A stretch of 64,000 nucleotides of DNA from Dermatophagoides farinae. Its lineage: Eukaryota; Arthropoda; Arachnida; Sarcoptiformes; Pyroglyphidae. The DNA lies in contig NC_134677.1 of the NCBI RefSeq assembly GCF_024713945.1, positions 5,707,001-5,771,000 of the forward strand. The letters are read 5' to 3'. Below the pieces are notes generated by a model, which was not told where the DNA came from, ran no database searches, and saw only the letters and a list, made by a program, of their open reading frames with translations. This document shows positions 1 through 64,000 of the stretch, one piece after another; within the stretch, counting starts at the first letter, position 1, and each line of letters begins with the position of its first letter. A program made the translations under genes and the position numbers.

Positions 1-210
1 TTAGTTCCTTGGACTAAAAAAATAACTAACGACAAACAATCAGAATTATCGGAGAAGTTTTTTCGATTCTATCACGTTTTTCAACGTGAAGAATTAGAAA
101 ATTTAGTTAATATGGTTGCCCAAAAAGAAACTAGATATTCGATTCGAATCGAAAAAAGCTATTATGACGAAGGAAATTGGTGTGTCATCGTTCGAAAGAC
201 AAAGCTCTAA
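1..210 (+). CDS. ALKBH8: ALKBH8-like tRNA methyltransferase, C-terminal end only
   Basis: The window opens inside an exon in frame 1 that reads 69 residues to a TAA. It contains RFYHVF near the middle and SYYDEGNWCVIVRK at the end, which matches the C-terminus of animal ALKBH8 (FYHVF.. and SYYDQGNWCV). ALKBH8 is a two-part enzyme, an AlkB-type hydroxylase plus a Trm9-like methyltransferase, that modifies wobble uridines (mcm5U) in tRNA. Only the extreme end of the methyltransferase part is present; the catalytic residues lie outside the window. It converges on the next gene, with the stop codons about 200 bases apart. A Trm9-like protein without the AlkB half remains possible. Confidence 0.75.
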   Translation, partial: LVPWTKKITNDKQSELSEKFFRFYHVFQREELENLVNMVAQKETRYSIRIEKSYYDEGNWCVIVRKTKL

Positions 211-368
211 ATGAAATCGAACAACGTGATTACCACATGAATTTCTATTCATAAGGATTTCAAAAAATATAAAGCGAAAATATCGTTTAATAATTCATTT
301 ATTTTAATTCTGTGAAAATCATTTAATTTTTATTTGTCAACTTGAATAACAGTAATCATTTTATAAAG

Positions 369-374
369 AATAAA
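369..374 (+). promoter_or_regulatory. poly(A) signal for the ALKBH8-like gene
   Basis: AATAAA lies about 160 bases after the stop codon, in an AT-rich stretch just before the convergent gene ends. Confidence 0.45.
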
Positions 375-406
375 ATATAGATAAAAAAAATTAAGCAAAA
401 AAAGAA

Positions 407-2005
407 TTAATCTTCCAAATCAGGGATAAGCCAGATGGCAGGCTCTTCAACGAAATGAACATGACGTGTGATTTGCGGGCTTTTGATTTCCATTTGAAAT
501 ACGCCAACATCATTATCATTACAATCCGATGGTAAAGAAATGGCATCCCATTCTTCATTTGCTTTTGCAACCATGGCCTGAATTTTTTCACGAAATTCCC
601 GCTCTTCTGGTGTTTCAACCCAAATGTTTTCATCATCAAAATCATTATTAGTGGGTGAATCGAATAGGAAATCTTTGGCAGAAAGTTCAATTCCGCAGTG
701 TTTTTTTCGTGGCTCCTTAGATACAAGATTAGAGAAGAATAGACCGTTTCCAGCAAATTCTTTCTCTAAACTACCGTTAATGGAAACATCATCGTTTTCG
801 TATTCTTCATCATCCCAATCAACAGAGGGTGGTTCCGAAATTTCATTACCAGATTCATAGTTGCATGGAAACGAAAAAAATTTACTTATAAAGCAATCCT
901 TTTTTTCGTATGCAGATTTTGTTATGTTTGTTTTCAATGGTGGTTCGACAAGACTTTGTGTATTTACAGATTCAGGTTCGGGTCCACCATTAATTTCATC
1001 ATTAGCCAATTTTTTTTCATCGACTAAAAACGATTTACATTTATCACGATTTTTCTTTTTGCGATTCCTGCGTTTTTGATTTTTTCTACGTTTTTTCTTT
1101 TTTTCACAATTGATGTCGATGGCCGAATTTAGTGGGTCTGATTTTACCGTTGTAAATAAATTATCGTTAAAACCATTCATACTCATTGTTTGGATTTTTA
1201 GCATGGCCTTTTCATCGGCAACCTTTTCATCAATATGGTTTTTAATAAATATATCCATAACTCTTGCATACAAATCATATGGCAAGTGTTTAATATCATC
1301 CAATGATGAGAAACTTAGGCTTCGTTTTATATCCTTGAATGGTAATGTTAAATTGATCAATGCAGGAAACATTGGTTCGATTTGATCCGTTTCAAAACCT
1401 TTCAAAGATGATGTCTTTTTATGACACTTAATCTTTTGTTCAATTTTTTGATTCATTTGTAGAAATTTGTGAAGTTCTGTCATAGGATCCATTGAAATCT
1501 TAGTCGTGCTTTTCATGAATAAAGGTGTTTCAAGCAGATTTATTTCGATAGGATTGATATTGCAATTTTTCATAAGAACCGAAGTACAAATTTGGTTTTT
1601 ATGAGATGTTTTGTTATTTTGAAACTGTGTGAAATTTTGAATAGATTCTGGAAAATCTTCTGGATGATTGATATAATAGAAAAATGAAAATTGTGAAGGT
1701 TTAGTAATGTCAGCGGGACAAGAAGTGGAATATTTGAGTTCCATATTTTCCATCTCGATGTTGATATCAGAAAAGTTGAAGCTAAAAAAGTTTTTCAATT
1801 TATGGAATATTGCAAACGGTTGATTAACAAGTGATAATGTATTATTACGACAGAGCCAAGAAAGTAACAGAGATGAAGAATTATCACGGGAACCTTTCAA
1901 TGAATCGAATCTTGCAGTATCAATATTACCAATCACAGAGCTTGAAGTTTCTTTCATATTGATTCTGTCCTTTCGAATATTTGGAGTCATACAAATAGAA
2001 TCCAT
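407..2005 (-). CDS. unrecognised protein with acidic and basic tracts and a C-terminal PP1-docking-like motif
   Basis: An open frame encodes 532 residues from the ATG at 2005. The frame stays open upstream to 2086, but there it runs through an apparent 55-base intron (donor GTATGC at 2088, acceptor AG at 2034), and the spliced upstream sequence has an in-frame stop. I therefore start at 2005 and treat the upstream exon as 5' UTR. Visible features are a long Lys/Arg stretch near residue 300 (KKKKRRKNQKRR), an acidic patch (DWDDEEYENDD), a charged helix with EEREFREKIQAMV, and a final RHVHF followed by hydrophobics. R-x-V-x-F is the consensus for docking on protein phosphatase 1. That arrangement recalls the start of the PPP1R15 core, but the following Arg/Trp helix is absent, so I do not assign a family. 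Confidence 0.6.
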   Translation of the reverse strand: MDSICMTPNIRKDRINMKETSSSVIGNIDTARFDSLKGSRDNSSSLLLSWLCRNNTLSLVNQPFAIFHKLKNFFSFNFSDINIEMENMELKYSTSCPADITKPSQFSFFYYINHPEDFPESIQNFTQFQNNKTSHKNQICTSVLMKNCNINPIEINLLETPLFMKSTTKISMDPMTELHKFLQMNQKIEQKIKCHKKTSSLKGFETDQIEPMFPALINLTLPFKDIKRSLSFSSLDDIKHLPYDLYARVMDIFIKNHIDEKVADEKAMLKIQTMSMNGFNDNLFTTVKSDPLNSAIDINCEKKKKRRKNQKRRNRKKKNRDKCKSFLVDEKKLANDEINGGPEPESVNTQSLVEPPLKTNITKSAYEKKDCFISKFFSFPCNYESGNEISEPPSVDWDDEEYENDDVSINGSLEKEFAGNGLFFSNLVSKEPRKKHCGIELSAKDFLFDSPTNNDFDDENIWVETPEEREFREKIQAMVAKANEEWDAISLPSDCNDNDVGVFQMEIKSPQITRHVHFVEEPAIWLIPDLED

Positions 2006-2116
2006 TGTGTCTTGACTTTGAAATTGAATAAAACTAAACAATAGAATTAGAGTATGTAAATAAAAAAAAATTATTTTTTTTTGCATACCTAGATTAAGGC
2101 AAATGTAACCGATTAT

Positions 2117-2947
2117 TCAGCCAATAAAACAGGGAAAAATAACTGTTTTAGTAGAATTAAACCAATTGTTATCGGTTAGATTTCGATAAAACTTATTCGG
2201 TATCAATTTTGACCACTGTAAATGATCAGCTTCTATTAGAAAATGTTTGTTAATAATCGATTGTTGTTGATGTAAATCTCCGATATTTGAATGTTGTATA
2301 TTTAATTGATGAGAATAATATGGATTTGAATTGCGATTATCAGAAATTGGATAATTTAAACTATGATATATATGAATTAAAAATAATGTGAACACAAATG
2401 AAGTAAATAATGTTTTCGATAATGGTGTTGATGATGGTTTAGTAAAACAATAAACAATGAATGGCCAATATGAATTGGCTTTTGCCACGTGTATTGGATG
2501 TTTCAAACAAAAATTTGGATAAGAATCAATATTTGTTGATGTTGAACTTTTCAATGATGAGAGTATGAAAATTGTAGAATTGACTAAATGAAATTGTTGT
2601 TGTTGTGCGCTAAATGGCGCCATTTTCATAATTAATTCATCGGGCAAACCGAAACGGAGAAAACAGAAAAATAAACACAAATAGAGATGATCATGCAAAT
2701 GAGTGAAAGAAAAAATTTGTTCAAAATCATTGAGCCATCGTGATGCAATGTGGTTGTAAAATGAAAATCTACAAAAATTGAATGAAACTTCATCATGATT
2801 ATTGTCACTTTGTGTAATTTTATATCTTTGATAAATCACAAAATCAATGTTAAACACTAATGAAATTTTCAAAATAATCAAATTGTCTTTATATGAAGTT
2901 GTTGAAAAATTCGAAAACCAATTTAACATTATAGAATGTTCAAACAC
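2117..2947 (-). CDS. hypothetical hydrophobic protein (weak call)
   Basis: An uninterrupted frame of 276 codons sits directly upstream of the previous gene on the same strand. It has several hydrophobic stretches, the clearest near residue 180 (LFTSFVFTLFLIHIY), and possible N-glycosylation sites near the C-terminus. An internal start at MAPFSAQQQQ would give a shorter single-pass protein. Residue content is dominated by His, Asn, Gln and Ser, as expected from AT-rich DNA read at random. No family is recognised. It may be 5' UTR or chance. Confidence 0.2.
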   Translation of the reverse strand: MFEHSIMLNWFSNFSTTSYKDNLIILKISLVFNIDFVIYQRYKITQSDNNHDEVSFNFCRFSFYNHIASRWLNDFEQIFSFTHLHDHLYLCLFFCFLRFGLPDELIMKMAPFSAQQQQFHLVNSTIFILSSLKSSTSTNIDSYPNFCLKHPIHVAKANSYWPFIVYCFTKPSSTPLSKTLFTSFVFTLFLIHIYHSLNYPISDNRNSNPYYSHQLNIQHSNIGDLHQQQSIINKHFLIEADHLQWSKLIPNKFYRNLTDNNWFNSTKTVIFPCFIG

Positions 2948-3803
2948 AGTATCAAATCATTTTTGTGGTTTCTGGAACATCAAGTCATTTGCATAGCTGT
3001 TTGACAAACAAAAAATAAAAATAGAATGTATAATTAGGATGAGTAAACGACAAAATTTAATTAATGTAATAGTTTATATCAAAAAAAAAACAAAAAAAAA
3101 ACAGATCGGTACGTCAAATCACTAGACTGCACTTTTTGAAGGGAAAAGGAACTTTTAATGTAAATGTTTCGAAAATGAGTACATCATTTAGATTTGATAC
3201 ATCTATCTATCTATGATTATTTCTGCCCGCATATAAAACAGCATGTATATATGTGGGTGTAATATAATTGATAAATTTTTATAATTAAAAAAAAATTGTC
3301 TATACTAATTGGATGAAAAAAAATAAATGTTAAGGGCAGAAAAATATTGAAATGGGAAAAGACATTTTCAACCATCTCGGCACTAACATCAAGGGCAAAC
3401 AATCGATCACAAATGCAAGAATTTTTTTTCTATTTTCTATAAATATATCAAAAATATTGAAACTTACCAGAATTATTTATAAGAAATGAGAATTTTTACT
3501 CAAAATTTGATTCAATTTTTATCGCGATACAGATATAGTAGTAATATTTATAATTACGTTGGAATTTTTTCTAATTCTTTTCATTCTTGATTTAACGGAC
3601 AATAATTACTGCAGTAAATGAAATATTAAAATGAAAATGAGTCGCAAACGTGTCTCCATTGCATCTTTTATATTATATTTGTGTGCTACTTTGATGCGCA
3701 GTTGAAAAGTTATTTCGTCATTCAATTATCATTCATTCGACTATTAACACATTAATCACGTGAATAGAAATACACGATCAAGTAGCAATAGTTATGGAAC
3801 AAA
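2948..3803. other. intergenic, divergent promoter region
   Basis: AT-rich sequence between a leftward and a rightward gene, with poly(A) tracts near 3080-3100. It presumably holds both promoters. I see no further gene or recognisable element. Confidence 0.4.
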
Positions 3804-5122
3804 ATGAAACAACGATTGATTCGTTTGGCCGTAAGTTTAATTTATGAAAAATGTAAAAAAATGAATGTAGAAAATATTTTAAAATAATTTTTTTTTTTGA
3901 TACCGCTTAAATTCAGGAATATTGTCGAAAATCTAAAACAGATTTTAAAGAAATCTCATTAACAATTGGAAAAAAACATGGATTACAACATTTTAGTAGC
4001 AGTATCAATGTCAACTCTAAGAATAGAACAAATCATGAATTGATAACACCATGGATTAAATCATTACTACAATCCGGTTCGGTAATTGTATCGACTGTGG
4101 ATGATATTTATGCCAACCTAGCTCTAGAGGAATGGTTATTTCAAAATTATGATTTCTCAGTGAATAATGAACAAATTTTATTACTGTGGTATAATCGACC
4201 GGCCGTAGTTGTTGGTCGTCATCAGAATGTTTGGTTAGAAGCATCAATAGATTATTGCCGTCAGAATGGAATTGATGTGGCCCGTCGTAATAGTGGTGGA
4301 GGCACTGTTTATCATGACATGAACAATCTGAACATTTCTTTTATTACATCGAGAAAATTTTATGATCGTAGCAGAAATCTCCAATTCATTAGAGATGTCC
4401 TAAGTGATAATTTCCGAATTGATGCTAACATTTCTCCACGAAAAGATCTAGTCATTTGTGATGGTGGAGAAAAAATTTCCGGCACTGCATCCAAATTGAA
4501 TGATCATAACTCTTATCATCATTGTACATTATTGGTAGATGTTGATAAAAGCAATCTCCGAAATGCATTACGTCTACAACCGTTAATGAACGTATATTCG
4601 AATGCTACAAAAAGTGTTCCATCGTCCACAATAAATTTAAAATCATTGCATCAATCAATGACAATGAAATCATTGATACAAGCCATATCAAAAAATTATT
4701 CAAAATATTACACTGCCAACAAAGATAGAATTTCATTTGTTCATTATTTAGATCAAATCGATTCTGAACGATTTGGTCCTGTTATCGATGATATTCGTTC
4801 AAAGTTTCAGTCTTGGGAATGGGTATTCGGTAGTACACCTAAATTCACTATTTGTTCTAAATTGTTCTCCGATCGATCAATGGAATATCAAATGAAAATA
4901 ACCATAGAAAAAGGATATATTCAACATGTGTCAATCGAACCGAATTTACTCAATGATGACTATGACAAGATTTTACAAACGGTACTAATTGGCAAAGTAC
5001 GTTTCGAAGAGAAAAATTTGGAACAAGCATTTGAAACTATCAAATCGGTTGACAAACATGACCAAATTCTTACCAAAATTCTGTTGACCATATTTGTCAC
5101 ATATAAACAAATTTGCTGTTGA
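3804..5122 (+). CDS. LIPT1: mitochondrial lipoyltransferase 1
   Basis: Two exons (3804-3830, 3917-5122) encode 410 residues; the intron is 86 bases. LIPT1 moves lipoyl groups onto the E2 and H subunits of mitochondrial 2-oxoacid dehydrogenases and the glycine cleavage system. The lipoate-ligase-type domain shows the RRNSGGGTVYHD signature near residues 132-143 and KISGTASKLN near 195, where Lys195 matches the conserved lipoyl-AMP-binding lysine. The start gives MKQRLIRLA, a basic, acid-free stretch typical of a mitochondrial targeting peptide. An ATG ten bases upstream is out of frame with the spliced product. Length is close to human LIPT1 (373), the extra being N-terminal. It converges on the poly(A) polymerase gene. 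Confidence 0.92.
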
Positions 5123-5153
5123 ATTAATTTGAAAAAAATCCTTTTATTTTCCA

Positions 5154-5159
5154 AATAAA
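5154..5159 (+). promoter_or_regulatory. poly(A) signal for LIPT1
   Basis: AATAAA 32 bases after the LIPT1 stop. The remaining 590 bases to the convergent poly(A) polymerase stop are AT-rich with long T runs and no gene. Confidence 0.5.
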
Positions 5160-5752
5160 AAAATTATTTACATAATAATTAAATTTCTTAGAATCGAATT
5201 GTGAATTAATGATTAGGATGAATATTTCAAAAGTAAGAATTTTTTTTTTGTTTTTTTTTTTTTTTTGATAGCATACAGTTCAGTGCATTTACCCAATTTG
5301 AACAAGTGGAATGACTTTTTAATTAAAACTAAAGATGTGAGTAATGTGATATCGTGCATATTGTTGTTTTACCTATGGAATGGAAAAATTTGAATAAAAT
5401 AATTAAAATGTTCATAAAAATCCATACCTGATGTATTTGAATGAATTTGATTTTTTTTTCTATTTTTCGTGTTTGTGGATTGATGATGAGTAATAATAAT
5501 TATTGTTATTTTGCTAAAACTAAATCTCAATTACTTGAATAAAAAAAGGCAACAAACATTAGAATTGACCGAAACAATTGAAATGAATAATTCTTACCAA
5601 AAAATGATTAATGATAATATTTACATGAAAAATTCGTTAATATGTTTGTTCTTTGGGTATTAATTTTTTTTAAAGTTGATTCTTCAATGAGCTATAATAG
5701 AATATTAATTACAGAATATTTATATATATGGATTATGAACCCATTTTTTTTA

Positions 5753-8030
<2,278 letters not shown>

Positions 8031-8856
8031 TGTTGATGACGACTAACAGCCTGTATAGCAATAAATTATGTTAGCATTTTTATACAAATAGTGATAGAAT
8101 TGTATACAATTCAACAATTATGATTAAATACGAACCGATCGAAACAAATAATTTTCACAATTCCAAATTCGAACCAATTCACATGAAACAATTTCAAAAA
8201 AACATTTAACTATTGGCTGGTCGATGTTAACGGATAAAGGTAAAATACTCTGTACATATACAACTTTATCTGTCAAATCTTTTTTCTACCAATGCAATAA
8301 TATCTTACTTTCAAATAGATTAATTCATATTTCAAGAAAATTCAACGATCAAGCACAATTTTGCGATTAAATTCAATGAACAACTAAACTCGCCAAGACA
8401 ACAAAAAAAAACACGATGGTTCACCCTAACAGTGTTGTAGTAGTGGTCCATAAAATAGTTACTACTCTTCACCGGCAGCATAGTGGCAATGTACCATGCA
8501 TAAACAATCTGGAAATTCGAATTTTATTTCATAAAAGTACACTTTGAATTCTCGACAAAATAGATGTATATTCTTCACATCGATGTTAAATGATGCTAAA
8601 ATCAATCAATGCTAATTTAATTATATGTTAATTAAAGATTTTAACGCTATGTAATAATAATTCAAAAATTTGGATTTAAATATATTAGATCTTGGAAGAG
8701 TTTGAAGATCAAAAAATAAAATAAACAATCTATAGATAAAATTCAATCATGACTTGAAATTTTTTTATATTCTTTTTTGATGCATCTAAAAAAGATAATT
8801 GTTTTTTTTACAAAAATCGTTAATATATTTACAATTTTTGATTTTTGATTGATTTT
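8031..8856. other. intergenic between two leftward genes
   Basis: Holds the presumed poly(A) polymerase promoter and the 3' flank of the FASTK-family gene. AT-rich, slightly less so at 8440-8530. No open frame or RNA gene recognised. Confidence 0.4.
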
Positions 8857-11135
8857 TCAATGATCATCATCATCATCATTATTATTATTATCGCTTTTTA
8901 TATGAGAATTAATTAAATTTTGCAAAAATTTAACGCGATTCAATGAAGTGACCGATTGTGGAAGTGAATTTTGATGAATGGGTATGACTACATATCCAAG
9001 TGATGTTAGTAAAGATAATTCGACGTCTTTTGGTCCAATGAATCGGCTATTATCATCCAATAATGTTTCATTGAATCCAATGCACACAAGAGCCACACTA
9101 GAAAAATGGGAAAGAAAATTACCATAAATAAATGAGTAAATATATACCACCAAAACTTACTTTCGATGAATGTCTTTCATTTTGGAATCAGCGGATGAAA
9201 TTTTTGGCCTATCAATAATTTGTGGTTTTCCTTCCAGATCAACTAGCAACTCTGCATCTGTAATAATTGGAAGTTTAGAAAAAAAAAGTTGAAAGTTGAA
9301 CATTGAGCTTTACCGATGGTGTAACCAAAGGGTGTTTTGACATCCACGAGCATGTATTTATCTTTGCTTGGAGCAAATGCGTCAAAAGTTTGTATTATTT
9401 TTTTCCGAAATTCCTGTAGATCTTTAGATCGTTTAATTATATCCAAATCGAATGTTTTAATATAAGTTTTGAAATTTTCCATATCTTCTTCATTGTCGAA
9501 AAACGTTTGAATTGGAATTTTCCCCATTGATTGGTGAGTGTTTGGATCGATAATTCGAGAATCACTTTGCAATGAAATCATTCCATTGAGAACGCAATAT
9601 TTTCGACGAATATTCATCATACGATAAATTTCATGGCCTGAATTAGCAGTTAAATCTTCAGATACTGGATCCAATTTTTCATTTTCCGATGAAACATCGT
9701 TTTCACCTTGTTGTGAATTTTTTGCCTGTCTTTCTTTCAGATTCTTCAGATGCAACTCCAGTTCTTCTTGTTCCATTTCAACGTAAAATTGATTTCTTAA
9801 AATAGATTTCACGTGATCAACAGTTGCACACCGTAGTAGCATAAGTGAATGAACAAAATTAAACCATTGATACCGGGATGCGCAATTTTCAGCGGAAATT
9901 TTCGGAACAATATGGTCCATAATTATATCAACAAAATCATCGCGTTGATAATTTAGTCGTGCTAGCGTGATGGTCAATGTTATTAAATCTTGATGTTTGA
10001 AAATATCTGGATTATCTTTCAATGTTTGTAGGTAATAATCATTCAATTTAGGATATGAAAAATTAAAATTCGAAATCGCCACAGTGAAATCTCTTTTAGA
10101 TGACTCGCTAAGATTTTCCAAAAATTTAAAATTAACTAAAATATCCGAACATTTTTCCAACAGATTAATTTCCGGAAAATTTAGTCGTTTCAATGATGAT
10201 ATCATATGGATAAGATGCGGAGGCATAGTGTAAATCTCTTCGGAACGGTATTTTAATAATTTTGCAACGACCGATCGGATTAGATTTTTATTGCGACGAT
10301 TATGACGAGATAGCAATACCAATAAATAGCATAGATTATCCAATGGAATCTCTTCGTCCGAATCAAGGTATCTCATTAGTTGATCTTCAATTTTAATCAT
10401 TATTTCGGGCATAAAGTATCGAGTGAATTTTGTCATGTGTACTAGATCAAGCATCGAAGCTTTTGACTCGTCCAACTTTTCGCCGATCGTTCGAATTAAT
10501 GTGTCGAAAATTAACGATCGTTTTGGTGTAGTATCTTTTAGGCAATGATACAAAGTCATGGTAGCATTTAATAATTTAAACTCATAACTATATTGAATTT
10601 TATACAACAGTTCATCCTCTAGAAATCGAACCTTGATTTTGAATAAATTATTTTTTTTACAATAACGAATGAATTTTTCGACATAACTTACGATTCTAAG
10701 GTTAGGATCCAGATTCATAATTATAAGTGATTTTAACATATTTAAAATATTTGTATCCGAATGGCGGATTGTATCACAAATACTTTCAGATACTCGTTGA
10801 AATTGTTGAGAGGCTAACAACGAGTCCATAGTTAATTGACCTGAATTTAATTTCTGCGACCATTCATATAGCACCGGTGCATAATTGACATATCGTTGAT
10901 GATAACTTTGTTGTTTTACAACTTTTGTCGTCGTCGAATATGCTTTATCTAAAGGAAATAAATACATGTTCAATAAAAAGAGATTAATTAAACATAAAAT
11001 CTCACCAATAGTAGTCACATGAATACAACGTTGTTGATTGGAAATCAAATCAAATGTGGTTCGATTTCTTGGTGCGGTAGAAATTCTTCCGGAAATCAAT
11101 CGATTTGTTACACGGACAATAAGAATGGGTAACAT
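8857..11135 (-). CDS. FAST kinase-domain family protein with RAP domain (mitochondrial RNA metabolism)
   Basis: Four exons (11006-11135, 9314-10948, 9161-9257, 8857-9097) encode 700 residues, with introns of 56 to 63 bases. The N-terminus MLPILIVRVTNRLISGR is basic and hydrophobic, as in a mitochondrial presequence. The long helical middle (leucine-rich repeats of the FAST_1/FAST_2 type, e.g. NLCYLLVLLSRHNRRNKNLI near residue 270) is followed by a C-terminal RAP domain over the last 90 residues, with LVCIGFNETL, FIGPKDVELSLLTSLGYVVIPIH and a terminal Asp run. FASTKD proteins bind and process mitochondrial transcripts. The match is at architecture level, and I cannot say which of FASTKD1-5 it corresponds to. 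Confidence 0.8.
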
Positions 11136-11526
11136 TATGACGAAACAGGATAAATTTCGGATCCAAAGAATCGGATTTCAATTGGGAAAAGGTTAAATAT
11201 TGTGAACATGTGAAGAGAAAAATTTTCCTTATAGCAATCTATTTTCACTTTGTTGTGTCTAGAATTGTAAAATAGAGAAGCCACGTCAAGTTTGATCGAT
11301 GAAGTGTTAACGACAATCGAATCGAATTAATTCTTTTAAATGTTTTTTCATGATTTCCATGATTTAATTTTACTAATTGATAATTTGTTATAATGATTGT
11401 CTAAAAAAAATAAACACTCTTTCCGAATTTAAGTTCAAAATTTTTTTTTTATACTCAAGAATTTCGGTTGTCCATCTATTATATTTCAGCTTTCAATCCA
11501 AGGAATACATTCCGTAAAATAAAAGA
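11136..11526. other. divergent promoter region between the FASTK-family gene and MCFD2
   Basis: 391 bases between two start codons on opposite strands. AT-rich with poly(T)/poly(A) tracts and no gene. It presumably contains both promoters. Confidence 0.4.
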
Positions 11527-12353
11527 ATGATGAACAATTCAGTATTAATGCTATCTTATACAATTGTTTTATCGTTAATATTACTTTTCAAATTGCCTTA
11601 CAACATAGCTCATTACAATCAACCTCAATATGGTGAGTGTTTGCTATTAATTTCACCAATTATCACATAAATATTTCATGAATAATCTTCAGGAATACCG
11701 GTCCAACAACATCAACAAGTTTATCATCAACAACCTCCCCCTCAACAACAGTATCAACAACAACAAATTCCAATACAGCAGCAGCAGCAACAACAACAAC
11801 AACAAGTAGTTTATCAAACACCCGGTCAGATACCACATTATCAGCAAGTACCCCAAGCCGGTCAAAATGTTCTGCATGATGATAGTCGAATTCATGATAA
11901 GGAACATTTGAAGGTGTGACATTCGAATTTATTTACTCATTTTATATTGAAAATTTTATTTTGAATTCTTAATAGGAACATTTACATGAAGCATTAAGCG
12001 ATCAGGATGTAAGCAAAATGAGTGAAGAAGAGTTGCAGTTTCATTATTTCAAAATGCATGATAATGATAATAATAACATGTTAGATGGTAGCGAATTGAT
12101 CAAATCATTGATTCATTGGCATGGTAAGTGATTTCATGTCAGGCTTTATTTAACCTTGTTTTTCAACTTGTTTCAAGTCGAAGAAAGTCGTCATTTGGGA
12201 AAGAATGCATCGCCACATGGAACGACGAAAATATTCACCGATACCGAATTGGAACAGATGATTGATCCGATTCTTCAGATGGATGACAAAAATAATGATG
12301 GTTTCATCGATTATCCCGAATTTGTTGCTGCACAAAAAAATCGAGGATTCTAG
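11527..12353 (+). CDS. MCFD2: MCFD2-like EF-hand ER-Golgi cargo co-receptor with polyglutamine insertion
   Basis: Four exons (11527-11632, 11693-11913, 11976-12123, 12178-12353) encode 216 residues. MCFD2 pairs with the lectin LMAN1/ERGIC-53 to export glycoproteins from the ER. A signal peptide is clear (residues 1-30, hydrophobic [13 protein letters not shown]). The C-terminal half matches MCFD2: [19 protein letters not shown], then a second EF-hand with [14 protein letters not shown]. Both 12-residue calcium loops (138-149 and 195-206) have Asp/Asn at position 1 and Glu at position 12. Residues about 36-100 are Gln/Pro/Tyr-rich and not in human MCFD2 (146 residues). This part is encoded by exon 2, which is largely a CAA/CAG repeat. 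Confidence 0.88.
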
Positions 12354-12398
12354 GCGAACGGTCCATTTAAACTCAGTCATTTAATCAATTTTAGTCAT

Positions 12399-12404
12399 AA
12401 TAAA
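12399..12404 (+). promoter_or_regulatory. poly(A) signal for MCFD2
   Basis: AATAAA 46 bases after the MCFD2 stop. Confidence 0.5.
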
Positions 12405-12437
12405 ATTGTTTGTTCTGTAAAGCCTTTTTTAATCACG

Positions 12438-12458
12438 ACCACCACCACCACCACCACT
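12438..12458. repeat. (ACC)n microsatellite
   Basis: About seven ACC units between MCFD2 and the pseudokinase gene. It is GC-richer than its surroundings. Confidence 0.8.
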
Positions 12459-12520
12459 ACGCAAATCGCAATTAATTATTTTCCGATTTTTCCAAATAAA
12501 ATTCCCTACGAATTATAAAA

Positions 12521-13528
12521 TTGAATTGTTTGTTGTTGAGCTATTTGAACATGCCTTATTATCACGAATCTCAAGAATCGGGACCTGATTCTAAAGTTGT
12601 CACAATGTTACAAAATATCTTGAAAACCGAGATCACGCTACTCATCGAAAGCAGTTCGCCATCATTGCCCATTGAAGAGAAATCATTTGACCAATATATA
12701 ATTAATGTTGAAGAAATCATTTTTGCTGGTAGTTATTCTATGATTTACCTTGCAAATCATTGTGATCATTATCATTATCCATTAATGGCTAGAATATTCG
12801 AACCGGCTTCTCAAATTGATCCACATAAATGTAAATTTCTACGATTATTAAAACATTTAGGTAAACGTAACCCATGGCTAATATCTACATGGGGTATTTA
12901 CTATGATACAAATCATCGTATTGCCTTGTTTCAAGAGTTTGCCATTCATGGAAACTTGTTGGAATATGTTCGTAGTAGTAATCTTTATGTACCAGAATTA
13001 CAATTGATCGGATGGGCACAAAATATTTACAATGGAATGGATTTTTTGGGGTCGATTGGATTGTGTCATCGAAGTATTTCTCCAAAACATATTTTATTAA
13101 CAGGAGATCCAGATGGTGATAAAATCATCGCTAAATTGGGTAGTTTTCGCGATACAATTATTTATCATGATATTCAAACACAAACTACTTTACATCAACG
13201 TTGTCGACCATTGTGCAGGCGATTCGAAGCAAATTTTCATGCACCTGAAACTTATGGAACCGACAGTGAAGAATTCAATCCAATTTCAGCTGATGTTTGG
13301 TCATATGGAGCGACATTATTCTATGCAGGTACAAGAACTTACCCATACAATTACAAAAGACCATCCAAAGAACTAGATTCAGAGATAAGGACAATGATAC
13401 AATCGAGAATAAATTTATCCGCCGAAGCTAAACAATGGTTTTATGGCTTGTTACGCACTGATGTAACCAAACGAACACCATTTGATCGAATCGAAAAGGA
13501 CAAATGGTTTCGAATTCAGGTTGAATAA
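12521..13528 (+). CDS. intronless protein-kinase-like pseudokinase
   Basis: A single open frame encodes 335 residues. The whole protein is a kinase fold in order: a degenerate glycine loop (FAGSYSMIYLA, about residues 68-78); LMARIF where the ATP-binding lysine is expected; CHRSISPKHILL in place of HRDLKxxN; KLGSF in place of the DFG; an intact APE (HAPETYG); SADVWSYGATLFYAG of subdomain IX; and the subdomain XI arginine (TKRTPFDRI). The catalytic Lys, the HRD Asp and the DFG Asp all appear to be lost, so a regulatory or scaffold role is inferred. A second Met at residue 11 (MPYYHES) is an alternative start. The lack of introns, unlike most neighbours, suggests a retrocopy. I cannot place it in a named family. 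Confidence 0.75.
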   Translation: MNCLLLSYLNMPYYHESQESGPDSKVVTMLQNILKTEITLLIESSSPSLPIEEKSFDQYIINVEEIIFAGSYSMIYLANHCDHYHYPLMARIFEPASQIDPHKCKFLRLLKHLGKRNPWLISTWGIYYDTNHRIALFQEFAIHGNLLEYVRSSNLYVPELQLIGWAQNIYNGMDFLGSIGLCHRSISPKHILLTGDPDGDKIIAKLGSFRDTIIYHDIQTQTTLHQRCRPLCRRFEANFHAPETYGTDSEEFNPISADVWSYGATLFYAGTRTYPYNYKRPSKELDSEIRTMIQSRINLSAEAKQWFYGLLRTDVTKRTPFDRIEKDKWFRIQVE

Positions 13529-13875
13529 ATTAAAATCAAGATCAAGATACCAAACTCAAATGATCGTTGATGGTTCCAGGAAAAAAAATAAATATTTTTT
13601 CATCATTTAAAGGGAAGAATTTTCTGACAATAATCGATTAATTGGACGTAGAAGGAAAAATAAGACAATTTCATAGGATAATATCCCAACATACGACGGC
13701 TATATATGGATTTGATTGATAGAAAAATCAATTTGAAAAATATTGAAATAAAAATGATAGCTAAATAATAATTTCGATGATTGCGAAATTGATTGATTGA
13801 GAGAAAAAAGCTGTGTTCTTATAAAAACAATGAGAATTGATTGTGATCATTGAGAAAGAGAGTGGAATTCTGTAT
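13529..13875. other. 3' intergenic between convergent genes
   Basis: 347 bases of AT-rich sequence between the pseudokinase stop and the VPS35 stop, carrying the 3' UTRs of both. Nothing else seen. Confidence 0.4.
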
Positions 13876-16770
13876 TCATTCGGCCCCTATATTCATACCG
13901 GACTTGCGAAAAAAAACAAGCGAATTTTGAAATTGTTTGTTGGCCAATTCGGATAATGGAGTATCGTTATTTTTTTCATTGATTTGTTTGATCAACGAAC
14001 ATATAATTTCGTCAATGTCTTCATTCTTATATCGAACATACAGGGTAAGATGTGACAGGATTTCAACGTACAATTGTAATTGTAGGGCAATATCCAAAAC
14101 GCTGCTGGCGATTTTTAAACATTTACGGAAACATTTCAATATTTCGGGTTCAAGTGTTCCGTCTTTGGTGACGAATAATATGCTAGCCGTTAATAATGCC
14201 CGACATTGATCGCTCTTTTTCACTAGTTTACCTGCTCAAAAGCGAAAGCATAATTACAAATCAAGTTGATGGAATAGATACATGATTCAAAATACATACC
14301 GCAATTAAGGCAACATTGATTTCGAAGTGGAGTAAAATTTTCAATATTATCGAATTTAATGTTCTTAACAGTTGCAATGATCAACAGCAAACATAGGGTC
14401 TGCTCCTTAGAATCTGATATCTCTTCTTCATAAATGGAAAACGCTTGACTAATGAATTCATAGCTAATTGATTCGAAATCACCAATTTCCGATTTAGCAG
14501 CATTCAATGCTGCTTCAAGAAATAAACGAAGACATAATTCCGGACAGTTTCCTTCCTTCAACAATGTAACGATAAGTTGATTGACAAATTGATAGATTTT
14601 CTGACATTTTTTAATCCATTTATCATCTGTATCTTTTATTTTCTTGTATCTAGAGAAAAAATAATAAGTTATAAATTTTAGACATAAGAAATGATGATAT
14701 CTCACCGCAATGATAATTGTAGAGCTTCAAAAACTAATGATGGGTATGTATATCGAATACGGCTTGAACCACCAGTGGCAAGAATTTTTTTGATCGAACC
14801 CAATGTCAGATAAGTGGTGTCAAGTAATTGTGATGATGATGACGATCGAGAATCATCAATGTCATTTAAACATTCACCACCATTTTCATTGCCACCTGTT
14901 TGGCCGTTTTGTATGGATGTTTCACCAGCATCAATACATTGAGGCAATAAAAGAAAGTGGATAAACCTTGATAATAACAACTGTTCATCGATGAATTCTT
15001 CGTCTTGATCATCGACTGGAACATCAGGTTGTGGTTGTTTTTGAGGCGACGATTTAGAATTATTTACCACAATCACCTGATTCGTTCCATTCACCAATGG
15101 TCCACATAGTTCGGTTAAAAAGGTTTGTATTTCTGACGACGTTAGACGATCTTCTGGCCTTAGATAATCTTCACTGTAATTTTCAAGAGTAGCATTGATA
15201 AGTGTCAAAATGATCTGCTTATGGAGCTCTATATCAGTGGTTTCTTTGACCAGATTTTTGTAGTTGGTTAACTTGAGGCTCATTTTGATGAGTCCATATT
15301 CCTCCTTGTTTTTTGTTGAACCATCAGTATCGTTGGAAAGATAAGTGGAATTAGAATTGCCCAGATTGAATGGCATCTTTAAAAATCGACACATTTCTTT
15401 GCCTAGGTTTGATCGCATATTTATGGTCACAACATTCATGTCTTGAATAGCTTTCAGCGTCGATCCAAGGACCGAATTGATTGCCTCTTCGCGTTTGGCT
15501 GAGTCGGCCATTTTTTTCAATGAAAAATTAATCAACGAACTATACATGCTGATAATATCTTCGATGGCAATAGTCGGTCGATTGGCAATTATATTACTGA
15601 TTTGTTTACTGAATGTGTCAAACAAATCTTCCGGCAACGGAACATCGTGTGATTGGGCCAACCTATCGATCAATGCAATAATGATCTTTTTGACTTTTAC
15701 ATCAGGAGCCAATTGTGCACATGAATTAAGAAATGGATTCAACGTTGATAAGTGGAATTCATCGGGAAAAACTTGAATCAACGATTCCATTAGGTATTCT
15801 TGAGCGATAGCATCTTTACAAGAAACCACCTGCTCAAGAATGCCAGGCAACACGACACGAGAATACATTTCTACATTGACAGATTCCAATTGTGATAGAC
15901 GAACAAGATTCGTACCGACTAATAGCCGAAGTTCGAGCCGTTCTTGTTCTCGACGTTCACGTTCACGAGTATGACCCAAATGCTGCATACGAACCCAAAG
16001 TTTATTCATTTCAGCAAAATTAGTCAATACAAAATCGATTGAATCCATGACGGTAGCTGTATCGGCAACCTTATTATCAACATTTTGTTGCTGTGTGATT
16101 GCATTGGTCAATGTTGAACTGACAAATTGTGTTTGCTGTTGTTGTCCATCATGATTCATTAGCATTACTTTTCTATTATCTTCATAATTTCCTAAATTTT
16201 CAGCTGGTTGGTCGGGGAGAACATGACGACATGTCATCAGAAGGAAATTTCGCAAAAACAATCCACGAAGAGGATGTTGTACACCTAATATAAAAGAATG
16301 TTTAAAATTAAAAAATAAGACTGTTTAAAGATTCAACAGCACAAACCTCGACACATTTCAACCAGATCTTTGAGTATCTCACGGCGACAATGTGGTGATG
16401 TTTTCATATAAACAAGACCAACCGAAATAAGTAAGTATAAGCGTGGTATAATTGATCCAGCATATTGTACCAATTCATAAAGCTCATAAACTTTATGATC
16501 ACGTTGAAATTCATCAACAAGATACATTTCAAGATGTCGTAATTGATCGGTGACGGCCATAAATAATTCATAATAGGATTTTGGGCCTAAAGCCGATGTA
16601 CGTAATTCGGATAGCATATTTGATGCATGTTTCAAAGCTTCCATTAGTTTACCTTTATCTAGACAGCATTTCATATGAAATGATTGTAATTTGACGATGC
16701 TCAATGATTCGTCAAGCAATCTTTCTTGTTGTTCATCGGTCGACGGTGAACGTTGTTGATTTTGTGGCAT
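13876..16770 (-). CDS. VPS35: retromer core subunit VPS35
   Basis: Four exons (16347-16770, 14706-16284, 14300-14649, 13876-14231) encode 902 residues. VPS35 is the alpha-solenoid backbone of the retromer, which recycles cargo from endosomes to the Golgi and plasma membrane. The PRLYL motif that binds VPS26 is at residues 109-113, followed by [10 protein letters not shown]. The first intron splits [15 protein letters not shown], the most conserved stretch of the family. The C-terminal part ([37 protein letters not shown]) matches the VPS29-binding solenoid. It is longer than the human protein (796), mostly through a Gln/Asp-rich insertion after residue 150 and a Ser/Gly/Asn-rich one near 580-660. 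The latter reaches a segment beginning QLLLSRF. Confidence 0.95.
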
Positions 16771-17750
16771 TTTTCAATCTTTTGTTTAAAATGTCATCAA
16801 CTATGAGAAGGTATTTGTGAAAGAAAAATTGAGAACAAAACAAGAGAAAAGTCTATTTAATTCATGAATCAACAAACAATATTATACAAACATAATGAAG
16901 CAGAATAAAACTAATCTATACTTGAAATTTATCGGTATGAATTCCAAATTCTTTCTTGCTTTTTCAATCGAATCAATTGTCGATGAATTGATGTGAACAT
17001 TCGATTTGTTGTTATTTTTGTTTCAATGCAAAAAATTATCAAACATCGGGCATAATTAAATTGCTCATGAAGTTATTGTGTAGCTGTGGCCATCAAACGA
17101 TAAGTTGATTGTATGTGCTGTTTATTTTGGATGTTCAATCGTTTCGATCCTAATGAAGATTCAAAAACTTGCTTTCACAAAAATATACAAGCACAAAAAA
17201 ACATTTGTCTTGATATCGACGAATGTGTGTTGAATCGAAAAAAAACTAAACCATTTACATCAGAAGCTGAAATGTTGGAAAAAGGGGCGACTTTTTTTTA
17301 CCGACACAAATAAACAGACAAAGATGGGCGAATAGACACGGTGGTTGTAGTTGTCTTGGCCAAACTCCTAGATCGACGCCACTACTACTTCTCAACCCTC
17401 ATCATCATCATCATCATCGAATATATTGGACGTCAAATCTCATAATCAACATCAACGCCAACAACAACTCCCCGTGTATATATTCATGAAAGTAACATAA
17501 ATAATCTAATCATTGGTCGATAGATGTCGCCATGGTCGAATTACCGAATCGTTAATTTGATCGGTTGCCGGTCCAAGAAAAATTTTAATCTATAAAATTC
17601 GCGAATCAATCATTAATTCATGAATTCAACAAGGCATTAAGATCGGATGGTAATTTTATAACTCATGAAATATAAACAATCAAAATTTCATCAAAGATTC
17701 ATATATAAAAAATTAAAGTTGAAATAAATCTGGAATTGTTAGACAGATAT
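16771..17750. other. intergenic, no supported gene
   Basis: 980 bases upstream of VPS35 and downstream of PEN-2. There is a CAT/ATC repeat near 17400-17420 and a less AT-rich patch at 17320-17480. A 66-codon open frame at 17113-17313 is not convincing. The VPS35 promoter should lie at the left edge. Confidence 0.35.
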
Positions 17751-18221
17751 TCATGGTATTCCTCTTGGAATATTGAATGAAATTTCATCGCCCCATTCAC
17801 CCCATTCTGCTCGTTTCAATTGGAATGTAATGATCCAGGCAAGAATAGATACGATCCAAATTAATGATCCACAGAATGAATAAATGACTAATGAACGTAT
17901 TTGTAGTAGATGTTTAGTTGTTTCTTGGTTTCGTGCAGATCGATCATCTTGTGTCGATGTATTTGATTGTTCAGGAGAATTTACAATCATTGGTTCTTGT
18001 GGTGATGTCTGTTGTTGTGGATTTATCGTTTGACGATTCGTTCTATTCGATCGCTGTTGTTGTTGTCGTCTTTGTTCCTGATAGGTATCATATTTGAATA
18101 TAAACATACCAAACCAAACAGTGTTAATCATCCATAAAAAAGGTAGACCAAAAAATCCAATGTAAAAATAACGACGACATAGTTTGAGACGATCTTGATT
18201 AGACATTCGAGCCAATTCCAT
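17751..18221 (-). CDS. PSENEN: gamma-secretase subunit PEN-2 with a long low-complexity insertion
   Basis: A single exon encodes 156 residues. PEN-2 completes and activates the presenilin complex in intracellular and plasma membranes. The start MELARMSNQDRLKLCRRYF, the first hydrophobic segment (FGLPFLWMINTVWFGMF, about 25-41), the second (LVIYSFCGSLIWIVSILAWIITF, about 112-134) and the tail WGEWGDEISFNIPRGIP all align with animal PEN-2 (human 101 residues, tail WGALGDYLSFTIPLGTP). The family's DYLSF motif is DEISF here. Between the hydrophobic segments about 55 Gln/Asn/Ser/Thr residues are inserted, partly encoded by CAA/CAG-type repeats. The fold itself seems intact. Confidence 0.93.
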   Translation of the reverse strand: MELARMSNQDRLKLCRRYFYIGFFGLPFLWMINTVWFGMFIFKYDTYQEQRRQQQQRSNRTNRQTINPQQQTSPQEPMIVNSPEQSNTSTQDDRSARNQETTKHLLQIRSLVIYSFCGSLIWIVSILAWIITFQLKRAEWGEWGDEISFNIPRGIP

Positions 18222-18647
18222 TTTATTCCAATTGATTGTGTTTTAAGGGTTTTTTTATTATTATTATAAATCAAAAGATGTATTGATTGATGAATGATCC
18301 AAAATGAAGAATTAGATTGAGTCAGCTAAAATTGTTTTGAAAACAAAGAATTGATTACAATATTGTTGGATGGACTGAAATAAAAAAAATTGGTTTCTAT
18401 TCACAATCGATAGAATCGATTGTTATATAGAAAATGTAAAATCATATAGAACTGTTGATAATCAAATTTTAAATTGCAGAATTTCTATATTTAGCCCACC
18501 AAGTAGGAATCATTGATGCTAAAATTCACATTTTCCTTTTATATTCTTGATCATATTTGTAGCTCCTGCTGTTTTTGTTGTTTTGAATATATTTAGCCGA
18601 TTTTCATAAAATAATTCAATAAAGTTAACAATCAAAACCATCACAGA
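18222..18647. other. divergent intergenic region
   Basis: 426 AT-rich bases between the PEN-2 start and the SKP1-like start; presumably both promoters. No further element seen. Confidence 0.4.
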
Positions 18648-19337
18648 ATGAACGGATCTAATAATTTGCCAGAACAATCGCAAACAAAACGACAATCTAT
18701 AATGGCCGATCAATCAATCGACAATAGGTTGATTTATATTCAACCATTTGGCGATGAAAATGTTATGTTACCTATGACTAGACGTGCAGCTAGGCTATCC
18801 GGTTATCTTGGTGATCTAATTGATTTGATTGATCAAAAGGCTTTTGATGTGGAAGTGGAAAATTCAACCAACATCGATAGTGCTAATTGTCCAACAATTC
18901 CATTGATTAATCATACAGCATGCAACGTGAATACAATGAAAAACATTATACGATGGTGTGAATATCATTGTGATGATCCGAAATTGGATGATAATAATTT
19001 CGAAGATTCAGAAGAAGATGAATATGCTAGACGTACAAGAAAACTTGAAGAATTACCATCGTATTGGGATCGACGATTTTTGGCCGATATAGCCGGTGAT
19101 GAGGATCAGACGAATGGATGGCAAAATCGAGCAGATCTTTATGATCTACTCATTGCAGCACATTTCTTACGTATCAATCCCATTGTCGAGATTGGTGGAA
19201 AATTCATTTGCCAATCGATTCGTGAACGAAATGTCGAACAGGTACGAAATTTTCTGGGCATCATAAACGACCTGAGTGAAGATGATAACATTCTTTCCAA
19301 TACCGATCGTTTAACATTCAATTTTCGAAAAAATTAA
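18648..19337 (+). CDS. divergent SKP1-like protein, intronless
   Basis: A single open frame encodes 229 residues. The layout follows SKP1: an N-terminal BTB/POZ-like half (LIYIQPFGDENVMLPMTRRAARLSGYL, then IPLINHTACNVNTMKNIIRWCEYHCDDP, like [25 protein letters not shown]), an acidic linker, YWDRRFLADI, then the helical half (DLYDLLIAAHFLRINPIVEIGGKFICQSIRERNVEQVRNFLGI). SKP1 links F-box proteins to Cullin-1. The C-terminal segment that contacts the F-box in standard SKP1 (NDFTPEEE..NQWCEEK) is replaced by unrelated residues, and there is an extra linker. It is therefore a diverged paralogue, perhaps a retrocopy. Binding to an F-box or Cullin is not assured. Confidence 0.75.
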   Translation: MNGSNNLPEQSQTKRQSIMADQSIDNRLIYIQPFGDENVMLPMTRRAARLSGYLGDLIDLIDQKAFDVEVENSTNIDSANCPTIPLINHTACNVNTMKNIIRWCEYHCDDPKLDDNNFEDSEEDEYARRTRKLEELPSYWDRRFLADIAGDEDQTNGWQNRADLYDLLIAAHFLRINPIVEIGGKFICQSIRERNVEQVRNFLGIINDLSEDDNILSNTDRLTFNFRKN

Positions 19338-21727
19338 GAGTGTACAACCCGTGAGTAGTCTGAATTCAGTTATGGCTAACACATTAATTAGCCATTCCGC
19401 ACATCGTACTGTTATTCATTAGCTAGCCGCAAATCATTTCACTGAATACAACCATTTATAAAGCATCAGGAATCCAAATGGAAACCATCTCCTGCATAAT
19501 AAAATGGAAGTATTCATAACTGTTGCTCTCGACTTGCACTCCGAATTACGAAGTGAATCACCAAGATTCAGAAGCAGTAAAATAAATTTACATGCTCGGC
19601 ATTCTCAGACCTTCCCAAAGGTAAATCTTGGATCTACCTCTAGTGCGGACTACAAATTGTACACATTATACACTCTCTATTGAAAGTGACCGAAACTATA
19701 AAAATCTACCATTTCCAGTTCCACCAAGAATTTATAACCAAATTGCTTATATACACTTTAAATTCTTCACGTAGATTTTATTGCAGTTTGCTGTCCATCA
19801 AAATTGACTTTATCTTATTATAGATATTTTTAAACAGAATAAAACGAAAATCATTTATACATGAAAATATATTTTCATTCAAATTGTTATTTAGATGTGC
19901 TGTTTTCTGAATGTTTTTATATTATATGTAAATCTAAAAAATTTTTCAAAGAAAACCATAAACCTTCTTATCATTATGGCCGCATCTTCAATGTTCTTCT
20001 TCGCACTTTTTTTCTTGTTTGTCTGTTTGGCCATTCGAACATTGAAGTTGAAATATCAAACATGTATTTCATTTTTTTAATAATTAATAATAACACCGTT
20101 TGTCTATGTGACTTGTCATTTCGATTTCTCGGTTTTTTCTTGTTTAAAAAATCTGCTTGAAAAATTATTACAAGTTTTAGCTTTCGAACAGGTCTTGATG
20201 TTTATTTTTGCCTTTGCAACCATCAACCGACTGACTAACCCAATAAACTCGAATTCATAAAGATTAAATATGAAAGGATAGTTCTAACCTAAATATATTA
20301 TCATACATAGGATTGAATGTGTCGTGTACTATTTAACAAATAATTATCCAAATCTTAACACCTTGTGCACTGAAATAATATACCATGATATAATGGTTCA
20401 TTGAACATTCCACTGAATTTTTGTTGTTGTTGTTGTTATTGTTTCTGGTTGGTTGAATATTAGATTTTTTTTGTAGATTGGATGGTATTTGAATGGCATA
20501 GTTCAATGTAATTCATGATTATGATGATGTTGGCATTTCACCTTTCACACGCATCACATCTCTCGCTCTCTCGAGTTGACTTGTTTCAAAATAATGGTTT
20601 TTGTTTCTCTCTCTCTCTTTCCATCTCTTCGTGGCTACTTGTGTGAATAGTCTATCCACGATTGGTCGATTCATTTCTGAAATTATACGACTTGAACGAC
20701 TACTTTTTTCTACCTTATTCAATTCATTCATTCATTCGTTTGTTTATTTCTTTTCTTTTGAAATGATGTTGATGATGATAATGACTCATGATGTGGATCG
20801 AACAAATGAACAATCTTCGTGAATGAGTGAAACAACACAATCAACAAGTAAGGTGAATGAGACCGAAAAAAATATACTATAAGGATTATGAAAGTTTATC
20901 ATCAATCTATAATAAAATGAATTGTATTTGATATAAATCGTAACATATCGAATGAATTTAAATTAAATTTCTTAATGGGTTTTGTTTGTGTATTTTGAAA
21001 CGAGAATTTATCATCATCATCATCATCATCATTAAGGAAAAACTTGTTCTTTTTCTGGGCGTATCGATTTTATACCTGTTATATACAAAAGGAAAAAACT
21101 TTCAATTTTGACTAATGAATTCTATCGTTTTGTGTGTGTGTGTGTATGGATAAATCCAATATAGTACGATTCAAACTGTCATCGTCATCATTGAATTCAG
21201 AATTGAAATATCATTGTCATCATTTATTATAAAAATTAACAACAACAGTATTAATCATTAGAAGATTCGTCACCGTTAAATAAAAAAAAAATTCAAATGT
21301 CAATCAAACACACACACACACACATTCAATTTGAACATCAAACAAACATATTGAACGAACCGAAACGAATAAAGACTAATGAACAAACGTTTGACAACTC
21401 TATATTTCCGCATTTGTACACATTCAAATTGTTTGAAATGGAAAAAAAATTTATCCCAATCTCATAATAGAACATTCGTAAATCTATATATTTCATAATT
21501 GTTACCATACCGACGACACAGTGATTACTATTATATTATTACTATTATTATTCACGTTAACCAAAAACGAAAAAAAAATCCCCAACACACCCGAATTTCT
21601 TCTATATCGATTAAGAGTGACCGAAACTAATGTGATCTTTGCAGTGTCACCATCGAATAGGACAATAATCGATACACTACAAGATTTGAAAATCTGTTCA
21701 AATAAAATCAAAATCAACCAAGCGATC
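19338..21727. other. intergenic, 2.4 kb, simple repeats
   Basis: The first 500 bases are less AT-rich than the rest and include an 8-bp inverted repeat (19372-19379 with 19388-19395) and an AATAAA near 19498, so they may be SKP1-like 3' UTR. Later parts hold TG/CA microsatellites (21130-21145, 21308-21324), an ATC repeat near 21010 and CT-rich tracts near 20565-20620. Short open frames at 20519-20822 on both strands are not supported. Confidence 0.35.
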
Positions 21728-21775
21728 ATGAAAATAATGTTACATCATTCATCATCATCATCATTATTATTCAAA

Positions 21776-22352
21776 ATGAATTCTAGTTTGTTGACCATAG
21801 TTTGGGCATCAATCTTGTCACTCATCATTTTTCAAGTTCATCAAGGTAAATTTAGTTTACATAATTATTGTATAGATAGATAAAGTTCCATAATGATAAA
21901 TTGTTAAACATTTGTCATTTTTCATTGGATTAGTATCATCATTGTTTTGCTATTCTTGTGTATCAACCACACCGGGCTGTACACTGGAACAGGTTAGCTG
22001 GTGGATCTATTCATCAATCACCTGTCCAGAATCGGATGATAAATGTATTAAAATTATTGAACAAGATGGAGCCGATATACGAGTTACACGTGATTGCCTA
22101 TCAAATGTTATGTCATTACGTGATGATGTACCGGCCGATCGCTTTGAAGGATGTCGATCGGCAGCACAAAATCCTAAACGAGCGGTTCATGTTGACAATG
22201 CAATCGGTGAATTAGATTTAAAGAAAAGTTCATTCATAAATACAACATATTGTTTTTGCGAATTCGATCAATGGTGCAATGGATCATCATCTAGAAATTC
22301 AACATGGACGATTTTAGTCACAATATTTATGTTGTTGGTTTATTGGATATAA
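21776..22352 (+). CDS. Ly6/uPAR-domain GPI-anchored protein (quiver/sleepless type)
   Basis: Two exons (21776-21845, 21934-22352) encode 162 residues from the chosen start, which gives a clean signal peptide (MNSSLLTIVWASILSLIIF). In-frame ATGs at 21728 and further upstream are alternatives but add a Ser-rich leader. The mature part opens LFCYSCVSTTPGC, with the paired Cys of the Ly6 fold, continues with Cys-containing segments (CPESDDKC, RDCLS, GCRSA) and ends TYCFCEFDQWCNGSS, the C-x-C...W-C-N ending of the family. A hydrophobic tail (WTILVTIFMLLVYWI) after a Ser/Asn stretch fits a GPI attachment signal. Insect relatives modulate ion channels and receptors or septate junctions; which role applies here is unknown. 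Confidence 0.8.
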
Positions 22353-22501
22353 TGAAACATAAACCAAACATAATTTTTTCCTGAATCACGAAATTTCGAT
22401 TGTTATTTTGGATGCAATAATTTTGATAATAATTATTATGTAAATATTATTCGAATTCAAGCTGTTTTTTCAAACAAATTTTTAAAATAACTTAGTAAAT
22501 A

Positions 22502-22661
22502 AATCTATGTTTGACTGAATATAACCAAGTTTATCGAGATTTGGCAAACAAACACATGTTTGATCATTGGTGGCGGACCACACATAAGAATTAATGTATC
22601 TTCATTGGGTGGTGGTAAATGTTTCGATATCATTTCATCATTTATAGAGCCGCGGTACTAA
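22502..22661 (-). pseudogene. decayed duplicate of the last cytochrome b5 reductase exon
   Basis: This stretch is a close copy of the functional exon at 22960-23119, including the acceptor (TCCATTAG at its right edge) and the segment encoding [27 protein letters not shown]. Two 2-base insertions, one right after the acceptor (TACCGCGGC for TACTGGC) and one after the IKH codons, break the frame. If spliced in, translation would stop after about four codons. It lies 300 bases downstream of the intact exon in the same orientation, so it arose by local tandem duplication. A little flanking intron sequence on the acceptor side was copied too. Confidence 0.85.
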
Positions 22662-22959
22662 TGGAAACGAAATGATTTAAATTTTAGAAAATAAATGGAA
22701 GAATGTACAGAACAATAGAAATTTATAAAATTTCTCATGGCAACCATAAGAGTGATTATAATCAAAACGTGATCAAGTGAACGTATTATTGATAATTATC
22801 AAATTTGGATTTTTTCCTCAGATTTGCTTATTTGAATTTAAACATAGAAATTACTTTTAGATTCAAATTGATTCATTTGCATTTTTTAAAATAAAATAAC
22901 TCATCATTTATTTTTCTAAATGTTTTATATGATTTTATTAAAGATTCTTGGTTTGTAAA

Positions 22960-24133
22960 TTAATAGGCGAATCTATGTTTTTCTGAGTATCCAAGTTTAT
23001 CAAGATTTGGCAAACAAGCATGTTTAATCATTGGTGGTGGACCACACATAAGAATTAATGTATCTTCACTGGGTGGTGGTAAATGTTTCGATATCATTTC
23101 ATCATTTATAAAGCCAGTACTAATGGAAACAAAATTATAAAAAATAAATTTTTTTTTGAATTTTAACAAAATCAAAAAAACTAACCTATATTGCCAACCT
23201 TCTGAAGGTCGATCCAATGTATACCAGAGATTCAGACGATCAGAATTTTTTTCGCAAACTTCTTCCAATTCTTTTCGTAGTAAAATATCCTTTTCTGTTT
23301 GGTTAGCATACAAAAGCCATATTTGTAATTTATCTTTGGGATCTTTAAATACATGTCGAATGATCTGCAACATCGGAGTGATGCCAGTACCGCCAGCAAT
23401 CATTCCAACTTTTAAATAGTTTCGTTGTGTAAATGGTGAACCATAGCCTTCTTTGATTGAGAATTTTCCCATTCCTTTGTATATCAAATTTCCGTTTGGC
23501 CCCGCAATATTAATTTTATCACCGATTTTCATGTTATTCAAATATTGAGATAATTTACCGCCTTCGGGAAATTTTGGATGGACATTTGCAAAATAGACTT
23601 TGATGACAAAATCAACATAACCCAAATCATCATCGCTGGTCACCGGTGTATATGAACGTGAAATATATTTTCCATTCAATGTAGTCGACATGTATACATG
23701 TTGACCGATTGGAAGACCGAGTATATGATCACTAGTCGGTAGACTGAATCTAAATCTACGAGTATCATGTGAGATTTCTTCTCGTTCTGTTAAAGCCACT
23801 GAATATTTTTCTTTGGGATTTTCCAACAACTTTGGTCCAGATGCTTTGTTACGTATCCAGAATTGATAAATGAAATAAACGGTCGTTGCCAATATGGCAG
23901 CGCCGGTCATCATCACCGGTATGGTTGTATGATTCTAAAAAAAGTATTGATTATGAACTTGAATTATTATTATATTGATGATTTTAAACTTCACTTACAT
24001 CCAATGCCATATCACCCGATTTTTGCGTTTGACGGGCTTCGGCTACTAGATGTGAGATGTAAAATGTTGCAAGCACCCAGGCTGAAAATAGAAAAATTTT
24101 GTAATAAATTTTATTATGAATATTAATTGACAT
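22960..24133 (-). CDS. CYB5R: NADH-cytochrome b5 reductase
   Basis: Three exons (23999-24133, 23186-23934, 22960-23119) encode 347 residues. The enzyme passes electrons from NADH through FAD to cytochrome b5 for lipid desaturation and related reactions. There are two hydrophobic N-terminal segments (residues about 10-30 and 50-70, GAAILATTVYFIYQFWI) before SHDTRRFRFSLP. FAD-binding RSYTPVTSDDD, VIKVYF, HPKFPEGGKLSQYL, NADH-binding GGTGITPMLQIIRHV, ANQTEKDILLR and [20 protein letters not shown] are all intact. The second hydrophobic segment is the family's usual membrane anchor; the extra one may act as a targeting peptide. Part of exon 1 could be intronic, since a TTTTCAG precedes CCTGGG, so the first 16 residues are less certain. 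Confidence 0.93.
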
Positions 24134-25434
24134 TGTGGCTATTCAATTATGAGAATGATGATCATGTTTGTCAATCGTTCGATTTTCTGAGTCACATGTA
24201 AGCTATCTTGTATAGTTTGGAAATAAAAATGTCTCCAAGGAAACGATAAAAACAGCAGCAGTAATAGTAGTAAAAAAATATCGCAAAATCGATCATCATT
24301 GATGAATGAATTGAGTATGAGAAAAAAAAAGAGAGAGAAAACATCAACACATCATTTTTTACTTATTATTGCGGCTACACATAACAATATAACCAAAATG
24401 TAATTCAAATCTGACATGCAAAGAAATAAATTTTCATCACATGAAAACAATCTTTTTTTTGTTGAATAGCAGTTTGCCTTGGGAATGAAGAAAAAATTGT
24501 CGATTTTTTTCTCTCTTTTTCGTAAACACTTTATTCTCCGTTCAAACAATTGTCATATTGTTGTCAATAAATTAATCGAAATTAAAATTTACCAAAACAT
24601 AATTCGTCCATATATTGCATTTTGGAGTAAATTAAACACTAAAATTAAAATAATCCAAGTGGACAAAATGAAATATTGATTTGAACGAAACGAATGATCA
24701 AAATTGAATGAACCTTTATCAAATATCAAGAGGGTATTTTTCAATTGTTTTTGAACCTATCTCAAATTTCAAAAGGAAAAATATCATTCCCGTTTAAATC
24801 AAGGAACCAGGATGTATATATAGATTTTTAAAAAGATCACGATTTAAAATTAAATATACTCACTAGAGAAAAATAGAGATAGAAATTTTTTTTTTTTTTT
24901 TTTGTTTAAAATTTTTCCTCAGAGGATGGCCACCATCATCAATATATAATTTTATCTTTGGTTATAATATATTGAAATGATAAAATTCATCTAAAGCTGA
25001 ATCATTTTTTCCTCGATTGGCAAGTCAACATATAGCTCGACAATTCAAACATATCATTGTTGACCGTAAAACTTGCTAGTTTATACATACGATCACTATG
25101 CAGCGTATAAAAATGTTTTTATGATTTTTACAATAAGGAAAAGGATTCTCAAATTTCTCAAATTCATCTCAAATTTCCAATTTTTTGGCGATTAATATGA
25201 AAATGATAATCTATAAAACTTGACTATTATAACAGGAAATGAATAAACTGAGTTATCTATGTTCATAGACATTAAATTTAAAATTCACGTTACATCTTTC
25301 ATGAAGGGATAAACGAGCACGAGTTCTACAGCCAGTTCATTTCCTTTTCACGTTGATTGTCAACACACGTTGTTGGATTTCGCTAAATTTTTTGTTTTTT
25401 TCGATTTTTTTTGATCTTTTTTTGATTTCTTCTG
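24134..25434. other. intergenic, divergent promoters of CYB5R and RpS10
   Basis: AT-rich, with a long T run at 24889-24902 and no recognised gene. The right end includes the RpS10 promoter and 5' UTR start. Confidence 0.35.
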
Positions 25435-25542
25435 GTAAGTTTTGCCGTTTTATCAAATTAATCGTTTCTAGAGCTTATTCTTATTGTTTTATACATAATA
25501 GGCTATTGCAGCAACAACTTTCCACACGTAAAACGATCGAAA

Positions 25543-26088
25543 ATGTTGATGCCCAAAAAGGACCGAATTGCTATTTATGAATATTTATTCAAAGAGGGTG
25601 TCATGGTTGCAGAAAAGGATTTCCATTTTCGAAAGGCACATCCAGCTCTTACTAAAGTTCCAAATTTACACGTTATTCGAGCACTACAATCGTTGAAAAG
25701 CCGTGGTTACGTCAAAGAACAATTTAGCTGGCGACATTATTATTGGTATTTGACTAACGAGGGTATCAATTATCTTCGTGAATACTTACATTTGCCACCA
25801 GAAATTGTACCAGCAACACTGAAACGTACCGTTAAACCTGATGCTCGTACACGCGATAAACGTATGAAATTCATTATTCATTAAAACTTTTAAAGCATTT
25901 CATTTCTTAAATTTTGTTAATTGTAGTTGAAGATGCTCCAGCAAGAGGCGGTGCTGGTGGCCGAGAATCTTATCGTCAAAATGAAGGATATGTAAGTTTT
26001 ATTAAGGTGAAATTGTCCTATATTGTAAAATTTTTTTTTTCGAATATAGCGAACTGGTTATGGACGTGGCATGAAACCGGCCCAATAA
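25543..26088 (+). CDS. RpS10: 40S ribosomal protein S10 (eS10)
   Basis: Three coding exons (25543-25861, 25927-25991, 26050-26088) encode 140 residues. A likely 5' UTR intron at 25435-25501 (GTAAGT ... ATAG) precedes the start, a common arrangement in ribosomal protein genes. The protein begins [19 protein letters not shown] and contains [33 protein letters not shown] and [16 protein letters not shown], near-identical to animal S10. The C-terminal tail is Gly/Arg-rich and shorter than the human one (165 residues). It is a component of the small subunit head near the mRNA entry region. It converges on IMMP1L, with only 63 bases between stop codons. Confidence 0.97.
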
Positions 26089-26117
26089 ATAATTTTTTAT
26101 GTCTGACATTTTTAACA

Positions 26118-26123
26118 AATAAA
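26118..26123 (+). promoter_or_regulatory. poly(A) signal for RpS10
   Basis: AATAAA 30 bases after the stop; it lies within 30 bases of the convergent IMMP1L stop, so the two 3' UTRs probably overlap. Confidence 0.55.
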
Positions 26124-26151
26124 ATGCATTATTAATTGAAAAACTTGTTCA

Positions 26152-26849
26152 CTAAAAATTATTTTTATTGCTCAATTCATCATGTTGATTTGTATTCAAA
26201 TTTCCCATTCGATTCAAAGGCCAAATTCTATAAATTACACGACCAATTATAAGTCCCATAGGTAGAGCTCCAAATTCTCGAGAATCGGTGGAATTGGTTT
26301 TATTATCACCCATAAGCCAAACATGACCTTTCTGCACTGTCTGTCGATAGCTACTAAAATGATAACGTTGACTGATCATATCACCTGGCAAGGCAACAAT
26401 TCGTTTACAGATAAATTGATGTGGATTCATTGGCGATCGAACCACGACTATATCACCTCTATTCAATCAATAAAATGTTATTAAAAAAAATTAAAATTTC
26501 CAATGCAAGAGCTCTACCTCTTATAATCATTTCGATGAAATGCTGTGTTATATTTTTCGGCAATGATAATATCATTATTTAATATTGTTGGTTCCATTGA
26601 TGGGCCTTGTAATAAAATAGGTTCGGCAAAGAAACGAGTGATGCACCATGTGGTCGCAACAGTCACTGTGAATGTTCTAAGAGTACTTTTTAATTTATCA
26701 AAAGTTTCGGTGGTATTCTTTTTATCATTGTTGAAGGATAATTTATTAGCTTTGTTTAGACTTTTGGTTAATTGGCGATAGTTTCGTAAGGTATAAAAGT
26801 TCATTCGTGAAATTCTTGTTGTCCAGCAAAAGAAATTCATTTCATTCAT
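26152..26849 (-). CDS. IMMP1L: mitochondrial inner membrane protease subunit 1
   Basis: Two exons (26518-26849, 26152-26458) encode 212 residues. IMMP1L is a type I signal-peptidase-like serine protease facing the intermembrane space that removes sorting signals from inner-membrane proteins. The Ser/Lys dyad is visible: Ser84 in LLQGPSMEPTI, and Lys129 in FICKRIVALPGD. WLMGDNKTNSTDSREFGALP is the conserved box after the dyad. A hydrophobic segment precedes the Ser (TVTVATTWCITRFF). The N-terminal 60 residues are basic and longer than in human (166 total), so a downstream Met such as residue 16 may be the true start. The intron splits the RGDIVV codons. Confidence 0.92.
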
Positions 26850-27128
26850 TGATGATTATTATTATGACAAAGCCTAAAATTTAGGCTCTAAATGTTTAAA
26901 TTGGCCATGTGAAGATGGAGTTAGGATCGATAGTTTTATTTGCCAATAATTTAGTCAAAATGATTGTGGCATTTTTTATGTTTATGTTTTAAAATGATAT
27001 CAACTTGTCGATTGTAAAACAATAATAACCATCCTCTTGAAATTTAGAATGATGTGATGGCACGATAATAAATGTAAAGACGACAAATAATCATCAATCA
27101 TCAATGTTATGTTATTAAAGTTTACAAC

Positions 27129-28426
27129 ATGGAAACAAGTAGAAAAAATAGAAAATGGTCATTTTCTTTGACATTGATGATTTTGATAGAACCATGCATT
27201 TGTGAATATTTCGGTGACAATATAGACAATGCTGGCCATATTCCAATTATAATCAACACTTGGGCATTCGATCAGGCCAACGAAGCGGGTAACTAAAATT
27301 GAGTCACCGAATATCGTATTTTCCAAAATTTAAACGAGAGAAAATTCTCCAGAATAATTATCGCGAAAATGTTTACGAAACATCGTTTTTTTTGAATTTT
27401 TTTTCCATAACAGGTTGGTCATTGTTAGAGAAAAATGAATCGTCATTGAATGCAATTGTAGCCGCATGTTCTAAATGTGAATACCTTCAATGTGATCATA
27501 CCGTAGGTTGGGGCGGTAGTCCGGATGAAAATGGAGAAACAACTTTAGATGCGATGATAATGGATGGTGTCACACATCGAATTGGTTCAGTGGCTGCTTT
27601 ACGTCAAGTGAAAAATGGGATCTCGGTCGCCAAAGCTGTTATGGAACATTCATCGCATACGATGTTGGTGGGAGATCAGGCGACAGATTTTGCCATTGCA
27701 ATGGGATTCTCTAAGGAAAGTCTTTCATCTGATTGGTCTATTGATCAATTCGAAAAATGGAAAACGCGTGGTTGTCAGCCAAATTATTGGAAAAATGTTC
27801 ACCCAAATCCTCGGAACTATTGTGGACCATATAAACCTCAAGATTTAAATGAATTTCATCATGACAATAAATTCCTCTATAAAATTGTTGATCGCAACAA
27901 TCATGATACAATTGGTGCTGTAGCAATCGATCGCCAAGGTAGAATAGCATCTGGAACATCTACTAACGGTATGAATCATAAAATTCCGGGTCGAGTTGGT
28001 GATAGTCCGATCCCTGGAGCTGGTTCATATGTCGATCAAGATGTAGGAGGAGCCGCTGCTACAGGTGATGGTGACATTATAATGCGTTTCTTGTCCAGTT
28101 ATCAAGCTGTTGAAAATCTTCGTAATGGTATGGATCCAATTCAAGCTGCTAATGCCGCACTTGGGCGAATCATTCGAAAATATCCTAAAGCCCAAGTAGG
28201 AATCGTGGTATTGGATATTCACGGAAATTACGGGGCTGCTTGTTTGAACATTGATGGTGGATTCCCATTCATTGTGCGAAGTTGGGCTGAACAATCAAAA
28301 CATTTGGTCAAATGTGTTAGCACTACTGATTTTGAACCAAATTCAATTATTTCGATAAAATCAGATTTCAGACTTACTTTTTTTATTTCATTTTATACAA
28401 TTATTTTATTTGAGTTTTTATTCTGA
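27129..28426 (+). CDS. AGA: N(4)-(beta-N-acetylglucosaminyl)-L-asparaginase (aspartylglucosaminidase)
   Basis: Two exons (27129-27288, 27414-28426) encode 390 residues. This lysosomal Ntn-hydrolase cleaves the GlcNAc-Asn bond of glycoproteins. A short signal peptide is present (WSFSLTLMILIEPCIC). GWGGSPDENGETTLDAMIMDG, LLWN-like spacing, CQPNYWKNV and YCGPYKP match the alpha chain. Thr219 in NNHDTIGAVAID is the autoprocessing nucleophile that starts the beta chain. GTSTNGMNHKIPGRVGDSPIPGAGSYVDQDVGGAAATGDGD holds the substrate site. Unlike the human enzyme, the C-terminus ends in a strongly hydrophobic tail (LTFFISFYTIILFEFLF). Its stop is only 2 bases from that of convergent IBA57. Confidence 0.95.
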
Positions 28427-28428
28427 AT

Positions 28429-29748
28429 TTAAGTTATTCGTACATGAGAATTTTGACTATCAAAATTGAATAAACATTCCGGGTATTTTGGTGCATTCAA
28501 ATATATTTGATCAAAATTTTTGGGCCACCATTTAGGGATTGATGCACGAAGTTTCAAATTGGTATCAATGTGATACAGGTCTTGAGTGACAATGTCTCGA
28601 GGAATATTGTTGTTCGCGAGAGGAATCGCTAATGAAGCTATTCCGAATCTTCCGATTCTTCGATGTAATTGGCCAACTTTTCGCCTTTCATTAGTTGAAT
28701 AAATCAGAGTGCGTGGAGCAGGTGATTTTTGTCGCAATATGTGATTTGAGCATAAGAATTCGATGGGAAATACACGTTGTTTAATCGGCTGGGTGGAGTA
28801 GATTTTTATCGTTTTCTCTTCGGATGTATACAGACCTTTATTCAATGATATTGCGTTGATAAAATCACCATTCATTTCAAATGGAAAATAATGACCAGAA
28901 CGAATATCATTTTGACCTTCTGCTAAACCAAGTTGATATTTAAGCCCAATATAGTCAGCTATTCGGCCTTCAATCAATCGAATTCGTTCATGATTCGATT
29001 GACATTTTATGTATGGGCCTAGGTCTTCCAAACGAGAGCCACCTAATCTGGTTAGGAAACGATAACCAAAATGTTCGTAACCGATTCGTGGATCGGCTAC
29101 TAATTTTAAATCGTCCGAATCAATAGGGCTAAGTGTTTGATCAATATTGTAGATAGATTGGTGTTTGTCCAACAATGATGCTGGCAGTATGGCCCATAGA
29201 TTAAAATCATTAGCTAATTCAACTTTGATATTCTTATTTACATTATAACCAAGCAATAATCGTTTGACTGCTGTAGCAAGACCTTTGTCTACTTCTAAAA
29301 TAAATTCGCCATCACCATCGTAACCATTACAATCTGCAACAATGTATCGTCCTCGATAGACAAATAAATCGCATAGAACCTTACCAACGGCTGACAATAT
29401 GAACGAATAAATTACTGGCATCAATTTATTGTGATGATCTAGTGATGAAAATTGTTCGGCATGGTTGGCTGATAATAATTTTCTCATATCATTTGTCAAC
29501 AATGATTGAAGATAGATGAACGATCCGGGCCCAGAAACTCGAAGCAATTGTTTATTTCGAAGATGAATGGCCACAAAACTTGCAGCCTCCGTCAATTGTT
29601 TATAATTATTTCCACATGAATTAGTGACGGGACGTAATTGCCAAATGAACCGGGATAATTTGAATAATCTAGAATAATTGAACATTGTTACAAATTTTAT
29701 TCGTTTCGTGATCACATGTGTTATAGAATAATAATTATCAAACGCCAT
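28429..29748 (-). CDS. IBA57: IBA57-like mitochondrial iron-sulfur assembly factor lacking the signature cysteine
   Basis: A single exon encodes 439 residues. IBA57 works with ISCA1/ISCA2 in late [4Fe-4S] assembly. The N-terminus is basic and hydrophobic; Met22 (MFNYSRLFKLSRFIWQL) is an equally good or better presequence start. The folate-fold body matches: LLRVSGPGSFIYLQSLLTNDMRKL, RYIVADCNG, DPRIGYEHFGYRFL, YQLGLAEGQNDIRSGHYFPFEMN, and a C-terminal LRASIPKWWPKNF like human SVPDWWP. The family signature KGCYxGQE is KGLYTSEE here, so the conserved Cys and the Gly-Gln pair are gone. The protein is longer than human IBA57 (356), with extra residues in the middle and at the end. Confidence 0.85.
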   Translation of the reverse strand: MAFDNYYSITHVITKRIKFVTMFNYSRLFKLSRFIWQLRPVTNSCGNNYKQLTEAASFVAIHLRNKQLLRVSGPGSFIYLQSLLTNDMRKLLSANHAEQFSSLDHHNKLMPVIYSFILSAVGKVLCDLFVYRGRYIVADCNGYDGDGEFILEVDKGLATAVKRLLLGYNVNKNIKVELANDFNLWAILPASLLDKHQSIYNIDQTLSPIDSDDLKLVADPRIGYEHFGYRFLTRLGGSRLEDLGPYIKCQSNHERIRLIEGRIADYIGLKYQLGLAEGQNDIRSGHYFPFEMNGDFINAISLNKGLYTSEEKTIKIYSTQPIKQRVFPIEFLCSNHILRQKSPAPRTLIYSTNERRKVGQLHRRIGRFGIASLAIPLANNNIPRDIVTQDLYHIDTNLKLRASIPKWWPKNFDQIYLNAPKYPECLFNFDSQNSHVRIT

Positions 29749-29830
29749 CTACTAAAATGAATTTACACTTGTCAATGTTTGTTTCAATACTTCGCTGAAA
29801 TTCCCGGATCGCAAAAAAAAAACAATCCTC

Positions 29831-29938
29831 ATGTCCAATTTAATAAGTTCCAAGGCCGAATTGACGGCTGCCGTCATCGATTTTGCTGAACAAAAAAAAA
29901 ACAATCTATTGAAAAAATCAGATTTCTTTCAACAATGA
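29831..29938 (+). CDS. possible small open frame, 35 residues (weak)
   Basis: The frame starts 82 bases upstream of the IBA57 start on the opposite strand and reads MSNLISSKAELTAAVIDFAE, then a Lys/Asn-rich end. The first 20 codons are clearly less AT-rich than the surroundings and look coding-like. There is no good splice donor inside and no recognised family. It could be a short peptide, a first exon, or chance. Confidence 0.2.
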   Translation: MSNLISSKAELTAAVIDFAEQKKNNLLKKSDFFQQ

Positions 29939-32900
29939 CATTAGATTGGACATTTTCTTCACAAAATTACCCGCCCATATACCATGATTTATCATGAATT
30001 GAAACCAATGATGCGTATATAGACGGCCATTTTTTGGTGAAATCTTGTCATCTAATTCATCGAAATTTTTTTATCAAAAATATTTTGTTTTTCTTTCAAA
30101 TTCAACTTTTATTTGCTTTGATTTTCAATATATGTATGAATAAAAGGACTGTCATTTATAATGACAATAAACAGTACAATAACACGGTTGGGATCAGATG
30201 AGTAAAATTCATTTTCAATCATCATCATCATTATTATGATGATAATGATTATTTTCATTATGTAAATGAAATAAATAAAGCAATGTGTATCATTATCGTA
30301 TGCAATAACAAAATAATATTCAAATTCATCGATAGACGGTATAAATGAAACAAAAGCTCAATGATAGTTGCAGAAAAAAAATGAATATAATGAAATATAA
30401 TTATGATGATGATAATGATGATGACAGCATAATGATAGCCATATTTCAACATTAGATTATGCAATACTATATCGAAAAGAATTTTCATAAATTATATCGC
30501 TTTCATTATTCTGTATGTTGAATTATTCTGGATTGAAGATGAATGATAGAAGAACGTTCGATAATGATGATAAGTGATTCATTAGAAACTCTTTTTCTTT
30601 TCTTTTTTTTCACAGTCTTTCATTGTAGAAACCAATTTGAATGCAACACCAAGCAAGAAAAATAAACCTATTCGGTTTCTCATTGAATGAATTGAATTCA
30701 AGGAATTCATTTGTCGGTATATGTGCTGCTTGTGACTTTGATCATTTGTAAATCAATTTTTTTCCCAGTAACGATTTGCATTGCAACTACTTACTATTGA
30801 TACATTATTGAATTGTTGATTTTGTTATCCATATGGGTGTTTGAGTTATTTTTTTTTTCTCAATCGATTTGTTTCGAATAAAAAGAAATGCAAAACTTTG
30901 GCATTTTGGAAAAATTTCGCCAGAAATATGGCATCTATTTTCCACATAATAAAAGATTATTTGAATGTTTCAAGAATTGTTGGAATGCCTAAACGAATTT
31001 ATTATTTTTGTTTTTCATTCGAAATTTACTTTGTTTCATGATTGTTTTGAAGCATATGAAAAAAAGTGATTGTGTTCATCTGATTAAATTTCGTCATGAT
31101 GATTAACGATCCAAAAAAGGTGTTTCAATGTTATTTTTCTTTCTAATAATAATAAATCATTGTATTTTATTTTAATCATTTATTTATCACAATAGTGATT
31201 TGTCGTTTCAACCAGATATTTCATTAATTACAGTCAAAGAAATTAAGCATATAATCCATAAATCTCATGAACCATGTTGATAATCGAATTTATTCTAATC
31301 ATTGTATCAATATCATTCATTACTTTATAATGAGATTATACATTAAAGACAAAGTGAAATAATCTGGTTGGTAGCGAGAAACCAAAAAAAAAAAAAAATA
31401 AAAATAACCTCGAAAAAAGCGATAAACAAACCTACACAAAAAGCTCATTATATCCAATTCTGAAGTGTACACAAAGATAAATTGCCAATGACAATTAAGA
31501 AGATGAACATCATCATCATCATCATCGTAATCAACAATAGATAATAGATGAACAGATACTGGAATCCAAAATAAACCTTTGTATCCTAAATGAAACAACG
31601 TGAATAATAATGACTACAGCAAACTTAAATTGCAATATCCAGTTTTTCGTTTATTATGTTTAAACCATACTTTATTGTACATATAAAAAAGATAATGCAA
31701 TTATGGGCAGCCATTTTTTTGGACACGGCACAATACTGAACTAAACCAAGACCGATGATGATAGGGAAAAAAGCTCATCACGTTTATTTATTATTTTTTT
31801 TTTTTTTTGGATGCTATGAACGTTTTATCGTTTGAAAATACCATTGTAAAAGTATAAAAAGAATAAGAATAACAAATACATACAACAAAATGTTAACATT
31901 CGATTTATGGTGGTGAATTTGGTGCACCATGAGAATGATGATGATAAAATAAATAAACTGAAAAAAAACATAAAAGTAAATTCTGATCACTGTTTTTTTT
32001 CCATTTTATTATGTCATCTCAACACAACTTATCTATTTATTTCAGAGTCTGGACGGAAACCCTGAAGCAGCCTGTACAGGTCTTTTTCAAATACTATAGT
32101 AAAACAAAAACTCATGGCGTCTTTGTTTTTTTTTTTTTTTTGTCATTCTTGTTAAAACTGTAGAATTAAAAAATGTGGTATATTTCAAGTGTTTTTTTTT
32201 GTTGTATGTGTGATCAAAAATACTGGCAAAACAAATATTAACCATTAATACAAATTTCAAGTAGTTTGTACACCAAAAAAAAACTCATAGACAAGAGAAT
32301 ACAGGTTAACATGATTATAAACTGAGGTTGAAAAAGTATAATTATGATTGATAATTTTCAACATTTATTGAAAGACCCTTCTACCTATATATACTTTAAT
32401 ACAGTTCCAATTCAATTTCACCATTTTCATGAGTGAAAAAAAAATCAAAATTATAATCTGAAGAGATGAAATGAAAATTCTTGTAAAAAAGGAAGAGTAA
32501 ATATAATTCCTGAAAATAATAACAAAAATCAAGAGGATCACTAGAGTTGGAATCCAACAAAAAAAAACGAAACGAAATGAAATATGAAACTAGAACAAAA
32601 AAACGATTTGAACCTAATACAAGTATATGACGAAACTAGTGTTTCATGATTACAAAACGAATCAAATTTTCACCGTTATATCCTATAGTTTCATTATTCA
32701 ACATTATTCAAATCATGAATGAATGGCAATATAAGAAAATAAATATCCCTGACTTGTGTGTTTTAACTTTTTTTTCATATTTGATAATTCACATCACACA
32801 CACACATGCACATAGATCAGTTAACCATATTTTTTCACGATTTTGATTTTTTATTTTTTGAATCCTAACTTAATTTTAATATATATTACATCTCATGTAA

Positions 32901-34291
32901 TAGTATTAGTAATTGGTTATGTAATTTCATTGAATACAGTAATTGAATATTAAAAAGAAGAAAATGTTTTGAAATATTGCCGATAGGAATAAAAAAAAAA
33001 TTTGAAATAAAATTCTATATTGAAATTCTATATAAAAAAACTGTTGCAATAACATTGAATATTGAAACAAAACAAAAAATAATTCATTTTCAATCAAAAA
33101 AAAATGAAGTGACATTCACAAGCAGAAATTTTGTTTGTTTTCATAGAATGAAAAAAAAAGAAAAACGAAACCCAGAGGGACAAATTTCAATTTCAATAGT
33201 GAATAAACAAAAAAAAATTAGTTTGAATTTATTTTTTCATTCTAGAATTTCATGGAATAATTTTATAATTTGTTTGTCAGCCTATTTAAAAAGAATGATT
33301 CTTTTGTAGATTCGAATCAAAATGAAGTTTAATTTTTTTTTCTTTCTTAATGATTTATTCACCAAAGGAACATTATTGCTTTTGAAACTGAATTTGAACA
33401 GCCATTTTGGTTGATGTCTTTGCGTGTGTGGGTGTATTATTATCATTTATTTTTTTCAAATAGAAACAAACTAATTTATTTAATCATCACCAAAAGTAAC
33501 TTTCTGAATGTTATAAAAAAAAGTTTTTGGATCGATTTTAAAGACATACATCAATTTAGTGGATATATATAAGAAAAAAGAAATTAATTGCCACTCATTT
33601 TTATTTTAAGTTGACACCATTATATGCACTTGATCATTGTAACTACCAAATTTCAATTTTGTATAAACCTAATAAATGAAAAAAAAACAAATGTGATAGT
33701 GGAACAAAAATTGGTTTCCAACCAACCAGAGATAATATATGTAAAACATCATCCCAAAACAGAAATGAAATGTTTGACGAAATGGGTTTGGTCGTAATTT
33801 ATGGTGCAAACAACAAGGTAGAAAAGAAATGCAACCAAAGAAAAAAAACCAGAAAGAAAGAAAAACATTTCAGGATTGGTTGGTTTTTTTTTTCTTTTCC
33901 TTCAGTTAATATTTTCTTTTCCTTGATTCTTGGAGAAGGAAATGAAAAAAAAACTAAATTGAATATTCCATTCATCACCATCCAACGATGGTTAGAAACC
34001 ATGAGAAAAAAATATGGTTATAACCTTTGTCATAATATTGCCACTGTAGACGGAGATTTTTTACATTCTGGTTGGCTTGTTTGTTTGCTCGGCGGTGATA
34101 TTTGCCTGGATATGAACTACAATAATATATGGAAGATATATTTTATTTCGAATAGGAAAACAAAATAAAGGATAACAGGAACCAACAAAAAAAACAGAAT
34201 AAATGAAATTTTGTGGCTGCTAGTGAAATGAAATGAAATAAAATGAATAAAATACATTGATTCTCTGGTTCACAATAACAATTCATTCCAG

Positions 34292-34352
34292 GGCAGGCTA
34301 TCGTCGACCCTTAAATAGATTAACATAGTAATCGTTAATCGAGGTACCACTG
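34292..34352 (-). mobile_element. possible pogo/Tc1-mariner-type terminus (single end)
   Basis: Read on the minus strand from 34352, the sequence starts CAGTGGTACCTCG immediately after TA. This resembles terminal inverted repeats of pogo/Tigger-type DNA transposons, which insert at TA. The 60 bases inside it are less AT-rich than the flanks. No matching opposite end was found within about 1 kb, so this would be a truncated relic. The similarity is from memory and short. Confidence 0.3.
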
Positions 34353-35356
34353 TATTTGAAAAAAGTCCAGTTTTTTCACTTTATTCACATTATTTTGAAG
34401 AAATTGACATTATGATCGGAGAATTTAAAAAAAATTTTTGTTTTTCATTCAATCCACCGGAGGCTAATTGCCACCAGTTTTTTTTCCATTCTTTTATTTT
34501 ATTTCACATTGACATCGATGTATTTGATATGTTGACATGTTGAACTTTTTTTTTACAATCCATAAGTTTGTTGTAAATTCAGCAGAATTTTTTTTCTCTC
34601 TTTTTTATCAAAAAAAAAATTCTAAATTGCCTGAATTTTTTTTTTTTTTTTTTTTGTTATTTTGAAAATTTCTTTTCACTCATTCATTTATTCATAATTT
34701 TTATCACCATTGCGATTTTTATTCAAAATGGCCATCATCATCGGAAATTAATTGGATTTTTTTTAATGAAAATAAAATGACGGAAATGACAAAAACTTTT
34801 ATCTGTATGTTTGATGTTTTTAGAGTCAAGGATATATCGACTTACACACGGATGTTCAATGTGCCTTTAAGTAATCATTGAGATTCGTGATTTTTTTGAA
34901 AATTTTTTTTTGTCATTCAACTTTTAATATTGATTTTTGTTTTCATTAATATTGTTGTTGTCTATTTTTTTTTCTAGGACTCTACAAACTATTCGATATT
35001 CCTATTGTATTTTTTCTTGTAAGTGAGTAAAAGGTGGGTAAAAAAAAATATTACACAATAATTGTATGTGTATGATGATGATGAGTGATCCAGGATCTTT
35101 TTATTTATTCGCTATATTGTTATATAAATTCTAAATCTCACGCACCCAGAATGCAGACAGATACCAGATGTATAATGATAGTGAATAATAGTCTGGAACA
35201 GAAAATTATTATTTAGAAAATTACTTTAGAACGCAGAATCAAACCAAAATGGATTCGGCTATGAACATCGACATTGGCGTATATAAATTCGATGTTTGTT
35301 GGTCATATAATCACACATACACACACTGTTATTCTTGATCAACTTGGCGTTTTGTA

Positions 35357-35359
<3 letters not shown>

Positions 35360-35398
<39 letters not shown>
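35360..35398. repeat. (TG)n microsatellite
   Basis: About 18 uninterrupted TG units, the longest dinucleotide repeat in the window. Confidence 0.95.
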
Positions 35399-35399
<1 letters not shown>

Positions 35400-36587
35400 T
35401 GAGCAAGCAAGTGTGTTCATGCAGAATATATGATTCAAGGATCTCTATGTGAAGAAATTTATTTTAATGGCCTTGGTCATAATGTTATCTATACGTTCTG
35501 TATGTTTCTATTTTTTAGCATGTTAATATGTTGTCATCATCGTCATCGTCATCGTCATTTGTATAATATATATTTGAGAATTGACGCGCCAAAAAAAAAT
35601 ACAAAAAACAAAATTCCTATTTCATATTGAAATTTCGATTAATTCCAGATTGAATTTGCTGAATCAATTCTATTCACTGTTTGAAAAGTTATCCAATGTA
35701 AAAATTGTCATAAATAATATTGCTACTCATTTTTTTTTTTTTTTTTTTTTTTGATGGTGCAAAATGATAATGATAACACAAAATTAACCATAACTCGTAT
35801 AATCCATTAATGGACATATGGTCGTTTTGCAAGATCTATGGATGTATTGTGTTTGTTTTGTCTATTTTTGGCAACAACAAAAAAAAAAACAACAAACAAA
35901 ACAAAAAAAAACGATTTTATTCTTAAAATGATTGCTACTCATTTGTTATTATTAGTAGTAAGACCCTGAATCCAATTGAACTAAACCAAAAATAAAAACC
36001 AAACGTACATCATGTTATTTCGTATGTATGCATCAAATATTCTATTCGACGTGCGTGCGTGCGTGTGTGTGCGTCTAAATTGTCTAAATTGGAAATTATC
36101 CCATAATAACTAATGATAGCCAAATGAAATGAAAATGATTCTCTCAATGATATTGAATCATCATTGAATATATAAATTCAAAAGTGCAAAAAAAGTAAGT
36201 CAAATATTTTTTCCGAACATTTTATTTTGTCCATGTCAAATGCATAATATGATTATGTATGCATGAATGCATGCTTGTGTTATATTTTTAAATTTAAATT
36301 TTTATTTTCATTGAATTATGCATATCATATTATTCAATAATATTTTTATGAGCAACAAAATTCTGGCCATTTATATCATAATAATCACCATCATTAATAA
36401 TCACAGTCTAATCACAATCTAAGAGTTGGATAACGATACAATAAAAAAAATGGATCATAAATCAGCCATTTTTGTTATGCTTTAGATCGATTCAAACCGG
36501 CAAACTGAAACAATAATTTTTTTCCAGTAATTTTTCAAACTTTTGGCCATTATTTGAATTCTGACAGTTCCCAGAATAACTTGATTT

Positions 36588-36596
36588 GAACAGTGA
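36588..36596 (+). repeat. target-site duplication, left copy
   Basis: GAACAGTGA directly abuts the left end of the foldback element; the identical 9 bases follow its right end at 37866-37874. Confidence 0.85.
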
Positions 36597-36726
36597 GGTT
36601 CTGTCACAATTTGTCGAAAATAAAAATGTCGAATACAAAATGGTCGAAAATATTTGATCGAAAATAATAAAGTCGAAACAACAAAAACGTCGAACAGACA
36701 AAAATGTCGAAAATAAAAAAGTCGAA
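36597..36726 (+). repeat. terminal inverted repeat, left arm
   Basis: 130 bases that pair with 37736-37865 with two mismatches. The arm is built from GTCGAA motifs starting at 36613, 36628, 36643, 36657 (as ATCGAA), 36672, 36689, 36706 and 36721, with one more at 36736 in the diverged part. The spacing is 14-17 bp. Confidence 0.9.
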
Positions 36727-37472
36727 GATTGAAATGTCGAAAATGGCTTGAGCCCTTATCCCTTAAAATTATCACTAACGAAAAAGACTCAAATATTATT
36801 TTTTCATTTCAATTCTGGATAATCACAGATTAAGATGATAAAATTTTATTTTTATTCGAACTATTTGGATTCATATTATTATCAATTCACTTTATATTTT
36901 CATTCAAAGTTGTTTGTGATTATTATTTGATTGTTTATCGATTTACTACAGCATCAAAATTATCTGTAGAAATATAATAATCACTCGTAACGAAGTTTAA
37001 GCACAAGTTTTATTTACGGTGATAAATATCAGTTAGATGGTATATTAATTCAAACAATATATAAGTCGCCAACGTAAGCCAAATCAGAAGTGAAGTCTTC
37101 TTCTCTGTCCATCGTTTTTATATGCCTTTTTCCAATCGATATTGGTCTTTGTCATTGATTACCAAACGACTCATTGTTGGTCATAATGCTGGTAATCATT
37201 CGTCATTCTTGTCTATTAGTCATGATTAGCCATCCTGGTTTGTTGCTACCTATTTACAAAACATCGTTACCATTATTTGACTCATTCCTTGTCATCGATA
37301 TTTGAGTCTTCTGGATGATCTTCAGATTAGTTATTTTTACATATCTTTAAGTAATTATTGAAGAGTGGGTGATAAAAGGACCATTCAATGTTATGAACGG
37401 TCTTCACAGGGCCAAAAATGTTTATTTTTTTTTAGTTTAGGTTTTTTTTTTAGTTTAGGTTTTTTTTTTAGT

Positions 37473-37492
37473 TTAGGTTAGGTTAGGTTAGG
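37473..37492 (+). repeat. (TTAGG)4 telomere-like array inside the foldback element
   Basis: Four perfect TTAGG units are preceded by three longer T-run units ending in AGTTTAGG (37424-37477). TTAGG is the canonical arthropod telomere unit. Confidence 0.85.
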
Positions 37493-37513
37493 TGATCTCG
37501 GTTCATTAGATTA

Positions 37514-37544
37514 ATCCAAACCTCACCTTCGGTGAGGTTTGGAT
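37514..37544. other. perfect 14-bp hairpin
   Basis: ATCCAAACCTCACC, a TTC spacer, then its exact reverse complement. It lies 22 bases after the TTAGG array, inside the foldback element. It is GC-richer than the surroundings. Confidence 0.9.
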
Positions 37545-37735
37545 AAAACTATTGTATTGACAAACAATCTAGAATAGAGATCAAAGTCTAAAATACTATA
37601 AATCGGTTCATCGATGTTTTACACTTTCGTCTCAGAAAATTTCCTTGTCTTTGACAATAATAAGTAAAGTTTTCGTTTTCGTTTTCGTTAAGCGCTCACT
37701 CATTTAAGGGGATAGGGGTTTTCGACCTTATTGTG

Positions 37736-37865
37736 TTCGACTTTTTTATTTTCGACATTTTTGTCTGTTCGACGTTTTTGTCGTTTCGACTTTATTATTT
37801 TCGATCAAATATTTTCGACCATTTTGTATTCGACATTTTTATTTTCGACAAATTGTGACACAACC
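37736..37865 (-). repeat. terminal inverted repeat, right arm
   Basis: Reverse complement of the left arm (36597-36726) with 128 of 130 positions identical by eye. A GTTTTC triplet repeat (37675-37689) sits just inside its diverged extension. Confidence 0.9.
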
Positions 37866-37874
37866 GAACAGTGA
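37866..37874 (+). repeat. target-site duplication, right copy
   Basis: GAACAGTGA, identical to 36588-36596. Confidence 0.85.
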
Positions 37875-40800
37875 TGGAGAGGAAAAAAACAATGGTGTGG
37901 TGGATAGCAATTCAAACTGAATTCAAACTCATTTGTTATTGGCTTTTAGAATTTTTTTTTTTGTTCTCTTGCTTTTTACATTGTTGAAAATTTCGTTTTT
38001 TTAATCAATAGAATGACTTATTTTTGATCATTTATCTTTATTATACATGAATTGATGACAAATTTAAAAAAATAAATCAAATTTTTTATCAATTTCCAAT
38101 GATTGATTATACTGCCAAATTTAACATCAAAATTAAATAGACTTCTTTTATATCCAAGTGATCAGTTCTTAGATCAAATTATTTCGGATAGAAAGTAATT
38201 TCAAGAAAAAATTATCTCATCATATGAAAAGTTTTCTTTCTATAAAGTATTCGTTCTCGTTTAGTCAATAAATAGACAGTACATTCACAGGAATTTCGGA
38301 TAAAGAATTAATTGGCTTTGTAAGAATAAGACAAAAATTGTAAATAGATACAATAATTAGTATGATGTAATATAAACAAAAACTGATGAAAAAAATACTG
38401 GACATCAACTTTGATAACAAGGATTCAACGTTGTATGTTTGATTCATTAGAATTTTTGTAGCTAAAAAAAAAGTTTGCGAAAAAAAAAATTCAAGATCAA
38501 GCTGCAAATTAACTTTTCTCTCTTGATAATGTAGAAATTTCTTTCAATTAAAAATTTCAAAAGAATTAGTATGAAAAAGTTTCAAGTTTCTTGAAATTTT
38601 CTTTTGAAAATCTTTAATTTCAAGTTTCACAATCATAATGATGTTTACATGTTTGTATCTAAATTATTCATAGCTTGTTTATCAACAAGAAACACATTCG
38701 GTGGATGATAAATAGAATTTAATTAAAAAAAACGCTTCTTGATTGAAGAATCTGAAAATGAATTCTTTTCAATTCAATTCTTTTTCAAGTACAAACGAAA
38801 AAAATTTGAGAACAAAATTTTGATGTTTGTTGTGTGCAAACGCACTATGAAGCAAATATACTAATCAGAATCTGGTTACGTACACAAATAGTATGAATAT
38901 ACGGCAGAAATTTATATACAAAAACAATCAAAAACCGAGTTTTTCATTTCAATATTCAAATGAAATGGAAAAAAAAACATTGAGAAAATAAAATAATGAA
39001 GAGTAGTGAACAATAACAATAACAACAACAACAACAACAACAACAATGATAACAACAACAACAACAACAATGATAACAACAACAACAACAGTGGTAACAA
39101 TATTTAATTTGATGTCATTTTTCAGATAGGATAATAAAAAAAGTTTGCAAAAACAATAACAACAACAACAACAATAATAATAATAATAATTCAATAATAC
39201 AAAAAACTTTCATCTATTCTTTCGTTTCACGTTTTATTGAAAATCCTTTTTCTTTTATGTTACTATACTAATAAGAATTAAAAGAAAATATATTTATATT
39301 CTGGAACTTTTTTCAATTTCATTCATATTATAATAATCGTTGAAAATCTTAGAAATCAAAATGAATGGAAAATAAATGCTCTTAAGTCGATTATGATGAT
39401 GGTGATCATGATGATGATGATGATGATGACGTATGGCTATCAATAATTTATTTTTTGATAGAAAAAGAATAAAAGTTGGCTTCACTTCAATGAATTTTTG
39501 TTGTTGTTGTTGCAATTTCACTCAATTTTCATTGAATGTAATGATTTTTTTTTTTGTTATAAACAGTGGTTCACACATCGAATCATAATTGAATATAATG
39601 AATTACCACTCGAATCTAGTATAGTTACAAGAAAAAAGTAATTAAACCAATGGAGTGACGTAGAAAAAGAATGTTAAAAAAACGAATGAAAAATTTTTTT
39701 TTCCAGTGAAAAGAATGTAATTTTTTTTGGTTGTTCCAACGAAATAATACATTCAATCAATCGACAACCACACACAAAATAACAATAAAAATAATTGTCT
39801 TTTGAGTGAAAAAAAGAGGTGATTCACTTTTTAACAGATAATTCATGATTAGACACGTAAATCATTAATAAAAAAGTATTCAGAATACAAATAAATTAAC
39901 ATTGATTATTATACATCAACATAAACATGATTGTTTTCATTGGTATATATTCAAACAACCTTCAAAAAAATGTATCGATAAAAAACTTTTCAAATTCTTG
40001 ATGATTATAAGAAAAAAAAATTATAATAATAAAAAAGTTTTTTCAACATCATCTTATTTCGATTCTTATTATTCAGTTTTCCCTGGAAATCATAAGGGAT
40101 GCATTATGTACTTATCGGCTCATCATTGATCATCATCATCATCATCGTTATGATGAATAGAAATCAAATCATAATGTACATATAAATACGCATGAATAAT
40201 TTTTTTTTCCTTTCTCTTTCTATGATCAAACATAGAATATGGAAAAAAAATCAAAATTAAGTGAAAACTTACTGTCAATGTTGTATTATTATTACTTTAT
40301 TCTCTTTACGTGATTTCAAACTTATTTTCTAACATAATCATCATCATCATTATCTTTGAAATTGAAATTTTCCAAAACCGCATTTGTCAATTTGGTTTGT
40401 AGATGGATTCAAATTTCAACATTCAAATACTACTAGACAAAATGAATATATATTTGTTTAGCTCATTGTTTATTAGTTGTTTTTTTCTTTGTTTTTTCTG
40501 TACGAACAAACATGTTGTTGATTTATTTGTATGATTCAATAATCATTATCATTATCATCAATCTATTTGGATCAGATGACAAATAATCAAGTAATCGAAC
40601 AAATTATACTGAAAAAAAACACTGCATAAATGGTGATATTAGTTGTATAATATATTCGTATTACTGGTTGACTTTCAATTCTTGAGCAAATATGAATTTA
40701 TTTATTCATATTTCATAATACACATGTACACACACACACACACAATAGAAATGTGGTGCACATTTATTTGCCTTCACAATGTACAATGAATATTTACAAA

Positions 40801-43145
40801 TAAAATCCATCATGAAACTATCTTTCATTCATTGGTGGGGGGAAACAAAAATATCTGGCATTCACAGAGTTCAGATATATGGTTTTTTTTGTGTCATAAA
40901 CAAATATATAGCAAGCCTAAATGGAGAAAAAAAATGAAATGAAAAATATATTCAATTTAAGCAAATTGAAAAGAAAAAAAAAACAAATGTATTTTATACA
41001 TGGTCGACACATTTTTTTTTTCTTTGGTACATTGTAGAAATGAAAGTTTGTCAACTTTCAAACATCATCATTATTATTTGATATAACAATTTATAAAGCC
41101 GAAAATTTTTTTACAATTTTTTTTTGTCAAACAATGACAATAATGTTTTCATTGATTTTTACGAAAAAATTTTCATCGATTTATGTATAGACAAAACATT
41201 TGTTTTAATTCTCAACGTTAAAGTTTTTTTTATAATTTACGGAACAATTATTCTCTTTTTATTCATTGGAAGTTTTTTTTTATTAAACTACATTGCACAT
41301 TACTAGCTCATTGAATTGGAAATTGTTTTTCTCGGATTTTTTTTTTTACTTTCCATCAAATTCTATTGAACATCGTTAAAAACAAAAACATCATTTCATC
41401 ATGCAAAAATTCGATCAATATGAAACGGATGGATGCCTGGCAAAATAACTGGTGAAACCAGGTGAAAAATTTTCTGTTCATGGAAAATATTTTTTGTTTG
41501 ACATTACACAGATGTGTGTATTATTATGTGTTTATGGTGTGTGTATGTCGGTGCAATCAAATCAGATAGTATGAAGAATAAAAGCTCAAAAGAATGAACA
41601 TTACAGTGTATAGAAAAGCAAAAAAAAAGAATGTCATAAATCATTTTATGAATAAATTCTCCGTTTACATCACCGTGATGATAATGATTATTTCAATGTT
41701 GTAAATTATGTCTAAATATGTTTCATGTTATAGTGAAAAAAAAACATTTTGTATTTTACAAATGTAAAAATCTATTCATTTTACTTTTTTTTTGTTCATA
41801 ATTATGATCAACATGTAATGTTGTAATGTTGAATTATAATTAACAAATTAGAAAAAAAAATGAAAGTTGGCAATTTAAATAATTACCAACTTTTTTTCCT
41901 TGGGAACAATGTTTTTTTTTTGTATAAGATAAAAAAAATCAACCAGTTTTAAATGTAGAGATCCTAACTGATATCATTGTTATAATTTAATCAAATCCAG
42001 AAATAGAATTCAAGTCAAATCAAGTAATTGGATGAAAATCTTGGAATAATGGATTCAAAAAAAAGATTTCTGCAATCAAAAAAAAAAGAAAAAAATTCAA
42101 GATCATGACAGATATCAAATTTATCAAATATATCATTCAATGTTATAACAATGATACTGACATTGAAATCATTTGATATGGATTGAGCGAAAACAATTCA
42201 ATCTGATAGAATCAAAAATAATACGGATCAATATATCATATCTTAAGTGATCGATTGAAATCTTGAATCTATCCGAATCGATTGATCGATCTATTTTTCT
42301 GACGAAACAAATTCGGAAAAAATAGCATTCAATCGGACAAATTTTATTTTAGTTTTTTTTCCACATCTTTAGAAAAATTCTTCAATTGCAGCTGAAAATT
42401 CCTAAGTAATGATGGAGAAAAAATATAAGTGATAAAGCAAAAAGAACCAAAAAAAAAAAAGAAAAAAGCAAATTCCGTTTGAAAAACTTGTGCCCTTAAC
42501 AGTAAAATAATGATGTTTTCAACATTAGTTGTTGTTGTTGTTGATCAGAACGATGATGATGATGATGATGATAATGATGAAAGTTGGAGGACAAACTGGA
42601 ATATGAATCGGATTAGTTTGTCAGTAGAATCAACATATTTTTTTTTCGCAAAGCAAATGAATGTTGATTTCGCAAAACAGGAGAAGAAATAAAGAAAAAA
42701 AAACCATAACGACAGCACGCATCCTTGGTTTTACGTAACAGGATTGTTATTCGATTACATCATCTGAAACCGCTTGGATGAAATAATCAAACAAGAAGAA
42801 AAACCAACAATTATCTTATATGTATAATCTAATGAAACAAAATCCGAAACGAACCATTGCCTTTCCATTTGTTCATTTGTATATATATTTTATTTAATCT
42901 AAAATCGGATTCATCATTACTTTATTTTCTCCTATGGTTAGGTTTCCTATTCATTCTTATTTTATAATATCTCTTAAAATAAATGTTGTATTCTTCGTCA
43001 CAAATGAGCTATAAGAACAAAAAAAATGAATCAGAAAAAAATGCTTTCAATAAGACACAAAAAATGTTTTTTTCAAAATTGATTGGAAGATTCTTTATAA
43101 ATGGAATCTAAACACAAACTCACATAAATATATCTGGTTGTTCAG
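37875..43145. other. gene-poor AT-rich region, right part
   Basis: 5.3 kb with A/T runs, an AAC array, GAT/ATG repeats (39409-39430, 42556-42577) and no protein-like open frame. Nothing else recognised. Confidence 0.35.
39019..39090. repeat. (AAC)n interrupted microsatellite
   Basis: AAC units broken by two AATGAT interruptions; a second, shorter AAC/AAT array follows at about 39155-39190. Confidence 0.9.
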
Positions 43146-43249
43146 TCATTGTACCAATGCCTTGAAGATGGGCTTAATTTGTTCAACAAACTTAAACAAC
43201 ATGTCGTTCGTTTTTATTTGTCTGAATGTTCTGTAACCAATATGGCTAT
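43146..43249 (-). CDS. candidate 3'-terminal exon of an unidentified gene
   Basis: On the minus strand a strong acceptor (TATTTTCTTTCAG, a pyrimidine-rich tract) is followed by 34 full codons and a TGA. The peptide (SHIGYRTFRQIKTNDMLFKF, then VEQIKPIFKALVQ) has a balanced composition unlike the surrounding A/T-driven frames. The exon would start with two bases of a split codon. I found no convincing partner exon upstream (higher coordinates), and I do not recognise the family. Confidence 0.3.
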
Positions 43250-44272
43250 CTGAAAGAAAATAAGAAAATATTACTTTCCATAGGATAAAATTCCCTATGA
43301 TTTATGAAGTATAAGAGCTTTTTTCATGAGAAAAAATCTCGACAGATTTTTAGAAAAGCTTGAATAGATTCATTATTCTGTATTCGAACAACAACAACAA
43401 CAACAACAAAACCTTGTGTGTTCCAATGAATTCATATGCCGTGAATTTTCCTTTTTTTCATTACACTTTATTCTTTTTTTCGGACTTTTATATTGTGGTT
43501 CTAATGTAAGGCCATATTATGATAAATTTATAAAATATATCAAATCATCAGTTGTATTCATTATTTTTATCAGTGTCATCATTGAATTTCACTCATTCAG
43601 CAAATCAATAAATATGAAACGATCAATTTTTCTTTTTGTTCATTGTCTATTCTCAAGTTTGTCTTCTAAATGGTCTTCTAGGTCATTATATTGTTTTACT
43701 CATTATAATGCTTTGTGTGTATGTGTGTGTGTTTAATCTTAAGAAATTCAAAATAATACACGAATCAGAAATACTTGATCATGTTTTTTTATACAGATCA
43801 TTATTTTTGTTGTTTTATCTAAATGGTTTCGTATGAAAAAGCATAATTCGATTTTAATTAGTTTGTTCGCATTATAATGGGAACGTGTTGGTCTGTTTTT
43901 TTTCATTATTTGATGCCCATTCTGCAAAATTGTGTTTGGATAAAAACGATTCTAGATTACTTCATCATGTTTGAAATAAAGTACCATTAACTATTATTCT
44001 ATTCACGCTTTTTACATGACAACAATCCGAGCATTCTGGAAAGAGCTTTTTATTATTAGTCTAGCATTCATTGTTAGAATGAATGAATTGAATGATTCAC
44101 AAATTGCACACAACTTTTTCTCTTGTTTTTTTTCCTTTTCATTTTCTCTCATCTTTTATTTTCATTCTCTGCAGCTATTGTTCTCTGTGTTTGACAAGTT
44201 ATAACATCCATTACATTCCATTTTTGTAAATTCTTTTAGCTGTTGCTGTTTTGAATTCTTGATTTGAAACTA
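43250..44272. other. intergenic, AT-rich
   Basis: Upstream flank of the group-7-like gene, with an AAC repeat near 43388 and a TG repeat near 43716-43733. A TTTTAG acceptor-like site at 44239 may end a 5' UTR intron. No gene supported. Confidence 0.3.
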
Positions 44273-45514
44273 ATGCAAACTATAATAACAACTACGTTAT
44301 CGAATAAAAACGAAATAATGAATATCCAATGGGTCAAGGACAAGATCACCTTGGGAAACATATTTAATCGCCATCAACGATTCCAACGTAATGATTCTTC
44401 GAATTCAAATTCGAGTACAAATTCCGCACCGGTTACAGCCACAAGTACGCCCATTGCAACGCCTGTACATCATCAACGTATGGGTAGCAAAATTGGTCGA
44501 AATCAATCACCGGTCCCTGCTGTCACAAATCATCATCCTCAACACCAACCAAATTTGGCCTATTCAAATCGACAGAATAGTTTTCCTGCACCGAGACCAA
44601 AAAAATATTCACAGACATCAGGTGGCCACCCTAAATTGGCTGTCAAATCTAATTCAGCTAGTTCAATCATTGCTAATCATGGAACATCAAGTGGAAGTTT
44701 ACGTCGTCGCCGTTTCAAACAACAATATCAAGCACGGATGACCGAACGACGATTGTCGAGACAAGGCAGTTCCGGCACATCTATATCCACTAGCCAGGAA
44801 TATTCTAGCACTGGAACGAGTATAACAGCGAATCCGGTGGTAGATCGTTTATTAGATTATATTCGAGAAAATTACACCAAACAAATGGAACCGTTTCCGT
44901 TTGAAATTGGCAAAAAGTTTCGCCTGACTTCCTTCGGTAAGTTTATGAAATTATGATTAGTTGTATTCTGATTTGAATGAAATTTGATTTTCGGATTGAA
45001 TTTTATGTTTTTTTTTCCTCATTTAGCTTCATTTCGAATGGAATCCGGTCAACTATATGGTACATCAAATTTCGAACGAATTGGTGATTCGAAATTGATC
45101 AAATCAGCCGATGAATTCACCCAGATCATACTCGCATCGAATATATTATTTAGCGATATATTGGTAGAGATATTATTTTCTGCCAAAATTGCTCGCTTTA
45201 TGATGCGTGATAAACATTTACGAATATTCATCGAAAAATGTATTGTATATGTTGAGATGGCCATCGATCATACAATGTCGGCCAAAATTAAAATCTTACG
45301 ACTTGTGTCCATGGATGGTGTCGAGGCCAGAACTCGTGGCATACCATTTCCATTAAATAAAAGTTTCGATGCTTATGCATTGAAAACTGTACATACGATG
45401 GCAGCCAATTCGGAACAATACACCAATAATATTGTCTCCATCGTCAATCAATTCTGTGATAATCTCATCGAAAATGCACTCAAATCGCTTAGTTTGATGG
45501 ATTTGTTCTGGTAG
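44273..45514 (+). CDS. group-7 mite allergen-like (TULIP-type) protein with long disordered N-terminus
   Basis: Two exons (44273-44936, 45027-45514) encode 383 residues; an in-frame stop precedes the first ATG. Residues about 40-190 are Ser/Thr/Gln/Pro/Arg-rich and probably disordered. From about residue 195 (VVDRLLDYIRENY) a folded domain follows: MEPFPFEIGKKF, then MESGQLYGTSNFERIGDSKL, resembling the G-x-L-x-G...R-x-GD pattern of group-7 allergens and related lipid-binding TULIP proteins, and a final amphipathic helix (NIVSIVNQFCDNLIENALKSL). Known members are secreted, but here no signal peptide is visible. Met at about residue 15 (MNIQWVKDK) is an alternative start. The family call rests on remembered pattern similarity only. 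Confidence 0.5.
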
Positions 45515-47758
45515 TTTCGATGATCATTTACAGAAAACATCTTAATACAACGAAACCGGTCCTAAAACCATCAAATAATTTTCCCATAAACATTCCATCT
45601 ATCCATTATTTTTTCAGAAAATCATCCTAAATTTTACAAATTTTCCTTGATTAATTAAATGGTCAAAAATAACGTACTTTTGTTTGTTTGTGTTTATATT
45701 TTGTAATTTATTTCCCATTTTGTAATTGGATAGTCGATTAATTTTTAATACATGGTAAAGGCGAAAAAAAATCGTGTTGGTAATCAATTTTTTAGAATTT
45801 CTTTGAAAATAGTTTCACAGCAAAAAAAAGATAATTTTGCCATAAAATAGTTACTAATGGTTTGTAAATGTTTGTTTGATCAAAACTACTAGAACAACAT
45901 CGATGTTTGCCTCAGTGAACCAAAAAAGTTTGATTTATTGCCGTCTACCCACACAAAAACAATTTGGAATACATCATCATATTGTTTGAACAGTCCAAAA
46001 ACTTCTACAAAACTTAAGGTATAAGAATATTCTAACAAATACCGATTTGGCTCGACTTTTTTTTCCAATTCATATACAGTTTTAACATCTTATCGTACTA
46101 ATTTCAGGATGATTATGGTAGTATGTGTGCGTGCTAAATTCATGGAAAGCAATGAAATAAATTCAGTTTCATGTATGAATGAATATAAAGTGGATAAAAT
46201 GGAAAAACTTTTTCTTTTACGGCGAAACATAGTTTATTTCAACATTTACCTACAATGATAAACATAAAAAAAACATGCAAAAAAAGCATCTCTATAGAAA
46301 TTTTCTGTTCATTTAAAAATGCGACTTATACTCAGCATATATAAAGAATAAGAATACAAAATTTAAACCAGAATACTGGAATAAAATTTCAAAATACCAA
46401 TGAAATATTCAAAATATTCACAAAGAATGAGATAAATATAAAATTTTTGTTTTTTTGCTTATCTTGTTGTTGACACAGAATTCTCATGCGTATACTCTTA
46501 ACAACCACACATGGACACAAATGCAAAATTATTGAATACAAAACAATGTATATGGCCGAAAAAAAAGTAGAAACTTTGATTTTTTTTTCTAATTTAAAAC
46601 ATTGGGTGCATGAAACATGAATATCGGCTAACAACAACAACATTATTATCTATATTAAACAGAAAAATGCAGCGACAAAACACTGGAAAGTATGATCCAA
46701 AATCGGATATAATCAACCAAAAGACAATACATTAGATATAAATAATAGGTGTGAGTGGGCAAACAACAGATGCACACTAATCAGATATATATAAAAAAAA
46801 CAATAGCCATGAGAAATGAAAGAATTTAGCAACAACAACAAAATTGTAAGCTTGTCTCACTTTCCATATAATTTTGTTCGAATCGGATGATTCTCATCAT
46901 CAAAGATTTGCAGATTTTTTTCTTCTTTTCATTTTCATGTTGTTTTCATTTTTTTTATTGTTGTTATTGTTGCTTTTGATGGCAAGAATATAATCAAGAT
47001 TAGTGTAGTGTTTGTGATGTAATAGCTGTTTTTGTTTTGTTTAGTTTAAAAAAACTTTTGTTACTTCATTGTTCAAGTTGATTCGTTGGAATTCGTGTCA
47101 TGTTATGTATTGTGCTACATACATTGTCAGTATTTTTTTTTATTTATATATTTCTAAAAAAAATAACAAGAAATTAGATATCAGAATAATACGAGGGTGT
47201 AAATTTAGAGGTCTGGATTTTTTTTGTTAGAAAAAAATGTTGACATCAGGAAGTAGCATTTACGAAATGGAAAAAAATTGACATAAAATTGACAGGTTAT
47301 CGAATAAGAATGTTATATAATAATGTTATTTAAGTATGATCATCATCAACACCTCATTATAAAATCAATTTTGATCATCAAAAAAAAAAAAAAAAATATA
47401 TAAGCGTCAAAAATTTGAAGCTTCCATGGATGACATAAATTCTTTCTGGTTTCGTAATAATTCCATCATTCTTAATTTGATTTTCTTCAGTTATTGGATC
47501 AAAATTTAGCCAAGAATTTATTGGATGAAAAAAACATTTACAAATTAATTTGATAAAAATAATCATTCGTTTTTTTTTGGACAAAAAAAAATTTCAAAAA
47601 ACTCAATTCGAAACTCATACACTAGATGTCGCACTAAGATTTATTTGTATTTTTTTTTTTGACTAAAATTATAATCAGTTTTATAAATATTTTCTTGAAT
47701 CTTGAAAATTAACAATAATCTTACAGATAACTAAATCTGACAAAAATAAGAATAATTA
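45515..47758. other. intergenic, 2.2 kb between convergent genes
   Basis: 3' flanks of the group-7-like gene and the CHCHD3-like gene. AT-rich, with A runs near 47380-47395. A TTTATT (reverse poly(A) signal) at 47640-47645 suits the CHCHD3-like gene. No gene supported. Confidence 0.35.
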
Positions 47759-48481
47759 TTATTTTTGTAAAAGCATTTTAAGGCGAGCCTCATTAATACA
47801 ATGAGAAAATTCTCGGACATATTGGCTGCAGAGAAGAGATTTTTTTCCATTTATTTCGTAACAACGAATCAATTTTTCTTCCACTTCTTTACACGGCTGC
47901 TCTCGCGGTCCATCTTTTTTGTCAAGTACAGTTCCATCGAAATGTTTTTTCAAAACAATATCATCAATTCGTTTCACTTCGGTGGCCATTAATTGACGAT
48001 TTTTATGTATCAAATCCTTGTTTAATCGATCCATTTCTTCAAGATTCTTACGCCACATCATCTGATAATGCTGTAGTTTACGTTCATATTCACCACGAAG
48101 CTCGAGCAACAAAAAGTTGGGATCAAATCCTGGATTGAAGTTCGGATAAGGCTGCTGTGGTTTATTATGAGTAAGTTTTTCAAATTCATCTAACGTTTGA
48201 TTGTGAACATTTTGTTGAGCATCGTGTGTTGGCAATGATGGAAGTTCAGGATAGATAGTTGGATATGAAACACCTCGAGATGGATCACTACTGGCTGTGA
48301 ATGTATTCGTATTGGGTTTGATTGGTTCAGTGACCGGTGTTTTAATCGGAATATCTGCATTTGTTGATGAACTGGTGAGATTTTGCTGTTGCTTCTGTCG
48401 AGTCATCTTATCTCTCAACGATTTAGAAATCAGAATCTGATCCCTATCATCGTTGACGATCGTAAAACGTGTGTTAGCCAT
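47759..48481 (-). CDS. CHCHD3: MICOS subunit of the CHCHD3/CHCHD6 (Mic19/Mic25) type
   Basis: A single exon encodes 240 residues from MANTRFTIVNDDRDQILISKSLRDKM, which aligns with the DUF737 start of CHCHD3 (RVTFEADENENITVVKGIRLSENVIDRMK). The upstream in-frame Met (48526) would add 15 residues and is less likely. The middle is Pro/Thr/Asn-rich, then a helical region (LRGEYERKLQHYQMMWRKN). The CHCH domain has twin CX9C motifs: Cys197-Cys207 and Cys218-Cys228. The family sits in the intermembrane space and links MICOS at crista junctions to the outer membrane SAM complex. The N-terminal myristoylation glycine of vertebrate CHCHD3 is absent. Confidence 0.85.
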   Translation of the reverse strand: MANTRFTIVNDDRDQILISKSLRDKMTRQKQQQNLTSSSTNADIPIKTPVTEPIKPNTNTFTASSDPSRGVSYPTIYPELPSLPTHDAQQNVHNQTLDEFEKLTHNKPQQPYPNFNPGFDPNFLLLELRGEYERKLQHYQMMWRKNLEEMDRLNKDLIHKNRQLMATEVKRIDDIVLKKHFDGTVLDKKDGPREQPCKEVEEKLIRCYEINGKKSLLCSQYVREFSHCINEARLKMLLQK

Positions 48482-48757
48482 TTTAGATGAATAGAAAAAT
48501 TTTTTTCTCAAACTGACAAAAACCAATCAGTAATTTGAAAATGATTCAAAATGCTCAAGAATTTTGCAACACAAATAACCTTAAATGAACACATATGTTC
48601 GCGAACTTTTCGGAAAATTACCCAACAAAAATGGAATTTCCTGTAAACATTCTTAGTTTATTGAATAATGAATACTGTTGTGATTATTGTTACGTTGACA
48701 AATCAACTTTAATTTTGATGCATTTGTCAATTTTTAGGTTGGGACGTCATTTCAATC
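48482..48757. promoter_or_regulatory. bidirectional promoter region, CHCHD3-like and CLPTM1L
   Basis: 276 bases separate two divergent start codons, so both promoters and 5' UTRs must lie here or overlap. No TATA-like element stands out against the AT-rich background. Confidence 0.5.
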
Positions 48758-50576
48758 ATGAGACCATTATCATGCACATCAATCTTTGTCTATTTATTTC
48801 TCGGTTATATCATCTATTCAACATATATTTTTTACACGTTCTTATATCCATCAGAATGTTTGGACAAAGACGCTAAAAAATGTCTGAATCCAGCTTTTAA
48901 ATCAACTGATGTATTTCAGTTATTCCTATGCACTTCAATAGAATCCGAGACTATCATTGCTGTGATTGATACGAATTTAGATTGTTATCATCATAATGTA
49001 TCTTTTAATTTAGCCGAACCATTTCAATTGTAAGTATTGAAGTATTAGATATATGCTTATGAATAATTATGATTTTCCAAAATGTAGAAATTTTCAAATT
49101 GAACTCCCACCTAAAACATTGAATAATGGTTCTTTATATCAACATGTCATCCTAACCAAATTGATGAGTTCATATCAAGTGACCACTAATATCATACAAT
49201 CGAAACACACTGTAATATTTGTTGCACCATTGACACGTTATCTTCTCCCCACCGAAAATATATTCAATCTTTTGAGATCAGATAATCTAAAAACGACTCA
49301 ATCAACCAAAGATTCAAAACGTCCTGTGACACATTGGCGATCAAAAGTCATTGTAAATGGATTACAGGAACCATTTTCTCTATTCAAATCTGCTTTGCCC
49401 TATGAAATGCTATATCTGTTTCAATTGGATAGCAAAGATCGATATTTACCCATTATCGTCATAAGTGATGCCCGTCAGCGTTTACTAGATTTACAGCAAT
49501 TACCAAAAGAAAACAAACCACCTGTTAATATGCCATTGGAGGTCATTTATGAACCACTTCCAATGGGAAGACTTCGTTTGAGTTTATTGATTGAAAAAGC
49601 GTTTGAAACCATGAAAAAAATGGGATTCGGTGAACGAGAAATCGAGGACGCAAAAGGAATATTTTTTGAAACAAATGGCAGTTTTTTATTGTTAACTATT
49701 CTGATCGTTTCCTTTCATGTAAGAATTTTCAAATATTGAAACACTTTCTAATATTATTTTCCTTAGGCTTTGTTTGATTTTTTGGCCTTCAAAAATGATA
49801 TACAATTTTGGCGCCATCGTGAAACAATGGAAGGATTATCATTCAATTCAATATTATGGCGTTTCATATCCCAATTCTTAATTACATTATATCTAATGGA
49901 TCAAGAATCCAGTAAATTGATAACCATTCCATCGATGATTGCAACCGTGATTGAATTGTGGAAAATGAAGAAGCTTGCACACATTGAATTTAAAGGTTTA
50001 CGATTGATACGTAAAGCTGATTATCGACCTACCAATATGGAAACAAAAACTATCGAATTAGATAGTTGGACGTTGAAAATTCTTAACTATTATATCCTAC
50101 CACCTTTGCTTGGGGGTGGAGCCATTTATTCAATTCTTTATATCAAACATAAATCTCTTTATTCATGGGCTATTCAATCCGCAGTCAACGGTGCTTATTG
50201 TTTCGGTTTCATCTCGATGTTACCACAATTGTTTATAAACTATAAACTTAAATCTGTGGCTCATTTACCTTGGCGTGCATTCATGTACAAAGCGTTCAAT
50301 ACATTCATTGATGATTTTTTTGCCTTTCTTATACCTTCCGTACCAACCAGTCATCGTTTGGCAACATTTCGTGATGATATCATTTTTTTAATTTATCTTT
50401 ATCAACGATGGTAAGAATCATTTTTTAATTATATATAATCAGAATTAACTCTTAAAACCTACAGGCTTTATCCGATCGATCGTAACCGAATGATTGTAGC
50501 TCAATTTGGTGATCAATCTTTGGCTGATGTGAGTGAAGAACAAACAAAAACGATGGCACATAAAAAGAATGATTAA
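48758..50576 (+). CDS. CLPTM1L: CLPTM1-like membrane protein
   Basis: Four exons (48758-49029, 49088-49718, 49767-50410, 50465-50576) encode 552 residues (human 538); the introns are 48 to 58 bases. CLPTM1L is a multi-pass ER protein reported to act as a lipid scramblase for glucosaminyl-PI in GPI synthesis. An N-terminal hydrophobic anchor (TSIFVYLFLGYIIYSTYIF) is followed by a luminal domain, then transmembrane segments. DFLAFKNDIQFWRHRETMEGLSFNSILWR, FISMLPQLFINYKLKSVAHLPWRAFMYKAFNTFIDDFFAF and LIYLYQRWLYPIDRNR are family hallmarks. The 48-base intron is the shortest in the window. Confidence 0.95.
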
Positions 50577-53500
50577 CCTTCTGATTCGATTTGAAAATCG
50601 GTTTCAATTCAAAGTGCAATGTGGAAATATACAAGTTTAATATTATTTCTAGTAAGGACAAACATTAATGTATTTTCTGGAATTCGTTCTGAATTTGTTG
50701 TATGTCGTCGTGATTTGAATTTCCGATTTAATAATACGAAGAAAAATTTCTTATTCTTTTTAATCATTTGTATCATGCACAAATATTTATCAAACGGATA
50801 ATAAAAAGGCAGAATAATTTGAATTCAAAATACTGAATTATTCTTTGTTCGGATTTCGTTGGAATGAGAAAAATGAAAAAGAAGAGACCATTCTTTGATT
50901 GAATATTCGCTATTATTATACCATAGAAAAGAATAATAAGTTATATTCTCTCAATTTTTTATGGATCAGTTTTTCATTTGACTGGCCGCTACTACTGTTT
51001 GGACTTTTTTTTGGTAAAGAAAATTTAACTTCATTTTGAATTCGATTTTTTTTTCTTTTTTTATTTCAATCAACACAATTACCATTCATAATTTTCAGTA
51101 TGTTAGTTGTCTGTGTCGAATATTCAAAACAAACATTATAAAAAATTGATTTTTTAGATCAGAATTTCAGGAATGGACATGTAAAAGAATTACGTCATTG
51201 GCAAACAATAACCGATATTTGATTTTTATTGCTACTATATCACATTATATTCATTATTTGGATAAAATTTTCAACTAAAAGACTGACTTTTCAGATTTTT
51301 GCAAAAAAAAATTTTATCAAAGAATTTCCTTGGACTAACAGGCGTTGTTTTTTTATTCTGTTCAAATATATCTTCGTTCATGTTGATGATAATAATCGGA
51401 TCAGATGGGCCCACTGACGATCGAATAGATCAATTCGTATTTTTGGGAGTGGTTCCATTTTTCTATATCCTTCACTCTATATTTCGTGTTCGGCCAAAGA
51501 TGAATTTTTTCTACCTATGAATTCATCATTTATTTTAGTAATAAATTGCTTTTGGCTCGATTTTTTTTGGCAATACATAACATAGTGAGAATAAATTATT
51601 AATAATTATATCATATATAAGATTTAGATCTCATTCGATTGTTATTGTTATTTTCGTTGCAAATAATTGATAGCGGATTAAAAGAACTCAACGAAATTCT
51701 TCAACATTAAAAAAATGACGAAAACGACGACGATGAGAACATTCTCCTTCAATTCCAATGTTTGATCTGATTCAATCTTTTCTATAAATATAAAATAAAA
51801 GTGATAGAAAGATTCTTTTTCGGAACATTATTATTATTTTGATTTTTGTTATTACTATAGATTTATAGATTTTCTTTGTTTTTTTACCATCATCTTGTTG
51901 TTTGAAATATTGAAATAAAAAAAACAAAGCAACTAATAATGGCCGAAAAAATGACCATTCAACACAACAAAATATATAAACATAAAGCCATAAGAAATAT
52001 ACGATATTTTTCTTTGAATTCTTTTGGATTCGATATAAATCGTAATTGTATTTGACAAATTCTGTGAAGATATTTTCAAATATCTATCCTATATGTATCA
52101 AATGTGAAGAAGAAAGAAAAAAGATAAAATTACAGAACTGTCAATACAATAAAACTTGATAAAGAATAACTTGTGATGAAAGAAACTTGAATAAAATTGA
52201 AAAGGATATATAGAGTAAAAACCAACAAATCACTATTCCGGAACAAACATGTTTCTACTTATACTCGAGTAAATGACTTGCCAACGCATTGAAAATTCAT
52301 GATTCTAAAAGGAAAACATTTTATCAGGATAAAATGTGGGAGCTAAAAATCAGGATTTTGATTTAGAATTGATGGAATTATTAGCGAATAGAAAAAGTAT
52401 TTACTTTACAATATCGTGGCTGCTGCAAAAACATTAACTGATTTCTTCTTTTACATATAAGATTTTAAATGTAAAACGAAGCAATTTCCCATTTCTAATC
52501 TATAGTTGTTCATTTTTAGCTAGAACTATAGTCGTAATTGAAAAATATCGTAATAAAAGCTGACAAACAAACAAAAAAAAATTCTATTAGATTTCCAATT
52601 CAATCTGTAATCAACAAACAAATAAATGAAAAACAAAAACAATTACGGCCAATCGGTAAATAAGATTCGAATAAAGAATCAGGAAGTATTGAATATCATT
52701 ATACAGCCATTTTGAAGGAACAAATATGATATCATCATAGTTTTGTTCATGACTCCAATTCCAATAAAATTAATACTGCCATCATCTAAATCAGCCATAT
52801 GAATACAAGAATAGCATCTAGACTCTAGTTTTTTTCAACAAGCATCTTGAATTTGACCACCATATTGATGATGATGATGATTTTCATCATTGTTATCATA
52901 TAAATACATAAATGAATGTTATACGGGTCAAATTTTTTTTTGTTTTGTTTCTTTATAGAAATAAATTTACTTTTCAAAATCAAACTTGCACACGCACCGT
53001 CGATTTATGTTCACCAATGGGAATATCTCACGTCTTTTTTTCTTTTTGTTCAAATTATTTATTTGATCGCTTCATGATAGTGAATGTTTTATAAAGAAAT
53101 ATTCACTGATAAACATCCCTCTACACTACCATTTGATTGATAAAGTCTTTTCTGGCTTTGATCCTAATTAAATTTTGTTATCCCCAATAATGATGATGGC
53201 GGTGGACCGAGACTAATTTATGATGTTAATGATGAAGAATCTAGAGGCATCATGAGGAATTTATGCTGGTTAATGTAGAATCGAAACAAAAACATATCTA
53301 ATTCTTTTACACATCAATGAGTGGAAAGAATCTTAGAGGTTTCATCAGCAAACAGAATGTTCACGATTTCAATCTACAAAATAATAAAACCAGGTGAACA
53401 GTTTGGATTGAAGAATTTCAACTCTCATCTGTATTATATAAATTGTTTGAGGCATTAATTTTATTCTATTGTTGTTCTGAAATACTCGAAATATTTTTCG

Positions 53501-56500
53501 TCATCAATGTACGTATGTGTAATGAAATTGATTGTAAATTTTGTTCACGTTTCTAATCAATTGTGATACATAGTTATCAACGATGATTTTATTTTCTGGC
53601 AAAAAAAAAAATGAATAAAAACGAATTTCTTTTACTTGTTCACTTCTAAATATTCTTCTTGGTCATTATTCAACCATAAGAATCCTGAAAAACACAATAA
53701 GGGCTCATTTTCTGTTTCACACTTGTACACAAACACGCACACACAAATTCTAAGAATCAAAAAGAAACTACAAATTTTATTTTCTTGAACACGAATCCCT
53801 TCGAGGAATTGTTACATATACGTATGTTTTTGTTGCTTATTATAGAAATAAAATAGAAGTGCAAATCAACAAAAAAAAAGAAAAAATCTTTCATTTTTGA
53901 ATTATTGCCTCAATCTGAAATCGCGTAGGTATGTGTGTGTTTGTGTGTGTGGCGTATAAATGGTATTTTGATATCTCAATACGAATCAAAAACGATTTAA
54001 AAATGAAAGTTATATGGAATGATTGAAATAGACCAACAAAAACTCTTAGATGATGGAATAAAAATGGTTTTTTTTTCTCGGAATATACACACCAGGTTTA
54101 AAAATTTTGTAAAAAAAAATGTATAAAGATTTAATATAAAAAAAATCTTATTGAATAACATTCATCATACAATGAACAATAAACAAGGCAAAAAAAATAA
54201 TACTGGCCTAGAAAAAAAAATTGTAAATTGACAATTTTTTCTCAAATTATCATCACTAAAATGTCTGTGAAAAATTGTTCGATAAATTATTCTCAGTTAT
54301 TACAAAGTTATATCAATTATTCATTGATAAAAAATGACAAAATCATAGAACTGAATTTCAGATCCATGAAAATATATATAAACATTATTTTCTGTAGAAA
54401 AAAAAATAACATCGAAATGAAAATTTCACTATACAGCAAAGTTTTGGATAATCCAACAAGCTCAATGTATATTTAATTAATAATGAAAGCTTTTCGCTGA
54501 ATAAATGACATGCATAAAGAATATATATAAAAATGAACAACAATAAGTATTCAAAGTCTATCAATCATAAAATTATAGAACGATCAAATTCAGTAAACAA
54601 AACAACAATGATGATGACAATAAGAACTTTCTTATCGGACTTTGATATGCATAGCAAAAAAAAAACTTATTATCTGATATATTTCAATTATTTCTTATCT
54701 ACAATATCAACTTCAAATATAGACTGTTTGACATATTAAAATAATGAAAATAATTTCTCATTATATATCATACAAAAAATGAATCTTACGAATCAAGTCA
54801 TGACATTTCAATTGGGAAAAGTGTGAATGAGAAGAAATCTGTTAGTTTTATCGCTATTATTTTATGAATAGTGTACAAATGATGTATGATGTTTTTATTG
54901 ATTCAGCAAACATCATCACAAATTCAATCATAACATTGACAGTTCTAATCAAAAAATTCTTTCATAAAAACAAGTTGCGACATTGGCCACCAAGAAATCA
55001 TGAATTTTTTTCTGTTTTTTTCTAATTTTTAATTCTCTTGAGTGGTTTCCATATTTATCAAAAACTTTATCATCAGAACTAAACTTATAATAGCTATACA
55101 CACACACACACAAAGTTAATTCATCTCTCAAATCATAATATACAAAAAAATGTAATTTGTTCTAGATTAAATTGTCATTGGAAAAAATCAACAACAAACA
55201 TATACAAAACTTTATTAATTTTACTATAAAATTCTCAATAGAATTCTCATGCAATTAATCTCATAATTATATGAACAAATTGATGTGAATTTGTTTTTGG
55301 TGTTTTTTGAATACCTGAAAAATCAAAATAAATCAATGGAAAATAATAAAAATCACAAAGATTCAGATGATGGAATTTTTTTCAAGACACAAAAGCCCCA
55401 AAGGTTTTTTTGTCATTATCATTTTCAGCATCATCATCAAATAATCAGGTCTTGACTTGCTGAAATGATGGTGCATGGATAATTGGAAATCTTCTTCAAT
55501 CTCAAAATAAATTCAAGGAAGTGAAGCGAACTTTTTTTTTTTTTGATTTTATTTTCCAAGATTCATATACACACACACGTACGAACGTAACATTCTAGTT
55601 AGGCTCCTTCGGGGCTTCATAGCTTGTCAAAACAATCAAATTTCATCATCATCATCATCACCATCAACACAATCAAATACATCCTTGATTATCCGATTTT
55701 TTTTTGGTGCACTGTAACATCATCGGTTGTTGTTGAATTAGGGGCTACTATACCTAAGCCCAAAAATAAATTGCTACCCTCTTCATTGCTTCGAATCATG
55801 TTTTTATCATAGATTCAATCACACTATAAGGTTGTCATGAGTTCTTATGATCAACCGACCAACGATGTCAATAATATTATGTTATAAATAGTGTAGAAAA
55901 AATGGAATTTTCATTCTATTTAGTTTAATCTTCTTTTCGCTTTTTTTCACTTCTAGGCATTTCACAGTTATGATGTATGGGTGTTTTTTCAATCTTTGTA
56001 TCTTTTTTTTCTCAATTTTTCTTCATTATTGCTTAAACATTTTATTATTCGACAATTCTTTGATCCTTTTGACTGAATATACAGTAATTGGTATTGGAAT
56101 TTTTTCTCCACATGGACATCATCTAATATTTGGTGGTTTTCATTCAATGAAATCATTGCTATTCAATTAGTCGATTTAGCTGATGTGAATGTAAACTATG
56201 CATAAAAAATGAGAAATCAGCTTCTAGCTTATAATTAACATTTTTATCTTGCATATCGTAACTAAATTGTTTCAGTCTGTTTTCTTTTGTTTATCGAGAA
56301 ACATCATATAACCAAATAACAATTGAATCAACGAATCATGAAAGTGGGAGACTGTTTTTTTTTATTCCAATTGAAAACATTTATTTGCTCGTTTGTACAC
56401 TCTCAAGAGAGACAAACATGATTATTTTTTTTTGTATTTGTTGATTCGTGTTATCATTTACTATAGAATGACTGACTGATTTTGTGAATCAGCAAGAAAA

Positions 56501-57523
56501 CTTTCTATTTGGGCCTTGATAATTCAAAAAGAAAAGGTGAATTTTGCTGATTTTTCAAAAATTTTTTTTTTCATCGTTGCTATTGCTGTTAAATATTCCA
56601 ACTTCATTATAATAAACAACAATAATACGAATCCAAAGTCGTATTCAATTCATTTTTGTTTGCAATTAATTTCATCACAATATTATCCACATAACAATCA
56701 GGGAGAAAATATATACGAATTGATTGCTATTCATGAATTCGGTTATAATAAAAGTTCCAATTTTTGAACGGTGAATAAAAAATTGACAAACTTTCTCTAT
56801 TTTTTTCATAATTGAGTTAAATGTGTATGATGAAATTTTCTTTATCGTAATAAATTTGATCATATTCTTTGATTCATACATGAACATTGTCCTTGAAAAG
56901 AGATAAAAAATCAATAATGTACATCCATATAAACATAACAGAAGCAAAAATATTCAATTTATTCACAATAGACTCACCAAACCAAATTATACGAATTTGA
57001 ATGATTTTATTACAAGACACAATAACAACAACAACAAAAAAATTTATTCATTTTTTTTTACTGGCCATTGTCTTTTGTTATTCCATTTTTATTAAGCTTT
57101 CAATTTGATTGAATTTCATCGAATGGGATATATAAATTTGCAATAAACAATATAGTCATATATAATTTACTTGAATATTTGATTACATGCAAATGACAGT
57201 TATACAATATGACTGATAACAATATGAATATTTTATGAATCATAACATTTTGTTTATGAAGTTATCAAAATTTTTTAAATTTCAGTTTTCAATTAATTCT
57301 ACAGTTTTTTTTGTTTGTTTGTTTGTTTGTTTTTCCATTCATGATTGATGCAAAATATTGATTTGGTTCATGTATAATATCAAAGTTATTCCATTCCATT
57401 TCAAATTGAATAGTGGATTCGTAATGAAGCTGATTTAATTGAAAATCATTTCCACCCCTGTCTGGCTTGATGATTCAATGACAATGAGAAAAAAAAGTTA
57501 ATTCGGCCAAGTCATCATGTTTT
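50577..57523. other. gene-poor AT-rich region
   Basis: 6.9 kb with an AATAAA at 50800-50805 that may serve CLPTM1L, a GTTT array at 57310-57331, CA/TG repeats (e.g. 55098-55112, 53935-53951) and many A/T runs. Short frames such as 55624-55812 do not resemble proteins. The right end is the 3' flank of the UBE2Q-type gene. Confidence 0.35.
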
Positions 57524-60500
57524 TCATCCTTCAAAAAGAGGAGTGTCCACCCATCCATGTTTATCATGAATACGAACAATGTGCCTATCAAAAAAAAATA
57601 TATTTATTTTGAATTTGAATGAATAAAATTTCAATGTTTATTCACATAATTGTATCTGGGATATCCACCAATTTATCGCTTACCTAAATGAATTGATGGC
57701 GGATTTTTTTGTAAAACATTTGTTTACATCTTTTGTTGCCTTGATTGTTGCTTGTCCTTTTACAAATGATGCCATTAGTTGTATGATTACCGATTCCATT
57801 GTATAGGCACTAGTCCAACCAGTTTTTGTTAACAATTCTAGACCTATTAATAAACATCATCATCATCATTAGTCAAGTTTCAAAGATACGAAAATAAGTA
57901 ATATGAAACTTACATATTGCACCTCCTTCCATAACATAGCCTGAGTATTTTTTTAATAAAAAATTATTATAATATTAAAATACAAATTTTAAAAATCAAA
58001 TATACAGAATTCAATTCAATTTACCTCGTTCAATATATGGTGTAACAACACGTATAAATGGAGGTTCAAATGGATATGCTTCAGGAAATAAGGCATGTAA
58101 TTGTACGAATTGAATTTGATATTGTTGCATATCCAAATAAATCTAGAATATTAAACAAAAAAAATAAAAAAATAATGAGAAAATTATGCTAGCAAAATAA
58201 ATATGGTATGGTATATGGTGATATCAAAAAGAATAAATTCAAGATGATGAATGAGTAAAATCCATATGTGCGTATATGCGTTCATTCGTCATTGTCACCA
58301 ATGATGATGGCCATTGGCAACAGCTTTTTTGTTGATATGCAAATTTGATATCCACAAAAAAAAATAACTTTACAAACACAAACCAAAAAACTTGTGAAGT
58401 GCTTAATTTACATATAATGTAGGAAACCTTTGGTTTACTAAAAACAAACAAAATTCTTATACACAAGCTACTATAATAGCATCAAGCTTTTGGCCATTAT
58501 CATTATTATAATAGTTATCGGAACCAAGCTAAGAACGTGATTTGGTTACAACATAAAAAAAACATAGAATATATAATATGAGCATCTGTATTTAGGTGAC
58601 AAATCGAGCAAAAACCCGACTGACCGATAAATGAAATGGGCTAAAATGAAATGTTCATTTTTATACTTGGACTAAGGACATTTGTAAAGTTGACAATTCA
58701 CAAACAAAAAAAAAAGAATAATGCCATATCTATTAGCAAATAATTGTAATAAATATTCACAAAAGTCAAAATAACAAAAACGAAAAACTATTGTATCCTA
58801 TATTTTTCCAAGTTAAAAGAGAGAAAAAAAATGTTTCATTAAAGACAGAAAAAAAATAAACAGATGGACAAGAAACAAAAAGAATCAATTCGACCATGAA
58901 ACTATGAATTGATTGATGAAAGAATGAATAAATGAAAATCGCATTGAATTCTTTCACTACATTTATTTCATGCACTTCTGGAAAGTGAAAAATTCATTTT
59001 TTATCGGCATAATAATAATAATGATGATGATGATGATGAATTGAAAATGAAACTATAGAATTGATAACAAATTATCGGCCAATAAGCACGCGGCTAAAAA
59101 CATATTTCCAATTCTCGAAGGAATATATTTGATAAAGATAACTTTTGTATGTGCCTATCTTGGATCATTGTTATTATCATTGAATGGTTGAAAAAGAAAA
59201 AAAAACAATGATCATGATGATGATGATGATTTGGCCTTAATGATCGTGGTCATAACAATATGACAATTCGGTCATTCGTTTTATTTATTCATGTATCATT
59301 ATTTCTTTTATATTCTTTCATATAGATTTTCTTCCCATAAGGGAATTTCTATACCATGAAACACAACAACAACAACAACAAAAAAATGGAAAAATAAAAA
59401 CTCTGAAACTCATCATCATGCTTTACCGGAAATAGTCAAATAATAATAATGGTAATGATAATAATGAAATATATAAAAATGATACTCATGAGAATTTCTC
59501 TATATAGTTGGTAAAAATGCAAACTAAAAGTATCGAATTGCATGATGATAATCATCATCATCATCATCATCATTAAAGAATAAATTTTTTCTCTCATTCA
59601 TTCAATCATCCATTCAACAAGAGGATTTTTATGATCAAAAGCACAGACAAATACAAACATATTTGTACTTTTGAATTTGGTAAAAAAAAAATCAAACTTT
59701 TTCTGTAATGTATGGTGTGGGTCTATGAAATTGGTAACAAAATTCTGCCTATCATTATGATGATAATACAAAAAAGTGGCACAAGTTTCATGGTAAAAAT
59801 CGGTATTATCTTACAAAAGTGACATTCGAAACAGGTCCTATAATAATTAGGACAAAAAATTCAACGGAATTTTTCTTTCAAAATATCAAATAATGAAGGA
59901 AAAAACAAAGAAAAAACTTACCTGTGATTCTTTATCAAACTCATAGATTTTAATATACCATTCATATAGAGAATCATTGACTAATTCTATTGTAAAATTG
60001 GCCGTCAATTGTTGATTTTGACGACGACGCATTAAATCACCTATTTCACGCATCAAACGTTTTGATGATATGTCTATTCGTATTTGTTTATCACGTTGAT
60101 TGTTGATTGGATTTGAACCAACGCTATGTACCACAGATTTTTTTGTTGATTTAAACAATGAAGTCATTAATAAAGATTTCGATGGTGATGATGTTGATTG
60201 GTGTTGTTGTTGTTGTTGTTGTTGTTTCAGTTGAAATTGATTATGATGACCGGAATGTGAAGGCACTATCGGTTGATTGAATATAACATCATTATCATCA
60301 TCATCGTCATCATCTTCTATTTCATTATCATTATTTTTATTATTATGTTTATCATGTAAATTTTTTGATTCAAAAAGCTCGAGATTCATTGTCGTTGCGG
60401 ATGAAATTACATCACAGTTGAAAGAGTTTTCAGTAGCTAATGCCGAATTGTTATCAAGCGATGATATTGATAATTGTTGCAATATCAATGGTTGCTTTGA

Positions 60501-61229
60501 TGATGATGGTAATGATGATAGTGAATGTTGAATAGGATATTGATGCCCATAACTAACTGGACAATCAGCGTCTGTTTTATTGCCGTTGTTATGATAAATA
60601 ACATTCGTATCAGATATTCTTTTATCATCTTTGTTATGATTTTTTTGTCTACGGCGAAAAAATTCAATAAAGAATAAACGATTTAATGAACGAGAATCGA
60701 AATTATTATGGCCTTTTTCATCATGGCCATCATTGTTGATTGCTTCGTCAGTAAAATCATGTTGTTCAACATTATTAATTGTAGGCACTGTGACAATACT
60801 AGCCATCTCTTGACCGGATATGTTAGGCGACAGTTCATCTTTGATTGATTTTTCAACGATAACATTGTTGACAATCGCCGATGTATGAGAGTTATGATTA
60901 TGATTATGTGGCTGTTGCTGCTGAAGATCAGTAGGAAAGCTAAGACGACGATCACGGTTGAATGAAAATCGGCGTTTCCTGTTTTTGTCACTTTTATTAG
61001 AACAAACACAAAAACAACAACAACAACAACGGCAACAACCAACAAATAGATTTGTTAATTGTGATGAAAATGAGCCGCAAAAACTTTGGAATACAGAGAA
61101 ACGATTATTGGAATGCTGGTGTTGTATTTGATTATGATAGTGATGATGATGATGATGATGACCAATAGCACCATTTGATTGTTCGGATGAATCCGATGAG
61201 GATGATGAAAAACAATTTAATGATAACAT
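57524..61229 (-). CDS. UBE2QL1: UBE2Q/UBE2QL1-type ubiquitin-conjugating enzyme with low-complexity N-terminus
   Basis: Five exons (59922-61229, 58025-58142, 57914-57940, 57684-57843, 57524-57584) encode 557 residues. E2 enzymes of the Q group accept ubiquitin from E1 on a cysteine. The E2 core begins about residue 385 (SSKRLMREIGDLM), then ELVNDSLYEWYIKIYEFD, ALFPEAYPFEPPFIRVVTPYIERG and [28 protein letters not shown], and ends RIHDKHGWVDTPLFEG; this is closest to UBE2QL1. The catalytic Cys485 codon is split between a 27-base exon 3 and exon 4. The first 380 residues are not conserved: Ser runs, seven His, a Cys cluster (65-76) followed by a basic patch, Asp and Gln runs. Intron 1 (1,779 bases) is far longer than others in the window and holds no gene I can see. 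Confidence 0.88.
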
Positions 61230-64000
61230 TATGATTGTAAAAATTTGTAGATCATTGGAATTTTATTTAGTCGTTATATTCTTCAATCTTAAAATCCATT
61301 TGTTGTATTTTTTACAACATAAATGTGCAGATATGAATTCGAAAGTAAGCCGGAAAACGGTGGCGATGATAATAATAGTGGTGTTGATGTCCCCAAGGAA
61401 AAAATATTTAAAAACAAGAGAGGAGTTAATATGTTTTTCATTTTATCCATTATTATAAACAAAAAGAGAGTGAAAGAAGAACTGAATAAAATTAACTATT
61501 CAACTATGTGTGCATGAATGCATTTGAATTGAAAAACAAAAAATGAAAATTATGAAAATATTCTGAAAATGACTTTATCGTTTTAAATTTTCACATTGCC
61601 ATGCACACAGACACATATGTTGTGTTTGAATTTATTTTTTTATTATAAAGCATCAAATAACAGTTGTTGTTGCAACATAAATAATGAAAATTTTTCAAAA
61701 AAAAAAAAAAAAAAATTTCACAATAATCTAAAATCGAGTCAAGAGGAAAAATCATTCGAATTACTGAGCCGTACCTATCCATATGTATGGCGATATATTT
61801 ATCGTTTATATATTGAAAAAAATTGAAATTCAACAATAATAATAACTACAATAAAAATGGAAAATCTGGTGGCCAAAAAAAAAATAAAATTCCGGAAAAA
61901 ATTTACAAAGCGAACTTAAAACCAATAGATGTCTATCAATGTTATGATAATGGTGATGATGATGAATAAGAGAAAAAATTTGTTAGATAACATCCATTGA
62001 TGAAACTGACACTGTTTCGTCGATGATCGTTATTAAATGTTATTTGTTAGTACTTTTGTATTTCACATACACAAATGTATAGATAAACACAATATGATAT
62101 CAACGGAAGATAGCGAAGCAAAAATTTGAGTTTATATTCGCAAAAAAAATTCTTGGATAAAAATTCACTTACATTCTATTTCTTTACAGGATCTGGGCTC
62201 AATGAATCTAAAATTCTATATTCATGTTTTCATACATCAACTGGATCAACTGGATCATACATAAACATAACATTCAAGGAATCTAGATTCCAAAGTTTTT
62301 TTTTGGTTCGTTCACATCATTTATTATTAATAAATAATTTTTTTTTCAAGTTAGATAGAACGAGAAAAATTTACACCCACTAAATTCTACAGTTATCTTT
62401 ATTTATTGATTGTATATATTTTATCCAATTAACTATTGCTGTAAAAAAAACGGCATCAACCAAAATTTATGCCATTGGGCCGATAAATGGAGACGAAGGA
62501 AAAGTAGAAAAAAAATCGGTCCATTTAATCAGATAAGCAATGTATCGATATATAGTATATAAAAATGGAGGCAAAAATGAAATTTAAGATTCATGTGTTT
62601 TACAAAAAAAAAGAAAAAAAAACAGCAAAGCTGAAAAAAAACTTATCCCGCAATAATGATACGATGATTTTATGGAAAAAAAACGAACAAATTTTAAATT
62701 TTTTTTTCTTTTCAACTTTTTTTCTGGCCGATTACTTTGTGCGAAATTTTTTTTTTGCCTGCTGCTTTTTTAAATGATGATAAATTATATGAAGATATAA
62801 TAATAATAATAATAATAAGTTACCATGCAGAGACATAGTTAAAGAAAAAAAAACTGTTATATTTCATACATACCTCGTAAAATCAAAATTTCAACACCCA
62901 AACTAACAAACAAACACACACACACACACATTAAATATAACCACAGATGTTACTAACACAAACACACACACACAAAAAATCGTTTATATCTTATCGTTTG
63001 AAGAAGAGAGAGAAAAAAAATTAAAACAAATCATCAACGGAACAAAATTCTTGTCAGATAAACCTGGTTGTATTTCAAATATAAAACAACGACCACGATA
63101 ACGATTATGATAATGATTCGGTAATTCATCCAAAATGTATGAACCAGTTATATTATATTATCACATTGATAGTAAGAATAAATTAATTAAGAACAAAGAA
63201 ATAAAAATACGTTTTAGAATTTAAAATGATTCAATAGAATTTAGATGAAAATGCTATGATCAACTGACGACGATAACAACAACATCAACTATATATTTTT
63301 GAATTGATTATGAAGATAAAAAATTCTATAAACCAGAAATGGTCCACCCACACATCACATCTTTTAAATCATTTATAAATATTTACACACACACACACAC
63401 ACACATTTATAGAATGACAATGAACAATATTTTATTTCCCGGACAAATTTATTTGATTCAAATTAAACTTCATTGCAATGAAGATATACGTAGTTTTATT
63501 ATCATTACATGTGATACGATATGATGTCAATGATATCTTATTATATAATTGTATACTCTAATCATAAATATATGGACTTTAAAAAATAAATATATCATTG
63601 CTGATGATGGTGATGTTTGAAAAGGTTCAATCACATCATCATCAGTCAGTGATATTTCAAATGATAAAATGATTTATTAATTATTATTGATGATAACAGG
63701 TCATTGAATTTTTCAAATTTTAAAAGTTTCCGAATAACGTTACTTTGTAACGTTACGTTTTTGTTATTCTGTATTCTATTCCAGAAGAACAAAAAAAGAT
63801 GAAACTTTTGATCAAAAGTAAAAAAAATCCAATTGATCACATGTCCAAATAATAAGTGTAATTTTTAATTTAAAACTCACAAAATAAATACAAACTAAAA
63901 TATACAGACAAAGCAGAAATGAAGAGAAAAACAATGTTACGAAACTGTATTGATAGAAATCAAATGTAACAACAAAATAAAGCCAAAAGAAACGGAAAGA
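61230..64000. other. upstream region of the UBE2Q-type gene, no supported gene
   Basis: 2.8 kb with an A run at 61697-61715, CA repeats (62912-62930, 63386-63405), an ATA/ATAA-type repeat near 62800 and an 8-bp inverted repeat at 63736-63754. It presumably includes the UBE2Q-type promoter. No RNA gene or protein recognised. Confidence 0.35.

Follow-up and report, generated by a model that had tools for sequence, protein, structure and literature searches.

An element of 1,269 bp with inverted arms and a perfect 9-bp duplication lies at positions 36597-37865 of a 64,000-nucleotide stretch of the Dermatophagoides farinae genome (contig NC_134677.1, positions 5,707,001 to 5,771,000 of the forward strand). 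The whole of this stretch is referred to here as the window. The locus raises the question of whether the element is one copy of a mobile family and, if so, which kind of transposase would move it.

Structure of the window copy

The following parts were assigned to the element (positions in the window; strand in parentheses):

36588..36596 (+), left target-site duplication GAACAGTGA, by direct reading
36597..36743 (+), left arm: 16-nt tip GGTTCTGTCACAATTT followed by nine 14-17-nt units starting GTCGAA or ATCGAA
36744..36964 (+), interior common to nine short sibling copies (97-99% identity, all matches falling within interior positions 1-225)
36961..36964 (+), TATC, left duplication of the nested solo LTR
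36965..37341 (+), nested solo LTR, 377 bp, TG...CA, common to copies L009 and L022, with an empty site in L012
37342..37345 (+), TATC, right duplication of the nested solo LTR
37380..37680 (-), core module, used as the query for the core search; copies also at loci with other arms
37473..37492 (+), (TTAGG)4, an arthropod-type telomere repeat
37514..37544 (+), 14-bp hairpin ATCCAAACCTCACC-TTC-GGTGAGGTTTGGAT
37719..37865 (-), right arm, tip GGTTGTGTCACAATTT, read inward
37866..37874 (+), right target-site duplication GAACAGTGA, by direct reading, an exact match to the left one

The arms at 36597-36726 and 37736-37865 are unlike at 2 of 130 positions (C/G at arm position 5 and A/G at position 84), and the inverted similarity extends to 147 bp with 8 mismatches. 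The earlier note had reported the two differences and the perfect 9-bp duplication, and both were confirmed by direct reading; for the duplication, the chance controls described below agree. Units of the left arm start at arm positions 17, 32, 47, 61, 76, 93, 110, 125 and 140, the last unit being cut by the arm end. The loop of the hairpin varies between copies, with TTC in some and GAA in others. The element had also been said to have no coding capacity; this holds for the window copy, which is overlapped by no open frame of at least 120 aa. When one arm was folded as single-stranded DNA, the result was no better than that of shuffled sequences (z = -0.11; 88 of 200 shuffles as good), so that any foldback structure needs both arms. 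Comparison of the element with Rfam gave a lone match, to a plant microRNA family, which lies outside the core and was rejected (E 0.21; 23 bits against a gathering score of 55). A search of the same assembly for an empty site of the window copy brought back the filled locus and nothing else, which in a haploid assembly carries no information.

The description of the element as intact can be accepted only with a reservation: 377 of the 1,269 bp are the nested solo LTR; the element without it measures about 0.89 kb. The LTR was matched to LTRs at C2:2.62M, C3:6.17M and C1:8.91M (92% over 251 nt, about 80% over 122-123 nt), and at two of these three places the related LTRs occur as pairs 2,572 bp apart. 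Sibling copy L012 keeps the LTR-empty site AAAATTATCTTTAAG. The same insertion is present in L009, with TATC on both sides; in L022 the left junction agrees with that of the window copy, whereas the right junction has been lost. Since the window copy has its own 9-bp duplication and a flank unlike that of L009, the LTR was presumably aboard before the window copy last jumped. L070:1292-4323 and L071 were recognised as LTR elements (LTRs 2,572 bp apart) related to the nested solo LTR; the interior of the L070 element is largely a degenerate minisatellite of about 87 bp.

Copies, duplications and arm architecture

The genome searched comprised 62,435,336 bases in 22 contigs. A frame for a group 21 allergen in this genome agrees with Der f 21 at every residue from 22 through to the end at 133, in line with D. 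farinae as the host. The 147-bp arm gave at least 36 matches, falling into at least 20 loci including the window. Sequence was retrieved for the 19 loci besides the window, and the 20 were split into 16 of type A (tips GGTTCTGTCACAA / GGTTGTGTCACAA) and four of type B (tips GGTTCTATAACAA / GGTGCTATAACAA), the B arm being 78-87% identical to the A arm over the first 52-82 nt. Both tips are present in 15 copies, one tip in L009, L017, L021 and L022, and none in L023. A 22-nt tip pattern, searched with up to 3 mismatches, was found at 82 sites; 34 are exact and every one of these is a tip of the family loci, and the remaining 48 have 2 or 3 mismatches, against 36 sites for a reversed control pattern.

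Many copies with different 9-bp flanks, named in the earlier note as the mark of a mobile family, were recovered at these loci. Among the 15 two-tip copies, a perfect duplication of 9 bp was found in 11 and one of 8 bp in three, and L010 (1,671 bp) has none; all 14 duplications differ from one another. Two controls were applied to the 15 two-tip loci. When flank positions were shifted, 37 of 60,000 pairs (0.06%) matched over at least 8 bases, and when left and right flanks were paired across copies, 0 of 210 pairs matched over 8 or 9 bases, against 14 of 15 true pairs. The duplications are therefore not a product of chance. Their AT content is 72.4% and that of the flanks 72.0%, which indicates no preference of base composition. 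Directly after the right duplication of the B copy L026 (C2:3186050) stands GGTTCT, the first six letters of the family tip; it may be due to chance or be a tiny remnant of another end.

Identity among the nine short A copies (886-974 bp) is 97.4-100%. L012 (contig C4), L013 (C3) and L016 (C2) do not differ at any position over 928 bp, yet each has a duplication of its own. Because these three copies on three contigs are identical, the family must have moved recently. The identities of 67-71% between the other copies and the window copy or L010 are an artefact of aligned inverted or unrelated interiors and no measure of divergence.

Inverted repeats across the 15 copies measure 164-628 bp (gapped local alignment). 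The A arm, as read in the window copy, consists of the 16-nt tip and nine GTCGAAAA-type units of 14-17 bp. Two of the four B copies (L026 and L024) were scanned with TRF, and on each side a 15-bp unit present 3.5-4.5 times is followed by a 38-bp unit present 8.1-13.5 times. Each of the nine short A copies contains one or two instances of ACGTCAG, a heptamer of the 38-bp unit, which the window copy and L010 lack. In 10 of the 11 two-tip A copies the tips at the two ends differ (C/G at position 5). For comparison with the imperfect palindrome at the tip of the Aedes element Muta1, the mite tips were read by eye: the GGTTG tip includes TTGTG-T-CACAA, which has one break in the GGTTC tip and is not evident in B.

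As read from the alignments, interior position 1 adjoins the GGTTG tip in all nine short copies, whereas in L009 and the window copy its neighbour is the GGTTC tip. With the opposite tip beside interior position 1, one lineage would carry an inverted interior, an outcome to be expected if inverted arms exchange.

Broken Ty1/copia reverse-transcriptase frames were found in three of the four B copies (L025, L026 and L027). Pieces of L025 and L026 matched RVT_2 of Pfam (best E 3.8e-15), and the frame of L027 is alike by eye. Over about 2.1 kb the long B copies share 92-98% identity, and the duplications that flank them are of three different sequences. On the simplest reading, the copia fragment was picked up once and then spread, as with the host-gene fragments carried by Muta1 (PMC5225508, partial text).

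Superfamily and source of the transposase

In Aedes aegypti, Muta1 has a TIR of 145 bp with nine copies of a 12-bp unit and 8- or 9-bp duplications, and Muta5 a TIR of 151 bp with nine copies of a 15-bp unit; Muta1 is described as a type 2 foldback element with little or no target preference and with variable or captured interiors (PMC5225508, partial text). Muta elements belong to the Phantom group of MULEs (PMC6446971, partial text). Tm1 of Meloidogyne, a Mutator/foldback element, has composite arms with a variable number of 13-15-bp units, and its duplications are mostly of 9 bp (8-10 bp in 45 of 53 elements) (PMC3169594, partial text).

As far as the available parts of these sources go, the mite family is like Muta1 and Muta5 in its short tip and nine subterminal repeats (12-15 bp there), its 8- or 9-bp duplications and its many non-autonomous copies, and like Muta1 also in having little or no target preference and variable or captured interiors, a likeness in build. 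It is unlike them in that no transposase-bearing mite copy was found and in that subfamily B carries an additional array built of a 38-bp unit. With Tm1, on the same partial basis, it has in common composite arms of tandem units, mostly 9-bp duplications, two unlike terminal motifs and MITE-like copies; the tip and unit sequences differ, and Tm1 has an autonomous copy with FLYWCH and MULE. A hairpin between the arms is a feature of both Tm1-HH, in the part of its description available, and the mite element. The Tm1 hairpin is a histone hairpin, a motif that the mite hairpin does not seem to resemble.

MULEs have target-site duplications of 8-11 bp and long terminal inverted repeats, and the mite family has duplications of 8 or 9 bp (14 of 15 two-tip copies) and terminal inverted repeats of 147 bp in the window copy; it also has the tip with subterminal tandem units of 12-15 bp expected of the Muta and Tm1 type, here with units of 14-17 bp. 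From the architecture of Muta1, Muta5 and Tm1, the element in the window very probably belongs, as one copy, to a small foldback family of non-autonomous DNA transposons of the Mutator (MULE) type in D. farinae. By analogy the mite family would work like Muta1, Muta5 and Tm1 in function; membership of the Phantom group would rest on transposase phylogeny. A MULE-class DDE transposase supplied in trans would bind the 15-bp units repeated along each arm, pair both ends and cut at the GGTT tips. The tips would then be joined to the two target strands at points 9 (sometimes 8) bases from each other, with the duplication arising through gap repair. Slippage and unequal exchange between arms and units could alter arm length and could invert the interior relative to the tips, and such an inversion would be the difference between the nine short copies and the window lineage.

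The Mutator-like label of the earlier note agrees with the 8/9-bp duplications and with the long arms of subterminal tandem repeats but falls short of proof, as no transposase copy with the same arms was found. Against the MULE-type reading, no transposase was found between these arms in this assembly, the sole MULE coding sequence found is broken and has no matching tips, and L010 has no duplication. A longer copy with a MULE or Merlin transposase, also envisaged in the earlier note, was not recovered: no recognisable MULE transposase was found in any family locus, the sole MULE locus found has no family ends, and Merlin gave 0 matches. The whole genome gave one match to PF10551, just under the cut-off, at C3:1,397,048, in a profile search that ignores introns and scores the best candidates only, so that an intron-rich or diverged partner could be missed.

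This match belongs to a locus at C3:1.392-1.398 Mb, the only MULE coding sequence found, in which the frames are broken. Separate frames there match FLYWCH (4.8e-9), MULE (3.9e-6) and LEM-3-type GIY-YIG (1.3e-17), and the three stand in a row at L069:4393-5836 (C3:1396392-1397835). A short TTAGG-type tract lies at the break between two of the frames. GIY-YIG together with FLYWCH was found in no single paper among the open-access matches listed. A 1.18-kb part of the locus is duplicated 3,440 bp upstream (98%), and a protein search with the first piece of the gene returned this locus only. The FLYWCH search gave four matches, two of them at this locus; the other two are in polyQ/N-rich or charged frames with no transposase part (by eye). 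A 41-nt match between the B copy L024 and a stretch 5' of the broken MULE was considered as a transposase link and dropped: a wider search placed the segment at C1:7.90M (73%), C6:0.96M (70%) and C8:3.69M (97% over 34 nt), and not at the MULE locus.

The broken gene could be a remnant of the autonomous partner of the family, which would be a special case of the MULE-type explanation; we regard this as rather unlikely. Besides being the only MULE coding sequence found, it combines FLYWCH with MULE, the build of the Phantom and Tm1 transposases (PMC6446971 and PMC3169594, partial texts). A 38-nt stretch 3' of the gene matches the core region of the window copy at 89%, and 81-90 nt there match the core-bearing loci L082 and L083. 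However, tip-pattern, arm and inverted-repeat searches found no family tips or arms near the locus: it has no GGTT tip and no long inverted arms, and the GTCGAA/TTCGAC words number three, scattered, in 10 kb. The common stretches, moreover, lie next to TTAGG and A-rich tracts and could belong to an independent repeat.

It is quite improbable that the family is mobile by means of a transposase of another superfamily, either Merlin/IS1016 or P/Galileo. Duplications are about 8 bp for Merlin/IS1016 and for P/Galileo; in the mite family 3 of the 14 are 8 bp, in favour of such a transposase, but 11 of the 14 are 9 bp. Galileo of Drosophila, as far as its available description goes, has long, internally repetitive, foldback-like arms as the mite family does, on an element of the P superfamily, and the differences lie in its P-type transposase and its shorter duplications, of about 7 bp. 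The length and number of the mite units match those given for Muta1 and Muta5 in the partial source. For Merlin, PF12762 (DDE_Tnp_IS1595) gave 0 matches in a six-frame search without introns, the control being positive in 1 of 14 genomes. For the P type, PF21787 (TNP-like_RNaseH_N) also gave 0 matches, a weak test in which no control genome was positive.

Spread of a relic by segmental duplication, or an assembly artefact, would agree with the three identical copies and with the failure to find a transposase source, but is hardly credible given that a perfect 8/9-bp duplication accompanies 14 of the 15 two-tip copies, that no two of these duplications are the same, and that cross pairs never match (0 of 210).

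For the Mutator-type foldback family preferred here, the sequence is new and the kind known, as far as could be checked in the open-access literature; no foldback or Mutator-like family in dust mites was described among the literature matches listed. The D. farinae genome paper counts 736 DNA-transposon pieces (55,004 bp, 0.09% of the assembly), and the word MULE does not occur in its main text (PMC11074847). House dust mites have lost piRNAs (PMC5805368, partial text) and are reported to silence transposons with siRNAs (PMC5886382, partial text). A recently moving foldback family with two pairable arms would offer a natural test of this siRNA silencing.

A core shared with other arms

In the shared core, a hairpin (14 to 33 bp) occurs together with an A-rich stretch and a tract of the telomere-type repeat TTAGG. 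The core is flanked by GTCGAAAA arms in the window family and by 16-bp GGCTATTTTCAG / CGCTATTTTCGG arms elsewhere. Interior positions 706-873 of the window copy recur at C4:534k (92%) and C8:2.282M (85%), and parts of the core were also found at C6:3.208M, C10:86.8k and C3:4.119M, with shorter core matches at further places. A 192-nt stretch of the core (37449-37640) folds well as RNA (z = -4.6), mostly due to the hairpin.

Five core loci were fetched, and in two of them (L084 and L085) both arms are of another kind. In L085 (C10:86.8k), inverted arms of 133 bp (90% complementary) enclose the core together with 13 TTAGG units; the arms are made of a 16-bp unit and contain no GTCGAA by eye, and an 8/9-bp duplication was not found at this locus. 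L084 (C6:3.208M) has part of the core between 35-nt inverted arms (91%) of the related unit TTCGCTATTTTCGGCT. A 17-bp GGCTATTTTCAG array lies on one side of the core in L082 (C4:534k), and L083 (C8:2.282M) has a few such 16-17-bp units at one end (by eye) and a hairpin with 33-nt arms. The core therefore stands beside or between 16-17-bp tandem arms (GGCTATTTTCAG / CGCTATTTTCGG) at L082, L083, L084 and L085. At least one further foldback family is indicated in D. farinae. L086 (C3:4.119M) has no such array by eye and has a nested-LTR piece in the same order as in the window copy. As a probable decayed relative of the window lineage, L086 was left out of the shared-core count.

Three origins of the core are conceivable: descent from a common ancestor as a relic, trading of the core as a module, or insertion of an independent repeat into these elements. 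We tentatively consider it possible that arms and interior are separate, exchangeable modules, in which case foldback families would trade one conserved, possibly functional centre while the arms turn over. Through a core common to other arms, the acquisition and exchange of parts by foldback families can be studied, and this core is the part of the locus most worth following.

Interstitial TTAGG tracts in or beside mobile elements were seen at 37473-37492 of the window, at L069:5274-5290, 6063-6091 and 6328-6350, and at L085:222-288. The tract of L085 lies 87 kb from the contig end, and the other tracts more than 1 Mb.
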